A stretch of DNA of 64,000 bases from Arcobacter porcinus (GTDB lineage: Bacteria > Campylobacterota > Campylobacteria > Campylobacterales > Arcobacteraceae): the NCBI RefSeq assembly GCF_004299785.2, contig NZ_CP036246.2, positions 1,426,001-1,490,000 on the forward strand, read 5' to 3'. The translations under genes and the position numbers were made by a program. Positions 1 to 64,000 of this stretch are shown here, one piece after another (within the stretch, counting starts at the first letter, position 1; every line of letters starts with the position of its first letter). The notes under the pieces were generated by a model. That model had not been told where the DNA came from, did no database searches, and saw only the letters and a list, made by a program, of their open reading frames with translations.

Positions 1-1004
1 TTATTATTTTTAACAACACTAAGTTTTTGTAAATCTGATTCTAAAAATAAAATATCTGAACCATTTACTATTAAATACAAATTTTCATCTATATTACTAA
101 TATCATTTATCTGATACGATTTCTCAGATGAAGAAATTGCAACTGTAGTTGCCCAATTTTTTTTATATTTGAAAATATCACTTTTATCTGTTAATTTAAA
201 GTGCTTATCTTTTTTTGTAATCAAATTATATGAATCTATTCTCATATCAAAATCAATAATAGTTAATGATGAATTAGGGAAATTACCTAAAACAAATATT
301 TTATTATTAGATATTACTATTTTTTCTGGTCTATCAAAAATTTTAACTTGTTTTTCTATTTCTTGTGTATCCAAATTAATTAATACTATTTCAGACTCTG
401 CAGTTGATAATACGCAAAACTGTTTATTTTCATTTTCAAATACTTGTGCAGAAAGTATGGATGTATCAAAAGATATTGTCTTTAAATTTTCAAATGATTG
501 ATTTTTCCAAATAGAAACACTATTTTGAGTTGCTGAAACAAGATATAAATTATTTTTAGAAAACTGAACATAATTTACTGGATCAACTGAAGTTGAAATA
601 GTATTTATTATTTTCTCAGTATTGTAATTATAAATTCTTATATTCCCTGATTTACCATTATGTGTACTAAAAATACCACTTGATACTAAATATTTTTTTT
701 GAGTATCTAATGTTACATCAAAAACATTTCCTAAGACTCCTTCATTGATATAACCTGAAAATATTTTATAATTATTTGGATTTGAAACATTTTTTACAAT
801 TATATTTTTTTTATCAGCACTAACTAATATTAAATTATCATTTACTACTTTATAATTACTTACTACATTATTCTGAATATTTGTAGGTTTTAAATAAAAA
901 ATTTTATCCTTTTCAGATAAAGTCTCATTTTTCAATGTGCTAACATTAGAAACACATCCAACGAAAAATATACCTACAAATATGAATAATATAGTCTTAA
1001 TCAT
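1..1004 (-). CDS. Beta-propeller-like lipoprotein (3' end outside window)
   Basis: The frame starts with ATG at 1004 and is open to the left edge, so at least 334 codons are present and the C-terminus is missing. The N-terminus is a lipoprotein signal: a basic start, a hydrophobic stretch and a Phe-Val-Gly-Cys lipobox with Cys17. The rest has short repeating beta-strand units in WD40/YVTN style (for example a Ser-Ile-Trp-Lys turn and an Ile-Arg-Ile-Tyr-Asn strand), which suggests a beta-propeller; this is fold inference without a profile match. The ATG shares one base with the stop of the upstream lipoprotein gene (TAATG), so the two are translationally coupled. It is the last visible gene of an operon headed by the CARF nuclease at 5211. 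Homologous architectures can carry a C-terminal caspase-like domain, but that part would lie outside the window. Confidence 0.7.
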   Translation of the reverse strand, partial: MIKTILFIFVGIFFVGCVSNVSTLKNETLSEKDKIFYLKPTNIQNNVVSNYKVVNDNLILVSADKKNIIVKNVSNPNNYKIFSGYINEGVLGNVFDVTLDTQKKYLVSSGIFSTHNGKSGNIRIYNYNTEKIINTISTSVDPVNYVQFSKNNLYLVSATQNSVSIWKNQSFENLKTISFDTSILSAQVFENENKQFCVLSTAESEIVLINLDTQEIEKQVKIFDRPEKIVISNNKIFVLGNFPNSSLTIIDFDMRIDSYNLITKKDKHFKLTDKSDIFKYKKNWATTVAISSSEKSYQINDISNIDENLYLIVNGSDILFLESDLQKLSVVKNN

Positions 1005-2188
1005 TATTTTTCCATATCACTACATTCTTCAAATTTGAATCTTTTTGAAGTATCATCAATATTAATAAACTCTTTTGTAGGTTGCCAATCACTCCAACCA
1101 TTTTTCTTAGAAACTACAACTTTTTTTTCATCGCCATATTTTGAACAAAGTAAAGAGCCATTATTAAAATAAAAGTCTTGCATTCCTTTATCAGTTGGTC
1201 CTTTTTGAATATATTTACTTATCTCTTCAGAACACATATTAATAGGCAATATTAATTCATCAACTTTAGCTTCATCAAAATCTTTTTGATTGTATAAATC
1301 CATACAATCTCCATTATTAGAACCAAAAGTAAAATTACGAGTTATAACTGTCTGTGAATTCATCATTGATTTTAATGGTCCATTAATTCCATTATTTTTA
1401 TTTGTTGTTCTTGCAAGATTACTACAAATATTTTTATTCATTCGTTCAATAATTTTTTCATAATCTTTAGTATATTTTGCATCTTGTTTTTTACAATTTA
1501 TTACTTGCTTTGACACAGAATTTTCAATTGAACTTATTATTTCAGAATCAATAATTTTCCACTTTTCATTTTGTTTTTCTAAAATAACTTTTTTCTCTAA
1601 CTTCGTCCAACCATTATTCCAAGGAGCAAATAGATCAACAGCTATTGTTATTTCTTTTTTTACATTGCTAACTGATTTAGGTTTTATATCCATTTTAATA
1701 GCAGGAGGCAACAAATAATTTCTAAAAATTTCTGCTTTAATATATGATAATACTAAGTTGTCATTAGACATTTGTTTTATTTCATCTAAACTTTTATATT
1801 CATCAAATAAGTTATAACTCGTTTCAAAATATTTATATTTATAAACAACTTCCATAGAATTATACAACTCAACTGCCCATTTTTCTTTCAATTTATCATC
1901 TACATTTTCTAATATTCCGTCACTTTTTCGATAAATTGTATTAAAGACATGTTCATAAGCAATATATTCTGGAGTATTTATTTCATAATTAAATCTATAT
2001 TCTTTAGAATCTCGCAAATATTGGGTTTCTATATTTTTAGAACCTTGAAGATTTTGATTTGAAGATTTTAAATTTTGTTGAAAAGATATAAAATCTTCAA
2101 TATTCTTCTTTTTTTCTACTTCTGAAATAGTGCCACATCCACTTAATAATCCTGCAATAATAACTGGAAATATATATAATACTTTCAT
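1004..2188 (-). CDS. Hypothetical lipoprotein
   Basis: I do not recognise the family. The reading frame extends to 2218, but the ATG at 2188 is chosen because AAGGAG lies just upstream and because the product then begins directly with a lipoprotein signal ending in Leu-Ser-Gly-Cys. The mature protein (394 aa precursor) is hydrophilic, rich in Lys, Asn and Glu, with an amphipathic first half and several Cys residues in the C-terminal half (two near the middle, others in the last 100 residues). It is predicted to be membrane-anchored in the periplasm or outer membrane. The stop overlaps the start of the propeller lipoprotein by one base. The 77-bp gap upstream (2189-2265) holds an AT-only inverted repeat. 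Confidence 0.65.
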   Translation of the reverse strand: MKVLYIFPVIIAGLLSGCGTISEVEKKKNIEDFISFQQNLKSSNQNLQGSKNIETQYLRDSKEYRFNYEINTPEYIAYEHVFNTIYRKSDGILENVDDKLKEKWAVELYNSMEVVYKYKYFETSYNLFDEYKSLDEIKQMSNDNLVLSYIKAEIFRNYLLPPAIKMDIKPKSVSNVKKEITIAVDLFAPWNNGWTKLEKKVILEKQNEKWKIIDSEIISSIENSVSKQVINCKKQDAKYTKDYEKIIERMNKNICSNLARTTNKNNGINGPLKSMMNSQTVITRNFTFGSNNGDCMDLYNQKDFDEAKVDELILPINMCSEEISKYIQKGPTDKGMQDFYFNNGSLLCSKYGDEKKVVVSKKNGWSDWQPTKEFINIDDTSKRFKFEECSDMEK

Positions 2189-2221
2189 TTTAACTCCTTT
2201 AGTAAATTGTTTGTTCATCAG

Positions 2222-2246
2222 ATATTAATTAAAAAATAATTAATAT
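2222..2246. repeat. AT-only inverted repeat between two genes of the left-edge operon
   Basis: Arms 2222-2231 and 2237-2246 are perfect 10-base complements around a 5-base loop. The repeat lies between the FecR-like gene (stop at 2266) and the lipoprotein start at 2188. It could act as an intercistronic hairpin or weak attenuator, but it is all A/T, so chance occurrence in this composition is possible. Confidence 0.4.
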
Positions 2247-2265
2247 TAAAAATTTAATAATTTTT

Positions 2266-2868
2266 CTAGTTTATTTTTATAGTTTTAATTACTATACCAA
2301 ATCCATTAGTTATCTCAATATTATATGTTTTTTCTAAATCTTTGGCACTAACTATAAAATTTGTATATGTATCAGTTTCATTAGTTAATGACTTAATTAT
2401 TTTTCCCTCTTTATCTTTTATATTTAAAATAATTGGTAGAGGACCTGAAGATTCACTAGTTATTACAATATAGTTTTGTTCTGAATTAAGCAATATTGTT
2501 TCAACTTTATTATCGAAATTAATATCTTTACTTGAAACCCCATCTAAAACTTTTTCCTTTGAATTAGAAAATGATATTAATAAACTATTCTCCAAGTTTG
2601 ATACTAATTTTTTAAATATACTAGTATCTTTAATTTTTGTTTGTATACAATTGTTTTTATTAATTAATTGGATTGTATTGTCAATAATAATTCTTCCATT
2701 ACCTTCTTCATAACATATTGTTGAACCATCAACAAAAGACTTCTCATCCTCTTCGTTTAAAATGTATTTATCTCCATTTATACTAATTGTTACAGAACTG
2801 TCTTTTACAGTTAAGTTTCCTGCAAATAAAAGTGAACAATTAATTAAAATTCCAGCAATAAGTTTCAT
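2266..2868 (-). CDS. Exported FecR-like protein, 200 aa
   Basis: The N-terminus is a short signal peptide (hydrophobic stretch to about residue 16, Ala-Gly cleavage region). Residues about 18-70 follow the FecR-domain rhythm: alternating beta strands, a Phe-Val-Asp-Gly-Ser-Thr-Ile-Cys segment like the usual 'GD-x-I-x-T' turn, then a Gly-Arg-Ile-Ile-Ile strand. Residues about 110-200 look like a second beta domain. The start overlaps the stop of the CHASE2 gene by four bases. FecR-like proteins commonly sit beside CHASE2 proteins, which supports the reading. The FecR call is motif-based and moderate; a different small beta-rich periplasmic domain is the alternative. Confidence 0.55.
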   Translation of the reverse strand: MKLIAGILINCSLLFAGNLTVKDSSVTISINGDKYILNEEDEKSFVDGSTICYEEGNGRIIIDNTIQLINKNNCIQTKIKDTSIFKKLVSNLENSLLISFSNSKEKVLDGVSSKDINFDNKVETILLNSEQNYIVITSESSGPLPIILNIKDKEGKIIKSLTNETDTYTNFIVSAKDLEKTYNIEITNGFGIVIKTIKIN

Positions 2869-4169
2869 TTTTTTCCTTTTTTTAGTTTATTAAAAATTGA
2901 TTTTAGTTTAAATAATTCTGCCAATTCAATAAGCTGAAATATTATAAAAGGAACTATCCAATTAAACCACAAATTATAGTGTACTAAAATATAATTTGAT
3001 AAGAGTAATAAAATTACTCCAGATAATATTAATAATATCACAAACTCACTAATTTTATTACTTTGCCAACTAAATATTTCAAATATAATTTCTATAACTA
3101 AATCTATAAAAAAGAAAATTATTAATACTAATAATAGACCTAAGAAAATATTTATTTTTTCTAATTTACCATTTAAATAAAATTTAGTCATCAAAGCATT
3201 AGCTTGTACATCAATTCCATTTAAATCTGAAATTCCAAGTAATGATTCATTTTTAAAAACATCATCTTGAGAGAATGACCCACCAAAAAAAATTATTGAA
3301 TTTTTAAAATCTTCATCAATAATCATATTTAAAGGAAAATTTGCAGAATATTTGTTCAAATTAGCCCAATCGCTTTGATAATAACTAAAATCATTATTTA
3401 CATTTAATTTATTATAATCTCTAAATATTATTCTATTTTCTACTATATCATCTTTAGTTAAATCTTCAATTTCTAATTTTTTATCTTTAAACATATTAAA
3501 AATAGTTAAAGTGATATTTAAATATTTCTTATCTTTAAACTCTTTATATGGAGAATATCTTCTATTTATGTCATCATTAGATACAATTAATCCCACTGAT
3601 GAAAAAATAATATCTTTATTGCTAATAAGTTTTTGAATTTCAGGATCATCTAAATTTTCTATAAAATTTTGATTATTAGTTTTTGGAAATATAATTTTAT
3701 ATTTTCTTTGTTTTTTTAAAACATTGATTAATTTTTCATCCTCTATTGATAATTCAGTATTGTAATTAGTCGTTGTATAAGTCATATCATAATCAATAAA
3801 TAATACTTTAGGAATATTTTCATTAAGAGAATCCACATAACTATCAAGTTTTTCTATAAACGATGCAATTTTATCTCTAGGAAAAGTGTAACCATATATT
3901 ACTTCATTGTATTTATTTAATAAATTCTCTGATTTTAAATATTTATCATCAACAACAAATACTTTAATTTTTGGAGAAATAAATATTTTATCGTTAAAAT
4001 TAATAAAATATTTATTAGTTATATCAAAAGAAAAATCTTCTGCATATTTTCTAATAAATTCATGATTTGAAAATATATGAATAATTAAAAAAATTAGAGC
4101 TGCAAACAAGGCTTTTATAAAAGAAAATTTATAATATTTTAAAAATGCTAATTTAATTGAATTAAACAT
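2865..4169 (-). CDS. CHASE2-domain membrane protein without a cytoplasmic output domain
   Basis: This is a 434-aa protein. One transmembrane helix (about 17-34) is followed by a large extracytoplasmic region to about 335, then three closely spaced helices (about 339-365, 373-392, 398-418) and a short basic tail. The extracytoplasmic part has CHASE2 hallmarks: a strand with Val-Phe-Val-Val-Asp-Asp near residue 70, a Tyr-Thr-Phe-Pro-Arg segment, and a buried Phe-Ile-Asp-Tyr-Asp-Met strand near 125. In the known family, CHASE2 is a sensor joined to a cyclase, kinase or phosphatase. Here the chain stops after the last helix, so output must come from a partner. The start lies inside the last codons of the CARF nuclease gene (8-bp overlap). 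Confidence 0.7.
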   Translation of the reverse strand: MFNSIKLAFLKYYKFSFIKALFAALIFLIIHIFSNHEFIRKYAEDFSFDITNKYFINFNDKIFISPKIKVFVVDDKYLKSENLLNKYNEVIYGYTFPRDKIASFIEKLDSYVDSLNENIPKVLFIDYDMTYTTTNYNTELSIEDEKLINVLKKQRKYKIIFPKTNNQNFIENLDDPEIQKLISNKDIIFSSVGLIVSNDDINRRYSPYKEFKDKKYLNITLTIFNMFKDKKLEIEDLTKDDIVENRIIFRDYNKLNVNNDFSYYQSDWANLNKYSANFPLNMIIDEDFKNSIIFFGGSFSQDDVFKNESLLGISDLNGIDVQANALMTKFYLNGKLEKINIFLGLLLVLIIFFFIDLVIEIIFEIFSWQSNKISEFVILLILSGVILLLLSNYILVHYNLWFNWIVPFIIFQLIELAELFKLKSIFNKLKKGKK

Positions 4170-5211
4170 TAAACCAACTTTTAACTTTACTTAGAAAATC
4201 AATTTCACTAAATTCCTTTACTACATAAAAATTAATATTATCATTTTTCCCACGAGCTAAATCTTGATGTCCTATTATTTTATTTCCAACGCTTAAAATC
4301 ATACCCTTACTATCATCGTCTATATAATTTATAATTGAATCTGTTTTATATAGATATTCTGATGTTTTAAAATTATCAGTAAATTTACACTCAATAGTGT
4401 GAAGATGATTATCTTTCATGATTAGAATATCGATTTCATTATTGACATCTTTATCAAACTGAACTATAACACCCGTCATAATATCATCAACATCAAAATT
4501 ATCTTTAATAAGCCAATAAATATACTCCTCAAAAATACTACCTTTTACAAATTGTTCTTTATTTTCTCCCATCTGTTGAATTAAACCTTTATAAAAGCCT
4601 TTTGATGATTCTGTTCGTGTATAAGTATTTGCAAAATTTTTGAATTGTGAAAGATTTTGAGTAATCTCCTTTATTAAAGGTTTTCTTCTCTCTAGCGTAA
4701 ATCTATTTGTAAAACTAATTAAGTCATAACCTTTTAGTCTAAGATGATTTTTAATATCTATAATTTTTCCAACTTTATGTTTTGACATACTATTTTTTGA
4801 ATGTAGATTATAAGTGTTTGCATATCTATCATAGACTATTATATTTGAGCCTAATTCAAGCAGTTGGTTTGTTAAAACCAATGTAATTGAAGTTAATCCA
4901 TCAGTACTATTTAAAAAAATGTTTTTGGGATCTTTTGATTTTTGAATGATTTCTTTATAGCATTCTTGAATACTTTCAAAACTATCTTCTTTGACTTTTA
5001 TTGGAAGAATTTCAAAATTAAGTTTTCTACCATCTTGAGTTTCATAATTTGCAAGAAAAAAATCTTGACCTTTTAAAATCTTTTTTAATTGTTTAGTATC
5101 ATGTTCACTATCATCATATATTAAAATATGCTTGGCTATTTGTTCTTTAAATTCATAGAAAATTGGGAGTATAGATGAATGAAAATCACCAAGAATTGAA
5201 ACAAGAACCAA
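4162..5211 (-). CDS. Stand-alone CARF plus PD-(D/E)xK nuclease, Card1/Can2-like (DUF1887)
   Basis: This is a 349-aa protein of the length and layout of Card1/Can2 CRISPR ancillary nucleases. Residues 1-150 are an alpha/beta CARF-like domain starting with a short hydrophobic strand and carrying Asn101-Ser-Thr-Asp-Gly-Leu-Thr-Ser108 where the family usually has Asn-x-Thr-Gly-Gly-Thr-Lys. Residues about 215-349 are a restriction-endonuclease fold: a Gly-Ser-x-Phe-Glu-Glu helix (224-229), Asn-Glu-Ile-Asp (Asp261), then Glu274-Cys-Lys276. Known members are switched on by cyclic oligoadenylates from type III CRISPR complexes and cut nucleic acid. The start is TTG at 5211 with an AGGA site upstream; no ATG lies near the conserved N-terminus. 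No cas10, repeat array or ring nuclease is visible. It is the first gene of a minus operon and overlaps the CHASE2 gene by 8 bp. Confidence 0.75.
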   Translation of the reverse strand: MVLVSILGDFHSSILPIFYEFKEQIAKHILIYDDSEHDTKQLKKILKGQDFFLANYETQDGRKLNFEILPIKVKEDSFESIQECYKEIIQKSKDPKNIFLNSTDGLTSITLVLTNQLLELGSNIIVYDRYANTYNLHSKNSMSKHKVGKIIDIKNHLRLKGYDLISFTNRFTLERRKPLIKEITQNLSQFKNFANTYTRTESSKGFYKGLIQQMGENKEQFVKGSIFEEYIYWLIKDNFDVDDIMTGVIVQFDKDVNNEIDILIMKDNHLHTIECKFTDNFKTSEYLYKTDSIINYIDDDSKGMILSVGNKIIGHQDLARGKNDNINFYVVKEFSEIDFLSKVKSWFNV

Positions 5212-5625
5212 AGATATATCCTAATTGTTTTAAATAATTTTATTATTTTTTTGCTTATATCTTTTTAAATAGCAAAGTTGTAACATTTCTGGACTAAAAT
5301 TATCACTGTTATATATTGTAAATTACAAGATTAAATTCAAAAGATTTTATGTAGCATTTATTTTTTACGGTAATTATTACGGTATTAAAAACTTTGGCCA
5401 ACTTAGTAGTCCATTAATAGCTATATTAGAACAACTTTTGATGGTGCACATCTCCACCAATACATATTTTTATGGATTTTATAAAATCTATAAAACACTA
5501 CAAAATCAAATTTTAACCACTTTTATATACACAATAAGCTGTTAAGAAATTGCAAAATCAAATTATTATAAGGTATTTTTTAGGGCTTTACTAGTAAAAA
5601 CCACTATCAAAAAGTAAATTTTATC
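5212..5625. other. 414-bp non-coding spacer with short repeats
   Basis: No supportable gene lies here. On its right the spacer meets the 3' end of the peroxidase gene; on its left it must hold the promoter of the CARF operon. It contains TTACGGTA twice, 11 bp apart, at 5365-5383, a perfect 14-bp palindrome at 5475-5488, and the 12-mer CAAAATCAAATT twice at 5501-5512 and 5553-5564. A 60-codon open stretch on the plus strand around 5366-5540 has no start or recognisable motif and is treated as chance. The mix of short repeats is compatible with a decayed insertion or attachment site, but nothing proves it. Confidence 0.5.
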
Positions 5626-6744
5626 TTACTCTTCTATCAAATGTTCATACTTCTTATCTGTTAGAAGTTTCATAAAAGCAACAAGAGCATCAACTTTTCT
5701 ATCATTTTGAGCATTTGCTTTCAACTCTTTTAATGCTATTGTATCTTTATGTTCAGCTTCATCCCAAGGAAGATTTGTTTCAGGATTTATAGTATTGTTT
5801 TTATTATTATATTTATCATAAAACAAAACAACTGTTCTTAAATCTTGAAATACTCCATTATGCATATATGGTCCTGTAACTGCAACATTTCTAAGGCTTG
5901 GTGTTTTGTATTTTCCAATCTGTTTTTCATCATTTATATTTGGATTTGCCAAAAGTCCTAAATCTTTCTCTTTTGCTCCATTTTTTGCTCTTAATTTATG
6001 ATTTATAGGAACTCCTATATTATGAAATTCATAATTTGAAAAAGTCTCACCTTCTCTATCTTCTCCTTTTAGAACATGACAAGTCGCACATGAGTTATTA
6101 TTATTTGAAAAGAATATTGACATCCCTAAATCTTCTAAAGGAGTTAAATCATACTCTCCTTTTAAGTATCTATCATATTTTGAATCAAATGGAGAAAATT
6201 CATCTGTTCTTTCAAAACTAGCAATTAGTTTTGTCATTGTTTCATAAGCTTTTTTATCATCTTTAAAAATATTATCTCCAAAAATTCTTTTGAAATTATC
6301 TACATAAAAGTTGTTCTCTTTTATTCTAGCAATAACTTCTTTTTCATCTTTCATTCCCATTTCTATTGGATTTAGTGGTGGTCCACCTGCTTGTTCTTCC
6401 AAAGTAGAAGCTCTTCCATCCCAAAATTGTCCACCTACATAAAAACCTTTTTTAGAATCAAAATGAAACTCTGGAGAAAATTTTGCATAAGAAGCTGTTG
6501 GAGCTTGTCTATCTCCTAAAGATTTTAAATCATCTCCCAAAGATGCCATTTTAGAGACTCCATTATCTCTATCATCTATAAATCCAACTTGTGGATTATG
6601 ACATGTTGCACAACTTTGAGTTCTATTTGCTGATAAATTTGGATCAAAAAAGAGTGCTTTTCCTATCTCTTCTTGTGAAATATCATTTGCATTAAGAGTT
6701 GTAAGAACTACTGTACTTAGTAAAAATAGTTTTAAATTTTTCAA
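5626..6744 (-). CDS. Di-haem cytochrome c peroxidase family protein (CcpA/MauG type)
   Basis: This is a 372-aa protein with a cleavable signal peptide (about 1-19) and two c-type haem sites, Cys-Ala-Thr-Cys-His at 45-49 and again at 219-223, placed as in bacterial di-haem peroxidases. The family reduces peroxide in the periplasm with electrons from small cytochromes, or (MauG branch) oxidises protein substrates. The start is TTG at 6744 with AAGGAAG at good spacing; it lies inside the 3' end of the hydroxylase gene (53-bp overlap). It is the last gene of the Fur-box operon that begins at 11277. Linkage with imelysins and a DUF1111 di-haem protein suggests an iron-related oxidation rather than plain detoxification; that is inference. 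Confidence 0.85.
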   Translation of the reverse strand: MKNLKLFLLSTVVLTTLNANDISQEEIGKALFFDPNLSANRTQSCATCHNPQVGFIDDRDNGVSKMASLGDDLKSLGDRQAPTASYAKFSPEFHFDSKKGFYVGGQFWDGRASTLEEQAGGPPLNPIEMGMKDEKEVIARIKENNFYVDNFKRIFGDNIFKDDKKAYETMTKLIASFERTDEFSPFDSKYDRYLKGEYDLTPLEDLGMSIFFSNNNNSCATCHVLKGEDREGETFSNYEFHNIGVPINHKLRAKNGAKEKDLGLLANPNINDEKQIGKYKTPSLRNVAVTGPYMHNGVFQDLRTVVLFYDKYNNKNNTINPETNLPWDEAEHKDTIALKELKANAQNDRKVDALVAFMKLLTDKKYEHLIEE

Positions 6745-7645
6745 AATATCTTCCTTTTTTTAATAGATTTTTAAATGGTCTGAAATATAGATCTTTTATA
6801 CTAAGATACTCATTCATTTGATTTTTTCTAAGTCCAAATTTTAATACTTTTACATCTTTTGATAAAGTTAATGTTCCAAAAACTCTATCCCAAATAGCAA
6901 TATATCCACCAAAATTTCTATTGAAATGCTTTTTATCATGATGTATTTGGTGCTGTTTTGGAGATAAAAACCATTTTTCTATAAAAGAAAAATAAGAAAA
7001 TGGAACATGTGAATGTCTTAGGTTTGATCCAAATATTGAAGTTATAAATACAAAAATATTTACTCCTAATATCATTTGTATATTTATTTTTGCACCAAAT
7101 AAATATATAAAAATTCCTGTAACTAGTCCCATACTAAATGCATATCTAAGCCCAAAAAGAAAGTTTTCAACAGGATGAACTCTATAAAAAGTTATTGGTG
7201 TTAATACTTTTGCACTATGATGAACTTTATGAAATTCCCATAAAAAAGGAATTGTATGCAAAAATCTATGAAGCCAATATCTTGTAAAATCACTAAAAAT
7301 AAATATACTTGCAGTATATAAAATAGTTATTTGAAAATATGTGAAAGTCATAGTTTCAAAATACCCAAAATAATTATAAAGAGCTTTATTTATAAAAAGT
7401 GCAACACTTTTTGCACTTAATATAAGAGGAATTAAAAGCAGAAGATTTACAATATTTGCAATAAAAAAATATATATAATCCAATTTTGCACTAGGATGTA
7501 GCCATAATTTTGAAGAACAGATTACTTTTGTACTTTTTTTTGTATAAGCATAATAAACTATTGCTAAAAATATTGAACTAATCAAATAGAGCCAATAGAC
7601 TCTTTTATTTGGATTAATTAAAAAATCAAATGCTATATATTCCAA
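6692..7645 (-). CDS. Fatty-acid hydroxylase / sterol desaturase family membrane protein
   Basis: This 317-aa integral membrane protein has about five hydrophobic segments (roughly 15-33, 53-75, 80-92, 98-120, 160-215). The three histidine clusters of the di-iron hydroxylase superfamily are present: His-Arg-Phe-Leu-His, His-Lys-Val-His-His, and His-Gln-Ile-His-His followed by another His. The family uses a non-haem di-iron centre to hydroxylate lipids. The substrate cannot be read from sequence. It follows the second imelysin gene after 3 bp and overlaps the peroxidase start. An iron enzyme in an operon headed by a Fur box is unusual, since such enzymes are often turned down under iron limitation. 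Confidence 0.8.
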   Translation of the reverse strand: MEYIAFDFLINPNKRVYWLYLISSIFLAIVYYAYTKKSTKVICSSKLWLHPSAKLDYIYFFIANIVNLLLLIPLILSAKSVALFINKALYNYFGYFETMTFTYFQITILYTASIFIFSDFTRYWLHRFLHTIPFLWEFHKVHHSAKVLTPITFYRVHPVENFLFGLRYAFSMGLVTGIFIYLFGAKINIQMILGVNIFVFITSIFGSNLRHSHVPFSYFSFIEKWFLSPKQHQIHHDKKHFNRNFGGYIAIWDRVFGTLTLSKDVKVLKFGLRKNQMNEYLSIKDLYFRPFKNLLKKGRYFEKFKTIFTKYSSSYNS

Positions 7646-7648
7646 ATC

Positions 7649-8587
7649 TTAATCTCCATCAGCATCTAATATTTCAGGTTTTAAAGCAAGTTTCTCAATA
7701 ATTGTTATATAGTATAAATCATGAATATATGATGCCAAATCAAATAGTTTTGAGGCATTTGAAAAGTCATCTTTATTTAATTTGTTTATCTCTTCTAAAG
7801 TTTGTTTTATAGTATTTGATACTTTTTCAATCTCATCTTTTGCACCTTTTTCATATGAAAAACTATAAAGATTTTTATAATCTTGTTTATCAACAACTTT
7901 TAATTGTGTTTCTAAAATTGAGATTATTGCTTCAAAAGAGTTTTGGCTTAAAAAATACTCAGCTCTATTGTTTTTTTGATCATTCTTATATTTTGTAGAT
8001 AATCCAGCTGGATTTCCTATTCTCCACTCTTTTAATCTATATGAAGAAGCTACTAAACTATTTACTAGAATTGCTATCTCTTCTTTTTCATCTTTTGTAG
8101 GATTTGCAGAATAATTTACATAAAGCTCTTTTATATCTTCTAAATGTGAAATTATAGAGTTTAAAATAGCTCTTATTATCTCTTTATCTCTACTATTTAG
8201 TTCATTTTTACTAATTACATATTCCAAAGCATTTATTGTTTTAAATGAGTTTTTATATAAAGATGTTTGAACACTTTTTGAAGACTCTATAACTCTTTGC
8301 ATTTGTGAATTTAAATCCTCTTTTAAATTATTAAAAATATCAATATATCTTGGAGTATCAATATAATCATAATCTAACTCTCCAGCTAGATATAGTGTTT
8401 CAACACTTTTCCAATCTTTTAAAAACTTTTTAAAGTTCTCTCTACTTATATCTTTTTGTAAAGCCTTTGCACTATTTATTGCACTATTTGTATCCTTTAT
8501 AGATACATTTTCTAAAACATTCTGAAATACACTACTATTTGCAAATAAATTTATTGCAAAAATTACAACTATTATTAGTTTTTTCAT
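7649..8587 (-). CDS. Imelysin-like periplasmic protein, divergent
   Basis: This is a 312-aa helical protein with a signal peptide (about 1-16, ending Phe-Ala-Asn). Helix pattern, the Trp-Lys-x-Val-Glu segment near residue 60 and the neighbourhood place it in the imelysin/insulin-cleaving peptidase-like family. The hallmark Gly-x-His-x-x-Glu is not intact: the equivalent segment reads Thr-Ile-Asn-Ala-Leu-Glu-Tyr, so the Gly and His are lost while Glu remains. Its start shares one base with the stop of the DUF1111 gene. A second, degenerate imelysin downstream of a DUF1111 protein recalls the arrangement around PA4370-PA4374 of Pseudomonas aeruginosa. Confidence 0.7.
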   Translation of the reverse strand: MKKLIIVVIFAINLFANSSVFQNVLENVSIKDTNSAINSAKALQKDISRENFKKFLKDWKSVETLYLAGELDYDYIDTPRYIDIFNNLKEDLNSQMQRVIESSKSVQTSLYKNSFKTINALEYVISKNELNSRDKEIIRAILNSIISHLEDIKELYVNYSANPTKDEKEEIAILVNSLVASSYRLKEWRIGNPAGLSTKYKNDQKNNRAEYFLSQNSFEAIISILETQLKVVDKQDYKNLYSFSYEKGAKDEIEKVSNTIKQTLEEINKLNKDDFSNASKLFDLASYIHDLYYITIIEKLALKPEILDADGD

Positions 8588-9948
8588 TATAACTCCTCTA
8601 AAAATTTAATTAGTTTTTCTCTATCTTCTTTATCTAAATTCATATAAGCTTCTTTGCTATTTTTTGCTTCTCCACCATGCCATAAAATAGCTTCTTCAAC
8701 ATTTCTTGCTCTTCCATCATGTAAGAAATTTGCTCTTTTATTAATTTTAATATTTAATGCTGTTCCCCAAAGTGGAGCTGTTCGCCATTCACTTCTATTA
8801 GCAAGAAATTCAACTCTTCCATCTGCTAAATCTTCTCCCATATCATGAAGTAAAAAATCTGAAAATGGATAAACTTCAAAACCAAATTTTGTTTTAAAAC
8901 TACTTATATGACACTTATTACAAGATAAAGCTTCAAATATTTCATATCCATTTTTATAGATATCACTATTTTTATTTGCACTATATGTTTTTATATTTTT
9001 TAAATAAAAAGTAATAGCATCTAATCTAAAATCAGGTAAATCTATTTTATCTAAACCTTTTGGAGCTTCTAAACACTCTTTTTGAAACTTCGTACATTTT
9101 TTATTTGGTTCAATACTAGATGTAAGTCCTATATCATTTGAAGCTGCAAAAGCTACCTGCTCTTTTAGTTTTGCAACACTTGCTTTATGAGTATATCTTC
9201 CTAATTCATACTTTTTTGAAATAGGAGAATATACAAAATTTGCTTTACCTTTTATTCCATCTTTATTTTTATCTTCTAAATCTTGATTCTTTAATATCTC
9301 TTCATCTTCAATTAAATCTATTAATGCCATTCCATTTAGTGATTGAGCAACTCTATATGAAACAACTGTATTTTCTGATAAGTTTCCATAATTTAAATTT
9401 TCTAAACTATACTTTGGTTTTCTTAAAATAGTTTTTGTTTTATCAGGAAAAACGATCTCTTTATCCTCAAAATCTATTTTTATATTTCCTTCAAAAGGTA
9501 CTCCATAAACTCCATTTATAGCAAGTTGTTCACCATAAACTAAATCTGGAATAAAACCTTTTTGATAAACTATCTCTTTATATTTATCTTCATTACTATT
9601 TATTGAAAGTCTTGCTAATAATCCTCTTAAAGCTTTTCCTTCATCACTAATAATCATAGCTCTACTATTATTTGGATGACAAGAAATACATGAGTTTGCA
9701 TTAAAAAGTGGTCCTAAACCATCTCTTGCTCTTGTACTACTTGGTGCTTTTACCCAAGGAATATTAAAAAAACTTCGTCCTAATATAAATTTATCTATCT
9801 CCTCATCTTCTAATTTATCTTTTTGTTGTAATAACAGTTTAGAATCTTTTAAAGAAGAGATATATTCATTTTCTATCTTATCAAAAGAAAAAAGCCCTGT
9901 ACAAAATATTATTGTAAGGGCTTTAAAAAATATAATCTTTTGAATCAT
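8587..9948 (-). CDS. Di-haem oxidoreductase of the DUF1111 family
   Basis: This is a 453-aa exported protein with two c-type haem motifs, Cys-Ile-Ser-Cys-His at 87-91 and Cys-Asn-Lys-Cys-His at 343-347. Family features include Asp-Gly-Leu-Gly-Pro-Leu-Phe-Asn just before the first haem, and near the C-terminus the Phe-Leu-His-Asp-Gly-Arg-Ala-Arg segment followed by Ile-x-x-His-Gly-Gly-Glu-Ala. Such proteins were annotated as putative thiol oxidoreductases and are often paired with imelysins in iron-regulated operons. The gene sits three bases after the lipoprotein imelysin gene and its stop overlaps the next start, so it is in the middle of one transcript. Confidence 0.85.
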   Translation of the reverse strand: MIQKIIFFKALTIIFCTGLFSFDKIENEYISSLKDSKLLLQQKDKLEDEEIDKFILGRSFFNIPWVKAPSSTRARDGLGPLFNANSCISCHPNNSRAMIISDEGKALRGLLARLSINSNEDKYKEIVYQKGFIPDLVYGEQLAINGVYGVPFEGNIKIDFEDKEIVFPDKTKTILRKPKYSLENLNYGNLSENTVVSYRVAQSLNGMALIDLIEDEEILKNQDLEDKNKDGIKGKANFVYSPISKKYELGRYTHKASVAKLKEQVAFAASNDIGLTSSIEPNKKCTKFQKECLEAPKGLDKIDLPDFRLDAITFYLKNIKTYSANKNSDIYKNGYEIFEALSCNKCHISSFKTKFGFEVYPFSDFLLHDMGEDLADGRVEFLANRSEWRTAPLWGTALNIKINKRANFLHDGRARNVEEAILWHGGEAKNSKEAYMNLDKEDREKLIKFLEEL

Positions 9949-9951
9949 TTA

Positions 9952-11277
9952 TTATAATTTTGTCTCTTCAGGATCTGTTACATCTTCATCTGTTAAAGAT
10001 ATATTATTTGCTTTTGCAACAGTTACCATCTCATTTCCAAGTTTTCTTAACTCATTTTTTAATTTTACTAATACTTTTGACATATAGTGATCTGGTCTAA
10101 TTTGATGATCAAAATGTGCTTCTGTTTTAGCAACTCTATCAACTTGCTCAATTTTTTCTTCAATAGAGTTCATAAGTTTTGTAATTCTTTGCTTATCATC
10201 TTCTTCTAATGTATCAAATAAAGAATCTCCATATTTTTTACCTTTATAAGTAGAAGTTAAAATATTTTTAAACCCTTCATAATTTTTTACTAAATCTCTA
10301 TGTGTATTATCAGAAAAACAAGAGTGTTCATCTTCTTCACTAGGAGTTAAAACAGCAACTGCAATTCTTTCATTTGCAAGTTCAGATTTTATAAAAATAC
10401 CCATACCTGAAATTATCTGTTTTAAAGCAGTTTGAGTATCAATATTTTTTTCTGTTTCTTTTGATTCATTTAATAATGCTGCTTTATAAAGTCCTCTATT
10501 TCCATCTATTTTTTCTTCCCATGCACTATAAACTGTCTCTAAATCTTCTACAAGTTTTTCTGTAACAACTTTTAGGTATTGTAATCTTCTTTTATAGTCT
10601 TTATCACTTGTAAAATCACTAAGTGGTCTTTGTCCAGCATTCATAGCACCTTTTGAAATTTTATCTTCTAAAAAGTTTTCATAATCTTGATCTTGTCCCC
10701 AAAGTAAAAATTCAATTGCATGATATCCTGTACTTACATTTGCTTCTCCACCATTCTCATTTAATGCTGTTAAAGCTTCCTTAGTAATTTCAGTAACATC
10801 TACTTCTTCTGAATCTTCTCCACCTGGATTAAATTTTCCAACAGTATCAATTATATTTCCTGATGTTCTTTTTCCATCTGCATCAATTATATAATCAATC
10901 ATGTTTTCATCTAAAGGCCAAGCATTTATTTGTCCTTCTAAAGCTCCATAAGCTTCCTCAATCCACTCTTCTTCGCTATCAATTGGTCCATTTGAAAGTC
11001 TAAAAGCTTCAGTTGTTCCATATGATTCTCTTGATTCAAGCCAAGCTAATTTAGCACTATCATAAGACTCTTGTGTAGGATTTTCTACAAATTTATTTAT
11101 AGCAATTTGAAGTTTTTTAGCATCTTCTAAAGCATCTTTATAGTTTTCTTGGGCAATTTTTGCATAGTTTTCTACAATTTTTTCTTGTTTACTTTTAGTT
11201 TCATTATTTGCACAACTACTAAAAGTTATTGATAACATAATTATCAATAAAAGTGAAAGTTTTTTTCCAAATTTCAT
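9952..11277 (-). CDS. Imelysin-family lipoprotein, IrpA-like
   Basis: This is a 441-aa protein with a lipoprotein signal ending Ser-Ser-Cys-Ala (Cys about 22). The intact imelysin motif Gly-Tyr-His-Ala-Ile-Glu followed by Phe-Leu-Leu-Trp-Gly-Gln-Asp is near the middle, and a second helical half carries Arg-Pro-Leu-x-Asp-Phe and Tyr-x-x-Arg-Leu-Gln-Tyr-Leu. The family includes cyanobacterial IrpA and other iron-regulated surface or periplasmic proteins; a metal-binding or uptake role is suspected but not settled. It is the first gene of a five-gene minus operon; a strong Fur-box match lies 67-85 bp upstream of the ATG. Confidence 0.88.
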   Translation of the reverse strand: MKFGKKLSLLLIIMLSITFSSCANNETKSKQEKIVENYAKIAQENYKDALEDAKKLQIAINKFVENPTQESYDSAKLAWLESRESYGTTEAFRLSNGPIDSEEEWIEEAYGALEGQINAWPLDENMIDYIIDADGKRTSGNIIDTVGKFNPGGEDSEEVDVTEITKEALTALNENGGEANVSTGYHAIEFLLWGQDQDYENFLEDKISKGAMNAGQRPLSDFTSDKDYKRRLQYLKVVTEKLVEDLETVYSAWEEKIDGNRGLYKAALLNESKETEKNIDTQTALKQIISGMGIFIKSELANERIAVAVLTPSEEDEHSCFSDNTHRDLVKNYEGFKNILTSTYKGKKYGDSLFDTLEEDDKQRITKLMNSIEEKIEQVDRVAKTEAHFDHQIRPDHYMSKVLVKLKNELRKLGNEMVTVAKANNISLTDEDVTDPEETKL

Positions 11278-11343
11278 TCTATTTACCTTTATATTTTACT
11301 GAAGGTATTAAAACAAATCTTTACTTTACTTTGACTTAAGATT

Positions 11344-11362
11344 GATAATAATTATCAAGATA
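11344..11362 (-). promoter_or_regulatory. Fur box upstream of the imelysin operon
   Basis: The 19 bases GATAATAATTATCAAGATA match the Fur consensus of GATAAT units; the first 13 form a palindrome. It lies upstream of the operon starting at 11277, in the region where the promoter must be, and right after the stop of the AsmA-like gene. The prediction is iron-dependent repression of 11277-5626. Confidence 0.75.
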
Positions 11363-11364
11363 AT

Positions 11365-12903
11365 TTAAAAAAGATACTTAATTATATTTTGTACATCCTT
11401 ATTTTCATCAACACCATTTTTTTCTAATATCTTATTAATCTTTTTATCAATTTTCTCATTATTAATATTTTTCTTTATAGTATCTTTTAAAATATCTTTA
11501 ATATCAATCTTAATGTTTGGATTATCTATTTCTCCATTTAATATAATTGAAAAATTAATTTTATTTAGATTTACATTTAATTTTGTATCAATCTCTTTTT
11601 TATTAAAATCAATAAGACCATTTTTTGAATCAATCATACTCTTATCAGCTTTTATATGAAAATCGCTTACTAATTTATCATTCTTAATTTCAGTTTTGAT
11701 ACTTCCCTCTTTATAAAGCTCTTTAGTTATATCAATTTTAGATAAGTCAAATATTTTTTGAGTTAATTTTGTCTTAATAAAATGTCCATCTTCAATTTTT
11801 GCATTAAAATTTCCATATGAACTAATTAAATTATATTTTAAATTTAAATCTATTTTCGAATCAAAAAATTCATTTTGATTTATCATATATAAAAGTTTTT
11901 TACTATTTGCAGCTTCTAAATTTATATTTAAATCATTATTTAATATATTTAATTTAAATTTACCACCAATTAAATCTGCAAGACCATCTATCCTTAAATT
12001 ATTATCATCTTTAAGTATATTTCCATCCAATATAATATTACCTCTAAGAGGAATAACAGTAAAATCTTTTAATCTTGATAGATCACTTACACTTAATTGA
12101 TAATCACTTTTTAGTGCAAAGTTTTTTGTATCAACTATTGAATTCTTTGTAGAAAGTTTTGCAAGATTTGATAAAAAAGATACTTTACTATCTATTATTG
12201 AATCTTTTAATATATTTTCAACATTTAAATTATAATTTATATCTTGATTAATTATTTGTTGAAACTCTTCTTCTATAATTTTATTATCTAATTTTCCATT
12301 TTTTATATCAACTTTAACTAATCCATCAAAAAAATTACTAGAGTTATAAATTAGATCAGAATATATACTTAAATTTCCACTTGTATATATTGGTTGTTTA
12401 ACTATTGCTAGAAGTTGTTCTATTTTTGCATTTAGAACATTTAACTTTATTTTACTTAATGCAAAATTGTCTAATCTTATCTCATATTCCGTTTTACTTT
12501 TTGCAATATTTGAAATTCCATTAATAATTGTATCTTTATCTTTATGTTTTATTTCACCTAAAACTTTCAAATCTCCACTCAATTCAATTTGAGCTAAACT
12601 ATTAAATAGTGAAAGATCTTCAATATCTGCTTTATAATCTATATTTGCTATTTGATCAAAAATAGAAAAAATTGCTTTTATTTCTACCTTTGATTTTTCA
12701 TTTAAACTAGCTTGAAATATTAATAAATTGTGATTAATAATCAACTCATCAATTTCTAAAACAAAATCATTTTGTTTATTATTTATTGTTCTTTCAATAT
12801 AATTTGCTAAATAATAATTTCCACTCTTTGTAAATAGAACAACATATAAAGCACTAATTGAAAGTAAAATAAATATAAACAATATAACAAATAATTTTTT
12901 CAA
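11365..12903 (-). CDS. AsmA-like periplasmic protein with an N-terminal membrane anchor
   Basis: This is a 512-aa protein with one N-terminal transmembrane helix (about 5-25), then a long stretch of short beta strands rich in Asp, Asn, Lys and Ile. The pattern of repeated strand-turn units ending in a conserved 'G-x-I-x-x-P-x-I-x-I' type segment near 465 is that of AsmA/TamB-like repeating beta-groove proteins, which help move lipids between the membranes. I read Gly-Glu-Ile-Asp-Asn-Pro-Asn-Ile-Lys-Ile there, which is the usual closing motif. It stands alone: the Fur box and imelysin operon follow it, and the divergent atpE lies upstream. The exact family member is not identified. Confidence 0.6.
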   Translation of the reverse strand: MKKLFVILFIFILLSISALYVVLFTKSGNYYLANYIERTINNKQNDFVLEIDELIINHNLLIFQASLNEKSKVEIKAIFSIFDQIANIDYKADIEDLSLFNSLAQIELSGDLKVLGEIKHKDKDTIINGISNIAKSKTEYEIRLDNFALSKIKLNVLNAKIEQLLAIVKQPIYTSGNLSIYSDLIYNSSNFFDGLVKVDIKNGKLDNKIIEEEFQQIINQDINYNLNVENILKDSIIDSKVSFLSNLAKLSTKNSIVDTKNFALKSDYQLSVSDLSRLKDFTVIPLRGNIILDGNILKDDNNLRIDGLADLIGGKFKLNILNNDLNINLEAANSKKLLYMINQNEFFDSKIDLNLKYNLISSYGNFNAKIEDGHFIKTKLTQKIFDLSKIDITKELYKEGSIKTEIKNDKLVSDFHIKADKSMIDSKNGLIDFNKKEIDTKLNVNLNKINFSIILNGEIDNPNIKIDIKDILKDTIKKNINNEKIDKKINKILEKNGVDENKDVQNIIKYLF

Positions 12904-12991
12904 ATTTTTCCCTTAATTCTAAAAATAAGAAAAATTATACCTAATTTAAAATAAATTTATATATTTTAGATATATTTTATACTATTTTTAG

Positions 12992-12997
12992 TATAAT
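12992..12997 (+). promoter_or_regulatory. -10 element of the atpE promoter
   Basis: A perfect TATAAT lies in an AT-rich stretch, 75 bp before the atpE ATG. No clear -35 is present, as is common for sigma-70 promoters in Campylobacterota. It puts the transcript start near 13004 and gives a leader of about 68 nt. Confidence 0.6.
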
Positions 12998-13005
12998 GCT
13001 TCGTT

Positions 13006-13045
13006 AAAAGTTCTTTGTAGGGATACGCAAGCCGAACAGACTTTT
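13006..13045 (+). promoter_or_regulatory. Possible folded leader of atpE
   Basis: AAAAGTTCT (13006-13014) and AGACTTTT (13038-13045) pair with a single bulge, enclosing a loop of about 23 nt that is much richer in G and C than the surroundings. A smaller TTG/CAA pairing is possible inside. Ten bases further on begins the Shine-Dalgarno region (AAAAGGA). The element may be a 5' structure controlling translation or stability. I do not recognise it as a known riboswitch class. Confidence 0.4.
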
Positions 13046-13071
13046 ACAAAATTTTATAAAAGGATTTTAGA

Positions 13072-13383
13072 ATGAAAAAAATCGTTCTTTTAATGCTAGC
13101 TATTGCTGGTATCGCATTTGCTGCTGATGAAGCAGTTGCTAATGAAACTTTAAAAGCATACTCTGTAGTTGCTGCTGGTATTGGATTAGGTTTAGCTGCA
13201 CTTGGTGGAGCAATTGGTATGGGTAATACTGCTGCTGCAACAATTGCTGGAACTGCAAGAAACCCAGGTCTAGGTGGAAAACTTATGACTACAATGTTTA
13301 TTGCTCTAGCTATGATTGAAGCACAAGTTATTTATGCTCTAGTTATTGCTATGATTGCACTATATGCAAATCCATTCCTATAA
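13072..13383 (+). CDS. atpE: F0F1 ATP synthase subunit c
   Basis: This is a 103-aa proteolipid forming the rotating c ring in the inner membrane. Two hydrophobic helices flank the polar loop with Ala-Arg-Asn-Pro; the second helix holds the ion-binding carboxylate in Ile-Glu-Ala-Gln. The first about 18 residues form a signal-like extension ending Phe-Ala-Ala, as in Campylobacterota c subunits, which are longer than the roughly 80 aa of E. coli. It has its own promoter and terminator and stands apart from the other ATP synthase genes, the usual arrangement in this phylum. The Shine-Dalgarno AAAAGGA is well placed. Confidence 0.95.
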   Translation: MKKIVLLMLAIAGIAFAADEAVANETLKAYSVVAAGIGLGLAALGGAIGMGNTAAATIAGTARNPGLGGKLMTTMFIALAMIEAQVIYALVIAMIALYANPFL

Positions 13384-13410
13384 TAGTAATTATAGAAATA
13401 ATAAATATTA

Positions 13411-13440
13411 AAAGCTAAGAAGGTTAACTTTCTTAGCTTT
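13411..13440. terminator. Bidirectional terminator between atpE and the ComEA-like gene
   Basis: The 11-base arms AAAGCTAAGAA (13411-13421) and TTCTTAGCTTT (13430-13440) are perfect complements with an 8-base loop and are followed by T-runs on either strand. They serve two convergent genes: atpE (plus) and the ComEA-like gene (minus). Confidence 0.85.
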
Positions 13441-13448
13441 TTAAAAGT

Positions 13449-13781
13449 TTATTTTTCTTTAGACTTAGATATTATTTCGTTTTTAGACTTATCTTTATTT
13501 GACTGATTTTTGTCACTATTATTTTTTCCAATATTTTTATTATCATTAATTTTAATATCATTTTTAATATTAGCTATAATAGTATCTCCGAAACCTTTAA
13601 TATTTTTAAGATCTTCTGGTTTTGTGATAGTATTTGATTTTCTATATTCAATAATAGAATCAGCTTTTTTATCTCCAATACCTTTAATAGACATCAACTC
13701 AGATTTAGAAGCAGTTTGTAGGTCAAGAGCTCCTAAAAATAAAGCACCAAACAACATAATAAATGCAACAATTTTTCTCAT
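13449..13781 (-). CDS. ComEA-like helix-hairpin-helix protein
   Basis: This is a 110-aa exported protein. A signal peptide (about 1-18) is followed by a double helix-hairpin-helix unit: Asp-Leu-Gln-Thr-Ala-Ser-Lys-Ser-Glu-Leu, Ile-Lys-Gly-Ile-Gly-Asp-Lys-Lys-Ala, then Ile-Lys-Gly-Phe-Gly. This is the ComEA family, periplasmic DNA-binding proteins for uptake during natural transformation. After residue 75 comes a low-complexity tail of Lys, Asn, Asp and Ser, unusual for ComEA. The start has a good AAAGGAG site. No other competence gene is nearby. Confidence 0.8.
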   Translation of the reverse strand: MRKIVAFIMLFGALFLGALDLQTASKSELMSIKGIGDKKADSIIEYRKSNTITKPEDLKNIKGFGDTIIANIKNDIKINDNKNIGKNNSDKNQSNKDKSKNEIISKSKEK

Positions 13782-13893
13782 AATTTCTCCTTTGTATGAA
13801 TGTAAAAAATTATAACATAATTAATTAGTAATTAGAGTATTAAAAATGGATAAAAGGAGTAAGGGAATAAAAGGAAAGTTAGGGGGCATAAAA

Positions 13894-13939
13894 AAAGCTT
13901 AGCTTAGATTATAAATAGATATAAAATAAGCTAAGCTTT
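13894..13939 (-). terminator. Terminator of the rRNA operon
   Basis: The 13-base complementary arms 13894-13906 and 13927-13939, read on the minus strand, form a stem followed by seven T residues. It lies 25 bp past the 5S gene. Confidence 0.85.
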
Positions 13940-13964
13940 CAAATAATGTGTATAAATACTCAAG

Positions 13965-14081
13965 AGTTGGCAGTGACCTACGTTTCCACAGGGGGACCCT
14001 GCAGTATTATCGGCGATGAAGTGCTTGACTACCAGGTTCGGAATGGGGCTGGGTATTTCCACTTCTCTTTAACCACCAACA
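13965..14081 (-). rRNA. rrf: 5S ribosomal RNA
   Basis: Recognised from the conserved 5S core (CCCAGCCCCATTCCGAAC on the minus strand) and the terminal stem formed by GTTGGTGGT and ACTGCCAAC. The ends are set from that stem and are good to a few bases. It is the last gene of the rrn operon. Confidence 0.92.
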
Positions 14082-14200
14082 AATTTGAGTAGTAAAAATT
14101 TATAAATATAAACTCTTAATACTCAAATCAGATTGAGTTAAATCTAATGCTAAAGTCTTCTTCATATAATATTGTCTAAAACAAACTACTAAGTATACAC

Positions 14201-14226
14201 TTAATAAGATAGTAAAACCAAAGAAT
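14201..14226 (-). other. 23S precursor processing stem, 3' arm
   Basis: TTAATAAGATAGTA followed by CCAAAGAAT here is complementary to 17187-17209 on the other side of 23S, with a two-base bulge. The pair would form the long stem that RNase III cuts to free pre-23S. Confidence 0.75.
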
Positions 14227-14229
14227 TCA

Positions 14230-17143
<2,914 letters not shown>

Positions 17144-17186
17144 TTTGCCTATAAATATAATTTCTTATATTTATAATTTGATAATA

Positions 17187-17209
17187 TTCTTTGGCTACTA
17201 TCTTATTAA
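17187..17209 (-). other. 23S precursor processing stem, 5' arm
   Basis: Complement of 14201-14226. It lies in the tRNA-Ala to 23S spacer, about 45 bases upstream of the 23S 5' end. Confidence 0.75.
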
Positions 17210-17406
17210 ATTTACATTTAATAATTTAGTTGTGTTATATCATTATTGATATGAAATTTATTTTTAAATTCAAATATCGCTATTTAAATTTACGAAAAAA
17301 TTTTAAAGACTTTAACATTATATTTTTAAATATCACTCTAGTTTAAAACCAGATATAAATCTTTATATCTCTATAAAAACTTATATCTAACTTTACTCTT
17401 TCTTTT

Positions 17407-17482
17407 TGGTGGAGAATAGCGGGATCGAACCGCTGACCTCCTGCGTGCAAAGCAGGCGCTCTCCCAGCTGAGCTAATTCCCC
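17407..17482 (-). tRNA. tRNA-Ala (anticodon TGC)
   Basis: A complete cloverleaf of 76 nt with encoded CCA. The acceptor stem GGGGAAT pairs with ATTCTCC, the anticodon loop holds TGC and the T arm has GGTTCGATC. It lies in the 16S-23S spacer. Confidence 0.95.
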
Positions 17483-17497
17483 AACAAGATTATTTAA

Positions 17498-17574
17498 TGG
17501 TGGGCCTATCAGGACTTGAACCTGAGACCTCACGATTATCAGTCGAGCGCTCTAGCCAGCTGAGCTATAGGCCC
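17498..17574 (-). tRNA. tRNA-Ile (anticodon GAT)
   Basis: A complete cloverleaf of 77 nt with encoded CCA. The acceptor GGGCCTA pairs with TAGGCCC; the anticodon is GAT. It is the first of the two spacer tRNAs after 16S. Confidence 0.95.
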
Positions 17575-17602
17575 CTTCACCTACATGTGTTTCTCTAAAT
17601 AA

Positions 17603-17632
17603 CCTTTATAAACCGAACATATATTGTTAATT
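17603..17632 (-). other. 16S precursor processing stem, 3' arm
   Basis: CTTTATAAACCGAA at the start of this segment, with partly matching bases after it, is complementary to 19357-19380 upstream of 16S. The two would pair in the transcript to make the RNase III stem of pre-16S. Confidence 0.75.
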
Positions 17633-17672
17633 GTTTTTTCTATTAATAATCAAATATTAATAGTTTTCTTTG

Positions 17673-19190
<1,518 letters not shown>

Positions 19191-19356
19191 TTTTTATATC
19201 TAATCTAATAATTAAATATATTTATAGTGTTTGAATCTGACTTTTTTGTTTTTAATTACTTAATTACAAAATTATCACTCAAAAGTTTATAGACAAGTTT
19301 ATTATCATATTTATATCAATATAAATATTAACTTGTACAAATTTTTATTTTTTTAA

Positions 19357-19380
19357 CAATTATATATTCGGTTTATAAAG
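19357..19380 (-). other. 16S precursor processing stem, 5' arm
   Basis: Complement of 17603-17632: on the minus strand it reads CTTTATAAACCGAATATATA on the plus-equivalent arm. It lies 167 bases upstream of the mature 16S 5' end. Confidence 0.7.
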
Positions 19381-19406
19381 ATTACTCTTCAAAAAAACCT
19401 ATCAGA

Positions 19407-19417
19407 TTTTAAAGAAC
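19407..19417 (-). promoter_or_regulatory. boxA-like antitermination site in the rrn leader
   Basis: On the minus strand GTTCTTTAAAA resembles the boxA consensus GCTCTTTAACA. It lies between the second tRNA-Asn and 16S, where Nus-factor loading is expected. Confidence 0.45.
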
Positions 19418-19443
19418 TTATTTTTTTCTAAAAAATATAAAAA

Positions 19444-19518
19444 TGGCTCCGGCACCTGGGATCGAACCAGGGACCAAATGATTAACAGTCATCTACTCTA
19501 CCGCTGAGCTATGCCGGA
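19444..19518 (-). tRNA. tRNA-Asn (anticodon GTT), copy 2
   Basis: A complete 75-nt cloverleaf with CCA. The acceptor TCCGGCA pairs with TGCCGGA and the anticodon is GTT. It is identical to the copy at 19538-19612, 19 bases upstream, and precedes 16S on the same strand. Confidence 0.95.
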
Positions 19519-19537
19519 TTAAATATTATCAAAAAAG

Positions 19538-19612
19538 TGGCTCCGGCACCTGGGATCGAACCAGGGACCAAATGATTAACAGTCATCTACTCTACCGCTG
19601 AGCTATGCCGGA
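19538..19612 (-). tRNA. tRNA-Asn (anticodon GTT), copy 1
   Basis: Identical in sequence to the next copy. It directly follows the consensus promoter at 19640-19668 and is the first gene of the presumed tRNA-rRNA transcript. Confidence 0.95.
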
Positions 19613-19639
19613 AACATTCTTCTTCGTTAATGGGGTGGA

Positions 19640-19668
19640 ATTATAGTAAATAAAAAAACAATTGTCAA
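19640..19668 (-). promoter_or_regulatory. Consensus sigma-70 promoter for tRNA-Asn and probably the rrn operon
   Basis: On the minus strand TTGACA (19663-19668), a 17-base spacer and TATAAT (19640-19645) match the consensus at every position. Such perfect -35 elements are rare in this phylum. No comparable promoter is seen between the tRNA-Asn pair and 16S, so it may drive the whole operon. Confidence 0.85.
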
Positions 19669-19726
19669 GAGTTTTTAAGACAAATTCTAAATTTCATATG
19701 AAATAAAGAATTTATCGAACTTTTAA

Positions 19727-20764
19727 CTACTTTTTACTAACTCTTTTACATTCATTTATAAAGTGAATTGCATTTTCTACTGGTACATCTGGTAAAATAC
19801 CATGTCCTAAATTAAAAATATGTCCTTCTCCTTGCATTACATTTTGTATTGCTTCAACACATTTTGTTGTCTCTTCTTTAGAGTATAATCTACAAGGTTC
19901 CATATTACCTTGTAAAACATATTTATCTCCAAGCTTTTCTTTAGCTAATGCCATTGGAGTTCCCCAATCTACACCAAATACATCAAAGTTTCCATATACC
20001 ATACCTCTTTCTATAAAAGATGGTATTCCTTTTGGAAACATTATTACTGGAATATGTGGATATTTTGTTTTTATATATTCTGATATTTCAACCATATATT
20101 TCCAAGAAAACTCATCATATCTTCCTGGTTCAATAGCAGCCGCCCATGAATCAAAAATTTGAACAACATCAGCACCTGCAAGAATTTGCTTTTCTAAATA
20201 TAATTTAATAATATCTGTAAGCTTTCTTAAAATTTTATGTAAAAGTTCTGGATTTGAATACATAATTTTTTTACATAGATTATATGTCTTTGTACCTTGT
20301 CCTTCTATCATATATGTTGCCAATGTCCAAGGGGCTCCTGTAAATCCAATTAAAGCTTTATCTTCTGGTAATTGAGTTTTAAGAAGTTTAATTGTTTCAT
20401 AAACATAAGTTAATTTTGATGCCGCTTCTTCACCACCAATTAGTTTATCCAAATCTGCTTCATTTTTAATTGGATCTCTAAATATTGGTCCTTCACCTTG
20501 AACAAACTCTAAATGCATTCCCATTTCATTTGGAATAACTAAAATATCACTAAATAAAATCGCTGCATCAACTCCTACAATATCAAGTGGTTGAATAGTT
20601 ACTTCAGCTGCCATCTCTGGATTATGACAAAGATTCAAAAAATTACCAGCTTTTTTTCTAACTTCCATATACTCTTTTAAATATCTTCCTGCTTGTCTCA
20701 TCATCCAAACAGGTGTATAAGGAGTTGGTCTCCTAAAACAAGCATCTACAAAAATTTTTGACAT
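19727..20764 (-). CDS. hemE: Uroporphyrinogen decarboxylase
   Basis: This 345-aa cytosolic enzyme converts uroporphyrinogen III to coproporphyrinogen III in haem synthesis. The N-terminal signature [12 protein letters not shown] is intact, as are Gly-Phe-x-Gly-Ala-Pro-Trp-Thr-Leu-Ala and the catalytic Asp in Leu-Phe-Ser-Asp-Ile. The ATG at 20764 is chosen over the upstream in-frame ATG at 20788: it has AAAAGGAA before it, avoids overlap with the preceding gene, and begins where homologues do. It closes the gyrA-asd-YqhA-hemE run. Confidence 0.95.
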
Positions 20765-20774
20765 GTTATTCCTT

Positions 20775-21287
20775 TTATTTTTTTCCAACTTTACCTGTAA
20801 AGTAAAGTCCTATTGCTAATGCAACAATTGCTAAAGCAAAATATAATAATTCCAATGGAGTTTCATAACTAGTATGTAAAACTCTTTGAAAATAATTTAC
20901 TACTAAAACCATTATTATTACTTTTGCAATTTTATCTTTTAATTGATCTAGTGAACTAATATTTAGAACTGAATTACAATCTTCTTCTGAGCAAGCTGCA
21001 TCTATTTTTGATATAAATAACTCATAAACTCCAAAAGAAAAGATTAAAAGTACAATTGCAATAAGATATAAATCAATAGCTTCAATAACTCCTGAAACTA
21101 TATCTTCATGAAAATGTTCGGGGTGAATTCCAGTTACTAAACTTGTTATAACCATTTTTGCTACATTTATAACATCTATACTTGCAACAAGAAAAAGTAT
21201 TACTGAACCCATAAAACTAAATATTACAGCTAATATAACTATAAATCTACTTTTCCATAAACTATTTTCTAGAAATTTACTTATCAT
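20775..21287 (-). CDS. YqhA-like (UPF0114) inner-membrane protein
   Basis: This is a 170-aa membrane protein with four hydrophobic segments (about 15-40, 70-90, 120-133, 146-163). The N-terminal pattern (basic residue, then [10 protein letters not shown] with Gly-Ser after it) and the size fit the UPF0114/YqhA family, whose function is unknown. A Glu-Glu-Asp-Cys segment follows Ala-Cys in the middle loop. It follows asd with no gap and precedes hemE by 10 bp. Confidence 0.75.
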
Positions 21288-22325
21288 TTAAATTTCGCTT
21301 TCTAGCTCTATCCATTTTAATCCAATTCTAACTGCATTTGTAGCAGCTCCAACTCTTACTTGATCCGCAACATTGAAGAAATGAACAATATTTGATGAAT
21401 AAACATCTTTTCTAATTCTTCCTACATAAGTAAAATCTGTATCAGTAGAAATTATAGGCATTGGATATTTTTTATTTTCTAAATCATCAATAACTTTAAC
21501 ATTTTCAAAATTTGCTAAAGCATTTCTAACTTCATCAACATCAACATCTGTTCCTTCATTAAATGTAACTGTTAGTGATTCACTATGTGATCTTAAAACT
21601 GGAACTCTTACACATGTTGCTGCAAGTTCAAAATTTTTATGCATAATTTTTTGAGTTTCATTTATCATTTTCATCTCTTCTTTTGTAAATCCATTTTCCA
21701 TAGCAACATCTATTTGTGGAATTACATTTAATGCTATTTGATGTGCAAATGCTTTTATTTCACTCTCATCTAATTTAAAAGCAAAAAAATCTTGCATTTG
21801 TTGAACTAACTCTTCCATTCCAGCTTTTCCAGCACCTGAAACTGCTTGATAAGTAGAAACATCCACTCTTTTAATTCCATAAAGTTCATCTAAAGGTTTT
21901 AAACTTTGAACCATTTGAATTGTAGAGCAATTTGGATTTGCAATAATTCCACTCTCTCTCCAAAGTCTAATATCTTCTGGATTAACTTCTGGAACAATTA
22001 GTGGAACTTTTGGATTCATTCTAAAATGACTAGTATTATCAATAACAACTGCTCCAGCTTCAACTGCAAATTTTGCATACTCTTCAGAAATACTTCCACC
22101 TGCACAAAAGAATGCTATTTCTACTTCTTGTTCTTCAAAAACTGTTGATGTTAACTCTAATACTGTAATTTCTTGATTCTTATACTCTATTTTACTTCCA
22201 ACACTTCTAGCACTTGCTAATGGTACAAGTTTATTTATTGGGAAGTTAAAAACTTCCATAACTCTAAAAAGTTCTTCTCCTACAGCTCCTGTAGCACCAA
22301 CAACTGCAACATTAAATTTTCTCAT
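21288..22325 (-). CDS. asd: Aspartate-semialdehyde dehydrogenase
   Basis: This is a 345-aa NADPH enzyme making aspartate semialdehyde for lysine, threonine, methionine and diaminopimelate. The N-terminal dinucleotide fold is Gly-Ala-Thr-Gly-Ala-Val-Gly-Glu-Glu. The catalytic Cys is in Asn-Pro-Asn-Cys-Ser-Thr-Ile-Gln, preceded by the Asp-Asn-Thr-Ser-His-Phe-Arg loop. Its start touches the gyrA stop, so expression is probably coupled to gyrA. Confidence 0.95.
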   Translation of the reverse strand: MRKFNVAVVGATGAVGEELFRVMEVFNFPINKLVPLASARSVGSKIEYKNQEITVLELTSTVFEEQEVEIAFFCAGGSISEEYAKFAVEAGAVVIDNTSHFRMNPKVPLIVPEVNPEDIRLWRESGIIANPNCSTIQMVQSLKPLDELYGIKRVDVSTYQAVSGAGKAGMEELVQQMQDFFAFKLDESEIKAFAHQIALNVIPQIDVAMENGFTKEEMKMINETQKIMHKNFELAATCVRVPVLRSHSESLTVTFNEGTDVDVDEVRNALANFENVKVIDDLENKKYPMPIISTDTDFTYVGRIRKDVYSSNIVHFFNVADQVRVGAATNAVRIGLKWIELESEI

Positions 22326-24889
22326 TATTCATCCTCTTTTTTTTCTAATTCATTTTCAAAAATATCTGATTGAGCTTCATTAAGATTCTCTATTATTTCT
22401 CCATCTTCGTTATATCTAATCACATTTCCATTTTCATCTAATTCTATCTCTTCATCTTCTTTTGGACATTTAGCAATTGATACAACTTTATCATCTTTAT
22501 CAACATTTACAATTATTACTCCACTTGTATTTCTTCCAGCTTTTCTAATTGTTTGCATATCAACTCTAATCATTTTTCCAATTGAAGTTAAAAGCATTAA
22601 ATCCTGAGTATCATCAACTAAAACTTCACCTATAATATTTCCTGTTTTAGCAGATAGTTTCATAGCAATAACTCCAGAACCTGCTCTGTTTGTTAATCTA
22701 TACTCTTCAACAGTTGTTCTCTTTCCTATTCCTTTTTCAGAAACAGTTAATATCTCTTGTTCTTCATTATCAATAATTTCAGCATCAACAACAAAATCGC
22801 TATCTATTTTAAACTTAATAGCTCTTACTCCTCTTGTACTTCTACCTTGTTCTCTTGTTTTATCAACTTCAAACCTAATACATTGCCCAAGACTTGTAAA
22901 TACCATTAAATATTTTGTATCAGCATTAGCAATTTTTGCAGTTACTATTTCATCTTCATCATCTAAAACAATAGCTCTTACACCATTACTTCTAATATTA
23001 CTAAATTCAGCAAGACTTGTTCTTTTTACAACTCCATTTTTAGTAAAGAATGCTAAAGATTTTGCTTCATCAAAATCACTTGTTGGAATAATTGCCATTA
23101 TTTTTTCATCAGCTCTTAAATTAATTAAGTTTACAACTGCTTTTCCTTTTGCAGTTCTACTTCCTTCAGGAATTCTATAAACTTTTAACCAATAAAGTTG
23201 TCCCATATTTGTAACAAACATTAAAGTATCGTGAGTATTACTTACGAAGAATCTTTCAATAAAGTCATCATCATGAGTAGTAACAGCAACTTTACCTTTT
23301 CCACCTCGTTTTTGTCTCTCATAAGATTTTATAGGAACTCTTTTTACATATCCATTGTGTGTAATTGTTACAACCATTGGTTCATTTGGAATTAAGTCTT
23401 CAATATCAATTTCATCATAAGAGTCTTCAATCTCTGTTCTTCTTGGATTAGAGAATTTCTCTTTAATTTCATTTAGCTCTTCTTTAATAATTTCATTAAG
23501 TTTATCTTCGCTTCTTAAAATTGATTCAAGCTCAGCTATTAATACTAATAACTCTTGATATTCTGCTTCTAATTTATCTCTTTGAAGTCCTGTTAATCTT
23601 CCTAATCTCATATCTAAGATTGCTTGAGATTGAATTTGGCTTAAATCAAATCTAAGTTCTAATTTTTCTCTTGCATCAGCATCATTTGAACTTGATCTAA
23701 TTATTTTTACAACTTCATCAATATTATCAACAGCAATTTTTAGACCTTCTAATATATGTGCTCTTGCTTTTGCTTTTTCTAAATCAAATATTGTTCTTCT
23801 AATAATTACAGTTTTTCTGTGAGATAAGAAAATATTTAAAATTTCAGGAAGATTAAATATTTTTGGTTCTTTGTTGTGAACTGCAAGTAAAATAATTCCA
23901 AATGTTGTCTCCATTGGAGTTGATTTGTAAAGATTATTTAAAACAATTTCAGCCATTGCATCTTTTTTAAGTTCAATTACTAATCTAATTCCTTCTCTAT
24001 CAGACTCATCTCTTACTTCAGAAATTCCTTCAATTTGCTTATCTTTTGCAAGTTCAGCTATTTGTTCTATTAATCTTGCTTTATTTACTTGATATGGTAA
24101 TTCATCAATTACTATTATCTCTTTTTTTGCTCTAGTTTCAATATGATGTTTTGCTCTTATTTTTACTCTTCCACGACCTGTATTATAAGCATCAATAATC
24201 CCTCTTCTTCCAAAGATTGTTCCACCTGTTGGAAAATCTGGACCTTGTACAAAATCCATTAATTCATTTGCATCTGCACTTGGATTATCAATTAAATGTA
24301 AAATTGCATCTAATAGTTCAGCTAAATTGTGTGGAGGAATTTTTGTAGCCATACCAACTGCAATTCCTTCACTTCCATTTAATAAAAGTGTTGGAACTCT
24401 TGTTGGAAGAACTGCTGGTTCTTTCATAGTATCATCATAGTTTGGAACAAAATTTACTGTATCTTTGTCTAAATCTCTCAATACTTCTTCAGCAATTCTT
24501 GTCATTCTAGCTTCTGTATACCTCATAGCAGCTGCATTATCACCATCAACTGAACCAAAGTTTCCTTGCCCATCAACTAATGGTGCTCTCATTGAGAAGT
24601 TTTGTGCCATTCTTACAAGTGCATCATAAACAGAAGTATCACCGTGCGGGTGGTATTTTCCTATAACATCCCCTACAATTCTTGCTGATTTTTTATATGC
24701 AGTTTTACTAGTAAGATTCAAATCATGCATTGCATAAAGTATTCTTCTATGAACTGGTTTCAATCCATCTTTAGCATCTGGTAATGCTCGTCCAATAATA
24801 ACACTCATCGAGTAATCTAAGTAAGAAGTTTTTACACTATCTTCAATATTTACATCTATAATATCCTGATTTTCAAAAAGGTTTTCCAT
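22325..24889 (-). CDS. gyrA: DNA gyrase subunit A
   Basis: This is an 854-aa type IIA topoisomerase subunit that cuts and rejoins DNA. The catalytic Tyr124 lies in Met-Arg-Tyr-Thr-Glu-Ala-Arg-Met. The quinolone region reads His-Pro-His-Gly-Asp-Thr85-Ser-Val-Tyr-Asp89, with the susceptible Thr (ACT codon) and Asp. The GyrA box Gln-Lys-Arg-Gly-Gly-Lys-Gly starts the C-terminal wrapping domain. The last about 50 residues are strongly acidic. It heads the gyrA-asd-YqhA-hemE run. Confidence 0.97.
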
Positions 24890-24966
24890 AAACTAAGGCC
24901 TTTATAATAAAAAATTGACTTTATTATATCTAAGTGATGCTTAGTTCTGCTTTATTAAGGAGATAA

Positions 24967-24998
24967 AAAAAGGAGAGATAATATTATCTCTCCTTTTT
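24967..24998 (-). terminator. Terminator after the DUF465 gene
   Basis: A perfect 32-bp palindrome with arms 24967-24982 and 24983-24998, GC-containing (GGAGAG) and ending in a T-run on the minus strand. It separates the DUF465 gene from the gyrA promoter region. Confidence 0.85.
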
Positions 24999-25020
24999 AT
25001 TAAATTAAGTTTGTTTTAGA

Positions 25021-25236
25021 TTATTTTTCTGCGTTGTATTTAACAATCATAGAATAAATTTCATCTTTTAATTTTAACTTCTCTTTTTTCTTTGTATCAA
25101 TCAAGAACTCATCTGCATGTGATTTTTCTAAATTAATTATTTCATGATCTAAATCATTATGTTTATCAAATACTTTTGCAAAACGAGTATCGTTTTGTCT
25201 TAATTCTGCTATCGTTTCTCTATGTTCGTGAAGCAT
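25021..25236 (-). CDS. DUF465 (YdcH-type) small coiled-coil protein
   Basis: This is a 71-aa charged helical protein. The Phe-x-x-Leu-Phe-Asp-like start is replaced by Phe-Ala-Lys-Val-Phe-Asp-Lys-His-Asn-Asp-Leu-Asp-x-Glu-Ile, then Glu-Lys-x-His-Ala-Asp-Glu and Leu-Lys-Lys-type residues leading to Leu-Lys-Asp-Glu-Ile-Tyr; this is the DUF465 pattern. Function is unknown. AAGGATG precedes the ATG. Monocistronic, with its own terminator. Confidence 0.8.
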   Translation of the reverse strand: MLHEHRETIAELRQNDTRFAKVFDKHNDLDHEIINLEKSHADEFLIDTKKKEKLKLKDEIYSMIVKYNAEK

Positions 25237-25290
25237 TTATCATCCTTGTTTGAAATTTAGTTTTGGATTATATATAATATTTTCTTAAAA

Positions 25291-26472
25291 TTAACTTCTA
25301 TAATCAGCATTGATTTCTACATATTTGTAACCTAAATCACAACCATAAGCTGTGAATTTTCCACTACCTATTCCTAGATCACAAATTATTTTATATTTAT
25401 CATTTTTAAGAACATCTCCTGCTTTTTTTTCAACTTCTGAATCAAAGCATATTTCACCTTTATTAAATACAATAACATCGTTATATGATATTACTAACTT
25501 TTCATCATCACAAAGAACTTGTGAAGCTCCAATTGTTGAAGCAATTCTTCCAAAGTTTGGATCTTCTCCAAAAAGTGCTGTTTTTACTAATAAAGAGTTT
25601 GATAAAGCTTTTGCAGCTATTTCAGCTTCTTTATCATTTTTTGCATTTATAACTTCAAATGCAGCAACTTTTTTAGCTCCTTCACCATCAGCAACCATAA
25701 GCATTGCCATATCATTCATAACTAATCTTAGTGCTTCTGTAAAAGCATCTTTATCATATGCATCTGATTTTTTATTTGCTAAAACTAAAACAGTATCATT
25801 TGTTGAAGTATCTCCATCAACACTTATTGCATTAAAAGTTGTATGTTTATTTTGTTCTAATGCATTTTTTATATCTTCATATGGAGCATCTGCATCTGTA
25901 CAAATAAAACAAAGCATAGTTGCTAAGTTAGGATTTATCATACCAGCACCTTTTGCAACTGCTCCTATTTTAAATGATTTACCATTTTCAAGCTTCACTT
26001 CATACATACAAGTTTTAGGGTATGCATCTGTTGTCATAATTGCTTTTGATAGATTCTCTCCACTTTTTGCACTCAAATCAAATTTTTTAGCTCCATTTAC
26101 AAGTTTTTCTATTGGAAGTCTATTTCCTATAACTCCTGTACTACTCATAATCGGATTATGTAAATCAAAATCTAATTTTGAAAATAAATTTTTAATATCT
26201 TCAATACCTTTTTTTCCTGTTAAAGCATTCGCATTTTTTGAATTTATTAAAACAAAATTTGTTTTAAAGCCCTCTTCATATTGTAAAAAATGTTTAAGAG
26301 GTGCTGCTTGAAATTTATTATTTGTAAATATAGCTGCAACAGTACAAGGTTCTTTTGTATATATAAATCCTAAATCATTATTTCCATTTGGCTTTAATCC
26401 TGCATGAATTCCATCACAAAAAAAACCATCAATTTGATCTATATAACCTTTTATTGGTAAAATTGTAAACAT
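25291..26472 (-). CDS. argJ: Bifunctional glutamate N-acetyltransferase / amino-acid acetyltransferase
   Basis: This 393-aa enzyme of arginine synthesis moves acetyl from acetylornithine to glutamate and can also use acetyl-CoA. It is made as a precursor that cleaves itself before Thr in the Lys-Gly-x-Gly-Met-Ile-x-Pro-Asn-x-Ala-Thr-Met-Leu motif; Thr is at residue 185 from the chosen start. The ATG at 26472 is chosen over 26493 because GGGAGA precedes it, homologues start there, and the overlap with the K+ channel gene disappears. A long open frame on the opposite strand is a codon shadow. Confidence 0.93.
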   Translation of the reverse strand: MFTILPIKGYIDQIDGFFCDGIHAGLKPNGNNDLGFIYTKEPCTVAAIFTNNKFQAAPLKHFLQYEEGFKTNFVLINSKNANALTGKKGIEDIKNLFSKLDFDLHNPIMSSTGVIGNRLPIEKLVNGAKKFDLSAKSGENLSKAIMTTDAYPKTCMYEVKLENGKSFKIGAVAKGAGMINPNLATMLCFICTDADAPYEDIKNALEQNKHTTFNAISVDGDTSTNDTVLVLANKKSDAYDKDAFTEALRLVMNDMAMLMVADGEGAKKVAAFEVINAKNDKEAEIAAKALSNSLLVKTALFGEDPNFGRIASTIGASQVLCDDEKLVISYNDVIVFNKGEICFDSEVEKKAGDVLKNDKYKIICDLGIGSGKFTAYGCDLGYKYVEINADYRS

Positions 26473-26473
26473 T

Positions 26474-27601
26474 TTATATCTCCCTTGGTTCATTTATTAA
26501 ATTTAATACTCTTTTTGCTCTCACAATTCCTTTTTGAGAGCCAACAATAAGAAGTTTTGAGTTTTTATTTATAACTTTATCACCCTTTGGTAAATGTATA
26601 AATACTCCATTCTCTTCTGTGATTCCTATAACTGATATTTTTAGTTTTTCTCTTAGATCAAGCTCTTTTAGCTCTTTTCCTACAATCCAAGCATCATCTC
26701 TTATAAAAAAATCTTCCATTGTAATTGGACTATCTTTTTTATATAAAAACTCATCTAAAATATTTTCCATATCAGGACTAATTGCCATTGCACTAACTCT
26801 TTTTGCCATCAATGATGGAGTTGCTACAACTTTATCAGCTCCTAGTTTTTTTAATCTTATTTTTTCATTTTGTGTTTCAGCATTTGAGATAATTAAAAAT
26901 GGAGATCTTTCTAGCTCTTTTTCATAAAGTCTTACTGAAGCAATTAAAGTAATATTATCAGAAATGTTTTTTGATAAAGAGATTGCTCCTTTTGCTGAAC
27001 TAAGATGAGATTTTAAAAATGATGTCTCTTTATGTGGCTCATCTTTAACAAAATATGGATATCCATGCTCTTTTGCAATATTTTCAATATCATCACTTGG
27101 ATCAACTACAACAAAAGGAATATGATTTTCTCTAAACTGTTTTGCAACTTGTGCTGTATACTCATTGTGATAAAAAAGTACAAAATGTTTTCTTAGTCTA
27201 GCTATTTTATAAAGCATTTTTCTCTCCTTTAATAAAGCTCTTAAATTTCCATTTGTAAAAACATCTATTACAACTCCTACTGCAAAAATTAAACTTGTAA
27301 ATCCTGCAATCATTAAAAATACAGTAAAAAGTATTGTTTCATTTTTAAAATTTGATTCGTTTAAAGCACCAAAACCTGTATTTGTAAGCGTATATGATGT
27401 TTGAAATATTGCATGCATTATTGAATAATCTTCAAAATATACATACCCTAAAACTCCAATAATCATAAGAGATTGAATTAAAATAAGTGGTAATCTAATA
27501 GGTTTTAATTTTGAGTATAGTAATGGATTTAAGTCATATTGTGGTTTAGAGCTAGTAAGTTCCCAGCCTAAACCTTTCTTAATTTTTGTAAAAATGCTCA
27601 T
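26474..27601 (-). CDS. Potassium channel with RCK (TrkA-N/TrkA-C) domains and an atypical filter
   Basis: This is a 375-aa protein with two transmembrane helices (about 38-55 and 90-113) around a pore loop, then RCK-N (about 139-260) and RCK-C (about 290-375) domains. The filter reads Thr73-Asn-Thr-Gly-Phe-Gly78 rather than the usual Thr-Val-Gly-Tyr-Gly. The nucleotide-loop glycines of RCK-N are missing: after the first strand comes Phe-Tyr-His-Asn-Glu-Tyr instead of Gly-x-Gly-x-x-Gly. Ligand control, if any, probably differs from NAD/ATP-gated relatives. It directly precedes argJ. Confidence 0.85.
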   Translation of the reverse strand: MSIFTKIKKGLGWELTSSKPQYDLNPLLYSKLKPIRLPLILIQSLMIIGVLGYVYFEDYSIMHAIFQTSYTLTNTGFGALNESNFKNETILFTVFLMIAGFTSLIFAVGVVIDVFTNGNLRALLKERKMLYKIARLRKHFVLFYHNEYTAQVAKQFRENHIPFVVVDPSDDIENIAKEHGYPYFVKDEPHKETSFLKSHLSSAKGAISLSKNISDNITLIASVRLYEKELERSPFLIISNAETQNEKIRLKKLGADKVVATPSLMAKRVSAMAISPDMENILDEFLYKKDSPITMEDFFIRDDAWIVGKELKELDLREKLKISVIGITEENGVFIHLPKGDKVINKNSKLLIVGSQKGIVRAKRVLNLINEPREI

Positions 27602-27621
27602 AAAAGCACTTTTCTAAACAA

Positions 27622-27810
27622 TTATGAGTGTTTTTTAAGAGTTCTTAGCTCTTTTGCAGAAATTTTTAATTTCATAGTTGAACCATCTTCAGTCATAACT
27701 CTGATAGTTCTAATATTTGGTAAAAATCTTCTTTTTGTTCTGTTTTTTGCGTGGCTAACGTTGTATCCAACCATTGGCCCTTTTCCTGAAATTGCACATC
27801 TTCTTGCCAT
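27622..27810 (-). CDS. rpmB: 50S ribosomal protein L28
   Basis: This is a 62-aa basic protein of the large subunit. The start Met-Ala-Arg-Arg-Cys-Ala-Ile-Ser-Gly-Lys-Gly-Pro and the Asn-Val-Ser-His-Ala-x-Asn-Arg-Thr-Lys-Arg segment are typical. It keeps one Cys of the former zinc ribbon only. AAAAGGAA precedes the ATG. Confidence 0.96.
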   Translation of the reverse strand: MARRCAISGKGPMVGYNVSHAKNRTKRRFLPNIRTIRVMTEDGSTMKLKISAKELRTLKKHS

Positions 27811-27875
27811 TTTCTTATTCCTTTTTTATAGTGAAAAATATTTGCGTATTGTATCTCAAAATTCTTAAGTTAGAT

Positions 27876-28748
27876 TTAAATTTTCTTTATAATCTCTGTA
27901 AATTTAAGAATATTTCTACTTAACTCAAGTTCTTTTGCTATTTTTCTATTCTGTTTTTTTATATTTTTTAACTCATTTATATCATGTAAAATAGCATCTA
28001 TCTTAAATGGTGTACTTGGATCATTTGGTTTATCCATAGTTGAAAAAACATCTATTAACTCTTTTATATCATTATTAATAGTTGAAAAAACCACACATTT
28101 ACAGTACATAGCTTTTATTACACTTGAAGCAATATTTTTACTATGAGTTGGAAGTAAAAATATATCACTCACTGAAAAAATCTCATCTATATTAGAATTC
28201 TTATTATCCAATAATACTATCTTCTCTTTTAGTTTTTCATATTTTGGTAAAGAAAATTCTAAATTTTTCAACTGCTGTTTTGAGCCTAAAATAAAAACTT
28301 TAAAATCTATATAAGAGATATTTGAAACAATATCTAAAAACTCTTTTATTCCACTTGTTTTAAAATTATTAGCAGAAAATAAAATAAGTTTTGTATTATC
28401 ACTCAGTTCAAACTCTTTTTTATATTTTTCTTTTACTATTTTTTCTTTTGTATAAACAATATTTGCACTAGGATAAATTACATCTATTTTATCTTTTTCT
28501 ATATCTGTTTTTTTTATAATTTCATTTAGATTTGAAAATGAATTTGTAATAATATGTTTTGACTTTTTTGCATAAGTAATAGCTTCATCATCAATATTTC
28601 CACTATGAAAATATATATCAATATTATCATCTTTGTTTCCAAATATTTTTGACAAAATCGGTTTTTTATAAATTTTAATCCAGCTATTTTCTTTGATTTT
28701 TTCTATTAAACTATTTATTGTTTTGTAATGTATAACTATATTTCTCAA
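27876..28748 (-). CDS. Glycosyltransferase family 4-like protein
   Basis: This 290-aa protein is short for GT4 (usually 340-400 aa); the N-terminal acceptor domain is reduced. The C-terminal domain has the Leu-Ile-Leu-Phe-Ser-Ala-Asn-Asn-Phe strand, a Phe-Lys-Val-Phe-Ile-Leu-Gly-Ser strand, Val-Ser-Asp-Ile-Phe-Leu-Leu-Pro-Thr and then Ser-Ser-Val-Ile-Lys-Ala-Met-Tyr-Cys, where the typical Glu-x7-Glu motif is mostly lost. Start is TTG at 28748 with AGGAT upstream. It lies head to head with the heptose operon, so a role in LOS assembly is likely. Confidence 0.7.
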   Translation of the reverse strand: MRNIVIHYKTINSLIEKIKENSWIKIYKKPILSKIFGNKDDNIDIYFHSGNIDDEAITYAKKSKHIITNSFSNLNEIIKKTDIEKDKIDVIYPSANIVYTKEKIVKEKYKKEFELSDNTKLILFSANNFKTSGIKEFLDIVSNISYIDFKVFILGSKQQLKNLEFSLPKYEKLKEKIVLLDNKNSNIDEIFSVSDIFLLPTHSKNIASSVIKAMYCKCVVFSTINNDIKELIDVFSTMDKPNDPSTPFKIDAILHDINELKNIKKQNRKIAKELELSRNILKFTEIIKKI

Positions 28749-28830
28749 TCTTTTATCCTATTTTTAAAAATATAATTATAGTTAAAAGAGCTTTATGATA
28801 TTATTTACTCTTATTATAAAAAGGTTTTAT

Positions 28831-29358
28831 ATGCAAAAAAAAGTAATCTTTCTCGATAGAGACGGTGTTATAAATAAAGATTTTGGATATGTTTCAAAAA
28901 TTGAAAATTTTAATTTTTGTGAAGGAGTTTTTGAAGCTTGTAAAGAGTTCTTAAATCTTGATTTTGAAATAGTTATTGTAACAAACCAATCAGGAATTGG
29001 AAGAGGATATTACACTATTGAAGATTTTAAAACTTTAACTAATCATATGTTAAATGAATTTAAAAAAATGGATATAAATATTCTAAAAGTATATTTTTGT
29101 CCTCATAACCCAGATGAAGATTGTTCTTGTAGAAAACCAAAAAATGGGATGATTTTAGAAGCTTTAAATGATTTTGAAATTGATTTAAATAACTCTTGGT
29201 TGATTGGTGATAAGTTAAGTGACATAGAGTGTGCAAAAAATGCTAATATTCCAAATAGAGTTTTAATAAATGAAAAAGATGAAAAGAATAAAGACTTTTT
29301 TGTAGCAAAAAGTTTATTTGATAGCTTAAAATATATAAAGGAAAAATATGAAATATAA
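28831..29358 (+). CDS. gmhB: D-glycero-beta-D-manno-heptose 1,7-bisphosphate 7-phosphatase
   Basis: This 175-aa HAD-family enzyme removes the 7-phosphate in ADP-heptose synthesis. It has the nucleophile motif Phe-Leu-Asp-Arg-Asp-Gly-Val-Ile-Asn, then Val-Thr-Asn-Gln-Ser-Gly, and the zinc-binding Cys-Pro-His-x-Pro-x-x-x-Cys-x-Cys-Arg-Lys-Pro loop diagnostic of GmhB. ATG 28831 is chosen over 28795: homologues begin at Lys-Lys-Val-Ile-Phe-Leu-Asp and AAAAGG precedes it. First gene of gmhB-hldD-hldE-gmhA; overlaps hldD by 11 bp. Confidence 0.93.
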   Translation: MQKKVIFLDRDGVINKDFGYVSKIENFNFCEGVFEACKEFLNLDFEIVIVTNQSGIGRGYYTIEDFKTLTNHMLNEFKKMDINILKVYFCPHNPDEDCSCRKPKNGMILEALNDFEIDLNNSWLIGDKLSDIECAKNANIPNRVLINEKDEKNKDFFVAKSLFDSLKYIKEKYEI

Positions 29359-30355
29359 CAATATAAATTTTAATAAAAAAACAATTTTAATAACTGGTGG
29401 AGCTGGTTTTATAGGTTCAAACTTGGCATTTTATTTTCAAAAAAATTATCCAGAAGCAAAAATTGTAGTTTTGGATTGTTTTAGAAGTGGTGAAACTTTT
29501 TCTAATGGAAATTTAAAAAGCTTTGGACACTTTAAAAATTTAATTGGCTTTAATGGAGTTGTGATAAGTGGTGATATAAATGATAAAAAACTTCTAAAAT
29601 CTTTAGAAAATGATTATAGATTTGATTATATTTTTCATCAAGCAGCTATATCTGATACAACTGCACTTGAACAAGATATTATGATAAAAACAAATGTAAA
29701 TGCTTATGAAGATCTATTAAAAATTGCAATTAAACATAAAGCAAATATGATTTATGCTTCAAGTGCCGCTACTTATGGAGATAGTGATAGATTTGAAGTT
29801 GGATTTGAAAAACCAAACAATGTTTATGGATTTTCAAAAGTTATGATGGATAATATTACATATGAGTATTTAAAACAAGATTTACCAATCTCTATTGTAG
29901 GGCTTAAATATTTTAATGTTTATGGTTCAAAAGAGTTCTTCAAAAATAAAACTGCTTCAATGGTAGTTCAATTTGGACATCAAATTTTAAAAGGAGAAAC
30001 TCCAAAACTTTTTGAAGGAAGTGATAAAATATTAAGAGATTTTATCTATATAGAAGATATTATTCAAGCAAATATAAAAGCAACAAAACCAAAAAAATCT
30101 GGTGTTTATAATGTTGGAACTGGAAAAGCTAGAAGTTTTGAAGATATTGTAAATATTCTACAAAAAAATTTAGAAATAGATAATGGTAAAAACTATATTC
30201 CAAATCCATTTATTGGTTCTTACCAATTTTTTACTGAAGCAAATATAGAAACTACTAAAAAATTCTTAAATTATGAACCAAGATTTTCTCTTGAAGATGG
30301 AATAAAAGATTATATACCTGAAATTAAAAGATTATTTACAGAAGAGATAAAATGA
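29348..30355 (+). CDS. hldD: ADP-glyceromanno-heptose 6-epimerase
   Basis: This is a 335-aa short-chain dehydrogenase-like enzyme that inverts C6 of ADP-heptose. It has Gly-Gly-Ala-Gly-Phe-Ile-Gly-Ser-Asn at the N-terminus and the Tyr-Gly-Phe-Ser-Lys catalytic pair, with Phe-Asn-Val-Tyr-Gly after it. The start lies in the 3' end of gmhB with AAGGAAA upstream; the end overlaps hldE by four bases. Confidence 0.94.
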   Translation: MKYNNINFNKKTILITGGAGFIGSNLAFYFQKNYPEAKIVVLDCFRSGETFSNGNLKSFGHFKNLIGFNGVVISGDINDKKLLKSLENDYRFDYIFHQAAISDTTALEQDIMIKTNVNAYEDLLKIAIKHKANMIYASSAATYGDSDRFEVGFEKPNNVYGFSKVMMDNITYEYLKQDLPISIVGLKYFNVYGSKEFFKNKTASMVVQFGHQILKGETPKLFEGSDKILRDFIYIEDIIQANIKATKPKKSGVYNVGTGKARSFEDIVNILQKNLEIDNGKNYIPNPFIGSYQFFTEANIETTKKFLNYEPRFSLEDGIKDYIPEIKRLFTEEIK

Positions 30356-31788
30356 TAGATATAAGTAAAAAGCCAAATATACTTGTAGTTGGTGATTTGA
30401 TGATAGATCACTATTTATGGGGATCTTGCGATAGAATTTCACCTGAAGCACCTGTTCAAGTTGTAAATGTAAAAAAAGAGAGTGCAACTTTAGGTGGAGC
30501 TGGAAATGTTATAAATAATCTTGTTGCTTTAGGAAGCAAAGTTGAAGTAATTAGTGTAATTGGTGATGATAGTGTTGCAAATGAACTAAAAATTCTTTTA
30601 GAAAAAATTGGTGTAAATTCTAATAATCTAGTAATAGAAGAAAATAGAAAAACTTCTAAAAAAAGCCGACTTATGGCATCAAATCAACAAGTTTTAAGAT
30701 ACGATAGCGAAAGTGTTGAAAATATAAGTGATGAAAGTTCTAAAAAAATTTTAGAAGCAATATCAAAAAATATAAAATCCTATGATGCAATTATTTTATC
30801 TGATTATAAAAAAGGTGTTTTAACCGACTCTTTAACTCAAAATATAATTAAAATTGCAAATGAAAATAGTATTAAAGTTTTAGCAGATCCAAAAGGAAAA
30901 GATTTTTCTAAATATAAAGGTGCTTATACTTTAACTCCAAATAAAAAAGAGGCAATTGAAGCTACAAATATTGATATCAAAGATGAAAACTCTTTGATTG
31001 AAGCTTTAAAAAATTTAAAAGAAAAGTGTGATTTAGATGTTTCACTTATAACTTTAAGCGAACAAGGAATTGCAATATTCGATGAAAAACTTTTTACAAG
31101 TCCAACTGTTGCAAGAGAAGTTTTTGATGTAACAGGAGCTGGAGATACGGTTATTGCATCTATTACTTTTGCTCTTTCTTGCGGACTTGATATTAAAAAA
31201 GCTCTATATTTTGCAAATTTAGCAGCAGGAGTTGTTGTAGGAAAAATTGGTAGTGCAACTGCATCTTTAGATGAAATCTATGAATATGAATCAAGTTTAA
31301 ATAAATCAAGTTCATCAAGCCATATAAAAACTTTTGAAGAGATAGAAAAACTTGCACTTAAGTTTCATAGTCAAGGTAAAAAAGTTGTTTTTACAAATGG
31401 TTGCTTTGATATTCTTCATGTTGGGCATGTAAAATATCTTCAAGAAGCAAAAAGTTATGGCGATATTTTAATTTTAGGATTAAATGCAGATAGTAGTGTA
31501 AAAAAACTAAAAGGAGATTCACGACCAATAAATAATCAAGAAGATAGAGCATATATTTTAGCTTCACTTGAAAGTGTTGATTATGTGGTAATATTTGAAG
31601 AAGAGACACCTTATGAATTAATTAAATTAATTCGTCCTCATATTTTGGTAAAAGGTGGAGATTATGAAGGTAAAGATGTTGTTGGGCAAGATATAGCAGA
31701 TGAGTTAAAACTTGTTCAATTTGTAGATGGAAAAAGCACAACAAATACTATAAAAAGGATAGAAGAAAATGCAAAATGCAATAATTAA
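30352..31788 (+). CDS. hldE: Bifunctional heptose 7-phosphate kinase / heptose 1-phosphate adenylyltransferase
   Basis: This is a 478-aa two-domain enzyme. Residues 1-about 315 are a ribokinase-fold kinase with Gly-Gly-Ala-Gly-Asn-Val near 50 and Asp-Val-Thr-Gly-Ala-Gly-Asp-Thr near 260. Residues about 340-478 are a cytidylyltransferase-like domain with [13 protein letters not shown]. Together they do two steps of ADP-heptose synthesis. It overlaps hldD (ATGA) and gmhA (20 bp). Confidence 0.95.
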
Positions 31789-32335
31789 AGAGTTTTTAGC
31801 TCACCAAGAAACAATAGCAAAAGTAATAGAAACTATGCAAGAACCTCTTTTAGAAGCATCGAAACTTGCAGTTGAAACACTAAGAAATGGTAATAAAATT
31901 TTACTTTGTGGAAATGGTGGAAGTGCAGCTGATGCACAACATATTGCTGCTGAATTAACAGGAAGATATAAAACTGAAAGAAAAGGTCTACCTGGAATTG
32001 CTCTTACAACTGATACAAGTGCAATAACTGCTATTGGAAATGATTATGGTTATGATAGAGTTTTTGATAGACAAGTTGAAGCTTTAGCAAATAAAGGTGA
32101 TTTACTTATAGGTATTTCAACTTCTGGAAACTCAAAAAATGTTTTAAATGCTTTAGAAGTAGCAAAAAAAATGGGTTGTAAAACTTTGGGATTAACAGGA
32201 AGAGATGGTGGAGCTATGAATGAGCTTTGTGATATAAATTTAGTTGTACCTTCAAATGATACACCAAGAATCCAAGAGATGCATATACTTTTTGCACATA
32301 CAATTTGTCAAATTATTGACAATGAGTTAAGCTAA
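31769..32335 (+). CDS. gmhA: Sedoheptulose 7-phosphate isomerase
   Basis: This is a 188-aa SIS-domain enzyme, the first step from sedoheptulose 7-phosphate to ADP-heptose. It has [13 protein letters not shown] and Gly-Ile-Ser-Thr-Ser-Gly-Asn-Ser. AAAAGGAT lies before the ATG inside hldE. With the three upstream genes it completes the ADP-heptose pathway. Confidence 0.95.
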
Positions 32336-32447
32336 ATTGTAATCGTTTTGTAATAGTGTAGAGCTATTATTACTCTACCTATTCTATAAGGGTTATTTGA
32401 TTTTATATCATTTAGCTCGCTTTTTTTATCTATATTCAGGGAAATTT

Positions 32448-34346
32448 ATGAAATTTATTTTTGAACTTCTAAAAACTTACTTACTTTTTGTTGCTCTTTT
32501 TCTTTTAGGAAGAGTTGCTTTATATCTAATCTACTTTGATAGATTTAGTGAAATTGCATTTGAACAAACACTTCTTACTTTTATTTATGGTTTAAGAATG
32601 GATACAATTGCGATATCAATAATACTTGTAATTCCAACTATTATTTTAGCTATTTCTCCTAAAAATATATCTGGCTTTTCTTCAAAGCTTGTATCATATT
32701 TTATTTTAACATTTTTAGTTTTAGCAATATTTATAGAGTGTGCAACTTTCCCATTTTTTGCAGAGTATGACTTAAGACCAAATTATCTGTTTATAGAGTA
32801 TTTAGAATACCCAAAAGAAGTTAGTAGTTTACTATTTAAAGATTATAAACTTGATATTATTTTTGCTACTATCTTAATTTTTATTTGTATAAAAATTTAT
32901 CTAAAATCAAATTTTATAAACTTCTCAAAAGTATTTGAAAGTAATTATAAAACAAGATTACTTCTACTTTTACCTCTTTTATTAATATTATTTATTGGAA
33001 TTCGTTCATCTTTTGCACATAGAGGTGCAAATATTTCTGATGCTCTATATAGTAAAAATAGAGTTCTAAATGAAATTACAAAAAACTCTTTACACTCTTT
33101 AGGTTATGCATATTATTCAAACAAAAAATCAGAAAGCAATATTTCAAAATATGGAAAAATTGATTTAAAAACTGCATATGCACTAGCCTCAAATGCTTTA
33201 GGTATAAAGTTTGAAGATGAACTAAGACCATTTTATAGAGAAGTTAAAACAATAAACAAAGAAGCCAAGCCAAAAAACTTAGTAATTATCATAGAAGAGA
33301 GTTTAGGTGCACAATTTACAGGTTTTATTGGTGGAACAAATCTTACTCCTAATCTTGATAAATTAGCAAATAATCATATATCATTTACAAATCTTTACTC
33401 AAATGGTACAAGAAGCATAAGAGGTTTAGCAGCTCTTTCTAGCGGAACTTTACCAATAGCAGGAAATGGTATATTAAAAAGAAATAAATCACAAAATGAC
33501 TTTTTCACAGTTGCATCTCTTTTAAAACCTTTTGATTATAAATCTAGTTTTATTTATGGTGGTGAAGCTAGGTTTGATAATATGAGATCTTGGTATTTAG
33601 GAAATGGTTTTGATACTGTTATTGAAGAAAAAGATTATAAAGACTCAATTTTTAAAAGTACTTGGGGAGTTAGTGATGAAGATTTAATGATAAAAGCAAA
33701 TGATACTTTTAAAGAACATTTTATAAAAAATGAAAAGTTTGTAAGTGTTGTATTTACATCTTCAAATCATATGCCATTTGAACTTCCTGATGGAAAAATA
33801 GAATTTGAAAAAAATATTCCAAGAAATAGTGTTGAGAATGCTATTAAATATGCTGATTTTGCTATTGGAAGATTTTTTGAATTGGCAAAAGAGGAAGAGT
33901 ATTATAAAAATACTATTTTTGTAGTAGTTGCTGATCATAATGTAAGAGTTTATGGAGATGAAATTGTTCCTATTGATATGTTTCAAATTCCAGCTGCAAT
34001 TATTGCAGAAGGTGTAAAATCTCAAGTATTTACTAAATTAAGTTCTCAATCTGATATTTTGGCAACAGCTCTTGACCTTTTAGGACTTGATTTATCTTAT
34101 CCAATTTTAGGGAATTCAATATTTAAAGATAATAAACAAGAGATAAATCTTATGCTTTTTGATGAAACTTTTGCATATAGAAAAGGTAATAAAGTAGCCA
34201 TTTTAGTACCAAATTTACCTATAAGAACATATATTTATGAAGATAAAAATCTAATAGAAACTGAAGAGGATTTTTTATTAGAGCAAGAGGGATTAGCTCT
34301 TATATATGTACTTGATGATATGTATAACAACAAATCATACAAATAG
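32448..34346 (+). CDS. LtaS/OpgB-like membrane transferase of the alkaline phosphatase superfamily
   Basis: This is a 632-aa protein with five N-terminal membrane helices (to about 210) and a periplasmic sulfatase-fold domain. Metal and active-site motifs are Val-Ile-Ile-Glu-Glu-Ser, then Asn-Gly-Thr-Arg-Ser-Ile-Arg-Gly with the likely Thr nucleophile, and Val-Ala-Asp-His-Asn near 505. Relatives move phosphoglycerol or phosphoethanolamine from phospholipids to envelope glycans or lipid A. ATG 32448 (AGGGA upstream) is chosen over 32397. It follows the heptose operon after 112 bp; a small hairpin (32358-32378) lies in the gap. Substrate unknown. Confidence 0.8.
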   Translation: MKFIFELLKTYLLFVALFLLGRVALYLIYFDRFSEIAFEQTLLTFIYGLRMDTIAISIILVIPTIILAISPKNISGFSSKLVSYFILTFLVLAIFIECATFPFFAEYDLRPNYLFIEYLEYPKEVSSLLFKDYKLDIIFATILIFICIKIYLKSNFINFSKVFESNYKTRLLLLLPLLLILFIGIRSSFAHRGANISDALYSKNRVLNEITKNSLHSLGYAYYSNKKSESNISKYGKIDLKTAYALASNALGIKFEDELRPFYREVKTINKEAKPKNLVIIIEESLGAQFTGFIGGTNLTPNLDKLANNHISFTNLYSNGTRSIRGLAALSSGTLPIAGNGILKRNKSQNDFFTVASLLKPFDYKSSFIYGGEARFDNMRSWYLGNGFDTVIEEKDYKDSIFKSTWGVSDEDLMIKANDTFKEHFIKNEKFVSVVFTSSNHMPFELPDGKIEFEKNIPRNSVENAIKYADFAIGRFFELAKEEEYYKNTIFVVVADHNVRVYGDEIVPIDMFQIPAAIIAEGVKSQVFTKLSSQSDILATALDLLGLDLSYPILGNSIFKDNKQEINLMLFDETFAYRKGNKVAILVPNLPIRTYIYEDKNLIETEEDFLLEQEGLALIYVLDDMYNNKSYK

Positions 34347-34351
34347 AAGTT

Positions 34352-35290
34352 CTAAAACTTCTTAATCTCTTTTAAAACATCATTAGCAGTAATAAGTTTC
34401 ATACAGTTATGATGTTTTAAAGGACAAGCTCTTTTCATACAAGGAGCACATTCAAGATTTTTTGTAACTATTAATCCATTTGGATTGTTCCACTGGTTTG
34501 TCTCTGTAAATTTAGTAGGTCCAAAAATTGCAATAGTTTTTACTTTATATGCAGCTGCTATATGCATTGGTCCACTATCATTTGTAATAAATAGTTCAAG
34601 TCCAGCAATTTTTTCTATAAGCTCTTTTATAGAAGTTTTTCCAGCAAGATTTTGATAGTTTGTAACTCCATTTTTTATGAGTTCATTTTCTATATCTTTT
34701 GCTATATCAACTTCAGATGGTCCACCAAAAATCACAATATCGTACTTTGAGGCAAGGTTTATAGCAACTTTTGAAAACTCTTCAGGATACCATCTTTTTG
34801 CACTTCCATAAGTTGCTCCTGGATTTATACCAAGTGTTGCTTTATCATACTTAAATGCTTCAAAATATAGTTTTAAATCCCCTACTTTATTATTAAGATT
34901 CAAAAACTTATTTATAAAATCATTATATCTAATTGCAAGATGAATCTCTTTTTTTGTAAGCCTTTTGTATCCTAATTTCTTTTTTGCATTTATAAAAAAT
35001 AGTAAAAACTTTGAAGTAAAACTTCTTCTAAAAGATATTGCAATATCAAAATCACCTAAACTTTTTGCTAATTTTATGAGATTTAAATATCTATTTCCAT
35101 CTTTTTTTGTATTATCTACTATTACTTTTTCTATATTTGGATAATCTTTATAGGCTTGTGTAGATACATATGATCCAAGAAGAGTTATTTTTGCTTCTGG
35201 ATAAGATTTTATAATATTTTCTATAGCTGGAGTCGCCATAATTGCATCTCCAAGCCAAGTTGGAATCTCTATAAATATTTTTTTAATCAT
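34352..35290 (-). CDS. waaF: ADP-heptose--LOS heptosyltransferase II
   Basis: This is a 312-aa GT9 enzyme adding the second heptose to the inner core. It has an N-terminal Thr-Trp-Leu-Gly-Asp-Ala-Ile-Met-Ala-Thr-Pro loop, a Pro-Gly-Ala-x-Tyr-Gly-x-Ala-Lys-Arg-Trp nucleotide-binding segment, Asn-Asp-Ser-Gly-Pro-Met-His-x-Ala and the Cys-rich Cys-x-x-Cys-x-x-x-x-Cys-Pro end typical of WaaF. It is the last gene of the long minus run and converges with the LtaS-like gene (5-bp gap). Overlaps the fusion gene by 8 bp. Confidence 0.93.
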   Translation of the reverse strand: MIKKIFIEIPTWLGDAIMATPAIENIIKSYPEAKITLLGSYVSTQAYKDYPNIEKVIVDNTKKDGNRYLNLIKLAKSLGDFDIAISFRRSFTSKFLLFFINAKKKLGYKRLTKKEIHLAIRYNDFINKFLNLNNKVGDLKLYFEAFKYDKATLGINPGATYGSAKRWYPEEFSKVAINLASKYDIVIFGGPSEVDIAKDIENELIKNGVTNYQNLAGKTSIKELIEKIAGLELFITNDSGPMHIAAAYKVKTIAIFGPTKFTETNQWNNPNGLIVTKNLECAPCMKRACPLKHHNCMKLITANDVLKEIKKF

Positions 35291-36932
35291 TTCCTAAAAG
35301 TTCCTTCAAAGCATAAAATTGTGGATATTTTTCTATTTTTCCATCCCTATTATCAACCAAACCATAACCAGGTGCGATTAGTTGATGCCAGTAAACTCTT
35401 TTTATTTTTTTAGAATTTCTTGAAATATTAAAATAATCAATCATATATTTTGTATACTCTTCATTTGTCACACACTCTTTTTCACTTGTAGGTGCATAAG
35501 GTGCTGTATTTTTTATTGGCCAGTTTGTTTCAGTTATATAAATATCATCACTTAAAGTTTTTGGACTTAATTTAACCAAAGAAAAAAGCATATCAATCTT
35601 ATTTTTCAGATCAAATATTCCATATTGTTTATTTTGTGGAGCTCCTCTTCTATCTACATAAAGAAGTGCTGAAGTTATATCATATTTTATTTTTTTCATA
35701 TTGAACATAGCTCTTGCATTATAATAGTACTCAAAATCTATAACTGATGGTCCAAGAAGTTTTATATTTGGAAATTTTTCATCTCTTATTTTCTGTGCTT
35801 CCATAAAAAAAGGAATATAATCCTCTTTTATACTAAAAAAACTCCATTTTAGTCTATTTATTGTTGTTCCTATTTGAAACTCATCTGAAATACCTTCAAA
35901 GTTTGTGAATATTTCTTCTAAATTATTTTTTAATATATCTATATTTTCAATATTTTCTCTATCTTGAATAATATTTATTAGAATATTCTTTTTTGAATTT
36001 ATATTAAAACTATTTGCAAAATTAACATAAGATTTTAAATTCTTTATATCAAATAGAGGTACTCTTATAATAAGATTTTTAACCCCTAACTCTTCTATTA
36101 AGTCTTGCTGTATATTTTGTCCATCATCTTTATCTAAATTTACTCCAAGACCTATTAAATCTTTATAACTTGTTTGAATTTTTCCTTTAAAAAACTTCAT
36201 AAAAAGCACTGAAATTGGCAAAATAAATAAAGAAGTAAAAAGCATTTTAATATTATCATTTAAATGGTATTTTCTAACTCTTTTTTTAAACTCTCTATTC
36301 TTTATAACTTCAGGCTGATCAGAGTATTTATCCCAAGCAAGAAGATTATCGTAGTGAATATCTGCTTCATTAAAAAACATCTTTTTAGCTTTTTCCCATT
36401 GTTGTTTAGTTTTTCTTTTAGCTAAAAATTTAAAAGCTAATCTAATATGAAATTTACAATCTATTTTATATCTTCCACCTAAACCATCAATGACAACCAT
36501 TTTATATCTATTTTTTTCATACTCTTGAAGTAGTACATTATATAAACTAACATCCACAAACAATATATTATTCTCAAACAAATATATTCTAAGTTCTTTT
36601 CCTAATTCCTCAAAATGTTCTTTTGATATAATTTTTTTTTGAAGAGCCTCTTTTACAGTAAGAGATTTCGTTCCATCATAATTAAATATTTTCTCAAAAA
36701 CTAAACCTTCACCTAAGTTTGTATTAACTTTTCCATAAAATTTAGTTATATGCTCATAAGATATATTTTTATTTTTTAAATATTTAAAATAACTATATTC
36801 TAATTCATTTTGGCTATTATTCCCACATGAAATTTTAATAATCTTAGAATCATCACTTGGATGGTCATATACTCTTCTTAAACCACCTTCTCCATAAAAT
36901 ATATCTTTTTCTAAAAAAATCATATCTTTCAT
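35283..36932 (-). CDS. Fusion of a YrbL-type kinase-like domain and a glycosidase-like TIM barrel
   Basis: This is a 549-aa protein. Residues 1-205 resemble YrbL (PhoP-regulated, kinase fold): a Gly-Glu-Gly-Gly-x-Arg-Arg-Val-Tyr-x-His-Pro loop, a Lys in Ile-Ile-Lys-Ile, a catalytic Asp127-x-x-x-x-Asn132 and Asp149-Gly. A hydrophobic stretch at 229-247 may be a membrane anchor. Residues about 255-549 resemble clan GH-A glycosidases: Ile-Thr-Glu468-Thr-Asn-Trp-Pro is a plausible nucleophile strand, but at the usual Asn-Glu acid/base site I see Thr-Thr-Ile-Asn, so activity is uncertain. It sits between EptA-like and waaF genes, so a LOS phosphorylation or trimming role is likely. A single continuous frame, no sign of sequencing error. 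Confidence 0.7.
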   Translation of the reverse strand: MKDMIFLEKDIFYGEGGLRRVYDHPSDDSKIIKISCGNNSQNELEYSYFKYLKNKNISYEHITKFYGKVNTNLGEGLVFEKIFNYDGTKSLTVKEALQKKIISKEHFEELGKELRIYLFENNILFVDVSLYNVLLQEYEKNRYKMVVIDGLGGRYKIDCKFHIRLAFKFLAKRKTKQQWEKAKKMFFNEADIHYDNLLAWDKYSDQPEVIKNREFKKRVRKYHLNDNIKMLFTSLFILPISVLFMKFFKGKIQTSYKDLIGLGVNLDKDDGQNIQQDLIEELGVKNLIIRVPLFDIKNLKSYVNFANSFNINSKKNILINIIQDRENIENIDILKNNLEEIFTNFEGISDEFQIGTTINRLKWSFFSIKEDYIPFFMEAQKIRDEKFPNIKLLGPSVIDFEYYYNARAMFNMKKIKYDITSALLYVDRRGAPQNKQYGIFDLKNKIDMLFSLVKLSPKTLSDDIYITETNWPIKNTAPYAPTSEKECVTNEEYTKYMIDYFNISRNSKKIKRVYWHQLIAPGYGLVDNRDGKIEKYPQFYALKELLGND

Positions 36933-36956
36933 AATTCACCTCTAATTTTCTATATA

Positions 36957-38633
36957 CTATTTATCTCTAAAAGTAAATTTCTTTTTTTTCTTTTCTTTCA
37001 TCATATTTTTTTGTTCTATATTATTATTTTCATCAAAATAAAGTTGTATATATCCACCTATACCTGTTAAATCATTACCAGTCACAAAATAGTCTTCTTT
37101 TTTATTAAATTTATTATAAGAAGATTTATATCCTAAAATATTTGCAATTAAATGAGAAATTTGATAATGAGAAATGTATTCAAATTCTTCAAAATGGCTT
37201 GAATAATTTTTTTTCGTATTTAAAGAATATAAAAAAAATGGAACTTTATATACTGAACTATTTTCCAGTATTCCATGTCCACTCCTGTTTTTATCTTCTA
37301 AACTTGTTGCATGATCTGAAGTAAAAATTATATACGTTGGTTTTTCTGATTTCTTTTCTATTTTCTGAATTAATTTTTCTATCACACTATCTGTATATGC
37401 TATACTATTTATATAGTCTATAATATATTCATCTTTCCCTATAGAGTTTTCTTTATTAAAAGGTCTGAAGTCAGTAGGAATAAAATTTAAATATGGAGTA
37501 TGTGAAGCTCTAAAATTCAAAACTAAAAAATTATTTTTTGTAAAGTCGACAGCATTTATTCTCTCTAATAATGTTTCATCTAATGCTGATTTACTAACAT
37601 CATTTGTATATGACGTACCATCTTCTAAAATATCTATATTTTTTGTACATAAAAAGTTTTTTATCTCTTTTAATTGTTCTCTAGCTTGTGAACTATAGAA
37701 ATATGTATTAAATCCATTGTTTTTTGCCATTTTAAATAAACAAGTATTATGTGAAAATATCTGAGGTGTACTATCTGGTTTTTCTAACATATTAAAAAAA
37801 CTTGGAATTGAAACACTTGTCATAACACCAGAAGATATTGCTTTTTTATATATAAAATTTCTATCTTCTTTTTTATTGTCTAAAAAAGGTGTTGTTTTTA
37901 AATCATAACCATATAAAGACATAAAATCTCTATGTGATGATTCTCCCATAATAACAATCAAATTTATATTTGGGTTTTTCTCAATAATATCTGGTGTATC
38001 AACTATCTCTTGTTCTAATCCACTTTTTCCTGAAATTTTTTTTGGTATTACATTACCAAAAAGATTTGATAATGTAGTAATTGTATTTGCTACTGGACTA
38101 TACTCATAATTTGGATTGCTCCATTTTCCATAATCATCATTTATATATATTCTAATTGGTAAAAAGATCAAAAATATCAAGATAATATATCCTAAATATT
38201 GTATCTTTATTCTTCTTGAATTAAATCTTTTTATAAAAAAGAAACTTAATAAAAATAGAACTATAACAAGAAGTAAAGGAAAAAATGAAAGATGTATTAC
38301 AGAAGAAAAAGTAAGATATGTTTCTTTGAATTCAACAAAAAACAATAAGTACTCTGTAGGAAAAATCCAAGTACCATAATAAGAAAAGTGAACAAATTGG
38401 AACCATGTAAAAAGTGACATTAAAAAATAAGAACTTATAATCACTCTTAAATTTACAATAGATATAACTAATAAGTGGAAAAAGAATTGCTCAGCAAATC
38501 CTCTTAAACTAATTGTTGGGATTAATATATCATTATAAATTCTATAAAATTGTTCAATAGATATAAATAATATGGATATTATTATAGCAAGAATTATATT
38601 GTATTTTATTTTCTTAAGTTTGTCATATATCAT
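36957..38633 (-). CDS. EptA/CptA-like phosphoethanolamine transferase
   Basis: This is a 558-aa protein with five membrane helices (to about 165) and a periplasmic sulfatase-fold domain. Motifs are Gly-Glu-Ser-Ser-His-Arg-Asp at 230-236 followed by Leu-Tyr-Gly-Tyr, the Thr272 nucleophile in Val-Met-Thr-Ser-Val-Ser, and Thr-Ser-Asp-His-Ala later. The family adds phosphoethanolamine to lipid A or core sugars and can alter polymyxin sensitivity. It overlaps the upstream glycosyltransferase gene by 4 bp. Tail is very Lys-rich. Acceptor not determinable. Confidence 0.85.
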   Translation of the reverse strand: MIYDKLKKIKYNIILAIIISILFISIEQFYRIYNDILIPTISLRGFAEQFFFHLLVISIVNLRVIISSYFLMSLFTWFQFVHFSYYGTWIFPTEYLLFFVEFKETYLTFSSVIHLSFFPLLLVIVLFLLSFFFIKRFNSRRIKIQYLGYIILIFLIFLPIRIYINDDYGKWSNPNYEYSPVANTITTLSNLFGNVIPKKISGKSGLEQEIVDTPDIIEKNPNINLIVIMGESSHRDFMSLYGYDLKTTPFLDNKKEDRNFIYKKAISSGVMTSVSIPSFFNMLEKPDSTPQIFSHNTCLFKMAKNNGFNTYFYSSQAREQLKEIKNFLCTKNIDILEDGTSYTNDVSKSALDETLLERINAVDFTKNNFLVLNFRASHTPYLNFIPTDFRPFNKENSIGKDEYIIDYINSIAYTDSVIEKLIQKIEKKSEKPTYIIFTSDHATSLEDKNRSGHGILENSSVYKVPFFLYSLNTKKNYSSHFEEFEYISHYQISHLIANILGYKSSYNKFNKKEDYFVTGNDLTGIGGYIQLYFDENNNIEQKNMMKEKKKKKFTFRDK

Positions 38634-39373
38634 AGATCATGATTCTCCTCATATAATTTTAAATATTTATAAAATACACCATTTGCACCAGATACACATA
38701 CCAGTAATCCTATGTATCCATCCAAGAAACCTCTCCTAAATATATAGTTTTTTATAAAAAAATATGTTGCTCTAAAAAAAGCTTTTAAAGGAGTAGATTT
38801 TTTCTTATTTTTATAATCATTTGCAAAAATAGAAGAATATTTATCTGTTTTTTGTAAAAAATCAGAAATTGAAGAGTAACTATAATGTTCTACATTCCCT
38901 TCTAAAACTTCTAGCTTTAGTCCTTCAATAATTATATCTTCATGAACCATATTATCATTTATTTTAGTCACTTTTTTATTAAACATTCTTTTTATCTTTT
39001 GACCACTCCATCCACAGTATTTTACTTGTTTTTCTTTATAATATGCATTGAAATTTAGAAGATATACAGTATCATCTTCTAATTTTTTATTTTGTAAAGT
39101 ATTTAACAATTTAGAATCTACAACTTCATCGCTATCCAAGATTAAAATCCAATCATTTTTTGCGTAACTAATAGCTTTATTCTTTGTCCAGCCAAATCCC
39201 TTGAACTCACCTTCTACTAAATTTACATTTTCAAATTCTTTTGAGTGTTTTATGGTATTATCAGTTGAGCCATTATCATAAACAACAACATCATTAAAAT
39301 CAACTAAACTTTTTAATGTTTTTTCTATTGTTTTTTCACTATTTTTCGCAATTATTACTACACTTATATTCAT
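38630..39373 (-). CDS. WaaE/KdtX-type glycosyltransferase family 2
   Basis: This 247-aa cytosolic enzyme has the GT2 start (Ile-Ser-Val-Val-Ile-Ile-Ala-Lys-Asn), Asp-Asn-Gly-Ser-Thr-Asp-Asn-Thr and a DxD-type Leu-Asp-Ser-Asp-Glu-Val. The Trp-Thr-Lys-Asn segment and the C-terminal Phe-Leu-Asp-Gly-Tyr-Ile-Gly region match the WaaE family, which adds glucose to the first heptose of the core. Start ATG has GGAT upstream. Flanked by deacetylase and EptA-like genes with 4-bp overlaps. Confidence 0.85.
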   Translation of the reverse strand: MNISVVIIAKNSEKTIEKTLKSLVDFNDVVVYDNGSTDNTIKHSKEFENVNLVEGEFKGFGWTKNKAISYAKNDWILILDSDEVVDSKLLNTLQNKKLEDDTVYLLNFNAYYKEKQVKYCGWSGQKIKRMFNKKVTKINDNMVHEDIIIEGLKLEVLEGNVEHYSYSSISDFLQKTDKYSSIFANDYKNKKKSTPLKAFFRATYFFIKNYIFRRGFLDGYIGLLVCVSGANGVFYKYLKLYEENHDL

Positions 39374-40095
39374 TGTTTATCCAATCTTTTAACTAAACCC
39401 TTAAGTTTATATTTTAAAATATTAAAAAATCTAAAAATTTCATCATGAGTTTTTAAATTATCTCCATCTATTCTATAAATTGCTCCATTAATTCCATTAA
39501 AATCTTTATGTATTGCATTTCCTATTCTAAAATTGTATTGATAATATTTTTTAGACTCTTTTAAAATATTTTGATTGTATTTTCCAAAAGGAAATACAAA
39601 ACTATCTATTTTTATATTTAACTCTTTTTCTAAAATTGTTTTTGAGCCTTGAAGTTCAATATTTAAATCAACATCTTTTTCAAGTAAATTTACATGAGAA
39701 TGTGAATGTGAAGCAAAGACAATTAATCCACTATCTCTCATCTCCTTTAACTCCTTATATGTACAAAATGTTGCTTTTTCATAATTATCAAACAAGTCAT
39801 CATGTTTAAAACTAAGTCTATCTAATTCAGCTTCATCTGTGTCTTTTAAAATATATTTTGTTGGTATTGCTAAAAGTGCTTTAAGATTATATTTTTTCAA
39901 TAGTGGATAAATAAGAAAATAAAAATCTGCATAAGCATCATCAAAAGTTAAACAAACACTTTTTTGCTCTATTTTTTCACCTGGAAAAATAGTTTTAAAA
40001 TTTTCTTTTATATATTTTAAATGTTCTTCGAAGATACTTAAATCATTTGAGCAGTAATCACTATTTACATGATGATACATAATACTAATCAACAA
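39370..40095 (-). CDS. Polysaccharide deacetylase (NodB-type)
   Basis: This is a 241-aa protein. Metal and catalytic motifs are Leu-Thr-Phe-Asp-Asp-Ala, Ser-His-Ser-His-Ser-His and Phe-Pro-Phe-Gly-Lys. No signal peptide is visible, so it may act on a cytosolic or lipid-linked sugar. Start is TTG at 40095 with GAGGA upstream, inside the last codons of the LPS kinase gene. In Campylobacterota LOS clusters such proteins may trim N-acetyl groups on core sugars; that is inference. Confidence 0.85.
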   Translation of the reverse strand: MLISIMYHHVNSDYCSNDLSIFEEHLKYIKENFKTIFPGEKIEQKSVCLTFDDAYADFYFLIYPLLKKYNLKALLAIPTKYILKDTDEAELDRLSFKHDDLFDNYEKATFCTYKELKEMRDSGLIVFASHSHSHVNLLEKDVDLNIELQGSKTILEKELNIKIDSFVFPFGKYNQNILKESKKYYQYNFRIGNAIHKDFNGINGAIYRIDGDNLKTHDEIFRFFNILKYKLKGLVKRLDKQ

Positions 40096-40834
40096 CTTCT
40101 TGTCCTCTTAATCTTTTCTTTAAATTTATTTTTGCTTTATGTTTTTGTGAAAATTTTAAAGCTTTTGAAACTAATTCATTTTCATCTTTTTCCCAAAGTT
40201 TTGCATATTCTTTTATTATTACTTTTAAATCTTCATCATTTATCCAAAGTTTTGAAAAATTTTTCATTCTTAAATTTATATTCATATTTAAGAATTTCAT
40301 TCTATTTATATCTACAACTTTAAATATATAATCATTATTATCTTTTTTTATTAAAATATTCCCAGGACTATAGTCAAGGTGGTAAATATGATTATTATGT
40401 AAATCAAAAGTAAATTTTGCAAATGCTTTAAATATATTGTTTTTATTAAAAAATTCTTTATCTCTAATTGGCTCTCTAATCGTAAAATCATAATCAAATT
40501 TTTCACTAATAAAATAGCTTTCATTTAGTAATGATTTTTCATAAAACTCAATATATCCGATTGGTATTGGTGTAAATTCTCCAATTTTTAAAGAATATTC
40601 GTAAGATTTTTTTGCTTTAGTTGAACGAAAAAATGTATAAACTATTTTATTTATAAAATTTGGAATTTTAAAAGACTTTACTACAAAATCTTTATTTTCA
40701 TAGTTTATAACTTTTATTTCATTTCTTGCTTTATGAATTATATTCTGACTTTTTACAAAATACTTTTTTATATTCTCTATATAGTTTTCAAAATTTTTAA
40801 ATTTATTATTTATATTAAATTTAAAATTTTCCAT
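40085..40834 (-). CDS. LPS core kinase-like protein (Kdo/WaaP kinase family)
   Basis: This is a 249-aa cytosolic kinase-fold protein. Catalytic loop is His-Leu-Asp-Tyr-Ser-Pro-Gly-Asn-Ile-Leu and the metal-binding segment is Val-Val-Asp-Ile-Asn-Arg. The likely ATP lysine lies in Phe-Val-Val-Lys-Ser-Phe. The Phe-Phe-Arg-x-x-x-Ala-x-Lys-Ser-Tyr segment is typical of the family that phosphorylates inner-core sugars. Surrounded by LOS genes; AAGGAAA precedes the ATG. Which sugar is phosphorylated is open. Confidence 0.8.
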   Translation of the reverse strand: MENFKFNINNKFKNFENYIENIKKYFVKSQNIIHKARNEIKVINYENKDFVVKSFKIPNFINKIVYTFFRSTKAKKSYEYSLKIGEFTPIPIGYIEFYEKSLLNESYFISEKFDYDFTIREPIRDKEFFNKNNIFKAFAKFTFDLHNNHIYHLDYSPGNILIKKDNNDYIFKVVDINRMKFLNMNINLRMKNFSKLWINDEDLKVIIKEYAKLWEKDENELVSKALKFSQKHKAKINLKKRLRGQEVVD

Positions 40835-40843
40835 AATTTTTCC

Positions 40844-41629
40844 TTATTCATAAAATTTATTTATACCATTTTTACAATATGTTAATTTTTTATCAATTGT
40901 ATTTAATAGTAATATATCATTTTCTTTGAGAGATTTTCTTGAATTTTCATTATGGTATAAATGAAATGCAACAGCTGCAAACTTTAAATATAATCTTTTT
41001 TTACCTGCATTTAGCATTCTTATTACAAATTCACTATCTTCTCTTCCCCATCCTACAAAATCATTATTAAATCCATTTACATCTATAATATCACTTTTCC
41101 AACACCCAAAATTACAAGTTCTAGTTCCCTTATCACTATTTCTTTCATATGAAAATATTTTTGACAAAATTTTATTTGAAATACAATTTTTTCTATTTTT
41201 CAATCCTTTAGAAAATAAACTTGGAAGATAATCATCATTAATTAGTTTTTCACTACAATGAATATCAGTAACAACTCTTCCACCTTGAATAAAATAACCT
41301 TTTTTCGCATTTCTCTTATAATCTTCAACAAACTTTTTTGATAGAATCATATCTCCATCTATCATTATAATATAATCTCCAGTTGCTTTTGAAATGGCTT
41401 TATTCCTACTCTCAGCTGCTCTAAAGCCCTTATCTTCTTGCCAACTATGAGTTAAAGGTATTGGAAATATTTTCTCCCATTGTTCTATTAATTCCTTTGT
41501 ATCATTTCTTGATCCATCATCTGCAATAATTACTTCATCAGGCAAAATAGTTTGTTTTGTGATACTTTTTAAAACTACATTTAAAGCTTCTTTCCAATTA
41601 TATGTTGTTATTATTAAAGATATTTTCAT
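40844..41629 (-). CDS. Glycosyltransferase family 2 with a C-terminal galactosyltransferase-type domain
   Basis: This is a 261-aa enzyme. It has the N-terminal GT2 fold with Ile-Ile-Ala-Asp-Asp-Gly-Ser, a DxD motif in Ile-Asp-Gly-Asp-Met, and the later Gly-Trp-Gly-Arg-Glu-Asp-Ser-Glu-Phe motif that defines the Glyco_transf_7C extension. Likely adds a hexose to LOS. Overlaps the O-antigen ligase gene by 4 bp and precedes the LPS kinase gene by 9 bp. Confidence 0.87.
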   Translation of the reverse strand: MKISLIITTYNWKEALNVVLKSITKQTILPDEVIIADDGSRNDTKELIEQWEKIFPIPLTHSWQEDKGFRAAESRNKAISKATGDYIIMIDGDMILSKKFVEDYKRNAKKGYFIQGGRVVTDIHCSEKLINDDYLPSLFSKGLKNRKNCISNKILSKIFSYERNSDKGTRTCNFGCWKSDIIDVNGFNNDFVGWGREDSEFVIRMLNAGKKRLYLKFAAVAFHLYHNENSRKSLKENDILLLNTIDKKLTYCKNGINKFYE

Positions 41630-42864
41630 TTAAGCTCTTTTATTTTTTTTTTTGCCCCTGCTATTGAAAAGCTTATAATAAATAAAAACAGCATCAAAGT
41701 AAATTTGAAATCCAAATGAGGTTCTGCAATAAATGCAATCATAAACACTGTAATTCCAATTACACTATAGTGCTTTATTGTTTTATCTTCAATTTCTAAT
41801 TTATATATTTTATAACACATTAAGAGAAATATTAATAACCCAATAAAACCATTTGCAACTAATATCATTAAATATTGATTATGGAAATGTGAGCCATCCA
41901 AAAATTCTCTAACATCTTTTGAGAAATATCCATATTCATTTGCATTTAATAACTCATTTGTAGCTAAGGTATGATTACCCACTCCGTATCCAAATAAAGG
42001 TTTATTTTTAATTGCATCATAAGTTATAATCCAGAAACTTGCTCGAAGTCCCCATGAACTATAAAAATCATTTTTATCAATAGCTTTGTTTACATCTGAA
42101 ATTGCATGATCAACTCTTATTTTAAATTGGTCTATACCAAAATAAGAACTAAAAGCTATAAATATAAAGAAAAATGTACTAAGAAAAAAAGACTTAATTG
42201 AAATTTTATACCTCATAATAAATATAATAAATAAAGTAAAAAAGAAAGCTAGTTGACCTGTTCTTCCAGTTGATATCATTAAATTTATCATTGTAATTAG
42301 AAAAAATAGAAATAAAAAAAATTTTGTTCTAATTGAATCATCTTCAAATAAGAATTTATACAAAAGAATAAGTGAAGTAAAAGCTAAGAAAACACTATAT
42401 CTAATAGTATTCATAAAAGGTGCAGGAGCTGTAGGAGAAGATCCTTTTAAACTCCAAAACTCAAAAAAGATACCATATGAGATTATTTCACTAATAAACA
42501 TACCTACTAAAAAAGAACCAATTATCTTATGTATCCATTGTTTTTCAATTAAAACTACAAGTATAGGAACTAAAAGCCAATAACAATATTTACCTAAAAG
42601 ACTTAAAGTATTCTCATTTATATCAATAAATAAACAACTGATAAATATATACAATAAAAATATACTTATATATATAAAAATCTTATTGCTTTTTATTATA
42701 TATAAAGAATTTCTATAGTCTCTTTTAAAAATAATAAGTATTACAAACCAAAAAATAAAAAAACTTATTGCAGCCTTTGACAATGGTAATACTAGTGCAA
42801 ACACTATTAATGAATAATAAACTATTTTATTAAAATCTAATACCATGTTTTTATTTAATCTCAT
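41626..42864 (-). CDS. waaL: O-antigen ligase-like (WaaL/Wzy family) membrane protein
   Basis: This is a 412-aa polytopic protein with about eleven hydrophobic helices and a large extracytoplasmic loop around residues 240-320. The loop contains Arg-Ala-Ser-Phe-Trp, Pro-Leu-Phe-Gly-Tyr-Gly-Val-Gly-Asn-His and His-Phe-His-Asn-Gln-Tyr-Leu, the Wzy_C pattern with the His needed for glycan transfer. WaaL joins polysaccharide to lipid A-core at the periplasmic face. AAAGGAT precedes the ATG. Its presence suggests this organism may make LPS with an attached polymer rather than LOS only. Confidence 0.85.
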   Translation of the reverse strand: MRLNKNMVLDFNKIVYYSLIVFALVLPLSKAAISFFIFWFVILIIFKRDYRNSLYIIKSNKIFIYISIFLLYIFISCLFIDINENTLSLLGKYCYWLLVPILVVLIEKQWIHKIIGSFLVGMFISEIISYGIFFEFWSLKGSSPTAPAPFMNTIRYSVFLAFTSLILLYKFLFEDDSIRTKFFLFLFFLITMINLMISTGRTGQLAFFFTLFIIFIMRYKISIKSFFLSTFFFIFIAFSSYFGIDQFKIRVDHAISDVNKAIDKNDFYSSWGLRASFWIITYDAIKNKPLFGYGVGNHTLATNELLNANEYGYFSKDVREFLDGSHFHNQYLMILVANGFIGLLIFLLMCYKIYKLEIEDKTIKHYSVIGITVFMIAFIAEPHLDFKFTLMLFLFIISFSIAGAKKKIKELK

Positions 42865-42881
42865 TGAAATCCTTTTATCTT

Positions 42882-44735
42882 TTACTTGTTAAATCTACTA
42901 ATTTCTTTTAACGCTTCTTTATATATTTCTTTATATATTTCTTTATTCTTTATATCATTATTTCTATTATTATATATTCTATATTGACCAATATCAGATA
43001 TCTCAAAAATTTCTTCTCCTGTTATTATTGCATATTTACTATAACTAGAAGATAAAATCCAATTTCTATTTTTATCATATTTATAAAGGTCAACTCCACT
43101 AGAATAATCTTTTATATCATTTAGTATTCCTAAATGGTTTTTTAAAAGTGTTGGTACAATATCATTATGTGTTGTTAAAAATGATTTATTTATAGATAAT
43201 AGACTGCTTTTATTAATGTTATCTATAATTATAAATGGTACATGTACTTGATAACTTGTGAAGTTACTATTATGTCCCCAATAACCATCATTATTATCAT
43301 TAAACTCTTCTCCATGGTCTCCAGTTATTATTATTATAGTATTTTCAAGTGCATTATCTTCTTCTAAATTATTAATTACTTTTTTTATTAAGCTATCTGT
43401 ATAATGTACACTAGTTTTATATCTATTAAAATATATTTCTGAATTAGTATCTTTTGAAAGATTTAAATAATCTATATTTTCAGAGTAAGGTTCTATAACA
43501 TCTGGATATTCATCAGGAAAAGATGTTCCATGTGGTGAATCATAAAATAGAAATGAAAAATTAGATTTACTTTTATCTCTATTTTTATACCATTCTAACC
43601 ATTCATTTGTAATTGAAATATCTTTTTCCCAAGGTTTACTTCCATTTGATTCCATTCTCAGATTTGGAATAGTTCTAAAAATAGTTTTATCAAACTCTGG
43701 CTTATGAAGTTTTGCAGATGCAAAAATTCCTATTTGATAATCTAATTCTTGAAGTCTTTCAATGAATATTGGTGCTATATTATTATTTAACATACTCATC
43801 CAATATGTGCTTGTTATTCCATAAAACAATCCAAATAATCCTGCTCTAGTACTGTTTCCTGAAGACATATGTTTATTCAGAACAATTCCATTCTTTGAAT
43901 ATTCAAATAAATTTGGAGTTATTTTCTGATTAAATGTATCATATCTCCAAGAATCAATAACTATAAAAACTATATTTGGAGAATCTATATTATCATTTTT
44001 ATCAAGAGTTCTGATTGGATATTTAACATCATTATTAAAACTTCTTTTTAATTCTTTTATTCTTTCATATTCATTTGCATCAAATAATCCAAGCTTTCTC
44101 ATAAGAGAATTTGAAGTTATAGGATAGTACAAAGGTAAATATTTTCTAAAAGAAGTTATAGGAGAATATGAATATGCAGATGCATATATATGCATTACAC
44201 TAGATACTAAAAATGATAATATTAGAATAACTATAAAGTATTTTGATATTTTATACCTTTTTACTAGATTTATTTTTCTTTCTATGTAGATAAGTAATAA
44301 TATCTCTATAGATAGTATTAAAATAAATGAAATAATAACTTTAAATATTGTATTCTCAGAAAATTCAACTATACCTCCTGATAAAACTAATTCAAGTAAT
44401 GTATAATTTATATGAAACCTATATATAGAAAAAACAACTGTATCTATATATAAAAGTAATATTAATAAAGCAGAAGAAAAACCTATAACGATATATTTTA
44501 ATATATTTTTAAAACTTAAAGATATGTATATTATAGGACTAAAAAGCAAAACTAAAATAGAAACATGAGAGAAAGTAGAAGTTATCATAAACAATATATC
44601 TGAAATTATAAAAGAATTATCTGGTAAAAAAGCTAAATTTGTACTTATTATTATTATTGACAACATTATGTTTACAATAATAAATATAAGAAAAACTTTA
44701 TTTTTATTTTTTATATCCATTTTATTATCCAACAT
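42882..44735 (-). CDS. YejM/PbgA-like membrane protein with sulfatase-fold domain
   Basis: This is a 617-aa protein with five N-terminal helices (to about 180) and a periplasmic domain from about 250. The domain opens with Val-Ile-Asp-Ser-Trp-Arg-Tyr-Asp (260-266), has Ser-Gly-Asn-Ser-Thr296-Arg-Ala-Gly-Leu-Phe-Gly-Leu-Phe-Tyr-Gly and Thr-Gly-Asp-His-Gly-Glu-Glu-Phe. This is the YejM/PbgA/LapC pattern; in enterobacteria that protein tunes lipid A synthesis through LapB/LpxC. Whether that control exists here is unknown. It follows dgkA after 1 bp. Start at 44735 or the in-frame ATG five codons on; neither has a clear RBS. Confidence 0.82.
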   Translation of the reverse strand: MLDNKMDIKNKNKVFLIFIIVNIMLSIIIISTNLAFLPDNSFIISDILFMITSTFSHVSILVLLFSPIIYISLSFKNILKYIVIGFSSALLILLLYIDTVVFSIYRFHINYTLLELVLSGGIVEFSENTIFKVIISFILILSIEILLLIYIERKINLVKRYKISKYFIVILILSFLVSSVMHIYASAYSYSPITSFRKYLPLYYPITSNSLMRKLGLFDANEYERIKELKRSFNNDVKYPIRTLDKNDNIDSPNIVFIVIDSWRYDTFNQKITPNLFEYSKNGIVLNKHMSSGNSTRAGLFGLFYGITSTYWMSMLNNNIAPIFIERLQELDYQIGIFASAKLHKPEFDKTIFRTIPNLRMESNGSKPWEKDISITNEWLEWYKNRDKSKSNFSFLFYDSPHGTSFPDEYPDVIEPYSENIDYLNLSKDTNSEIYFNRYKTSVHYTDSLIKKVINNLEEDNALENTIIIITGDHGEEFNDNNDGYWGHNSNFTSYQVHVPFIIIDNINKSSLLSINKSFLTTHNDIVPTLLKNHLGILNDIKDYSSGVDLYKYDKNRNWILSSSYSKYAIITGEEIFEISDIGQYRIYNNRNNDIKNKEIYKEIYKEALKEISRFNK

Positions 44736-44736
44736 T

Positions 44737-45087
44737 TTAAATTATTATAAAAACCCAACAAACAACATGCAAAGTAATTGTTACCATAACAGCAGTTGAG
44801 CCAATATCTTTTGCATTTTTTGCTAAAGGGTGAATCTCTTTTGTACACAGATCAACAACATTTTCTATTGCAGAATTAATAAGTTCAACAATCAAAACCA
44901 AAATACCACTTATAAGAAGTATAAGCTTATTTGTTAAACTTGTATCAATATACAAAATACCAGCAATAATAAATATTGCACAAAATAGTTCAAGCTTAAA
45001 AGAGCTTTCCGTTTTTATAGCTGTTACTAAGCCATCTATCGCATATTTCCAATTTTTAAAAAAATTATATTTTGGTTTATTGTGCAT
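44737..45087 (-). CDS. dgkA: Diacylglycerol kinase
   Basis: This is a 116-aa inner-membrane protein with three helices. The core Glu-Leu-Ile-Asn-Ser-Ala-Ile-Glu-Asn-Val-Val-Asp signature is intact, with the Ala-Lys-Asn-Ala-Lys-Asp-Ile-Gly-Ser-Thr-Ala-Val segment after it. It recycles diacylglycerol to phosphatidic acid. It overlaps the lpxL-like gene by 11 bp and sits right before the YejM-like gene. Confidence 0.95.
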   Translation of the reverse strand: MHNKPKYNFFKNWKYAIDGLVTAIKTESSFKLELFCAIFIIAGILYIDTSLTNKLILLISGILVLIVELINSAIENVVDLCTKEIHPLAKNAKDIGSTAVMVTITLHVVCWVFIII

Positions 45088-45982
45088 ATATTTCCTTGTT
45101 GAATGCTTTAAATCTTTTGTGTTGCCAAAACCAATAATCTGGTTTTTTTAATATTTGCTTAGCAACAATATCATTTTGAATTTGTGTAAGTTCTTTGATT
45201 TTATCTTCAGTTTTAAACTCTAATTCTTTAACATCAATTGCTTCTTGAACCTCTATTGTCCAATCTCTAAAACCATTATTTACTGTGAATATTGGAACAA
45301 TTATTGCATCAAATTTTAGTGCCATTCTTGCTGTTGAATCTGTTGCTAAACATCTTTGTCCTAAAAATTCAATCTCTATCCCAGTTCCAATATGTTGATC
45401 AATTACAACGGCTATACTTTTATTCTCTTTAAAAGCCATAAGCATACCTTTTGCAGCTGTTTTTTTATCTAGCATTGTAATTTTATTTTTACTTCTTGCT
45501 TCTTCATATTTCTTTTGCATAAGAGGATTATTCATTCTTCTATTTACAACTGCAATCTCTCCAAACATCATAGCAATATATGGTAAAGTAATCTCCCAGC
45601 CACCATAATGTGCAGTTATATATATTATTTTTCTATTCTCTTTAAAAGCTTTTTCTATGATATCTTTATTTAATATATTTGCTTTTGAAAATAAAATATC
45701 CTTATTTTCTCTTTGATTTTCTATATGTTCATACATATTAAAAGCCAAAGATTTATATGAATTTTTTATAATCTCTTTTTTTCTATCTTCATCTAAACTA
45801 TCTTTATATACTAAATCAAGGTTTGCTTTTGCTATTTTATAGTGCTTTTTGTTTATTTTTGTGGCTAAAAATGCTAAAAATATTAAAAAATATTTCATTA
45901 TAAATTTTGGAGTAATTTTAAAAAGTAATAGATAAAAATTATATAAAAAAAGTATTAAATAATCTTCTATTTTTCTATACAT
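45077..45982 (-). CDS. Lipid A biosynthesis acyltransferase (LpxL/HtrB family)
   Basis: This is a 301-aa inner-membrane enzyme that adds a secondary acyl chain to lipid A. One N-terminal hydrophobic segment, then the catalytic His-x4-Glu (Ala-His-Tyr-Gly-Gly-Trp-Glu) and the Asp-Gln-His-x-Gly region further on. In Campylobacter the homologue (htrB/waaM) also follows waaC. It overlaps waaC by 16 bp. Confidence 0.9.
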   Translation of the reverse strand: MYRKIEDYLILFLYNFYLLLFKITPKFIMKYFLIFLAFLATKINKKHYKIAKANLDLVYKDSLDEDRKKEIIKNSYKSLAFNMYEHIENQRENKDILFSKANILNKDIIEKAFKENRKIIYITAHYGGWEITLPYIAMMFGEIAVVNRRMNNPLMQKKYEEARSKNKITMLDKKTAAKGMLMAFKENKSIAVVIDQHIGTGIEIEFLGQRCLATDSTARMALKFDAIIVPIFTVNNGFRDWTIEVQEAIDVKELEFKTEDKIKELTQIQNDIVAKQILKKPDYWFWQHKRFKAFNKEIYAQ

Positions 45983-46974
45983 AAAAGTTCCTTTGCCATT
46001 TTTACTATCTTTTTTTCATCTATATTTTGAATAGAGAAATCATTTTTATCAAGTTTTAGAGGATTTACCTCTTTTTCTGATTTTATAGTTTTGTTTATTT
46101 TTGTTGTATATGTATTTCTATATGCTGGAGTATTTCCAAAGATTGTAATACTAGGAGTATTTAAAGCCCAAGCCATATGAGTTGGTCCTGTGTCATTTCC
46201 TACTACTAAATCAACTTTTGAAATAAGTGCTTTTAAACTATTTAAATCTATTTTTGGAAGAACTTTTGCATTTGAGTTTTTAGATATAAACTCTGCAATC
46301 TCTTTTTCTTTCTCATTTCCCCATGCAATTATGAAATTTTCATCAAAACAAGATACTATTTTAACAAATTTCTCTTTAGAGTACATTTTACTATCCCAAC
46401 TAGCTCCAACAACAAGTAAAACATTTTTTTTATTATTACTTAAATACTCATATATTATTTCGTCTTCATTTTCAAAAAATAAAAAAGGCTTTTTATTTAA
46501 TATATCCTCTTTTCTTATAGAAAAATCCAAAGCTTTTGAAAGCAAAAAACAGTTTCTATCTATAACATTTTTCTCATATTCTATACTTATTTTATTTTTA
46601 TAAAAAATAGAAGCTAATCCTTCTCTTGTAGAGTTTTTACAAAACCCTGCTCTATTTTTAGCAAGAAAAAAACTCACAAGTGCTGATTTTATAAGACCTT
46701 GAGCATCAATTACTAAATCATAGTTATTTTTACTATACTCTTTTATAAGTTTTATTTGATTAAAAATCTCTTTTTTATCTTTTTTTATAGCTTTTAAATT
46801 CACTTCATAAATATTATTTATATCTGGATTGTATTGTAAAACTTTTGAAAAAGCTTTTTCTACAAACCAATCAATTTGTAGATTTGGATTGTGTTTTTTT
46901 ATAAATTGCAAAGCACTCATTGCATGAATTATATCTCCCATAGCTGAGAGCTTTACAATAGCGATTCTTTTCAT
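45967..46974 (-). CDS. waaC: LOS heptosyltransferase I
   Basis: This is a 335-aa GT9 enzyme adding the first heptose to Kdo. It begins with Val-Lys-Leu-Ser-Ala-Met-Gly-Asp-Ile-Ile-His-Ala-Met, the WaaC signature, and has Val-Gly-Asn-Asp-Thr-Gly-Pro-Thr-His-Met-Ala near residue 260. It sits at the upstream end of the core cluster, as in Campylobacter. Overlaps ppx/gppA by 4 bp. Confidence 0.94.
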   Translation of the reverse strand: MKRIAIVKLSAMGDIIHAMSALQFIKKHNPNLQIDWFVEKAFSKVLQYNPDINNIYEVNLKAIKKDKKEIFNQIKLIKEYSKNNYDLVIDAQGLIKSALVSFFLAKNRAGFCKNSTREGLASIFYKNKISIEYEKNVIDRNCFLLSKALDFSIRKEDILNKKPFLFFENEDEIIYEYLSNNKKNVLLVVGASWDSKMYSKEKFVKIVSCFDENFIIAWGNEKEKEIAEFISKNSNAKVLPKIDLNSLKALISKVDLVVGNDTGPTHMAWALNTPSITIFGNTPAYRNTYTTKINKTIKSEKEVNPLKLDKNDFSIQNIDEKKIVKMAKELLCIEK

Positions 46975-48439
46975 AAAATCTCTATTTCTATTCCATTTGG
47001 AAGTTCTAATTTTTCTATATGTGAATTTACCATAAATGAACTATTTTCTAAATCCAATTTTAGCTTTCTTTCAACTAATTCATATTTAACTTTTGGTGAA
47101 GAGAAATCTATATTTATACCTAAATTTAATGCTTGCATAAAAGACAACCATTGTAATTTTTCTAAACTTGGTAGAAGCTCTTTATATTTTAAAATATCTA
47201 TCTCTTTTGGTAAAGACTTTTTAGAAAACTTTAAAATATATGCAACAGTCACTCTTGAAGTGTGTTGAAAATCATAGTTTAATCCATTTAAAATAAAATC
47301 AAAAGCATTATCATTTGATTTATAAAAGTTTAGTTTTGTACCTATTGAATGAAGTTTTGAAGCAACAACTAAAAGAGGCATAAAGCTATCATCAAGCTTG
47401 TGAAGAGGTTTTAAAACTTCAAAAATAGCTCTTGCGTTTTTTCCCAAATATGTACTTTGTTTTTGATTTAATTCAAATCTATCAAGAAGACTTTTTACAC
47501 TTATATTAAAATTATTTGGAAATCTATGATTTTGATTTCTTAGAAGATCAGTTAAATAAACACCTTCTCTAACTCCAACTCCTGAAGTAACAACTTGTGA
47601 AACATTTAAAGCATCAATTATTGTTTTAAATATAAAAGTACCCTCTTTTATAGTATCAAATCTATCTTTTTTTACTCCAAGTGCTTCTAGTTCTTCATTT
47701 GAATTTGTATTTAAAATATCAGAAAAAAGTTTTTTCTCATTCTTTGCATTGTATGTAAAAGCATGTATCATATCAAGCGGATATTCATTTCTTTGCATTA
47801 TTAATTTTGATAAAAATCTAATACTTCCACCAATTCCTACAACTTTTTGTGGAATTTTAATTCCACTATTTAAAACTTTCTTTAAGCTTTCAAGTATATA
47901 TTTTTCTGCACCTTTTACATCATTTTTATTAAAATACAACTCTCTTAATCTTACAGTTCCAACATCAAGTGAGATAGTTTTTACTATTTTTTTGTTTTGT
48001 ACAAAACAAAATTCAGTACTTCCACCACCAATATCAACTGTTACAAACTCATCATCATGAAGCAAATTTGAAGTAGCAACTCCACCATAATAAGCCTCTT
48101 TTTCTCCATCAATTACTTTTATATTTAATCCTAAATCTTTTTTTACTCTACTTAAAAAGACTTTAGAGTTTGGAGCATCTCTCAATGCTGAAGTTGCAAC
48201 ACATAATATTTTTCTTGAATTTAAAGCTTTTGATATATTTAAAAATGATTTTAGAGCTTCGTAAGCTCTTTGCATAGGAATTTCTTGAAGATTTCCACCA
48301 TTTTCATAGCAACCTTCAGAAATTTTAACTCTTGATTTAGTCTCATTTATAAGACTAAATGCAAAACGGCTAGATTTTTCCAAAACAACCATTCGCATTG
48401 AGTTTGACCCAATGTCTATGATTGTTGTAATTTTCGACA

Positions 48440-48440
<1 letters not shown>
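46971..48440 (-). CDS. ppx: Exopolyphosphatase / pppGpp phosphohydrolase family
   Basis: This is a 489-aa ASKHA-fold enzyme. The first phosphate motif is Ile-Asp-Ile-Gly-Ser-Asn-Ser-Met-Arg, the second Val-Asp-Ile-Gly-Gly-Gly-Ser-Thr-Glu, with Gly-Val-Gly-x-Arg-Glu-Gly-Val later. Residues from about 310 form an HD-like helical domain. Members degrade polyphosphate and/or pppGpp; the two activities cannot be separated from sequence. Start overlaps the ferredoxin stop by one base. Confidence 0.9.
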
Positions 48441-48706
<266 letters not shown>

Positions 48707-48719
48707 TTATTTTAAAATT

Positions 48720-49475
48720 TTATGGAGTTATATCCAAGAATTGTTTAATACTTTCTTTAAAATCATAATAAAAATTCTCTTTTTTTGTCACGAAAACCAA
48801 ATTTTCATCTTTATAAATATATAAATCACTACTTATAAAAAGTCCAGCTTCCAAATCAAACTCTCTTAAATCTCCAATAAATAAAACAAAATCATAATCT
48901 TTTGCATTTGCTAAAGATAGAGCTGTTGCTCCAAGGATTCTAAATTTAAATCTTTTATCATTTAAAAATTTACAAATTTCTGGATATTTGTAACCTCTTT
49001 CAAAAACTCCAACTTTTGATTTATCATTTGAAACTCTTATAAACTTCTCTTTTTTATCCAAAGAAAAATATTTAATCTCATCATTTGCAACTCTATAAAC
49101 CATAGTTTTATTTGCTAAATTTGCTACAAATCCAGCTATTACCTCATCTTTATATCTTATTGCAATAGATGTTCCAAAATATGGTAAATCTGAATAAAAG
49201 TTATTACTTCCATCAAGTGGGTCTATAACAAAAGTTATATCTTTTTGTTTATCTATAAATCCACACTCTTCACTTAATATATTTCCATACTTTTCTAAAT
49301 GTTTTATAAATATATTTTCAAAAACAATATCAGCATTTAAGGAATTATCTCCACCAAAACCAATTTGAGAACTAAATAAAAAATCATCTTTACTTAGTTT
49401 GTTTGTGAAATACTCAAAAACTTCAATATTTGCTTCTTTTATACTATTTGTTAATTTTTCTAAATTGTAACTCAT
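48720..49475 (-). CDS. Inositol monophosphatase family protein
   Basis: This is a 251-aa Mg-dependent phosphatase. The metal sites Ser-Glu-Glu (68-70) and Asp85-Pro-Leu-Asp88-Gly-Ser-Asn-Asn-Phe are intact. The C-terminal motif is Phe-Asp-Leu-Glu-Ala-Gly where most members have Trp-Asp-x-x-Ala-Gly. Members hydrolyse inositol phosphate, 3'-phosphoadenosine phosphates or fructose bisphosphate; CysQ-like use is possible given the CysZ-like neighbour. Overlaps the EI24 gene by 4 bp. Confidence 0.85.
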   Translation of the reverse strand: MSYNLEKLTNSIKEANIEVFEYFTNKLSKDDFLFSSQIGFGGDNSLNADIVFENIFIKHLEKYGNILSEECGFIDKQKDITFVIDPLDGSNNFYSDLPYFGTSIAIRYKDEVIAGFVANLANKTMVYRVANDEIKYFSLDKKEKFIRVSNDKSKVGVFERGYKYPEICKFLNDKRFKFRILGATALSLANAKDYDFVLFIGDLREFDLEAGLFISSDLYIYKDENLVFVTKKENFYYDFKESIKQFLDITP

Positions 49476-50242
49476 TTTCTAAGCTCTTCTAATTTTATAA
49501 AATATGTATGACTTAAATATATCACATAAAAAACTGCTACAAAAAGTGTGATAAATGGAATAGTTGATATGAAATAGAGTCCCAAAGTTCTAAGTCTAAA
49601 ATATCCTGAATTTTTTGTATATATTTTTTCATACTCATCTTTACTTAATATTGTTGAAGCTACATCAAAATTTAGTAATTTGTGAAAAAAGTAGTACAAA
49701 GGAAGATAAAAAGCTAGTAAATTTATAAGAGGAATAAAATATAAAGGAATAAATAAAATATACAAAAACAGCATCACAAATATTGCTTTTAAAGTTGTTG
49801 TTGTAGCATTAAAAATATTTCCAAAAGCTTTTAACTCAAGATGTGAATAATATTTCTTATGAAGATTTCCCACAATTAATGGAGTTAAAAACCCAATTAT
49901 TAAAAGTGTAAATACTATAGATATATGAAAAACAAATATTGTTCCTACTGTATAAAATAAAAAACCAGCTATCCACGCTGTAATTGAGTATTTAAATATA
50001 AAAACAAGAAAATATGTAAACCAAACCGTATAAAATGGTAATGTTTCATCAATTATTATCTCTCCATTGTTTTGTGAATTTTCTGCAATAAGTTTTAAGC
50101 TCTCTATTCCAAAACCTGCAAAAGTAAAAAACATAATATATAAAAGAACCATAGTCAATACAAGTGGTACAAGTGCTATTTTAAGCATTGGTGAAGAGAA
50201 AAAGTCTTTTATACTTCTACTTATAAATTCTATTTCATTCAT
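49472..50242 (-). CDS. EI24/CysZ-like inner-membrane protein
   Basis: This is a 256-aa protein with about five hydrophobic segments and the N-terminal Ile-x-Ser-Ile-x-Asp-Phe-Phe-Ser-Ser-Pro-Met pattern of the EI24/CysZ family; CysZ is a sulfate permease in E. coli, but many members are unassigned. ATG 50242 is chosen over 50275: AAAAGGAT precedes it and the family start motif follows. It overlaps the radical SAM gene by 8 bp. Confidence 0.75.
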   Translation of the reverse strand: MNEIEFISRSIKDFFSSPMLKIALVPLVLTMVLLYIMFFTFAGFGIESLKLIAENSQNNGEIIIDETLPFYTVWFTYFLVFIFKYSITAWIAGFLFYTVGTIFVFHISIVFTLLIIGFLTPLIVGNLHKKYYSHLELKAFGNIFNATTTTLKAIFVMLFLYILFIPLYFIPLINLLAFYLPLYYFFHKLLNFDVASTILSKDEYEKIYTKNSGYFRLRTLGLYFISTIPFITLFVAVFYVIYLSHTYFIKLEELRK

Positions 50243-51128
50243 TTTTATCCTTTTCAAATCTAGTTCTATATTCACATTTTTGGCAAAGTTCTTCTACTAA
50301 AATACCTTTTTTGAATCCATTTATCATATCTTTTGCTCTATTTGAATTTAAAATCTCTTTTATACTATTATTTTCAATATTTCCCAAATTTATACTTGCA
50401 TCTAAATCTAAACAACAAGGAACAACTGAAGCATTTGACAATATTCCAAAATGAGAACTTAATCCATGACAAAAACCACTTTTACTCACTATTTCATTTT
50501 TTAAACTTGGCCAAACAAAATATTCATCAAAATTTATAAATATTTTTCTAGCTACTCTTATATTTTTTGGTCTATTCTCATATATTTCATCTATATTTAA
50601 ATCAATTCCAAAGAAGCTATTTAAACTATCAAAAACCTTTTTATTAAACTCTTTTGCACTTTTTTCTTCATCTAAATTCCAAATCCTAAAATTTATAAAA
50701 TATTCATGATTTTGCTCTTGTGCATATTTTACAAAGTTTAAAATTGGCTCTAAATAGTCTTGAAAACTCTTTTTATGTGAGTTTGCATTATATGAGTTTA
50801 GTGAAAAGTTAATCTGCTTTATTGTCTTATTTAATAGAGTTTCATAATGTCTATTTGAGATATTATTTGCAGTTGTTGTGATATTTACTTTTAGATTATG
50901 TTTTTTACTAATATTTAAATACTCATTTAAATTTCCCAAAACTAAAGGATCTCCAACTATATGATAAGCAAGCTCATTTGTAAACTCTTTTAACTCAAGA
51001 TTTAATCTATCAAAAAGCTCTAAATCCATAATCTTGTTTGGATGTAGTTTTGGTGGACAAAAAGTACATTTAAGATTGCAAATATTTGTAAGTTCTATAT
51101 GAACTTTTCTAAACTTGTTTATCTTCAT
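50235..51128 (-). CDS. Radical SAM protein with a SPASM-like C-terminus
   Basis: This is a 297-aa protein. The SAM cluster is Cys17-x3-Cys21-x2-Cys24. A C-terminal Cys set (Gly-Phe-Cys-His-Gly, Val-Pro-Cys-Cys-Leu-Asp, Leu-Cys-Gln-Lys-Cys-Glu-Tyr) matches the SPASM/twitch domain that holds extra iron-sulfur clusters. Family members modify peptides or cofactors; the substrate is not evident and no small precursor peptide was found nearby. AAAGGA lies unusually close to the ATG. Confidence 0.82.
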   Translation of the reverse strand: MKINKFRKVHIELTNICNLKCTFCPPKLHPNKIMDLELFDRLNLELKEFTNELAYHIVGDPLVLGNLNEYLNISKKHNLKVNITTTANNISNRHYETLLNKTIKQINFSLNSYNANSHKKSFQDYLEPILNFVKYAQEQNHEYFINFRIWNLDEEKSAKEFNKKVFDSLNSFFGIDLNIDEIYENRPKNIRVARKIFINFDEYFVWPSLKNEIVSKSGFCHGLSSHFGILSNASVVPCCLDLDASINLGNIENNSIKEILNSNRAKDMINGFKKGILVEELCQKCEYRTRFEKDKNE

Positions 51129-51158
51129 TCCTTTTTTTTGGCTAATTATAGCAAATAT

Positions 51159-52625
51159 TCAGAAACTATCGCTTTGGGATTCTAATGATTTTAAGAACTT
51201 TTGGTATCTTTCATCTGATTTATTTTTATTTACTTCTACTATTTCATCATTTTTTGCAAGTTTTTCTTGATTTAATTTTATATTCTCTTGCTCTTTTTCT
51301 AAATTTTCTAAACTTTTTGCTAAAAATTCATCTTCTATATCTTTTAGTTTTGATAGTTTTTCTCTAATAAAACTAACTCCTTTATCTTTTGGGACAATAT
51401 ACGGAGTAACAATTACAACTAAATTGCTTTTTTTATTTTTTGTATATTGATTTCTAAAAAGTGCACCAAATAGTGGAATATCTCCTAAAAAAGGAACTTT
51501 GTCTTCTAGATTTTCATTCTTATTCTCTATTAATCCACCTATAATTACACTTTCGCCATTGTTTAAAATAACACTTGTATTTATCTCTTTTTTTAAAGTA
51601 TCAGGATTTTCTCCAACTCCCACTGAATTCATTTTCAATCCTTCAAGCAAAGTATTTATCTCTAAAATCACTCTATTTTCATCTGAAATTCTTGGCTTTA
51701 CTTTTAATGTAAGTCCAACATCTTCTCTTTCATAGTTTGATTTACTTGTTCCTCCATCTGTTACGCTACTTGAAGTCTGCATTGATATTTTTTCACCTAC
51801 ATAAATAAAACTCTCTTTATTGTTTATTGCTAATATTGAAGGCTCAGATACAATATCCAAAGCTCCTTTTTGATTTAAAAGATTTAAACTAGCTGCTAAA
51901 GAGATTCCACTTTTTAAATTTTGATTTTTTATATCAATTCCCAATGAAGATATTGCACTATCAATTGCACTTGAACCACCATTTAATTTTGTGCTTAAAG
52001 CTACAATTCCTCCACTTGAGCTTGAAGCTGCTGTAATTCCATAAGAGACTCCTACATTATTTACAAGTTCATTATTTACCTCTATTATTTTTGCTTCAAT
52101 ATAGACTTGTAATTTCTCTTTATCCAAACTCTCTATTAATTTTTCGTAGTTTTTTAGTTCTAAAGAGTTTGCAAATATTATTATAGAGTTTGTTTCATCA
52201 TTTTTTGTAATAATTGCTTTTTGATTATCTTGTTTTAAAATTAACTCTTCAAGTATTTTAAATACTGTTTCTACTTCACTATTTTTTAATTCATATATTA
52301 ATATATCTTTTGTGAAGTTTGTAGAATTGGTTTTTTTAGAGATTTTATAAAAAGAGTTAAAATCTTCCAAAAAATATCCTTGTTCTTTTAATATTGCATT
52401 TAAAATAGTAAAAAGTTCAGATTTTTTTATACTATTTGAAGATATATAATTTATATCAATATCAAAATTCTCACTCATTAAAATATCTTTATTTAATATT
52501 TGTGAACTTATTTTGATTAAGTCATTTAACTTTAGTTTTGAGAAGTTTATATTTATCTCTTCTGCAAAAATATGAGATTTTATAAAAAGATTTATATAAA
52601 TAAAAAGTAGTACTAAATTCTTCAA
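51159..52625 (-). CDS. Orphan secretin (GspD/PilQ/MshL family)
   Basis: This is a 488-aa outer-membrane channel protein. After a signal peptide come short N-domains, a KH-like domain with Ile-Glu-Ala-Lys-Ile-Ile-Glu-Val, and the secretin core with Asp-Val-Gly-Leu-Thr-Leu-Lys-Val-Lys-Pro and Val-Pro-Phe-Leu-Gly-Asp-Ile-Pro-x-x-Gly-x-Leu-Phe. The start is TTG at 52625 behind GGGGGA; the longer frame to 52655 would bury the signal peptide. The last about 65 residues are a charged coiled coil rich in Lys and Glu, unusual for secretins. No other secretion or pilus gene is nearby. Confidence 0.88.
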   Translation of the reverse strand: MKNLVLLFIYINLFIKSHIFAEEININFSKLKLNDLIKISSQILNKDILMSENFDIDINYISSNSIKKSELFTILNAILKEQGYFLEDFNSFYKISKKTNSTNFTKDILIYELKNSEVETVFKILEELILKQDNQKAIITKNDETNSIIIFANSLELKNYEKLIESLDKEKLQVYIEAKIIEVNNELVNNVGVSYGITAASSSSGGIVALSTKLNGGSSAIDSAISSLGIDIKNQNLKSGISLAASLNLLNQKGALDIVSEPSILAINNKESFIYVGEKISMQTSSSVTDGGTSKSNYEREDVGLTLKVKPRISDENRVILEINTLLEGLKMNSVGVGENPDTLKKEINTSVILNNGESVIIGGLIENKNENLEDKVPFLGDIPLFGALFRNQYTKNKKSNLVVIVTPYIVPKDKGVSFIREKLSKLKDIEDEFLAKSLENLEKEQENIKLNQEKLAKNDEIVEVNKNKSDERYQKFLKSLESQSDSF

Positions 52626-52748
52626 AATTTCCCCCTGAATTAAAAAGAAAAGCAATTTATAATATCAAAAAATTAGTTTCTTGTAAATGAAAATTAAGTT
52701 AAATTTTATTTTTGTTATAATAGTTTTATAAAATATTTAAGGTAAAAA

Positions 52749-53519
52749 ATGAAATCAAGTATTGAGTATATTGCAAATTTTAAAACAACTATTGATCCTT
52801 ACAATGGAATAACTATTGATAAAGATAGCTACTCTTCTTTAGCAGATGATTTTGAGAAAAATATAAAATTTTTAATAGAAGAGACAAAAAGTAACAAAAA
52901 TTTAATCTGGATCTATGTAGATATAAAAAATTCTCATCTTATTCCAATTCTTACAAATCTTGGCTTCACTTTTCATACTTGTTTTAAAGAGTATTTAATG
53001 CTTGTAAAAGTTTTAAAAGATGGTGCTATTGTGCCAAACTTAGCAAATCATACTTTAGGAGTTGGTGCTGTTGTTATAAATAGTAAAAATGAGATTCTTT
53101 TAATAAAAGAGCAGTTAAGAGATCAGTTTTTCAAACTACCAGGTGGTCATGTTGATGATGCTGAGATGATTTCAAGTGCTTTAAGCAGAGAAGTTTATGA
53201 AGAGACTGGAATTGTAGTTGAACTTGAAAAAGTTGTATCTTTGGGACATTTTTATCCTCATCAATTTGGAAAATCAAACTTTTATATCCTTTGTTTGGCA
53301 AAAGCAAAAAGCAATAAAATAGATATAAAAGATAAAGCTGAAATAAAAGAGGCTATTTGGTTGAATATTGACGAGATGTTTAAAAAAGATGATATTCATC
53401 TTTATACAAAAACCATTGTAAAATCAGCCCTAAATGAAGCTGGTTTATTTAAAGCACAAACTCCTATTTTATCGCATATTAAAAATGAATTTGAACTATA
53501 TTTTTTGAACTACACATAA
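52749..53519 (+). CDS. Nudix hydrolase with an N-terminal extension
   Basis: This is a 256-aa protein. The Nudix box at 133-155 fits exactly: Gly-x5-Glu-x7-Arg-Glu-Val-x-Glu-Glu-x-Gly-Ile. Residues 1-95 are the pre-Nudix domain seen in NUDT6-type proteins (including Leu-Ile-Pro-Ile-Leu-x-x-Leu-Gly-Phe-x-Phe-His). Substrate is some nucleoside diphosphate derivative; not predictable. Divergent from the secretin; AAGG precedes the ATG. Confidence 0.9.
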   Translation: MKSSIEYIANFKTTIDPYNGITIDKDSYSSLADDFEKNIKFLIEETKSNKNLIWIYVDIKNSHLIPILTNLGFTFHTCFKEYLMLVKVLKDGAIVPNLANHTLGVGAVVINSKNEILLIKEQLRDQFFKLPGGHVDDAEMISSALSREVYEETGIVVELEKVVSLGHFYPHQFGKSNFYILCLAKAKSNKIDIKDKAEIKEAIWLNIDEMFKKDDIHLYTKTIVKSALNEAGLFKAQTPILSHIKNEFELYFLNYT

Positions 53520-53566
53520 ACTACACACAAAGAAAGTAATATTTTAGACAAAAAAGGATCTAAAAT

Positions 53567-53998
53567 ATGAAAAAAACTATTTTTTCTCTAATATTATTAT
53601 CAAATTTCATTTTTGCAATGCAAGACAAAACTATGACTGTTTTTAAATCTCCTTATTGTGGTTGCTGTACAGAGTGGATAGATATTATGAAAAAAGAAGG
53701 CTTTAATATAAAAACAATAAACACAAATGATGTAAATACAATCAAACAAAAAGCTGGTTTACAAGCTGGTCAAGCTTCTTGTCATACAGCTTTTGTAGAT
53801 GGTTATGTTGTTGAAGGTCATGTAAATTATAGTGCTATTAAAAAAATGCTTGAAGAAAAACCAGATATTATAGGACTTACAGTTCCTGGTATGCCAATTG
53901 GAAGCCCTGGAATGGAGCAAGATAATATAAAAGAGCCTTATGATATTTTATTTATAAATAAAGATGGAACTACTGGAGTTTATGAGTCTCATAAATAG
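53567..53998 (+). CDS. DUF411 periplasmic metal-binding protein
   Basis: This is a 143-aa exported protein with a signal peptide (about 1-17) and a thioredoxin-like fold. It has Cys31-Gly-Cys33-Cys34 near the start and Ser-Cys-His-Thr-Ala with Gly-His-Val further on, plus Pro-Gly-Met-Pro-x-Gly-Ser-Pro-Gly-Met near the end. The family is linked to copper handling. No copper ATPase or oxidase gene is next to it. AAAGGAT precedes the ATG. Confidence 0.87.
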   Translation: MKKTIFSLILLSNFIFAMQDKTMTVFKSPYCGCCTEWIDIMKKEGFNIKTINTNDVNTIKQKAGLQAGQASCHTAFVDGYVVEGHVNYSAIKKMLEEKPDIIGLTVPGMPIGSPGMEQDNIKEPYDILFINKDGTTGVYESHK

Positions 53999-54067
53999 TC
54001 TTTTTAAAAAAATTAAAATATAACTTATGCTAGAATCCACCTTCAAATCTATATTTAAAGGTATTTT

Positions 54068-54463
54068 GTGTCTATTTTTGCATTACAATATTTAGCTGGT
54101 GGTTTTCTTGATGAAGATTTAATTCATTTTAATAAAAATTTTGATGATTGGTGTGTTCAGTTTCAAACATATGAAGATGCTATGAAAACACTCAAAACTC
54201 TTGATAAACAAGATTCTATTGATATTGTAGAGATAACTCCTTTAAGCTATCCAAAGTATTTTTTCAAATCTCTTCAAGGAACTATATATGTTACAAGAAA
54301 GATTGAAAATAAGATAATTTGTGTAGTTGAGCCATTTATTGGTTCTAGTTTTAGAATTGCTATTTGTGATTTAAATACAAAACAAGTAAGACAAACAAAA
54401 ACTTTATATAAAACTATTCCAAGTGTTGAAGCTGCTTTTGCAAGTTTCAAAGATGAGTTGTAA
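54068..54463 (+). CDS. Conserved small protein of unknown function, 131 aa
   Basis: I do not recognise the family. Start is GTG at 54068 with AAAGG upstream. The protein is cytosolic, with mixed alpha/beta character: an N-terminal Asp-Asp-Trp-Cys-Val-Gln-Phe helix-like segment, then beta-rich Ile-Tyr-Val-Thr-Arg-Lys and Phe-Ile-Gly-Ser-Ser-Phe-Arg-Ile-Ala. Codon use matches its neighbours. Its 3' end overlaps the RNase H-like gene by 11 bp in another frame. Confidence 0.65.
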   Translation: MSIFALQYLAGGFLDEDLIHFNKNFDDWCVQFQTYEDAMKTLKTLDKQDSIDIVEITPLSYPKYFFKSLQGTIYVTRKIENKIICVVEPFIGSSFRIAICDLNTKQVRQTKTLYKTIPSVEAAFASFKDEL

Positions 54464-54974
54464 TATTTTTACAAATAACAAAATAGAACTTTTTGTAGAC
54501 TCAAGTGTAAATCCTCAAAGCAAAATTGGATTCTCTGCTTATTTATATAAGATATCTTCAACCCATAGTTTAGAAGAATTAAAAAATAGTATAAAAACAA
54601 AAAAAGTTGAAAATACAAGTTCTACAAAGCTAGAACTTCAAACATTTCTTTGGGCTTTAGAAGATATCAAAAACAATATAGAAAATATATATTCTTTTTC
54701 AATAGTAGTTTATACAGATTGTCAAAATATAATATCACTAAAAAATAGAAAAAATAAATTAGAAAAAAACAACTTCCACTCTTCAAGTGGAAAATTAATA
54801 AACAATCATGATTTATATAAAGAGTTTTTTGATAAAACAGATGAGTTTAATTTAAGTTTTGTAAAAGTAAAAGGTCATAAAAAAACTTCTTTGAAAGATG
54901 AGATTGATGATATTTTTAATCTTGTAGATAAAGCTTCAAGAGGTGCTTTAAGAGATTATTTATCAAATTTTTAA
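54453..54974 (+). CDS. RNase H-like fold protein, 173 aa
   Basis: The four acidic positions of RNase HI are recognisable: Phe-Val-Asp-Ser-Ser-Val-Asn, Leu-Glu-Leu-Gln (Glu), Val-Tyr-Thr-Asp-Cys-Gln and a late Asn-x-Val-Asp-Lys-Ala-Ser-Arg. The spacing is stretched by an insert of about 45 residues before the third Asp and a Lys/Asn-rich loop after it. It may be a true RNase H or a diverged fold member. The ATG at 54453 lies in the 3' end of the preceding gene; no clear RBS, so coupling is likely. Earlier GTG/TTG codons are possible starts. Confidence 0.7.
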   Translation: MSCNIFTNNKIELFVDSSVNPQSKIGFSAYLYKISSTHSLEELKNSIKTKKVENTSSTKLELQTFLWALEDIKNNIENIYSFSIVVYTDCQNIISLKNRKNKLEKNNFHSSSGKLINNHDLYKEFFDKTDEFNLSFVKVKGHKKTSLKDEIDDIFNLVDKASRGALRDYLSNF

Positions 54975-55023
54975 GTTTTGAAAAATCAGATTTAATCTTT
55001 GATAGTTTTTACTAGAGTAATAT

Positions 55024-55123
55024 TGGCGAGAAGGTAGAGGAATCGAACCTCTCTCGGCGTTTACACAAAAACCGACAATCAGGGTTGAAGCCTGTGGTGC
55101 TCACCAGATACACATACCTTCCA
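55024..55123 (-). tRNA. selC: tRNA-Sec (anticodon TCA)
   Basis: About 100 nt with the long variable arm, anticodon TCA in CAGGCTTCAACCCTG, a T arm AGAGGTTCGATTCCTCT and CCA encoded. The acceptor is GGAAGGT with ACCTTCTC; the outermost pair is imperfect (T opposite C or a G-T wobble), so the exact 5' end is uncertain by one base. It reads the UGA codon for selenocysteine. Divergent from selA. Confidence 0.9.
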
Positions 55124-55188
55124 TAAAGGTTAAAATAGTATAATACTTCTCTTTAAATAAGCATTAAATCGTGTTTATCTTGCTTATA

Positions 55189-55194
55189 TATAAT
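55189..55194 (+). promoter_or_regulatory. -10 element before selA
   Basis: TATAAT lies 16 bp before the selA ATG, so the leader would be very short. AAAGG between the two is the RBS. Confidence 0.4.
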
Positions 55195-55210
55195 TTTTAA
55201 AAGGTAAAAA

Positions 55211-56560
55211 ATGTTACTAAAATCCATTCCAAAGGTTGATAAGTTTATCACAAACAAAGCTTTTGAAGGTTTAGCAAAATCTTTAATTACAAAAATATCA
55301 AAAGAGCAAATTGCAAAATTAAGAGTTGATATTTTAGAAAACAAAGTAGATAGTATAGATGAAAAGCTACTTATAAATCTTGTTTTAAAAGAGTATGAAA
55401 ACATCTCATCATCTTCACTAAAAACTCTTATAAATGCAACAGGAGTAATAGTTCATACAAATTTAGGAAGAAGTTTATTAGATAAAAGCAGTTTAGAAAA
55501 AGCAATTCAAATAGCAAATTCATACAACAATCTTGAATATAACTTAGAAAAAGGGCAAAGAGGCGAAAGATATGAGCATATTACAAAAAGTTTAAAAGAG
55601 CTTTTGGGATGTGAAGATGCTTTAGTTGTAAACAACAATGCAAGTGCTGTATTTCTTATTTTAAATACTTTTTGTAAAAATAAAGAAGTTATTGTAAGCC
55701 GTGGAGAGCTTGTTGAAATTGGTGGAAGTTTTAGAGTTCCTGAAGTTATGAGCCAAAGTGGTGCAATTTTAAAAGAGATTGGAACAACAAATAAAACTCA
55801 TCTAAGAGATTATGAAAATGCAATAGATGAAAATAGTGCAATGCTTTTAAAAGTGCATAAATCAAACTATGAGATAGTTGGTTTTTCAAGTGAAGTTAGC
55901 TTTGAAGATATTTCAAAACTAGCCAAAAATAAAAATATTATTGATTATTATGATATGGGAAGTGGTCATATAAATGAGCTTCCTTATAATTTGAGTAAAG
56001 ATGAACCAAGTATAAAAGAGCTTATGAAATCAAATCCATCTTTACTTAGTTTTTCAGGAGATAAACTTTTAGGAAGTGTTCAAGCTGGAATTATTGTAGG
56101 GAAAAAAGAGTTAATTGATAAAATTAAAAAAAATCAACTTTTAAGAATGCTAAGAGTTGATAAAATCACTCTTGCATTATTAGAAGATACAATAAACTTA
56201 TATATAAAAAATGATTTAGAAAAGATTCCTACATTAAAAATGTTAAACACAAGTTTAGAAGTTCTTAAACATAGAGCCTTAAATCTTCAAAAGTCTTTAG
56301 AAAATTCTTTAGAAACTAAAGTTTATGAGTCAAAAACTGTCGTTGGTGGTGGAACAACTCCAAATAAAACAATTCCAACTATTGTTTTGAGTCTATATTA
56401 TAAAGATTTTAAAGCAAATAAAATTGAAGAGATTTTAAGAGAAAAGCTAATTATTTGTAGAATAGAAAACGACAAAGCAATTTTAGATTTTAGAACAATA
56501 AAAGAAGAAGATTTAGAAATATTAGAGAAAAAACTAAAAGAGATTTTTAAAAATGGCTAA
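55211..56560 (+). CDS. selA: L-seryl-tRNA(Sec) selenium transferase
   Basis: This 449-aa PLP enzyme turns Ser-tRNA(Sec) into Sec-tRNA(Sec) using selenophosphate. It has Asn-Ala-Thr-Gly-Val-Ile-Val-His-Thr-Asn-Leu-Gly-Arg near 75-87, Arg-Gly-Glu-Leu-Val-Glu-Ile-Gly-Gly-Ser-Phe-Arg-Val-Pro, and the PLP lysine Lys285 in Phe-Ser-Gly-Asp-Lys-Leu-Leu-Gly. It overlaps selB by 8 bp. selD is not in the window. Confidence 0.96.
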   Translation: MLLKSIPKVDKFITNKAFEGLAKSLITKISKEQIAKLRVDILENKVDSIDEKLLINLVLKEYENISSSSLKTLINATGVIVHTNLGRSLLDKSSLEKAIQIANSYNNLEYNLEKGQRGERYEHITKSLKELLGCEDALVVNNNASAVFLILNTFCKNKEVIVSRGELVEIGGSFRVPEVMSQSGAILKEIGTTNKTHLRDYENAIDENSAMLLKVHKSNYEIVGFSSEVSFEDISKLAKNKNIIDYYDMGSGHINELPYNLSKDEPSIKELMKSNPSLLSFSGDKLLGSVQAGIIVGKKELIDKIKKNQLLRMLRVDKITLALLEDTINLYIKNDLEKIPTLKMLNTSLEVLKHRALNLQKSLENSLETKVYESKTVVGGGTTPNKTIPTIVLSLYYKDFKANKIEEILREKLIICRIENDKAILDFRTIKEEDLEILEKKLKEIFKNG

Positions 56561-58382
56561 TATAATTATTGGAACAGCTGGTCATATTGATCATGGAAAA
56601 ACAGCTTTAATCAAAGCACTTAATAGCTTTGAAGGAGATATTACAAATGAAGAGAAACAAAGAGGGATAACTATTGATTTATCTTTTTCAAACTTAAGTT
56701 TTGGACAAAGAAATATTGCTTTTATAGATGTTCCAGGTCATGAAAAACTTATAAAAAATATGATTGCTGGTGCTTTTGGTTTTGACTATGTGATGCTTGT
56801 AATTAGTGCAAAAGAGGGAATTATGCCTCAAACTATTGAGCATATAGAGATTTTAAATCTTCTTGGAATAAAAAATCTAATTCTTGTAATTACAAAAAAA
56901 GATTTAGTAGAAGATGAGTTTTTACAAGAGCAAGAAAAAAATATTTTAAAGTTTCTAAGAAAATATGATTTTGATATAAAATTTGTAAAAAAAGTATCTA
57001 TTTTTGATGAAAAGTCTATAAATGATTTAAAAACTGCACTTTTTACAATAAACAACAATCAAAAAGAGGAAGAGAATTTTTTTAGATTTTATATAGATAG
57101 AGTTTTTAGTGTAAAAGGTATAGGAACAGTTGTAACAGGAACTGTCCTTGGGAAAAGAGTTGAACTTGAAGAGAAAGTATTTTTACCACATATTCAAAAA
57201 GAGACAAAAATAAAAAACATTCAAGTACACAATGAAAACTCTTTATTTGCAGATATTTCAAATAGAGCTGCTTTAAATCTTGCAAATATAGATAAAGAGC
57301 TTCTAAATCGAGGTGATATTATCACAAAAAAAGGTTTTTTAAGAGGTTTTAACTCAATTGATATTAGTTTTAAATCTCTAAAAAACAAAGAACTAAATCA
57401 CAATCAGATTTATACTCTATTTATTGGAGCAAAAAAACTAGAAGTAAAAGTTTTGCTTTTTGATTCAGAATCAAGCCTTGAAAATGGTTTTGCAACAATT
57501 AAGGCAGATGAAAATATTTATTCTTTATTTGGTGAAAAACTAATTTTAAGAAAAAACAATGAAACAATAGCTGGTGGAGTTGTTTTAAACCCAATTATTG
57601 ATCCAATGAATAAAAATCAAAAATCAAAACTACTTTCAAAACTTTACGAAAATAGTTTTAAAGATGCTTTTAAAACTCTTTTAGAAGCACATAAAAAAGG
57701 ATTAGGTGTAATATCTTCTACTCAAAGATTTGCTTTAAGTCATGAAGAAGCTCTTAGTTTTGCAAAAAACTTAGATGATGTTTTCATAGATGAAAAAGAG
57801 TTAGTAATTTATCCAAACTCTACAAAAAAAGAGATAGAAAACTTTATAAAAAACATCTACAATAAAAACCAATATGCCCTACTTTCTAGCTCTTCAATAG
57901 CACTTAGAATTCCTTGGGCTAGTATTTCTTTTATTCAAGATGCAATAAATATTTTAATAGATGAAAACTTCTTAGTAAAAGATGGAAATCTTTATAAAAG
58001 TGCAAATATAAAAGAGGATATCAAAAAAGATTTAGAAGATATTTTCTTAAAAAGATTAAAAGATGAAAATGTAAATCCAACTGCTCCTTATAATATCTAT
58101 GATGAATTAGATATTGATAGAAAACTAGGAGATGATATTTTAAAATCTTTAACAGCAAAAAAACAAGTAATAAGACTTCAGCACAATCTTTTTATACATT
58201 TTGAAAGTTTAAACTCTATAATTAAATCTATGAGAGATATTATAAAAGAAGATGGATATATAGAGATTTTCAACCTAAAACAGAGATATGATTTAAGTAG
58301 AAAATATCTTATAGCTTATTTAGACTATTTAGATAATTTCAGTGATATAAAAAAATTAGAAAACAGAAGAGTTTTTGCCTAG
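56553..58382 (+). CDS. selB: Selenocysteine-specific elongation factor
   Basis: This is a 609-aa GTPase that brings Sec-tRNA to UGA codons with a SECIS hairpin. It has Gly-His-Ile-Asp-His-Gly-Lys-Thr-Ala at the start, Asp-Val-Pro-Gly-His-Glu, Thr-Lys-Lys-Asp as G4, then EF-Tu-like domains with Lys-Gly-x-Gly-Thr-Val-Val-Thr-Gly-Thr. The C-terminal 230 residues are winged-helix repeats for SECIS binding. Ends directly against the helicase gene. Confidence 0.96.
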   Translation: MANIIIGTAGHIDHGKTALIKALNSFEGDITNEEKQRGITIDLSFSNLSFGQRNIAFIDVPGHEKLIKNMIAGAFGFDYVMLVISAKEGIMPQTIEHIEILNLLGIKNLILVITKKDLVEDEFLQEQEKNILKFLRKYDFDIKFVKKVSIFDEKSINDLKTALFTINNNQKEEENFFRFYIDRVFSVKGIGTVVTGTVLGKRVELEEKVFLPHIQKETKIKNIQVHNENSLFADISNRAALNLANIDKELLNRGDIITKKGFLRGFNSIDISFKSLKNKELNHNQIYTLFIGAKKLEVKVLLFDSESSLENGFATIKADENIYSLFGEKLILRKNNETIAGGVVLNPIIDPMNKNQKSKLLSKLYENSFKDAFKTLLEAHKKGLGVISSTQRFALSHEEALSFAKNLDDVFIDEKELVIYPNSTKKEIENFIKNIYNKNQYALLSSSSIALRIPWASISFIQDAINILIDENFLVKDGNLYKSANIKEDIKKDLEDIFLKRLKDENVNPTAPYNIYDELDIDRKLGDDILKSLTAKKQVIRLQHNLFIHFESLNSIIKSMRDIIKEDGYIEIFNLKQRYDLSRKYLIAYLDYLDNFSDIKKLENRRVFA

Positions 58383-59864
58383 ATGCAATTAACTAAAGAG
58401 CAAGAAACTATTGTAAATAGTTCTTTAAAATCTTTTAAAATAAATGCAGTTGCAGGAAGTGGAAAAACTACAACTCTTCTTTTATATGCACAAAAAAATC
58501 CAAATCTAAGGATTTTATATCTTGCATATAATAAATCTTTGCAGGTATCTATTCTGGATAAATTAAGAGAATTTCAAGTTCCAAATCTTACAACTAGCAC
58601 AATTCACTCTTTTATTTATAAAAGAACTAGAGCTTTAAACTATAATTTAACAAATGAACTAAAAACAAATGTACTTGATAGATTAATCTCATATTATGAA
58701 TTTGATACAAACAACAACTCATATTATGCTTCAAATGAATATTTAGCACTTCTTAGAGATTTAGTCAATTTTTACTGTAATAGTAGATTAAAAGAGCTTG
58801 ATTTAAAACTTCTTGAAAACTTTATAAAGCAAAGTGATTTTGTAGCAAAAACTTTAGAACTTTTAAATAAAAATGAAGAGAAACTTCTAGAGCATTTAAA
58901 AGTAGTTTTAAAAGCTATGAAAACTAGACAAATAGATGCTACTCATGATTTTTATCTAAAAATGTATTACCTAAGTAGTGCATTTAATAAATCTTTAGAT
59001 TTTGACTTAATTTTAATTGATGAAGCACAAGATATAAGCGATGTAATGATTGCAATTGTTGAAGAGTTTAAAACAAATAGAATCTATGTTGGAGATAATT
59101 TTCAACAAATTTATAGCTTTAGATATGCAACAAATGCTTTAGCAAAAATTGATTTGCCTTCTTATAATCTCACAATTAGTTTTAGATTTTCAGACTCATA
59201 TGCTTCATTTTTACAAAGATATTTAAACAAAGCATACAGTTTAAATCAAAGCCCAAATTTAAAAATAAGTGGAATAGATTGCGAGACAAATATTGGTCTT
59301 TCATATATTGATTTTTCAAAACAATTTTGTGTGATTTCAAGAACATCTTTTTCACTAATAAGTTATCTAATAAAATATATTCAAGAGAAAAAAAAGATCT
59401 ATTTTGAAGGTGGATATAGTTCTTACTCATTTATGAATCAAACTGTTTATTCAATATTTTATTTAAAAAATAGGAAAAATGAGAAAGTAACAGTTGAAGA
59501 TCTAAAACCTTTTTCTACAATTTATGAGCTTGAAACCTTTGCAAAAGAGACAAAAAATCAGGAATATCTAAATATAATTAAATTTATAAATACTTACGGT
59601 GATAATATTTTTGAGATAAACAAAAGAGCAAAAGAGCTTGTTGTAACAAATAAAGAAGAAGCAGATGTTATATTTACAACAACCCATAAAGCAAAGGGAA
59701 TGGAGTATGAACAAGTTATTATGAGTGATGATTTTATTACAATAAAAGATATAACAAACCCAAAATCAAATCTTAGTTTTCTTAAAATAAAAGAGGAATT
59801 AAATATATTTTATGTTGCAGCAACAAGAGTAAAAAGCTCTATTGCCTTGGCATCTTTGGAGTAG
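58383..59864 (+). CDS. UvrD/Fbh1-like superfamily 1 helicase, short
   Basis: This 493-aa protein is short for SF1A helicases. It has Walker A Ala-Gly-Ser-Gly-Lys-Thr-Thr (24-30), Ala-Tyr-Asn-Lys motif Ia, Thr-Ile-His-Ser-Phe, Walker B Asp213-Glu-Ala-Gln-Asp, motif III Gly-Asp-Asn-Phe-Gln-Gln-Ile-Tyr-Ser-Phe-Arg, motif V Thr-Thr-His-Lys-Ala-Lys-Gly-Met-Glu and motif VI Val-Ala-Ala-Thr-Arg. The layout is like eukaryotic FBH1 rather than UvrD. It starts right at the selB stop; a role in DNA repair is likely and the link with selB may be only operon position. Confidence 0.85.
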   Translation: MQLTKEQETIVNSSLKSFKINAVAGSGKTTTLLLYAQKNPNLRILYLAYNKSLQVSILDKLREFQVPNLTTSTIHSFIYKRTRALNYNLTNELKTNVLDRLISYYEFDTNNNSYYASNEYLALLRDLVNFYCNSRLKELDLKLLENFIKQSDFVAKTLELLNKNEEKLLEHLKVVLKAMKTRQIDATHDFYLKMYYLSSAFNKSLDFDLILIDEAQDISDVMIAIVEEFKTNRIYVGDNFQQIYSFRYATNALAKIDLPSYNLTISFRFSDSYASFLQRYLNKAYSLNQSPNLKISGIDCETNIGLSYIDFSKQFCVISRTSFSLISYLIKYIQEKKKIYFEGGYSSYSFMNQTVYSIFYLKNRKNEKVTVEDLKPFSTIYELETFAKETKNQEYLNIIKFINTYGDNIFEINKRAKELVVTNKEEADVIFTTTHKAKGMEYEQVIMSDDFITIKDITNPKSNLSFLKIKEELNIFYVAATRVKSSIALASLE

Positions 59865-59867
59865 ATT

Positions 59868-60818
59868 TTGAAAAAAATATTAATATTTTTGTTTATAGTT
59901 TTAGCTTGTTTTGTACTAATTTTTTATTTTTATAAAAAAGAGAATAATTTTGAACTTTCATATTATTCATGGGAAAATAGCTACAAAGAAGAAGTTATAA
60001 ATGAAAAAATGTACATTAAAGTTTTGGATATAAAGTATTCAAATAGGCTTGAAATAATAGAAACAAACTTTATAAAAAATCCACCAAAAGATTTTGTGCC
60101 TGTAATATATATTACAAATAAAACTCTTCAAAACATTGATTCAAAAGAGCTTGTAAAAGCAATATTAAATAGTTTAAAAAAAATTAATTTTTCTTATAGT
60201 GAAATTCAAATAGATTCAGATTGGAGTACAAGCACAAAAAACAACTTTTTTATATTTTTAAAAGAGTTAAAAAAAGAATCAAATAAGATTTTAAGTGCAA
60301 CTATAAGGCTTCACCAAATAAAATTTCATTCAAAAACTGGTGTTCCTCCTGTTGATTATGGAGTTTTGATGTATTATAATATGTCAAATTTAGGAGATTT
60401 TGATACAGAAAACTATATTTTGGATAATAAAAAAGCAAAGCAATATCACTATAATTTTGACTCTTATCCTTTAAAACTAAAACTAGCTCTTCCACTTTAC
60501 TCTCAAGCTGTTCAATTTAGAGGTAAAAAAGCTGTAAACCTATTTGAAAATGTAAGCAAAGATGATTTTACTAAAAATTTTGAAAATATAGGAAATAATA
60601 GATATAAAGTTTTAAAAAGTCACTATTTTAAAGGAATTTATATCTATGAAAATGATATTTTAAGATTTGAAGACTCAAAAGAAGATGAGTTAAAAATAGC
60701 TTTTAATGACTTTATAAATTTATCACAAAACCATTTTGATGAAGTAATTTTTTATACTTTTAAATATAAAAATAGATATAATCTGCAAAAATTAATAAAT
60801 AATAAAGGTTCAAATTGA
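59868..60818 (+). CDS. DUF3142-like membrane-anchored protein
   Basis: This is a 316-aa protein with one N-terminal helix (about 4-22). The Ile-Gln-Ile-Asp-Ser-Asp-Trp-Ser-x-Ser-Thr-Lys segment near 117 and the Val-Leu-Met-Tyr-Tyr-Asn-Met strand near 166 match DUF3142, a TIM-barrel-like periplasmic family with glycosidase-like looks but no known activity. Start is TTG at 59868 with GGAG upstream. First of three coupled genes. Confidence 0.7.
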   Translation: MKKILIFLFIVLACFVLIFYFYKKENNFELSYYSWENSYKEEVINEKMYIKVLDIKYSNRLEIIETNFIKNPPKDFVPVIYITNKTLQNIDSKELVKAILNSLKKINFSYSEIQIDSDWSTSTKNNFFIFLKELKKESNKILSATIRLHQIKFHSKTGVPPVDYGVLMYYNMSNLGDFDTENYILDNKKAKQYHYNFDSYPLKLKLALPLYSQAVQFRGKKAVNLFENVSKDDFTKNFENIGNNRYKVLKSHYFKGIYIYENDILRFEDSKEDELKIAFNDFINLSQNHFDEVIFYTFKYKNRYNLQKLINNKGSN

Positions 60819-62950
60819 TTAGAAAAATAATTTTTTTCTTAGTTTCATTTCAAATATCTCTTTTCTCTTGTGCTGATTATTGGGATCCAAACTCTGTTTA
60901 CTATCTTTTTTTAGACAAAAGAGATAATATATTTTTATCTTATTCTGAAGATTTAAAAAGTCCTGGAATATATAACACAATTATCTACAATTATGATTTA
61001 GAAAATAAAAAAGAGAACTTAAAAGAGTGGCAAAAAGAGCTAAAAAATGAGTTTAATCTTGAAGAAATTGAAGCATTTTTATATAAAAGAAAAAATCTTG
61101 ATAGAGTAAAAAATCAAGAAGTTTTAGATTATATAAATTTTGTTGCAGTGCAAGAACAGTGTGTATATCGTGAGTATTACTACTATTATAAAAAAGATGA
61201 AAAAATAGAGTGTGGAGCATTTGTAGAACAAGCTTTAGAAAATTTAGAAAAAGTAAATTCAAACTATTTAAAACTAAGATATTTCTATCTTGCTTTAAGA
61301 TTAGCTCACTTTGAAAAAAAAGAGCCTTTGCTAATTTATGAAAAATATAAATATCTTTTAGAAAATAGTGAAAAAACCATTGTCAAAGATTGGATTCAAG
61401 GAATTTATGCAGGTGCTTTAGTAAAAAGTGGTGAAAAAGTAAAAGGAGTTTTTGAATTTTCTAAACTTCTTGATAATTCAATTAATCAACATTTAGCACT
61501 ATATAACTTTCATCATATTACAAGCGAAGATGAATTCAACGAACTTTTAAAACTATCAAAAAATGATGAAGAAAGAACTAAATTCTATGCCTTAAGAGCA
61601 CTGAATAGTTCAAGTAATAGAAATATAGAGATTCAAAATATTTATAATTTGGATAAAAACTCAAAATGGCTAGATTTTTTACTATATAAAAATCTTTTAG
61701 AATCACAAATATATTTTAATCTTGATTCAATTTTTCAAAGAAAACAAGAGACAACTTTTTATACAAACTATATTGAAGTTCTAAAAAACCTAAAAAGAGA
61801 TGACAACTATTTAGTGGATCTATCTTTAGCATATTTTTATATTTTTTCAAATCAAATAGATTTAGCACAAAATCTTTCAAAACAGCTACAAAAAGAGTAT
61901 CCAAACTCTCACGAGGTAGAAACTTTATCATTTATTATCTATCTTAACTCTTTAAATTTAATAAATGAAGATACAGAAAATGAGATTTTTAAAAAGCTAA
62001 AACCATTTTTAAGTGAAAACCATCATTCAGATGCTGTTTTTAGATATGCAGTTCAAACTTTAGCATCTTTATATAAAAACAACTCTATGCCTTTTGAAGA
62101 GCTTTTACTAAATAATACTTTGTATTTAAATTTTGAAAACTTAGATGATTTAGAAAACTTTAGAAAGTTTGAAGAGTTTTTATCTACAAAGCAAGATTCT
62201 AAATTAAAAGAGTATATTCAAGAGATTTTCAAAAAAAGATTTGAAAAAGAGAATAGCTATTATCAAGAAGCATTTGAAATGGCAAAAGTAAAATTATTGA
62301 TAAATAATTTAAAATTTGATGAAGCTCTTAATACAGGTTATCTATTCCTTAATCAAGAGCTAGAGTTTAATCCTTTTAATGTATTTATAAAAGGGAACAA
62401 TAGAAATAAATCTAAAAAAACTATCAAAATAAAAGATTTCCTAAACACTATTTTAGAAGTTAAAAAAGTATTAGAAAAAGATGAAAATAGTGCTATGGAC
62501 AACTTTCTTTTTGCAAATGCTATGTATAATCTTAGCTATTTTGGAAATGCTGATGGATTAACAACTTTTTATAGAAGTACTTATTATGTTCATACAAAAA
62601 AATTACAAAAAGAGAAACTTGAACTTGCTGTAAAACACTATGAAAAAGCATACAAAAATAGTGCAGATAATGAATTTAAAGCAAAAATAACTTATCATAT
62701 TGCAAAAGCTAAACTTGCACTATTTGATTTAGACTATGATGAGTATCCTCAAAATTTGGGTTGGTACTGGAATAGTAATAATATTTATCTATATGGAAAT
62801 GATAAGTTTTATAATGCATTCTTAGAAGATAGTGGTGCATTATATTTTGATAGATTAAGAGATGATTTTAAAGATACTAAGTTTTATCAACAACTTCTTT
62901 ACGAATGTGGAGATTTTGGAACTTATGTACATTATAAAAGGGATAACTAA
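60815..62950 (+). CDS. Large exported helical-repeat protein, function unknown
   Basis: This is a 711-aa protein with a signal peptide ending Phe-Ser-Cys-Ala (possible lipoprotein, Cys19). The rest is a series of amphipathic helices with TPR-like spacing (for example Ala-x-x-Tyr-x-x-x-Leu and Ala-x-x-His-Tyr-Glu-Lys-Ala-Tyr near the C-terminus). Start is TTG at 60815, inside the last codon of the preceding gene (TTGA), with AAAGG upstream. I do not recognise a family. Acts in the periplasm by prediction. Confidence 0.65.
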   Translation: MIRKIIFFLVSFQISLFSCADYWDPNSVYYLFLDKRDNIFLSYSEDLKSPGIYNTIIYNYDLENKKENLKEWQKELKNEFNLEEIEAFLYKRKNLDRVKNQEVLDYINFVAVQEQCVYREYYYYYKKDEKIECGAFVEQALENLEKVNSNYLKLRYFYLALRLAHFEKKEPLLIYEKYKYLLENSEKTIVKDWIQGIYAGALVKSGEKVKGVFEFSKLLDNSINQHLALYNFHHITSEDEFNELLKLSKNDEERTKFYALRALNSSSNRNIEIQNIYNLDKNSKWLDFLLYKNLLESQIYFNLDSIFQRKQETTFYTNYIEVLKNLKRDDNYLVDLSLAYFYIFSNQIDLAQNLSKQLQKEYPNSHEVETLSFIIYLNSLNLINEDTENEIFKKLKPFLSENHHSDAVFRYAVQTLASLYKNNSMPFEELLLNNTLYLNFENLDDLENFRKFEEFLSTKQDSKLKEYIQEIFKKRFEKENSYYQEAFEMAKVKLLINNLKFDEALNTGYLFLNQELEFNPFNVFIKGNNRNKSKKTIKIKDFLNTILEVKKVLEKDENSAMDNFLFANAMYNLSYFGNADGLTTFYRSTYYVHTKKLQKEKLELAVKHYEKAYKNSADNEFKAKITYHIAKAKLALFDLDYDEYPQNLGWYWNSNNIYLYGNDKFYNAFLEDSGALYFDRLRDDFKDTKFYQQLLYECGDFGTYVHYKRDN

Positions 62951-63690
62951 TGCAATATTTTGGAGAAATTCAGACTAAATATGAAGAGGTTTTTTTAAAT
63001 CAAAGCTATATGTATTTTGGCGAAGATGAAATAACAGCTAAAGAGCTAAAAGAGCTTATAAAAACAAAGGATAGTAGAAAGAAAAATATAATAGGTACAG
63101 TTTTTTTATATAATCCTGTTGTAACACCTATTGGATTTGATTCAAATAAATTTTTACTAGATCAAAATTTTGATAATTTTGATGAATTAATTGAGCTTAA
63201 AAGTGAAACATATATTACAAGTTTTAAACAAGCATTTAAAGATAAGTGTGCAGGAAAAATTGTAGAGATAAAAAACCTTTTTAATCTTGTAGAGCCTAAT
63301 ATTGACTCATCTATTTTATTAAGTAAATTTAATGAAGATTTAGAAAAATATTATTCAAATCAAAATACAGAATTTGAAAGAGAAATTATGTATTTAGATC
63401 CAAGAAATACTCCATTTTATGGAAAATTCATATTCTTTTGTTGGGGAGATAAACTAAATGCAAAAGAGTTTCCAAATATCTATGATTATGCAAAAAATAT
63501 TTATGATAATTGTATAAAAATGGGTAAAAAAGTAGCATTTACATATAAAAAAGAGAGATCAGTAGATGAATCAATAAAATATCTACAATTCTCTCATCCT
63601 TTCCAAAATATTAAGAATAAAAGTCAAATAGAGTTTGCTATTAAAAGAGCTTTTGATACTTTTCCACCACTTCCAGCATTTTATGAATAA
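62950..63690 (+). CDS. Unknown protein, 246 aa
   Basis: I do not recognise a family. Cytosolic, no signal peptide or membrane helix. It shares the TAATG overlap with the preceding gene, so it is the third gene of the DUF3142-like unit. A Phe-Phe-Cys-Trp-Gly-Asp segment and a C-terminal Pro-Pro-Leu-Pro-Ala-Phe-Tyr-Glu end stand out. A terminator follows. Confidence 0.65.
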   Translation: MQYFGEIQTKYEEVFLNQSYMYFGEDEITAKELKELIKTKDSRKKNIIGTVFLYNPVVTPIGFDSNKFLLDQNFDNFDELIELKSETYITSFKQAFKDKCAGKIVEIKNLFNLVEPNIDSSILLSKFNEDLEKYYSNQNTEFEREIMYLDPRNTPFYGKFIFFCWGDKLNAKEFPNIYDYAKNIYDNCIKMGKKVAFTYKKERSVDESIKYLQFSHPFQNIKNKSQIEFAIKRAFDTFPPLPAFYE

Positions 63691-63696
63691 ATTATA

Positions 63697-63735
63697 AAAA
63701 CTAGCTAAAAAAGCCCAAACTTTTTATCTAGTTTT
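63697..63735 (+). terminator. Terminator after the DUF3142-like unit
   Basis: AAAACTAG (63697-63704) pairs with CTAGTTTT (63728-63735) and TAAAAA with TTTTTA inside, around a GC-containing loop. T-rich sequence follows. Confidence 0.75.
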
Positions 63736-63749
63736 AATATTATAAAGTA

Positions 63750-63755
63750 TATAAT
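63750..63755 (+). promoter_or_regulatory. -10 element of the tRNA-Gln-Tyr-Phe operon
   Basis: TATAAT lies 19 bases before tRNA-Gln, directly after the terminator. No clear -35. Confidence 0.55.
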
Positions 63756-63773
63756 TTCGTCCACTTAAATTAC

Positions 63774-63848
63774 TGGGGTATCGCCAAGCGGTAAGGCAAC
63801 GGTTTTTGGTACCGTCACCCGAAGGTTCGAATCCTTCTACCCCATCCA
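63774..63848 (+). tRNA. tRNA-Gln (anticodon TTG)
   Basis: A 75-nt cloverleaf with CCA encoded. The acceptor TGGGGTA pairs with TACCCCA; the anticodon is TTG. The discriminator base is T rather than the G of E. coli tRNA-Gln. Confidence 0.95.
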
Positions 63849-63864
63849 AATTTAAGTTTTTTAT

Positions 63865-63949
63865 GGTGAGGTTGGAGAGTGGTCAAATCCTGCGGACTGT
63901 AAATCCGCCGCCTACGGCTTCGAAGGTTCAAATCCTTCTCTCACCACCA
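63865..63949 (+). tRNA. tRNA-Tyr (anticodon GTA)
   Basis: An 85-nt class II tRNA with a long variable arm (CCGCCTACGGCTTCG region), anticodon GTA and CCA encoded. Confidence 0.95.
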
Positions 63950-63963
63950 CTTTTTTTTAGCGT

Positions 63964-64000
63964 GGTTCGATAGCTCAGTCGGTAGAGCAAAGGATTGAAA
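63964..64000 (+). tRNA. tRNA-Phe (anticodon GAA), 5' part only
   Basis: The acceptor GGTTCGA, the D arm GCTC-GAGC and the start of the anticodon stem with TTGAAA are visible; the window ends in the anticodon loop. GAA is the expected anticodon. Confidence 0.75.

Follow-up and report, generated by a model that had tools for sequence, protein, structure and literature searches.

The protein encoded at positions 4162..5211 of the reverse strand (349 aa, TTG start) in the window, i.e., the 64,000-nucleotide stretch of the Arcobacter porcinus genome analyzed here, is genuine and intact and belongs to a CARF4 subfamily whose ligand loop is altered; the subfamily is catalogued but uncharacterized in the papers searched. 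It is probably a dimeric nuclease controlled by a ligand, like Can2 and Card1, with a CARF pocket that was rebuilt within a subfamily of Campylobacterota. The known ligands of CARF domains are cyclic oligoadenylates, and the described receptor of SAM-AMP is CorA. The changed loop, fusions to an NrN-type (SAM-AMP-degrading) domain, and the frequent absence of type III CRISPR raise the question of whether CARF domains read other messengers. Many genomes with a member of the subfamily lack the CRISPR machinery for the alarm molecule that normally switches such nucleases on, so that the subfamily may answer another signal. Furthermore, receptor genomes without a known synthase raise the question of what makes the signal. 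In the papers searched, to which the main CARF classification paper did not belong, neither a ligand test of the subfamily nor a CARF receptor for SAM-AMP was found.

The CARF nuclease gene and its operon

The reading frame is open and intact. The PADLOC model PDLC01891 (CARF4--CARF_PDDEXK), in which this Campylobacterota subfamily is already catalogued, matches the product over model positions 1-319 of 319 (502.5 bits, E = 1.5e-151), and Pfam Card1_endonuc matches residues 216-326 (7.3e-12). The protein aligns with Can2, Card1, Cdn1, and VC1899 by phmmer and through a 16-sequence subfamily profile, which aligns Can2 across both domains (E = 7e-17). As judged from these alignments, it is a member of the CARF4 group (Can2/Card1/VC1899) with a CARF and a PD-DExK domain. 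The N-terminal CARF domain, delimited approximately by alignment to Can2, Card1, Cdn1, and 15 relatives, comprises residues 1-165 (4717..5211, reverse strand), and the PD-DExK nuclease domain, with E228, E259, D261, E274, and K276, comprises approximately residues 214-326 (4234..4572, reverse strand).

The CARF gene is the first of an operon that also holds CHASE2-like and caspase-like genes, all on the reverse strand, and coupled expression of these genes is likely. The gene for a CHASE2-like membrane protein (2865..4169, 434 aa) starts within the end of the CARF gene, with an overlap of 8 nt, and is followed by genes for an exported-looking protein of 200 aa (2266..2868, no Pfam match), a lipoprotein-like product (1004..2218, 404 aa, no family above the cut-off), and a WD40 and caspase (Peptidase_C14) protein of 1004 aa (L017:13990-17004), of which only the start lies in the window (1..1004) and which continues outside it. 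The 200-aa protein is presumably FecR-like. The CHASE2-like protein of the window has itself no Pfam match, and the Pfam CHASE2 model is matched by two of the four homologues scanned (L060 and L061, not L059 and L063). Homologues of the CHASE2 and 200-aa genes recur together in L059-L062, accompanied by WD40-caspase genes in L061 and L062, with no CARF gene there. CHASE2 as a fixed partner of CARF was rejected, as the surroundings of five other CHASE2 homologues (L059-L063) are free of CARF matches; the linkage of CARF with CHASE2 was seen in the genome of the window only. A function shared by the CARF and the CHASE2/caspase genes is possible. Taken by itself, the CHASE2-like/200-aa/lipoprotein-like/WD40-caspase cassette (window 1-4169 and L017:13990-17004) has the look of a system in its own right, for envelope stress or conflict. 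Further downstream come a GmrSD-type gene and small genes of presumably satellite- or phage-like kind. A scan gave 54 promoter-like sites, near the shuffled expectation (43.8, sd 5.5), and no terminator-like ones; both results are uninformative.

In the favored mechanism, a stress or infection signal would lead a putative synthase in the genome of the window to make a nucleotide messenger. This messenger would bind between two CARF domains through contacts other than that of Can2 Lys99 with phosphate, and the intact PD-DExK domains would then nick DNA and/or cut RNA. The CARF nuclease would probably be co-expressed with the CHASE2/caspase-type genes after it. We infer dimerization, ligand gating, nuclease activity, and a defense role of the window protein from its sequence and relatives. 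Since no synthase was found in this genome, the messenger might be missing, as has been suggested for VC1899.

Ligand loop and nuclease residues

The ligand loop N-x-T-G-G-T-K reads NVTGGTK in Can2 (7bdv) and Cdn1 (8z4i) and NITGGTK in Card1 (6wxw). A profile of 16 relatives places N101-S-T-D-G-L-T107 of the window protein opposite this motif (variant loop N101-S-T-D-G-L-T-S108, 4888..4911, reverse strand), and the divergent loop of the preliminary description is thereby confirmed. The lysine had been described there as replaced by serine; the ungapped alignment instead sets Can2 Lys99 against Thr107, i.e., a change from lysine to threonine. Lys99 of Can2 binds one cA4 phosphate through its main and side chains, and the further cA4 contacts common to Can1 and Can2 are Ser19, Thr42, and Tyr118 (PMC7969007). 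The alignment to Can2 is reliable only at the loop and gives no mapping of Can2 Ser19 and Thr42. The expectation that the glycine and lysine changes alter the pocket agrees with their location at ligand contacts.

Twenty sequences were aligned, and a truncated one (L044) was left out of the counts, leaving 19 members with the window protein included. Position 104 is aspartate in 17/19 and glycine in the remaining two (L013 and L042), and position 107 is T, V, A, S, or G, so that the cA4-contacting lysine of the GGTK motif is absent throughout (Lys or Arg in 0/19). The full N-x-[T/S]-D-G is found in 14 of the 19, with the exceptions of L013, L038, L041, L042, and L043; the loop is not special to the window protein. 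N101 is present in 17/19 and N132 in 19/19, and the columns of G8, S12, S13, N101, and N132 near the loop are kept across the subfamily. By this alignment, the loop change is a trait of the whole subfamily and no private decay, which argues against a private loss of ligand control, one of the two meanings initially considered. The conservation is the pattern to be expected of selection on a working, changed pocket rather than of a loss of function, and the pocket, with its variant loop and nearby columns conserved, thus appears to be still in use. Asp104 itself seems dispensable, because L013 has glycine at this position while sharing 74% identity with L011, the paralogue in the genome of the window. 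The nuclease residues had been called intact; this holds for E228, D261, E274, and K276, which are found in all 19 aligned members, whereas E229 is variable and E259, previously unlisted, is also invariant.

Relatives, genomic contexts, and candidate ligands

Matches were found in 6/104 genomes of the family and in 18/397 of the phylum, the own genome counted in both; one carrier (G016) has only a 39-residue gene piece at a contig edge. The genome of the window holds a second copy (L011) with 44% identity to the window protein, and the identity reaches 87% in the nearest relative found. Plasmid relatives are limited to three Arcobacter plasmids of equal size. Searches of viral_contigs, by protein and by alignment, confirmed no viral relative. 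In the tree, L010 and the window protein form a pair (100/99), and the sister group of this pair consists of five members with 62-96% identity, in which III-B/CorA, MotAB-SAVED, and stand-alone contexts are mixed; the points at which the long branches L040-L043 join are not secure. Such mixed contexts within the group show that the module has been shuffled from one context to another, so that one context cannot give the ligand of all members.

A RAMP (type III) match is present in 6/19 carrier genomes and in none of the other 13, including that of the window; in the phylum sample, the match occurs in 6/18 carriers versus 51/379 others (57/397 in total; Fisher p = 0.03). In the genome of the window (a single contig of 2.02 Mb, completeness 100), neither RAMP nor Cas1 is matched. 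A search for cas10 elsewhere in this genome, as initially proposed, gave two Cas10-palm matches (PF22335), both of which carry GGEEF and were rejected as diguanylate cyclases, and no type III locus, which together with cA4-activated cleavage was to refute the proposal, showed up in the RAMP search. SMODS (PF18144), the CD-NTase family searched, gave no match. A scan for CRISPR-like repeats found no array in the window, L011, or L017, which cover a minor part of the own genome. Among the 15 sequences scanned, three have arrays (L014, L040, and L066), and the fetched stretches of the type III loci L031, L035, L015, and L082 have none.

Several homologues adjoin signaling or defense genes, i.e., type III CRISPR, CorA-NrN, TM-SAVED with MotA/MotB-like genes, and a Mokosh-like kinase/helicase operon. 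L010 and a fragment, L016, lie at opposite ends of the last of these (families assigned from L016), the L010 contig stopping inside the third gene of the operon. The CARF proteins of L012 and L031 are 96% identical, and both genes are accompanied by a WYL regulator, outer-membrane-like, and small genes; L012:8800-13356 and L031:8939-13517 are the same cassette without and with an adjacent type III-B CRISPR module, respectively. As L012 belongs to a one-contig genome without a RAMP match, the WYL/CARF cassette exists apart from the CRISPR module. By eye, no neighbor was recognized as a defense gene in the fetched stretches of L033, L036, L037, L038, and L039. In L033:9803-10915 and L038:9858-10970, the CARF gene is surrounded by apparent housekeeping genes, much like a resident gene of the chromosome; the genes next to it are presumably GroEL/GroES-like.

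A different nucleotide signal, the other meaning initially considered, is possible, although the contexts point to SAM-AMP (CorA and NrN) and also to cA4 (Csx20 and Csx23). The likeliest of the ligand readings, a serious possibility if somewhat short of an even chance, is that the subfamily still answers cA4 or another cyclic oligoadenylate via changed contacts and that its SAM-AMP-related neighbors reflect shared defense islands. Can2 and Card1 are both activated by cA4 (PMC7969007; PMC11229360). The CARF gene of L015 lies in a locus with Csx20, which cleaves cA4 (PMC12409355), and Csx23, which binds it (PMC11229360); in L040, Csx20 is found 4.7 kb from the CARF gene. Both L015 and L040 have the exact TDG loop. 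In a third carrier, G112, a type III locus with Csx20 is present elsewhere in the genome. A SAVED4-type sensor is encoded beside the paralogue L011, whose operon (L011:9654-15624) comprises HEPN-like, 197- to 250-aa, MotA/ExbB-like, MotB/OmpA-like, TM-SAVED, and CARF nuclease genes. Its TM-SAVED protein belongs to a CalpL-like group, and homologues of it are encoded next to L013 and in the vicinity of L034. By blastp/phmmer homology to the L011 families, the operon type recurs in L013 and L034, in the latter with three other genes between CARF and the rest; the HEPN-like label of one gene in these operons is our assumption. All three genomes are RAMP-negative. This operon type combines two nucleotide-sensor-type genes with a Zorya-like motor pair and no recognized synthase, its 603-aa gene occurs in 3/397 genomes, all three of them CARF carriers, and its SAVED protein has no match in plasmids. 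Against a cyclic oligoadenylate stand the loss of the Lys99 equivalent in 19/19 members, the existence of fusions to NrN, and the 13/19 carrier genomes without a type III source.

That the ligand of the subfamily is SAM-AMP or a close conjugate, with the nuclease as a second effector beside CorA, is a minority possibility. The lost phosphate-binding lysine and the gained acidic residue would suit the positively charged methionine end of this ligand. Carriers have four CorA-type III-B loci, and the CARF gene lies inside three of them (L031, on an Arcobacter plasmid; L014/L064 in G011; and L035/L067 in G413). In L014, at least 23 repeats form an array that stops approximately 375 bp ahead of the CARF gene; in G394, which has the fourth locus, a truncated CARF gene is on a separate contig. 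CorA in the III-B loci containing the CARF gene is fused to a DHH phosphodiesterase (PADLOC type DHH_CorA; L031 scanned, others by homology). A protein of the N-formylglutamate amidohydrolase family (PF05013, 1e-45) is encoded between CorA and cmr-like genes at L035:15436-16167. All four Cas10s, that of G394 included, have GLFHDRF with an aspartate at 68-69 and an intact GGDD; by its position, this aspartate may be equivalent to the conserved acidic D70 of CorA-1 group Cas10s, which is tied to SAM binding (PMC10600005).

Furthermore, two remote CARF-PDDEXK proteins have a C-terminal NrN-like DHH domain: L041 (624 aa; L041:79-1953; E = 4e-63) and L042 (612 aa; L042:2533-4371; E = 1e-68). Both adjoin CorA in genomes without a RAMP match, a setting of possible CRISPR-free SAM-AMP-type signaling; no phage match was found for the L041 fusion. 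SAM-AMP is reported to be degraded by NrN, unlike the cyclic oligoadenylates tested, and Aliarcobacter butzleri to have an nrn-corA fusion (PMC10600005). An NrN region is found in 4/19 carriers versus 1/259 phylum genomes (PDLC01149), the one being G228, itself a carrier; the Fisher p of 2e-5, with at least 241 non-carriers (at most 18 carriers in the sample), is optimistic, as the genomes are related and carriers and phylum sample were probed differently. Strong effector-CorA matches occur in 5/19 carriers (G011, G228, G394, G413, and G452), and five further carrier genomes have weak CorA matches only (E = 7e-7 to 9e-4).

A SAM-AMP ligand for the whole clade is weakened by the Csx20 and Csx23 genes near L015 and the Csx20 gene near L040, both members having the exact loop, and by the NrN fusions, neither of which has it (D-I-T-D-A in L041 and N-A-T-G-A in L042). 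The Csx20-bearing locus of G112 and the CalpL-like sensors at L011, L013, and L034 also speak against it, as do the genome of the window, with no NrN, RAMP, or strong effector-CorA match, and the NrN-CorA pair of Haliscomenobacter, with no annotated CARF neighbor. The pathway is described as not thoroughly characterized, with CorA apparently its signature (PMC12669027). A wider proposal is unlikely when taken whole: TDG-type CARF proteins would be receptors that turn on a DNA/RNA nuclease in response to SAM-AMP or a related messenger other than an oligoadenylate, the remote CARF-PDDEXK-NrN members, with a SAM-AMP-type phosphodiesterase of their own, would be self-limiting, and CRISPR-free genomes such as that of the window would have a synthase for the same signal.

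It is improbable that the window protein is an orphan with lost ligand control like VC1899, whose activity is weak and not regulated by cA4 (PMC7969007): no known synthase was found in the genome of the window, and the Lys99 equivalent is changed, but the pocket columns are conserved instead of drifting, the catalytic residues are invariant, and linkage to signaling loci is repeated. The remaining probability falls to other messengers. Across the subfamily, the ligand contacts are altered and probably not lost, and SAM-AMP is a possible ligand.

Comparison with known systems

Some members of the subfamily lie in loci of the SAM-AMP pathway (CorA, NrN, and CorA-1 type III-B), and two remote ones are fused to an NrN-like domain; the described receptor of this pathway is CorA and not a CARF protein, and the only CorA match found in the genome of the window is weak and general. 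Can2 and Card1 (DUF1887; CARF4, presumably the newly named Crf4) resemble the window protein in CARF plus PD-DExK layout, catalytic residues, and size. They differ from the subfamily in the NxTGGTK loop, which has become mostly N-x-[TS]-D-G-x-[TVAS], and in that most carrier genomes of the subfamily have no RAMP match. VC1899 (1xmx) is similar to the window protein in that its lysine position is changed; VC1899 has Arg96 there and a site reportedly unfit for cA4 (PMC7969007), whereas the variant pocket of the window protein is conserved over its subfamily.
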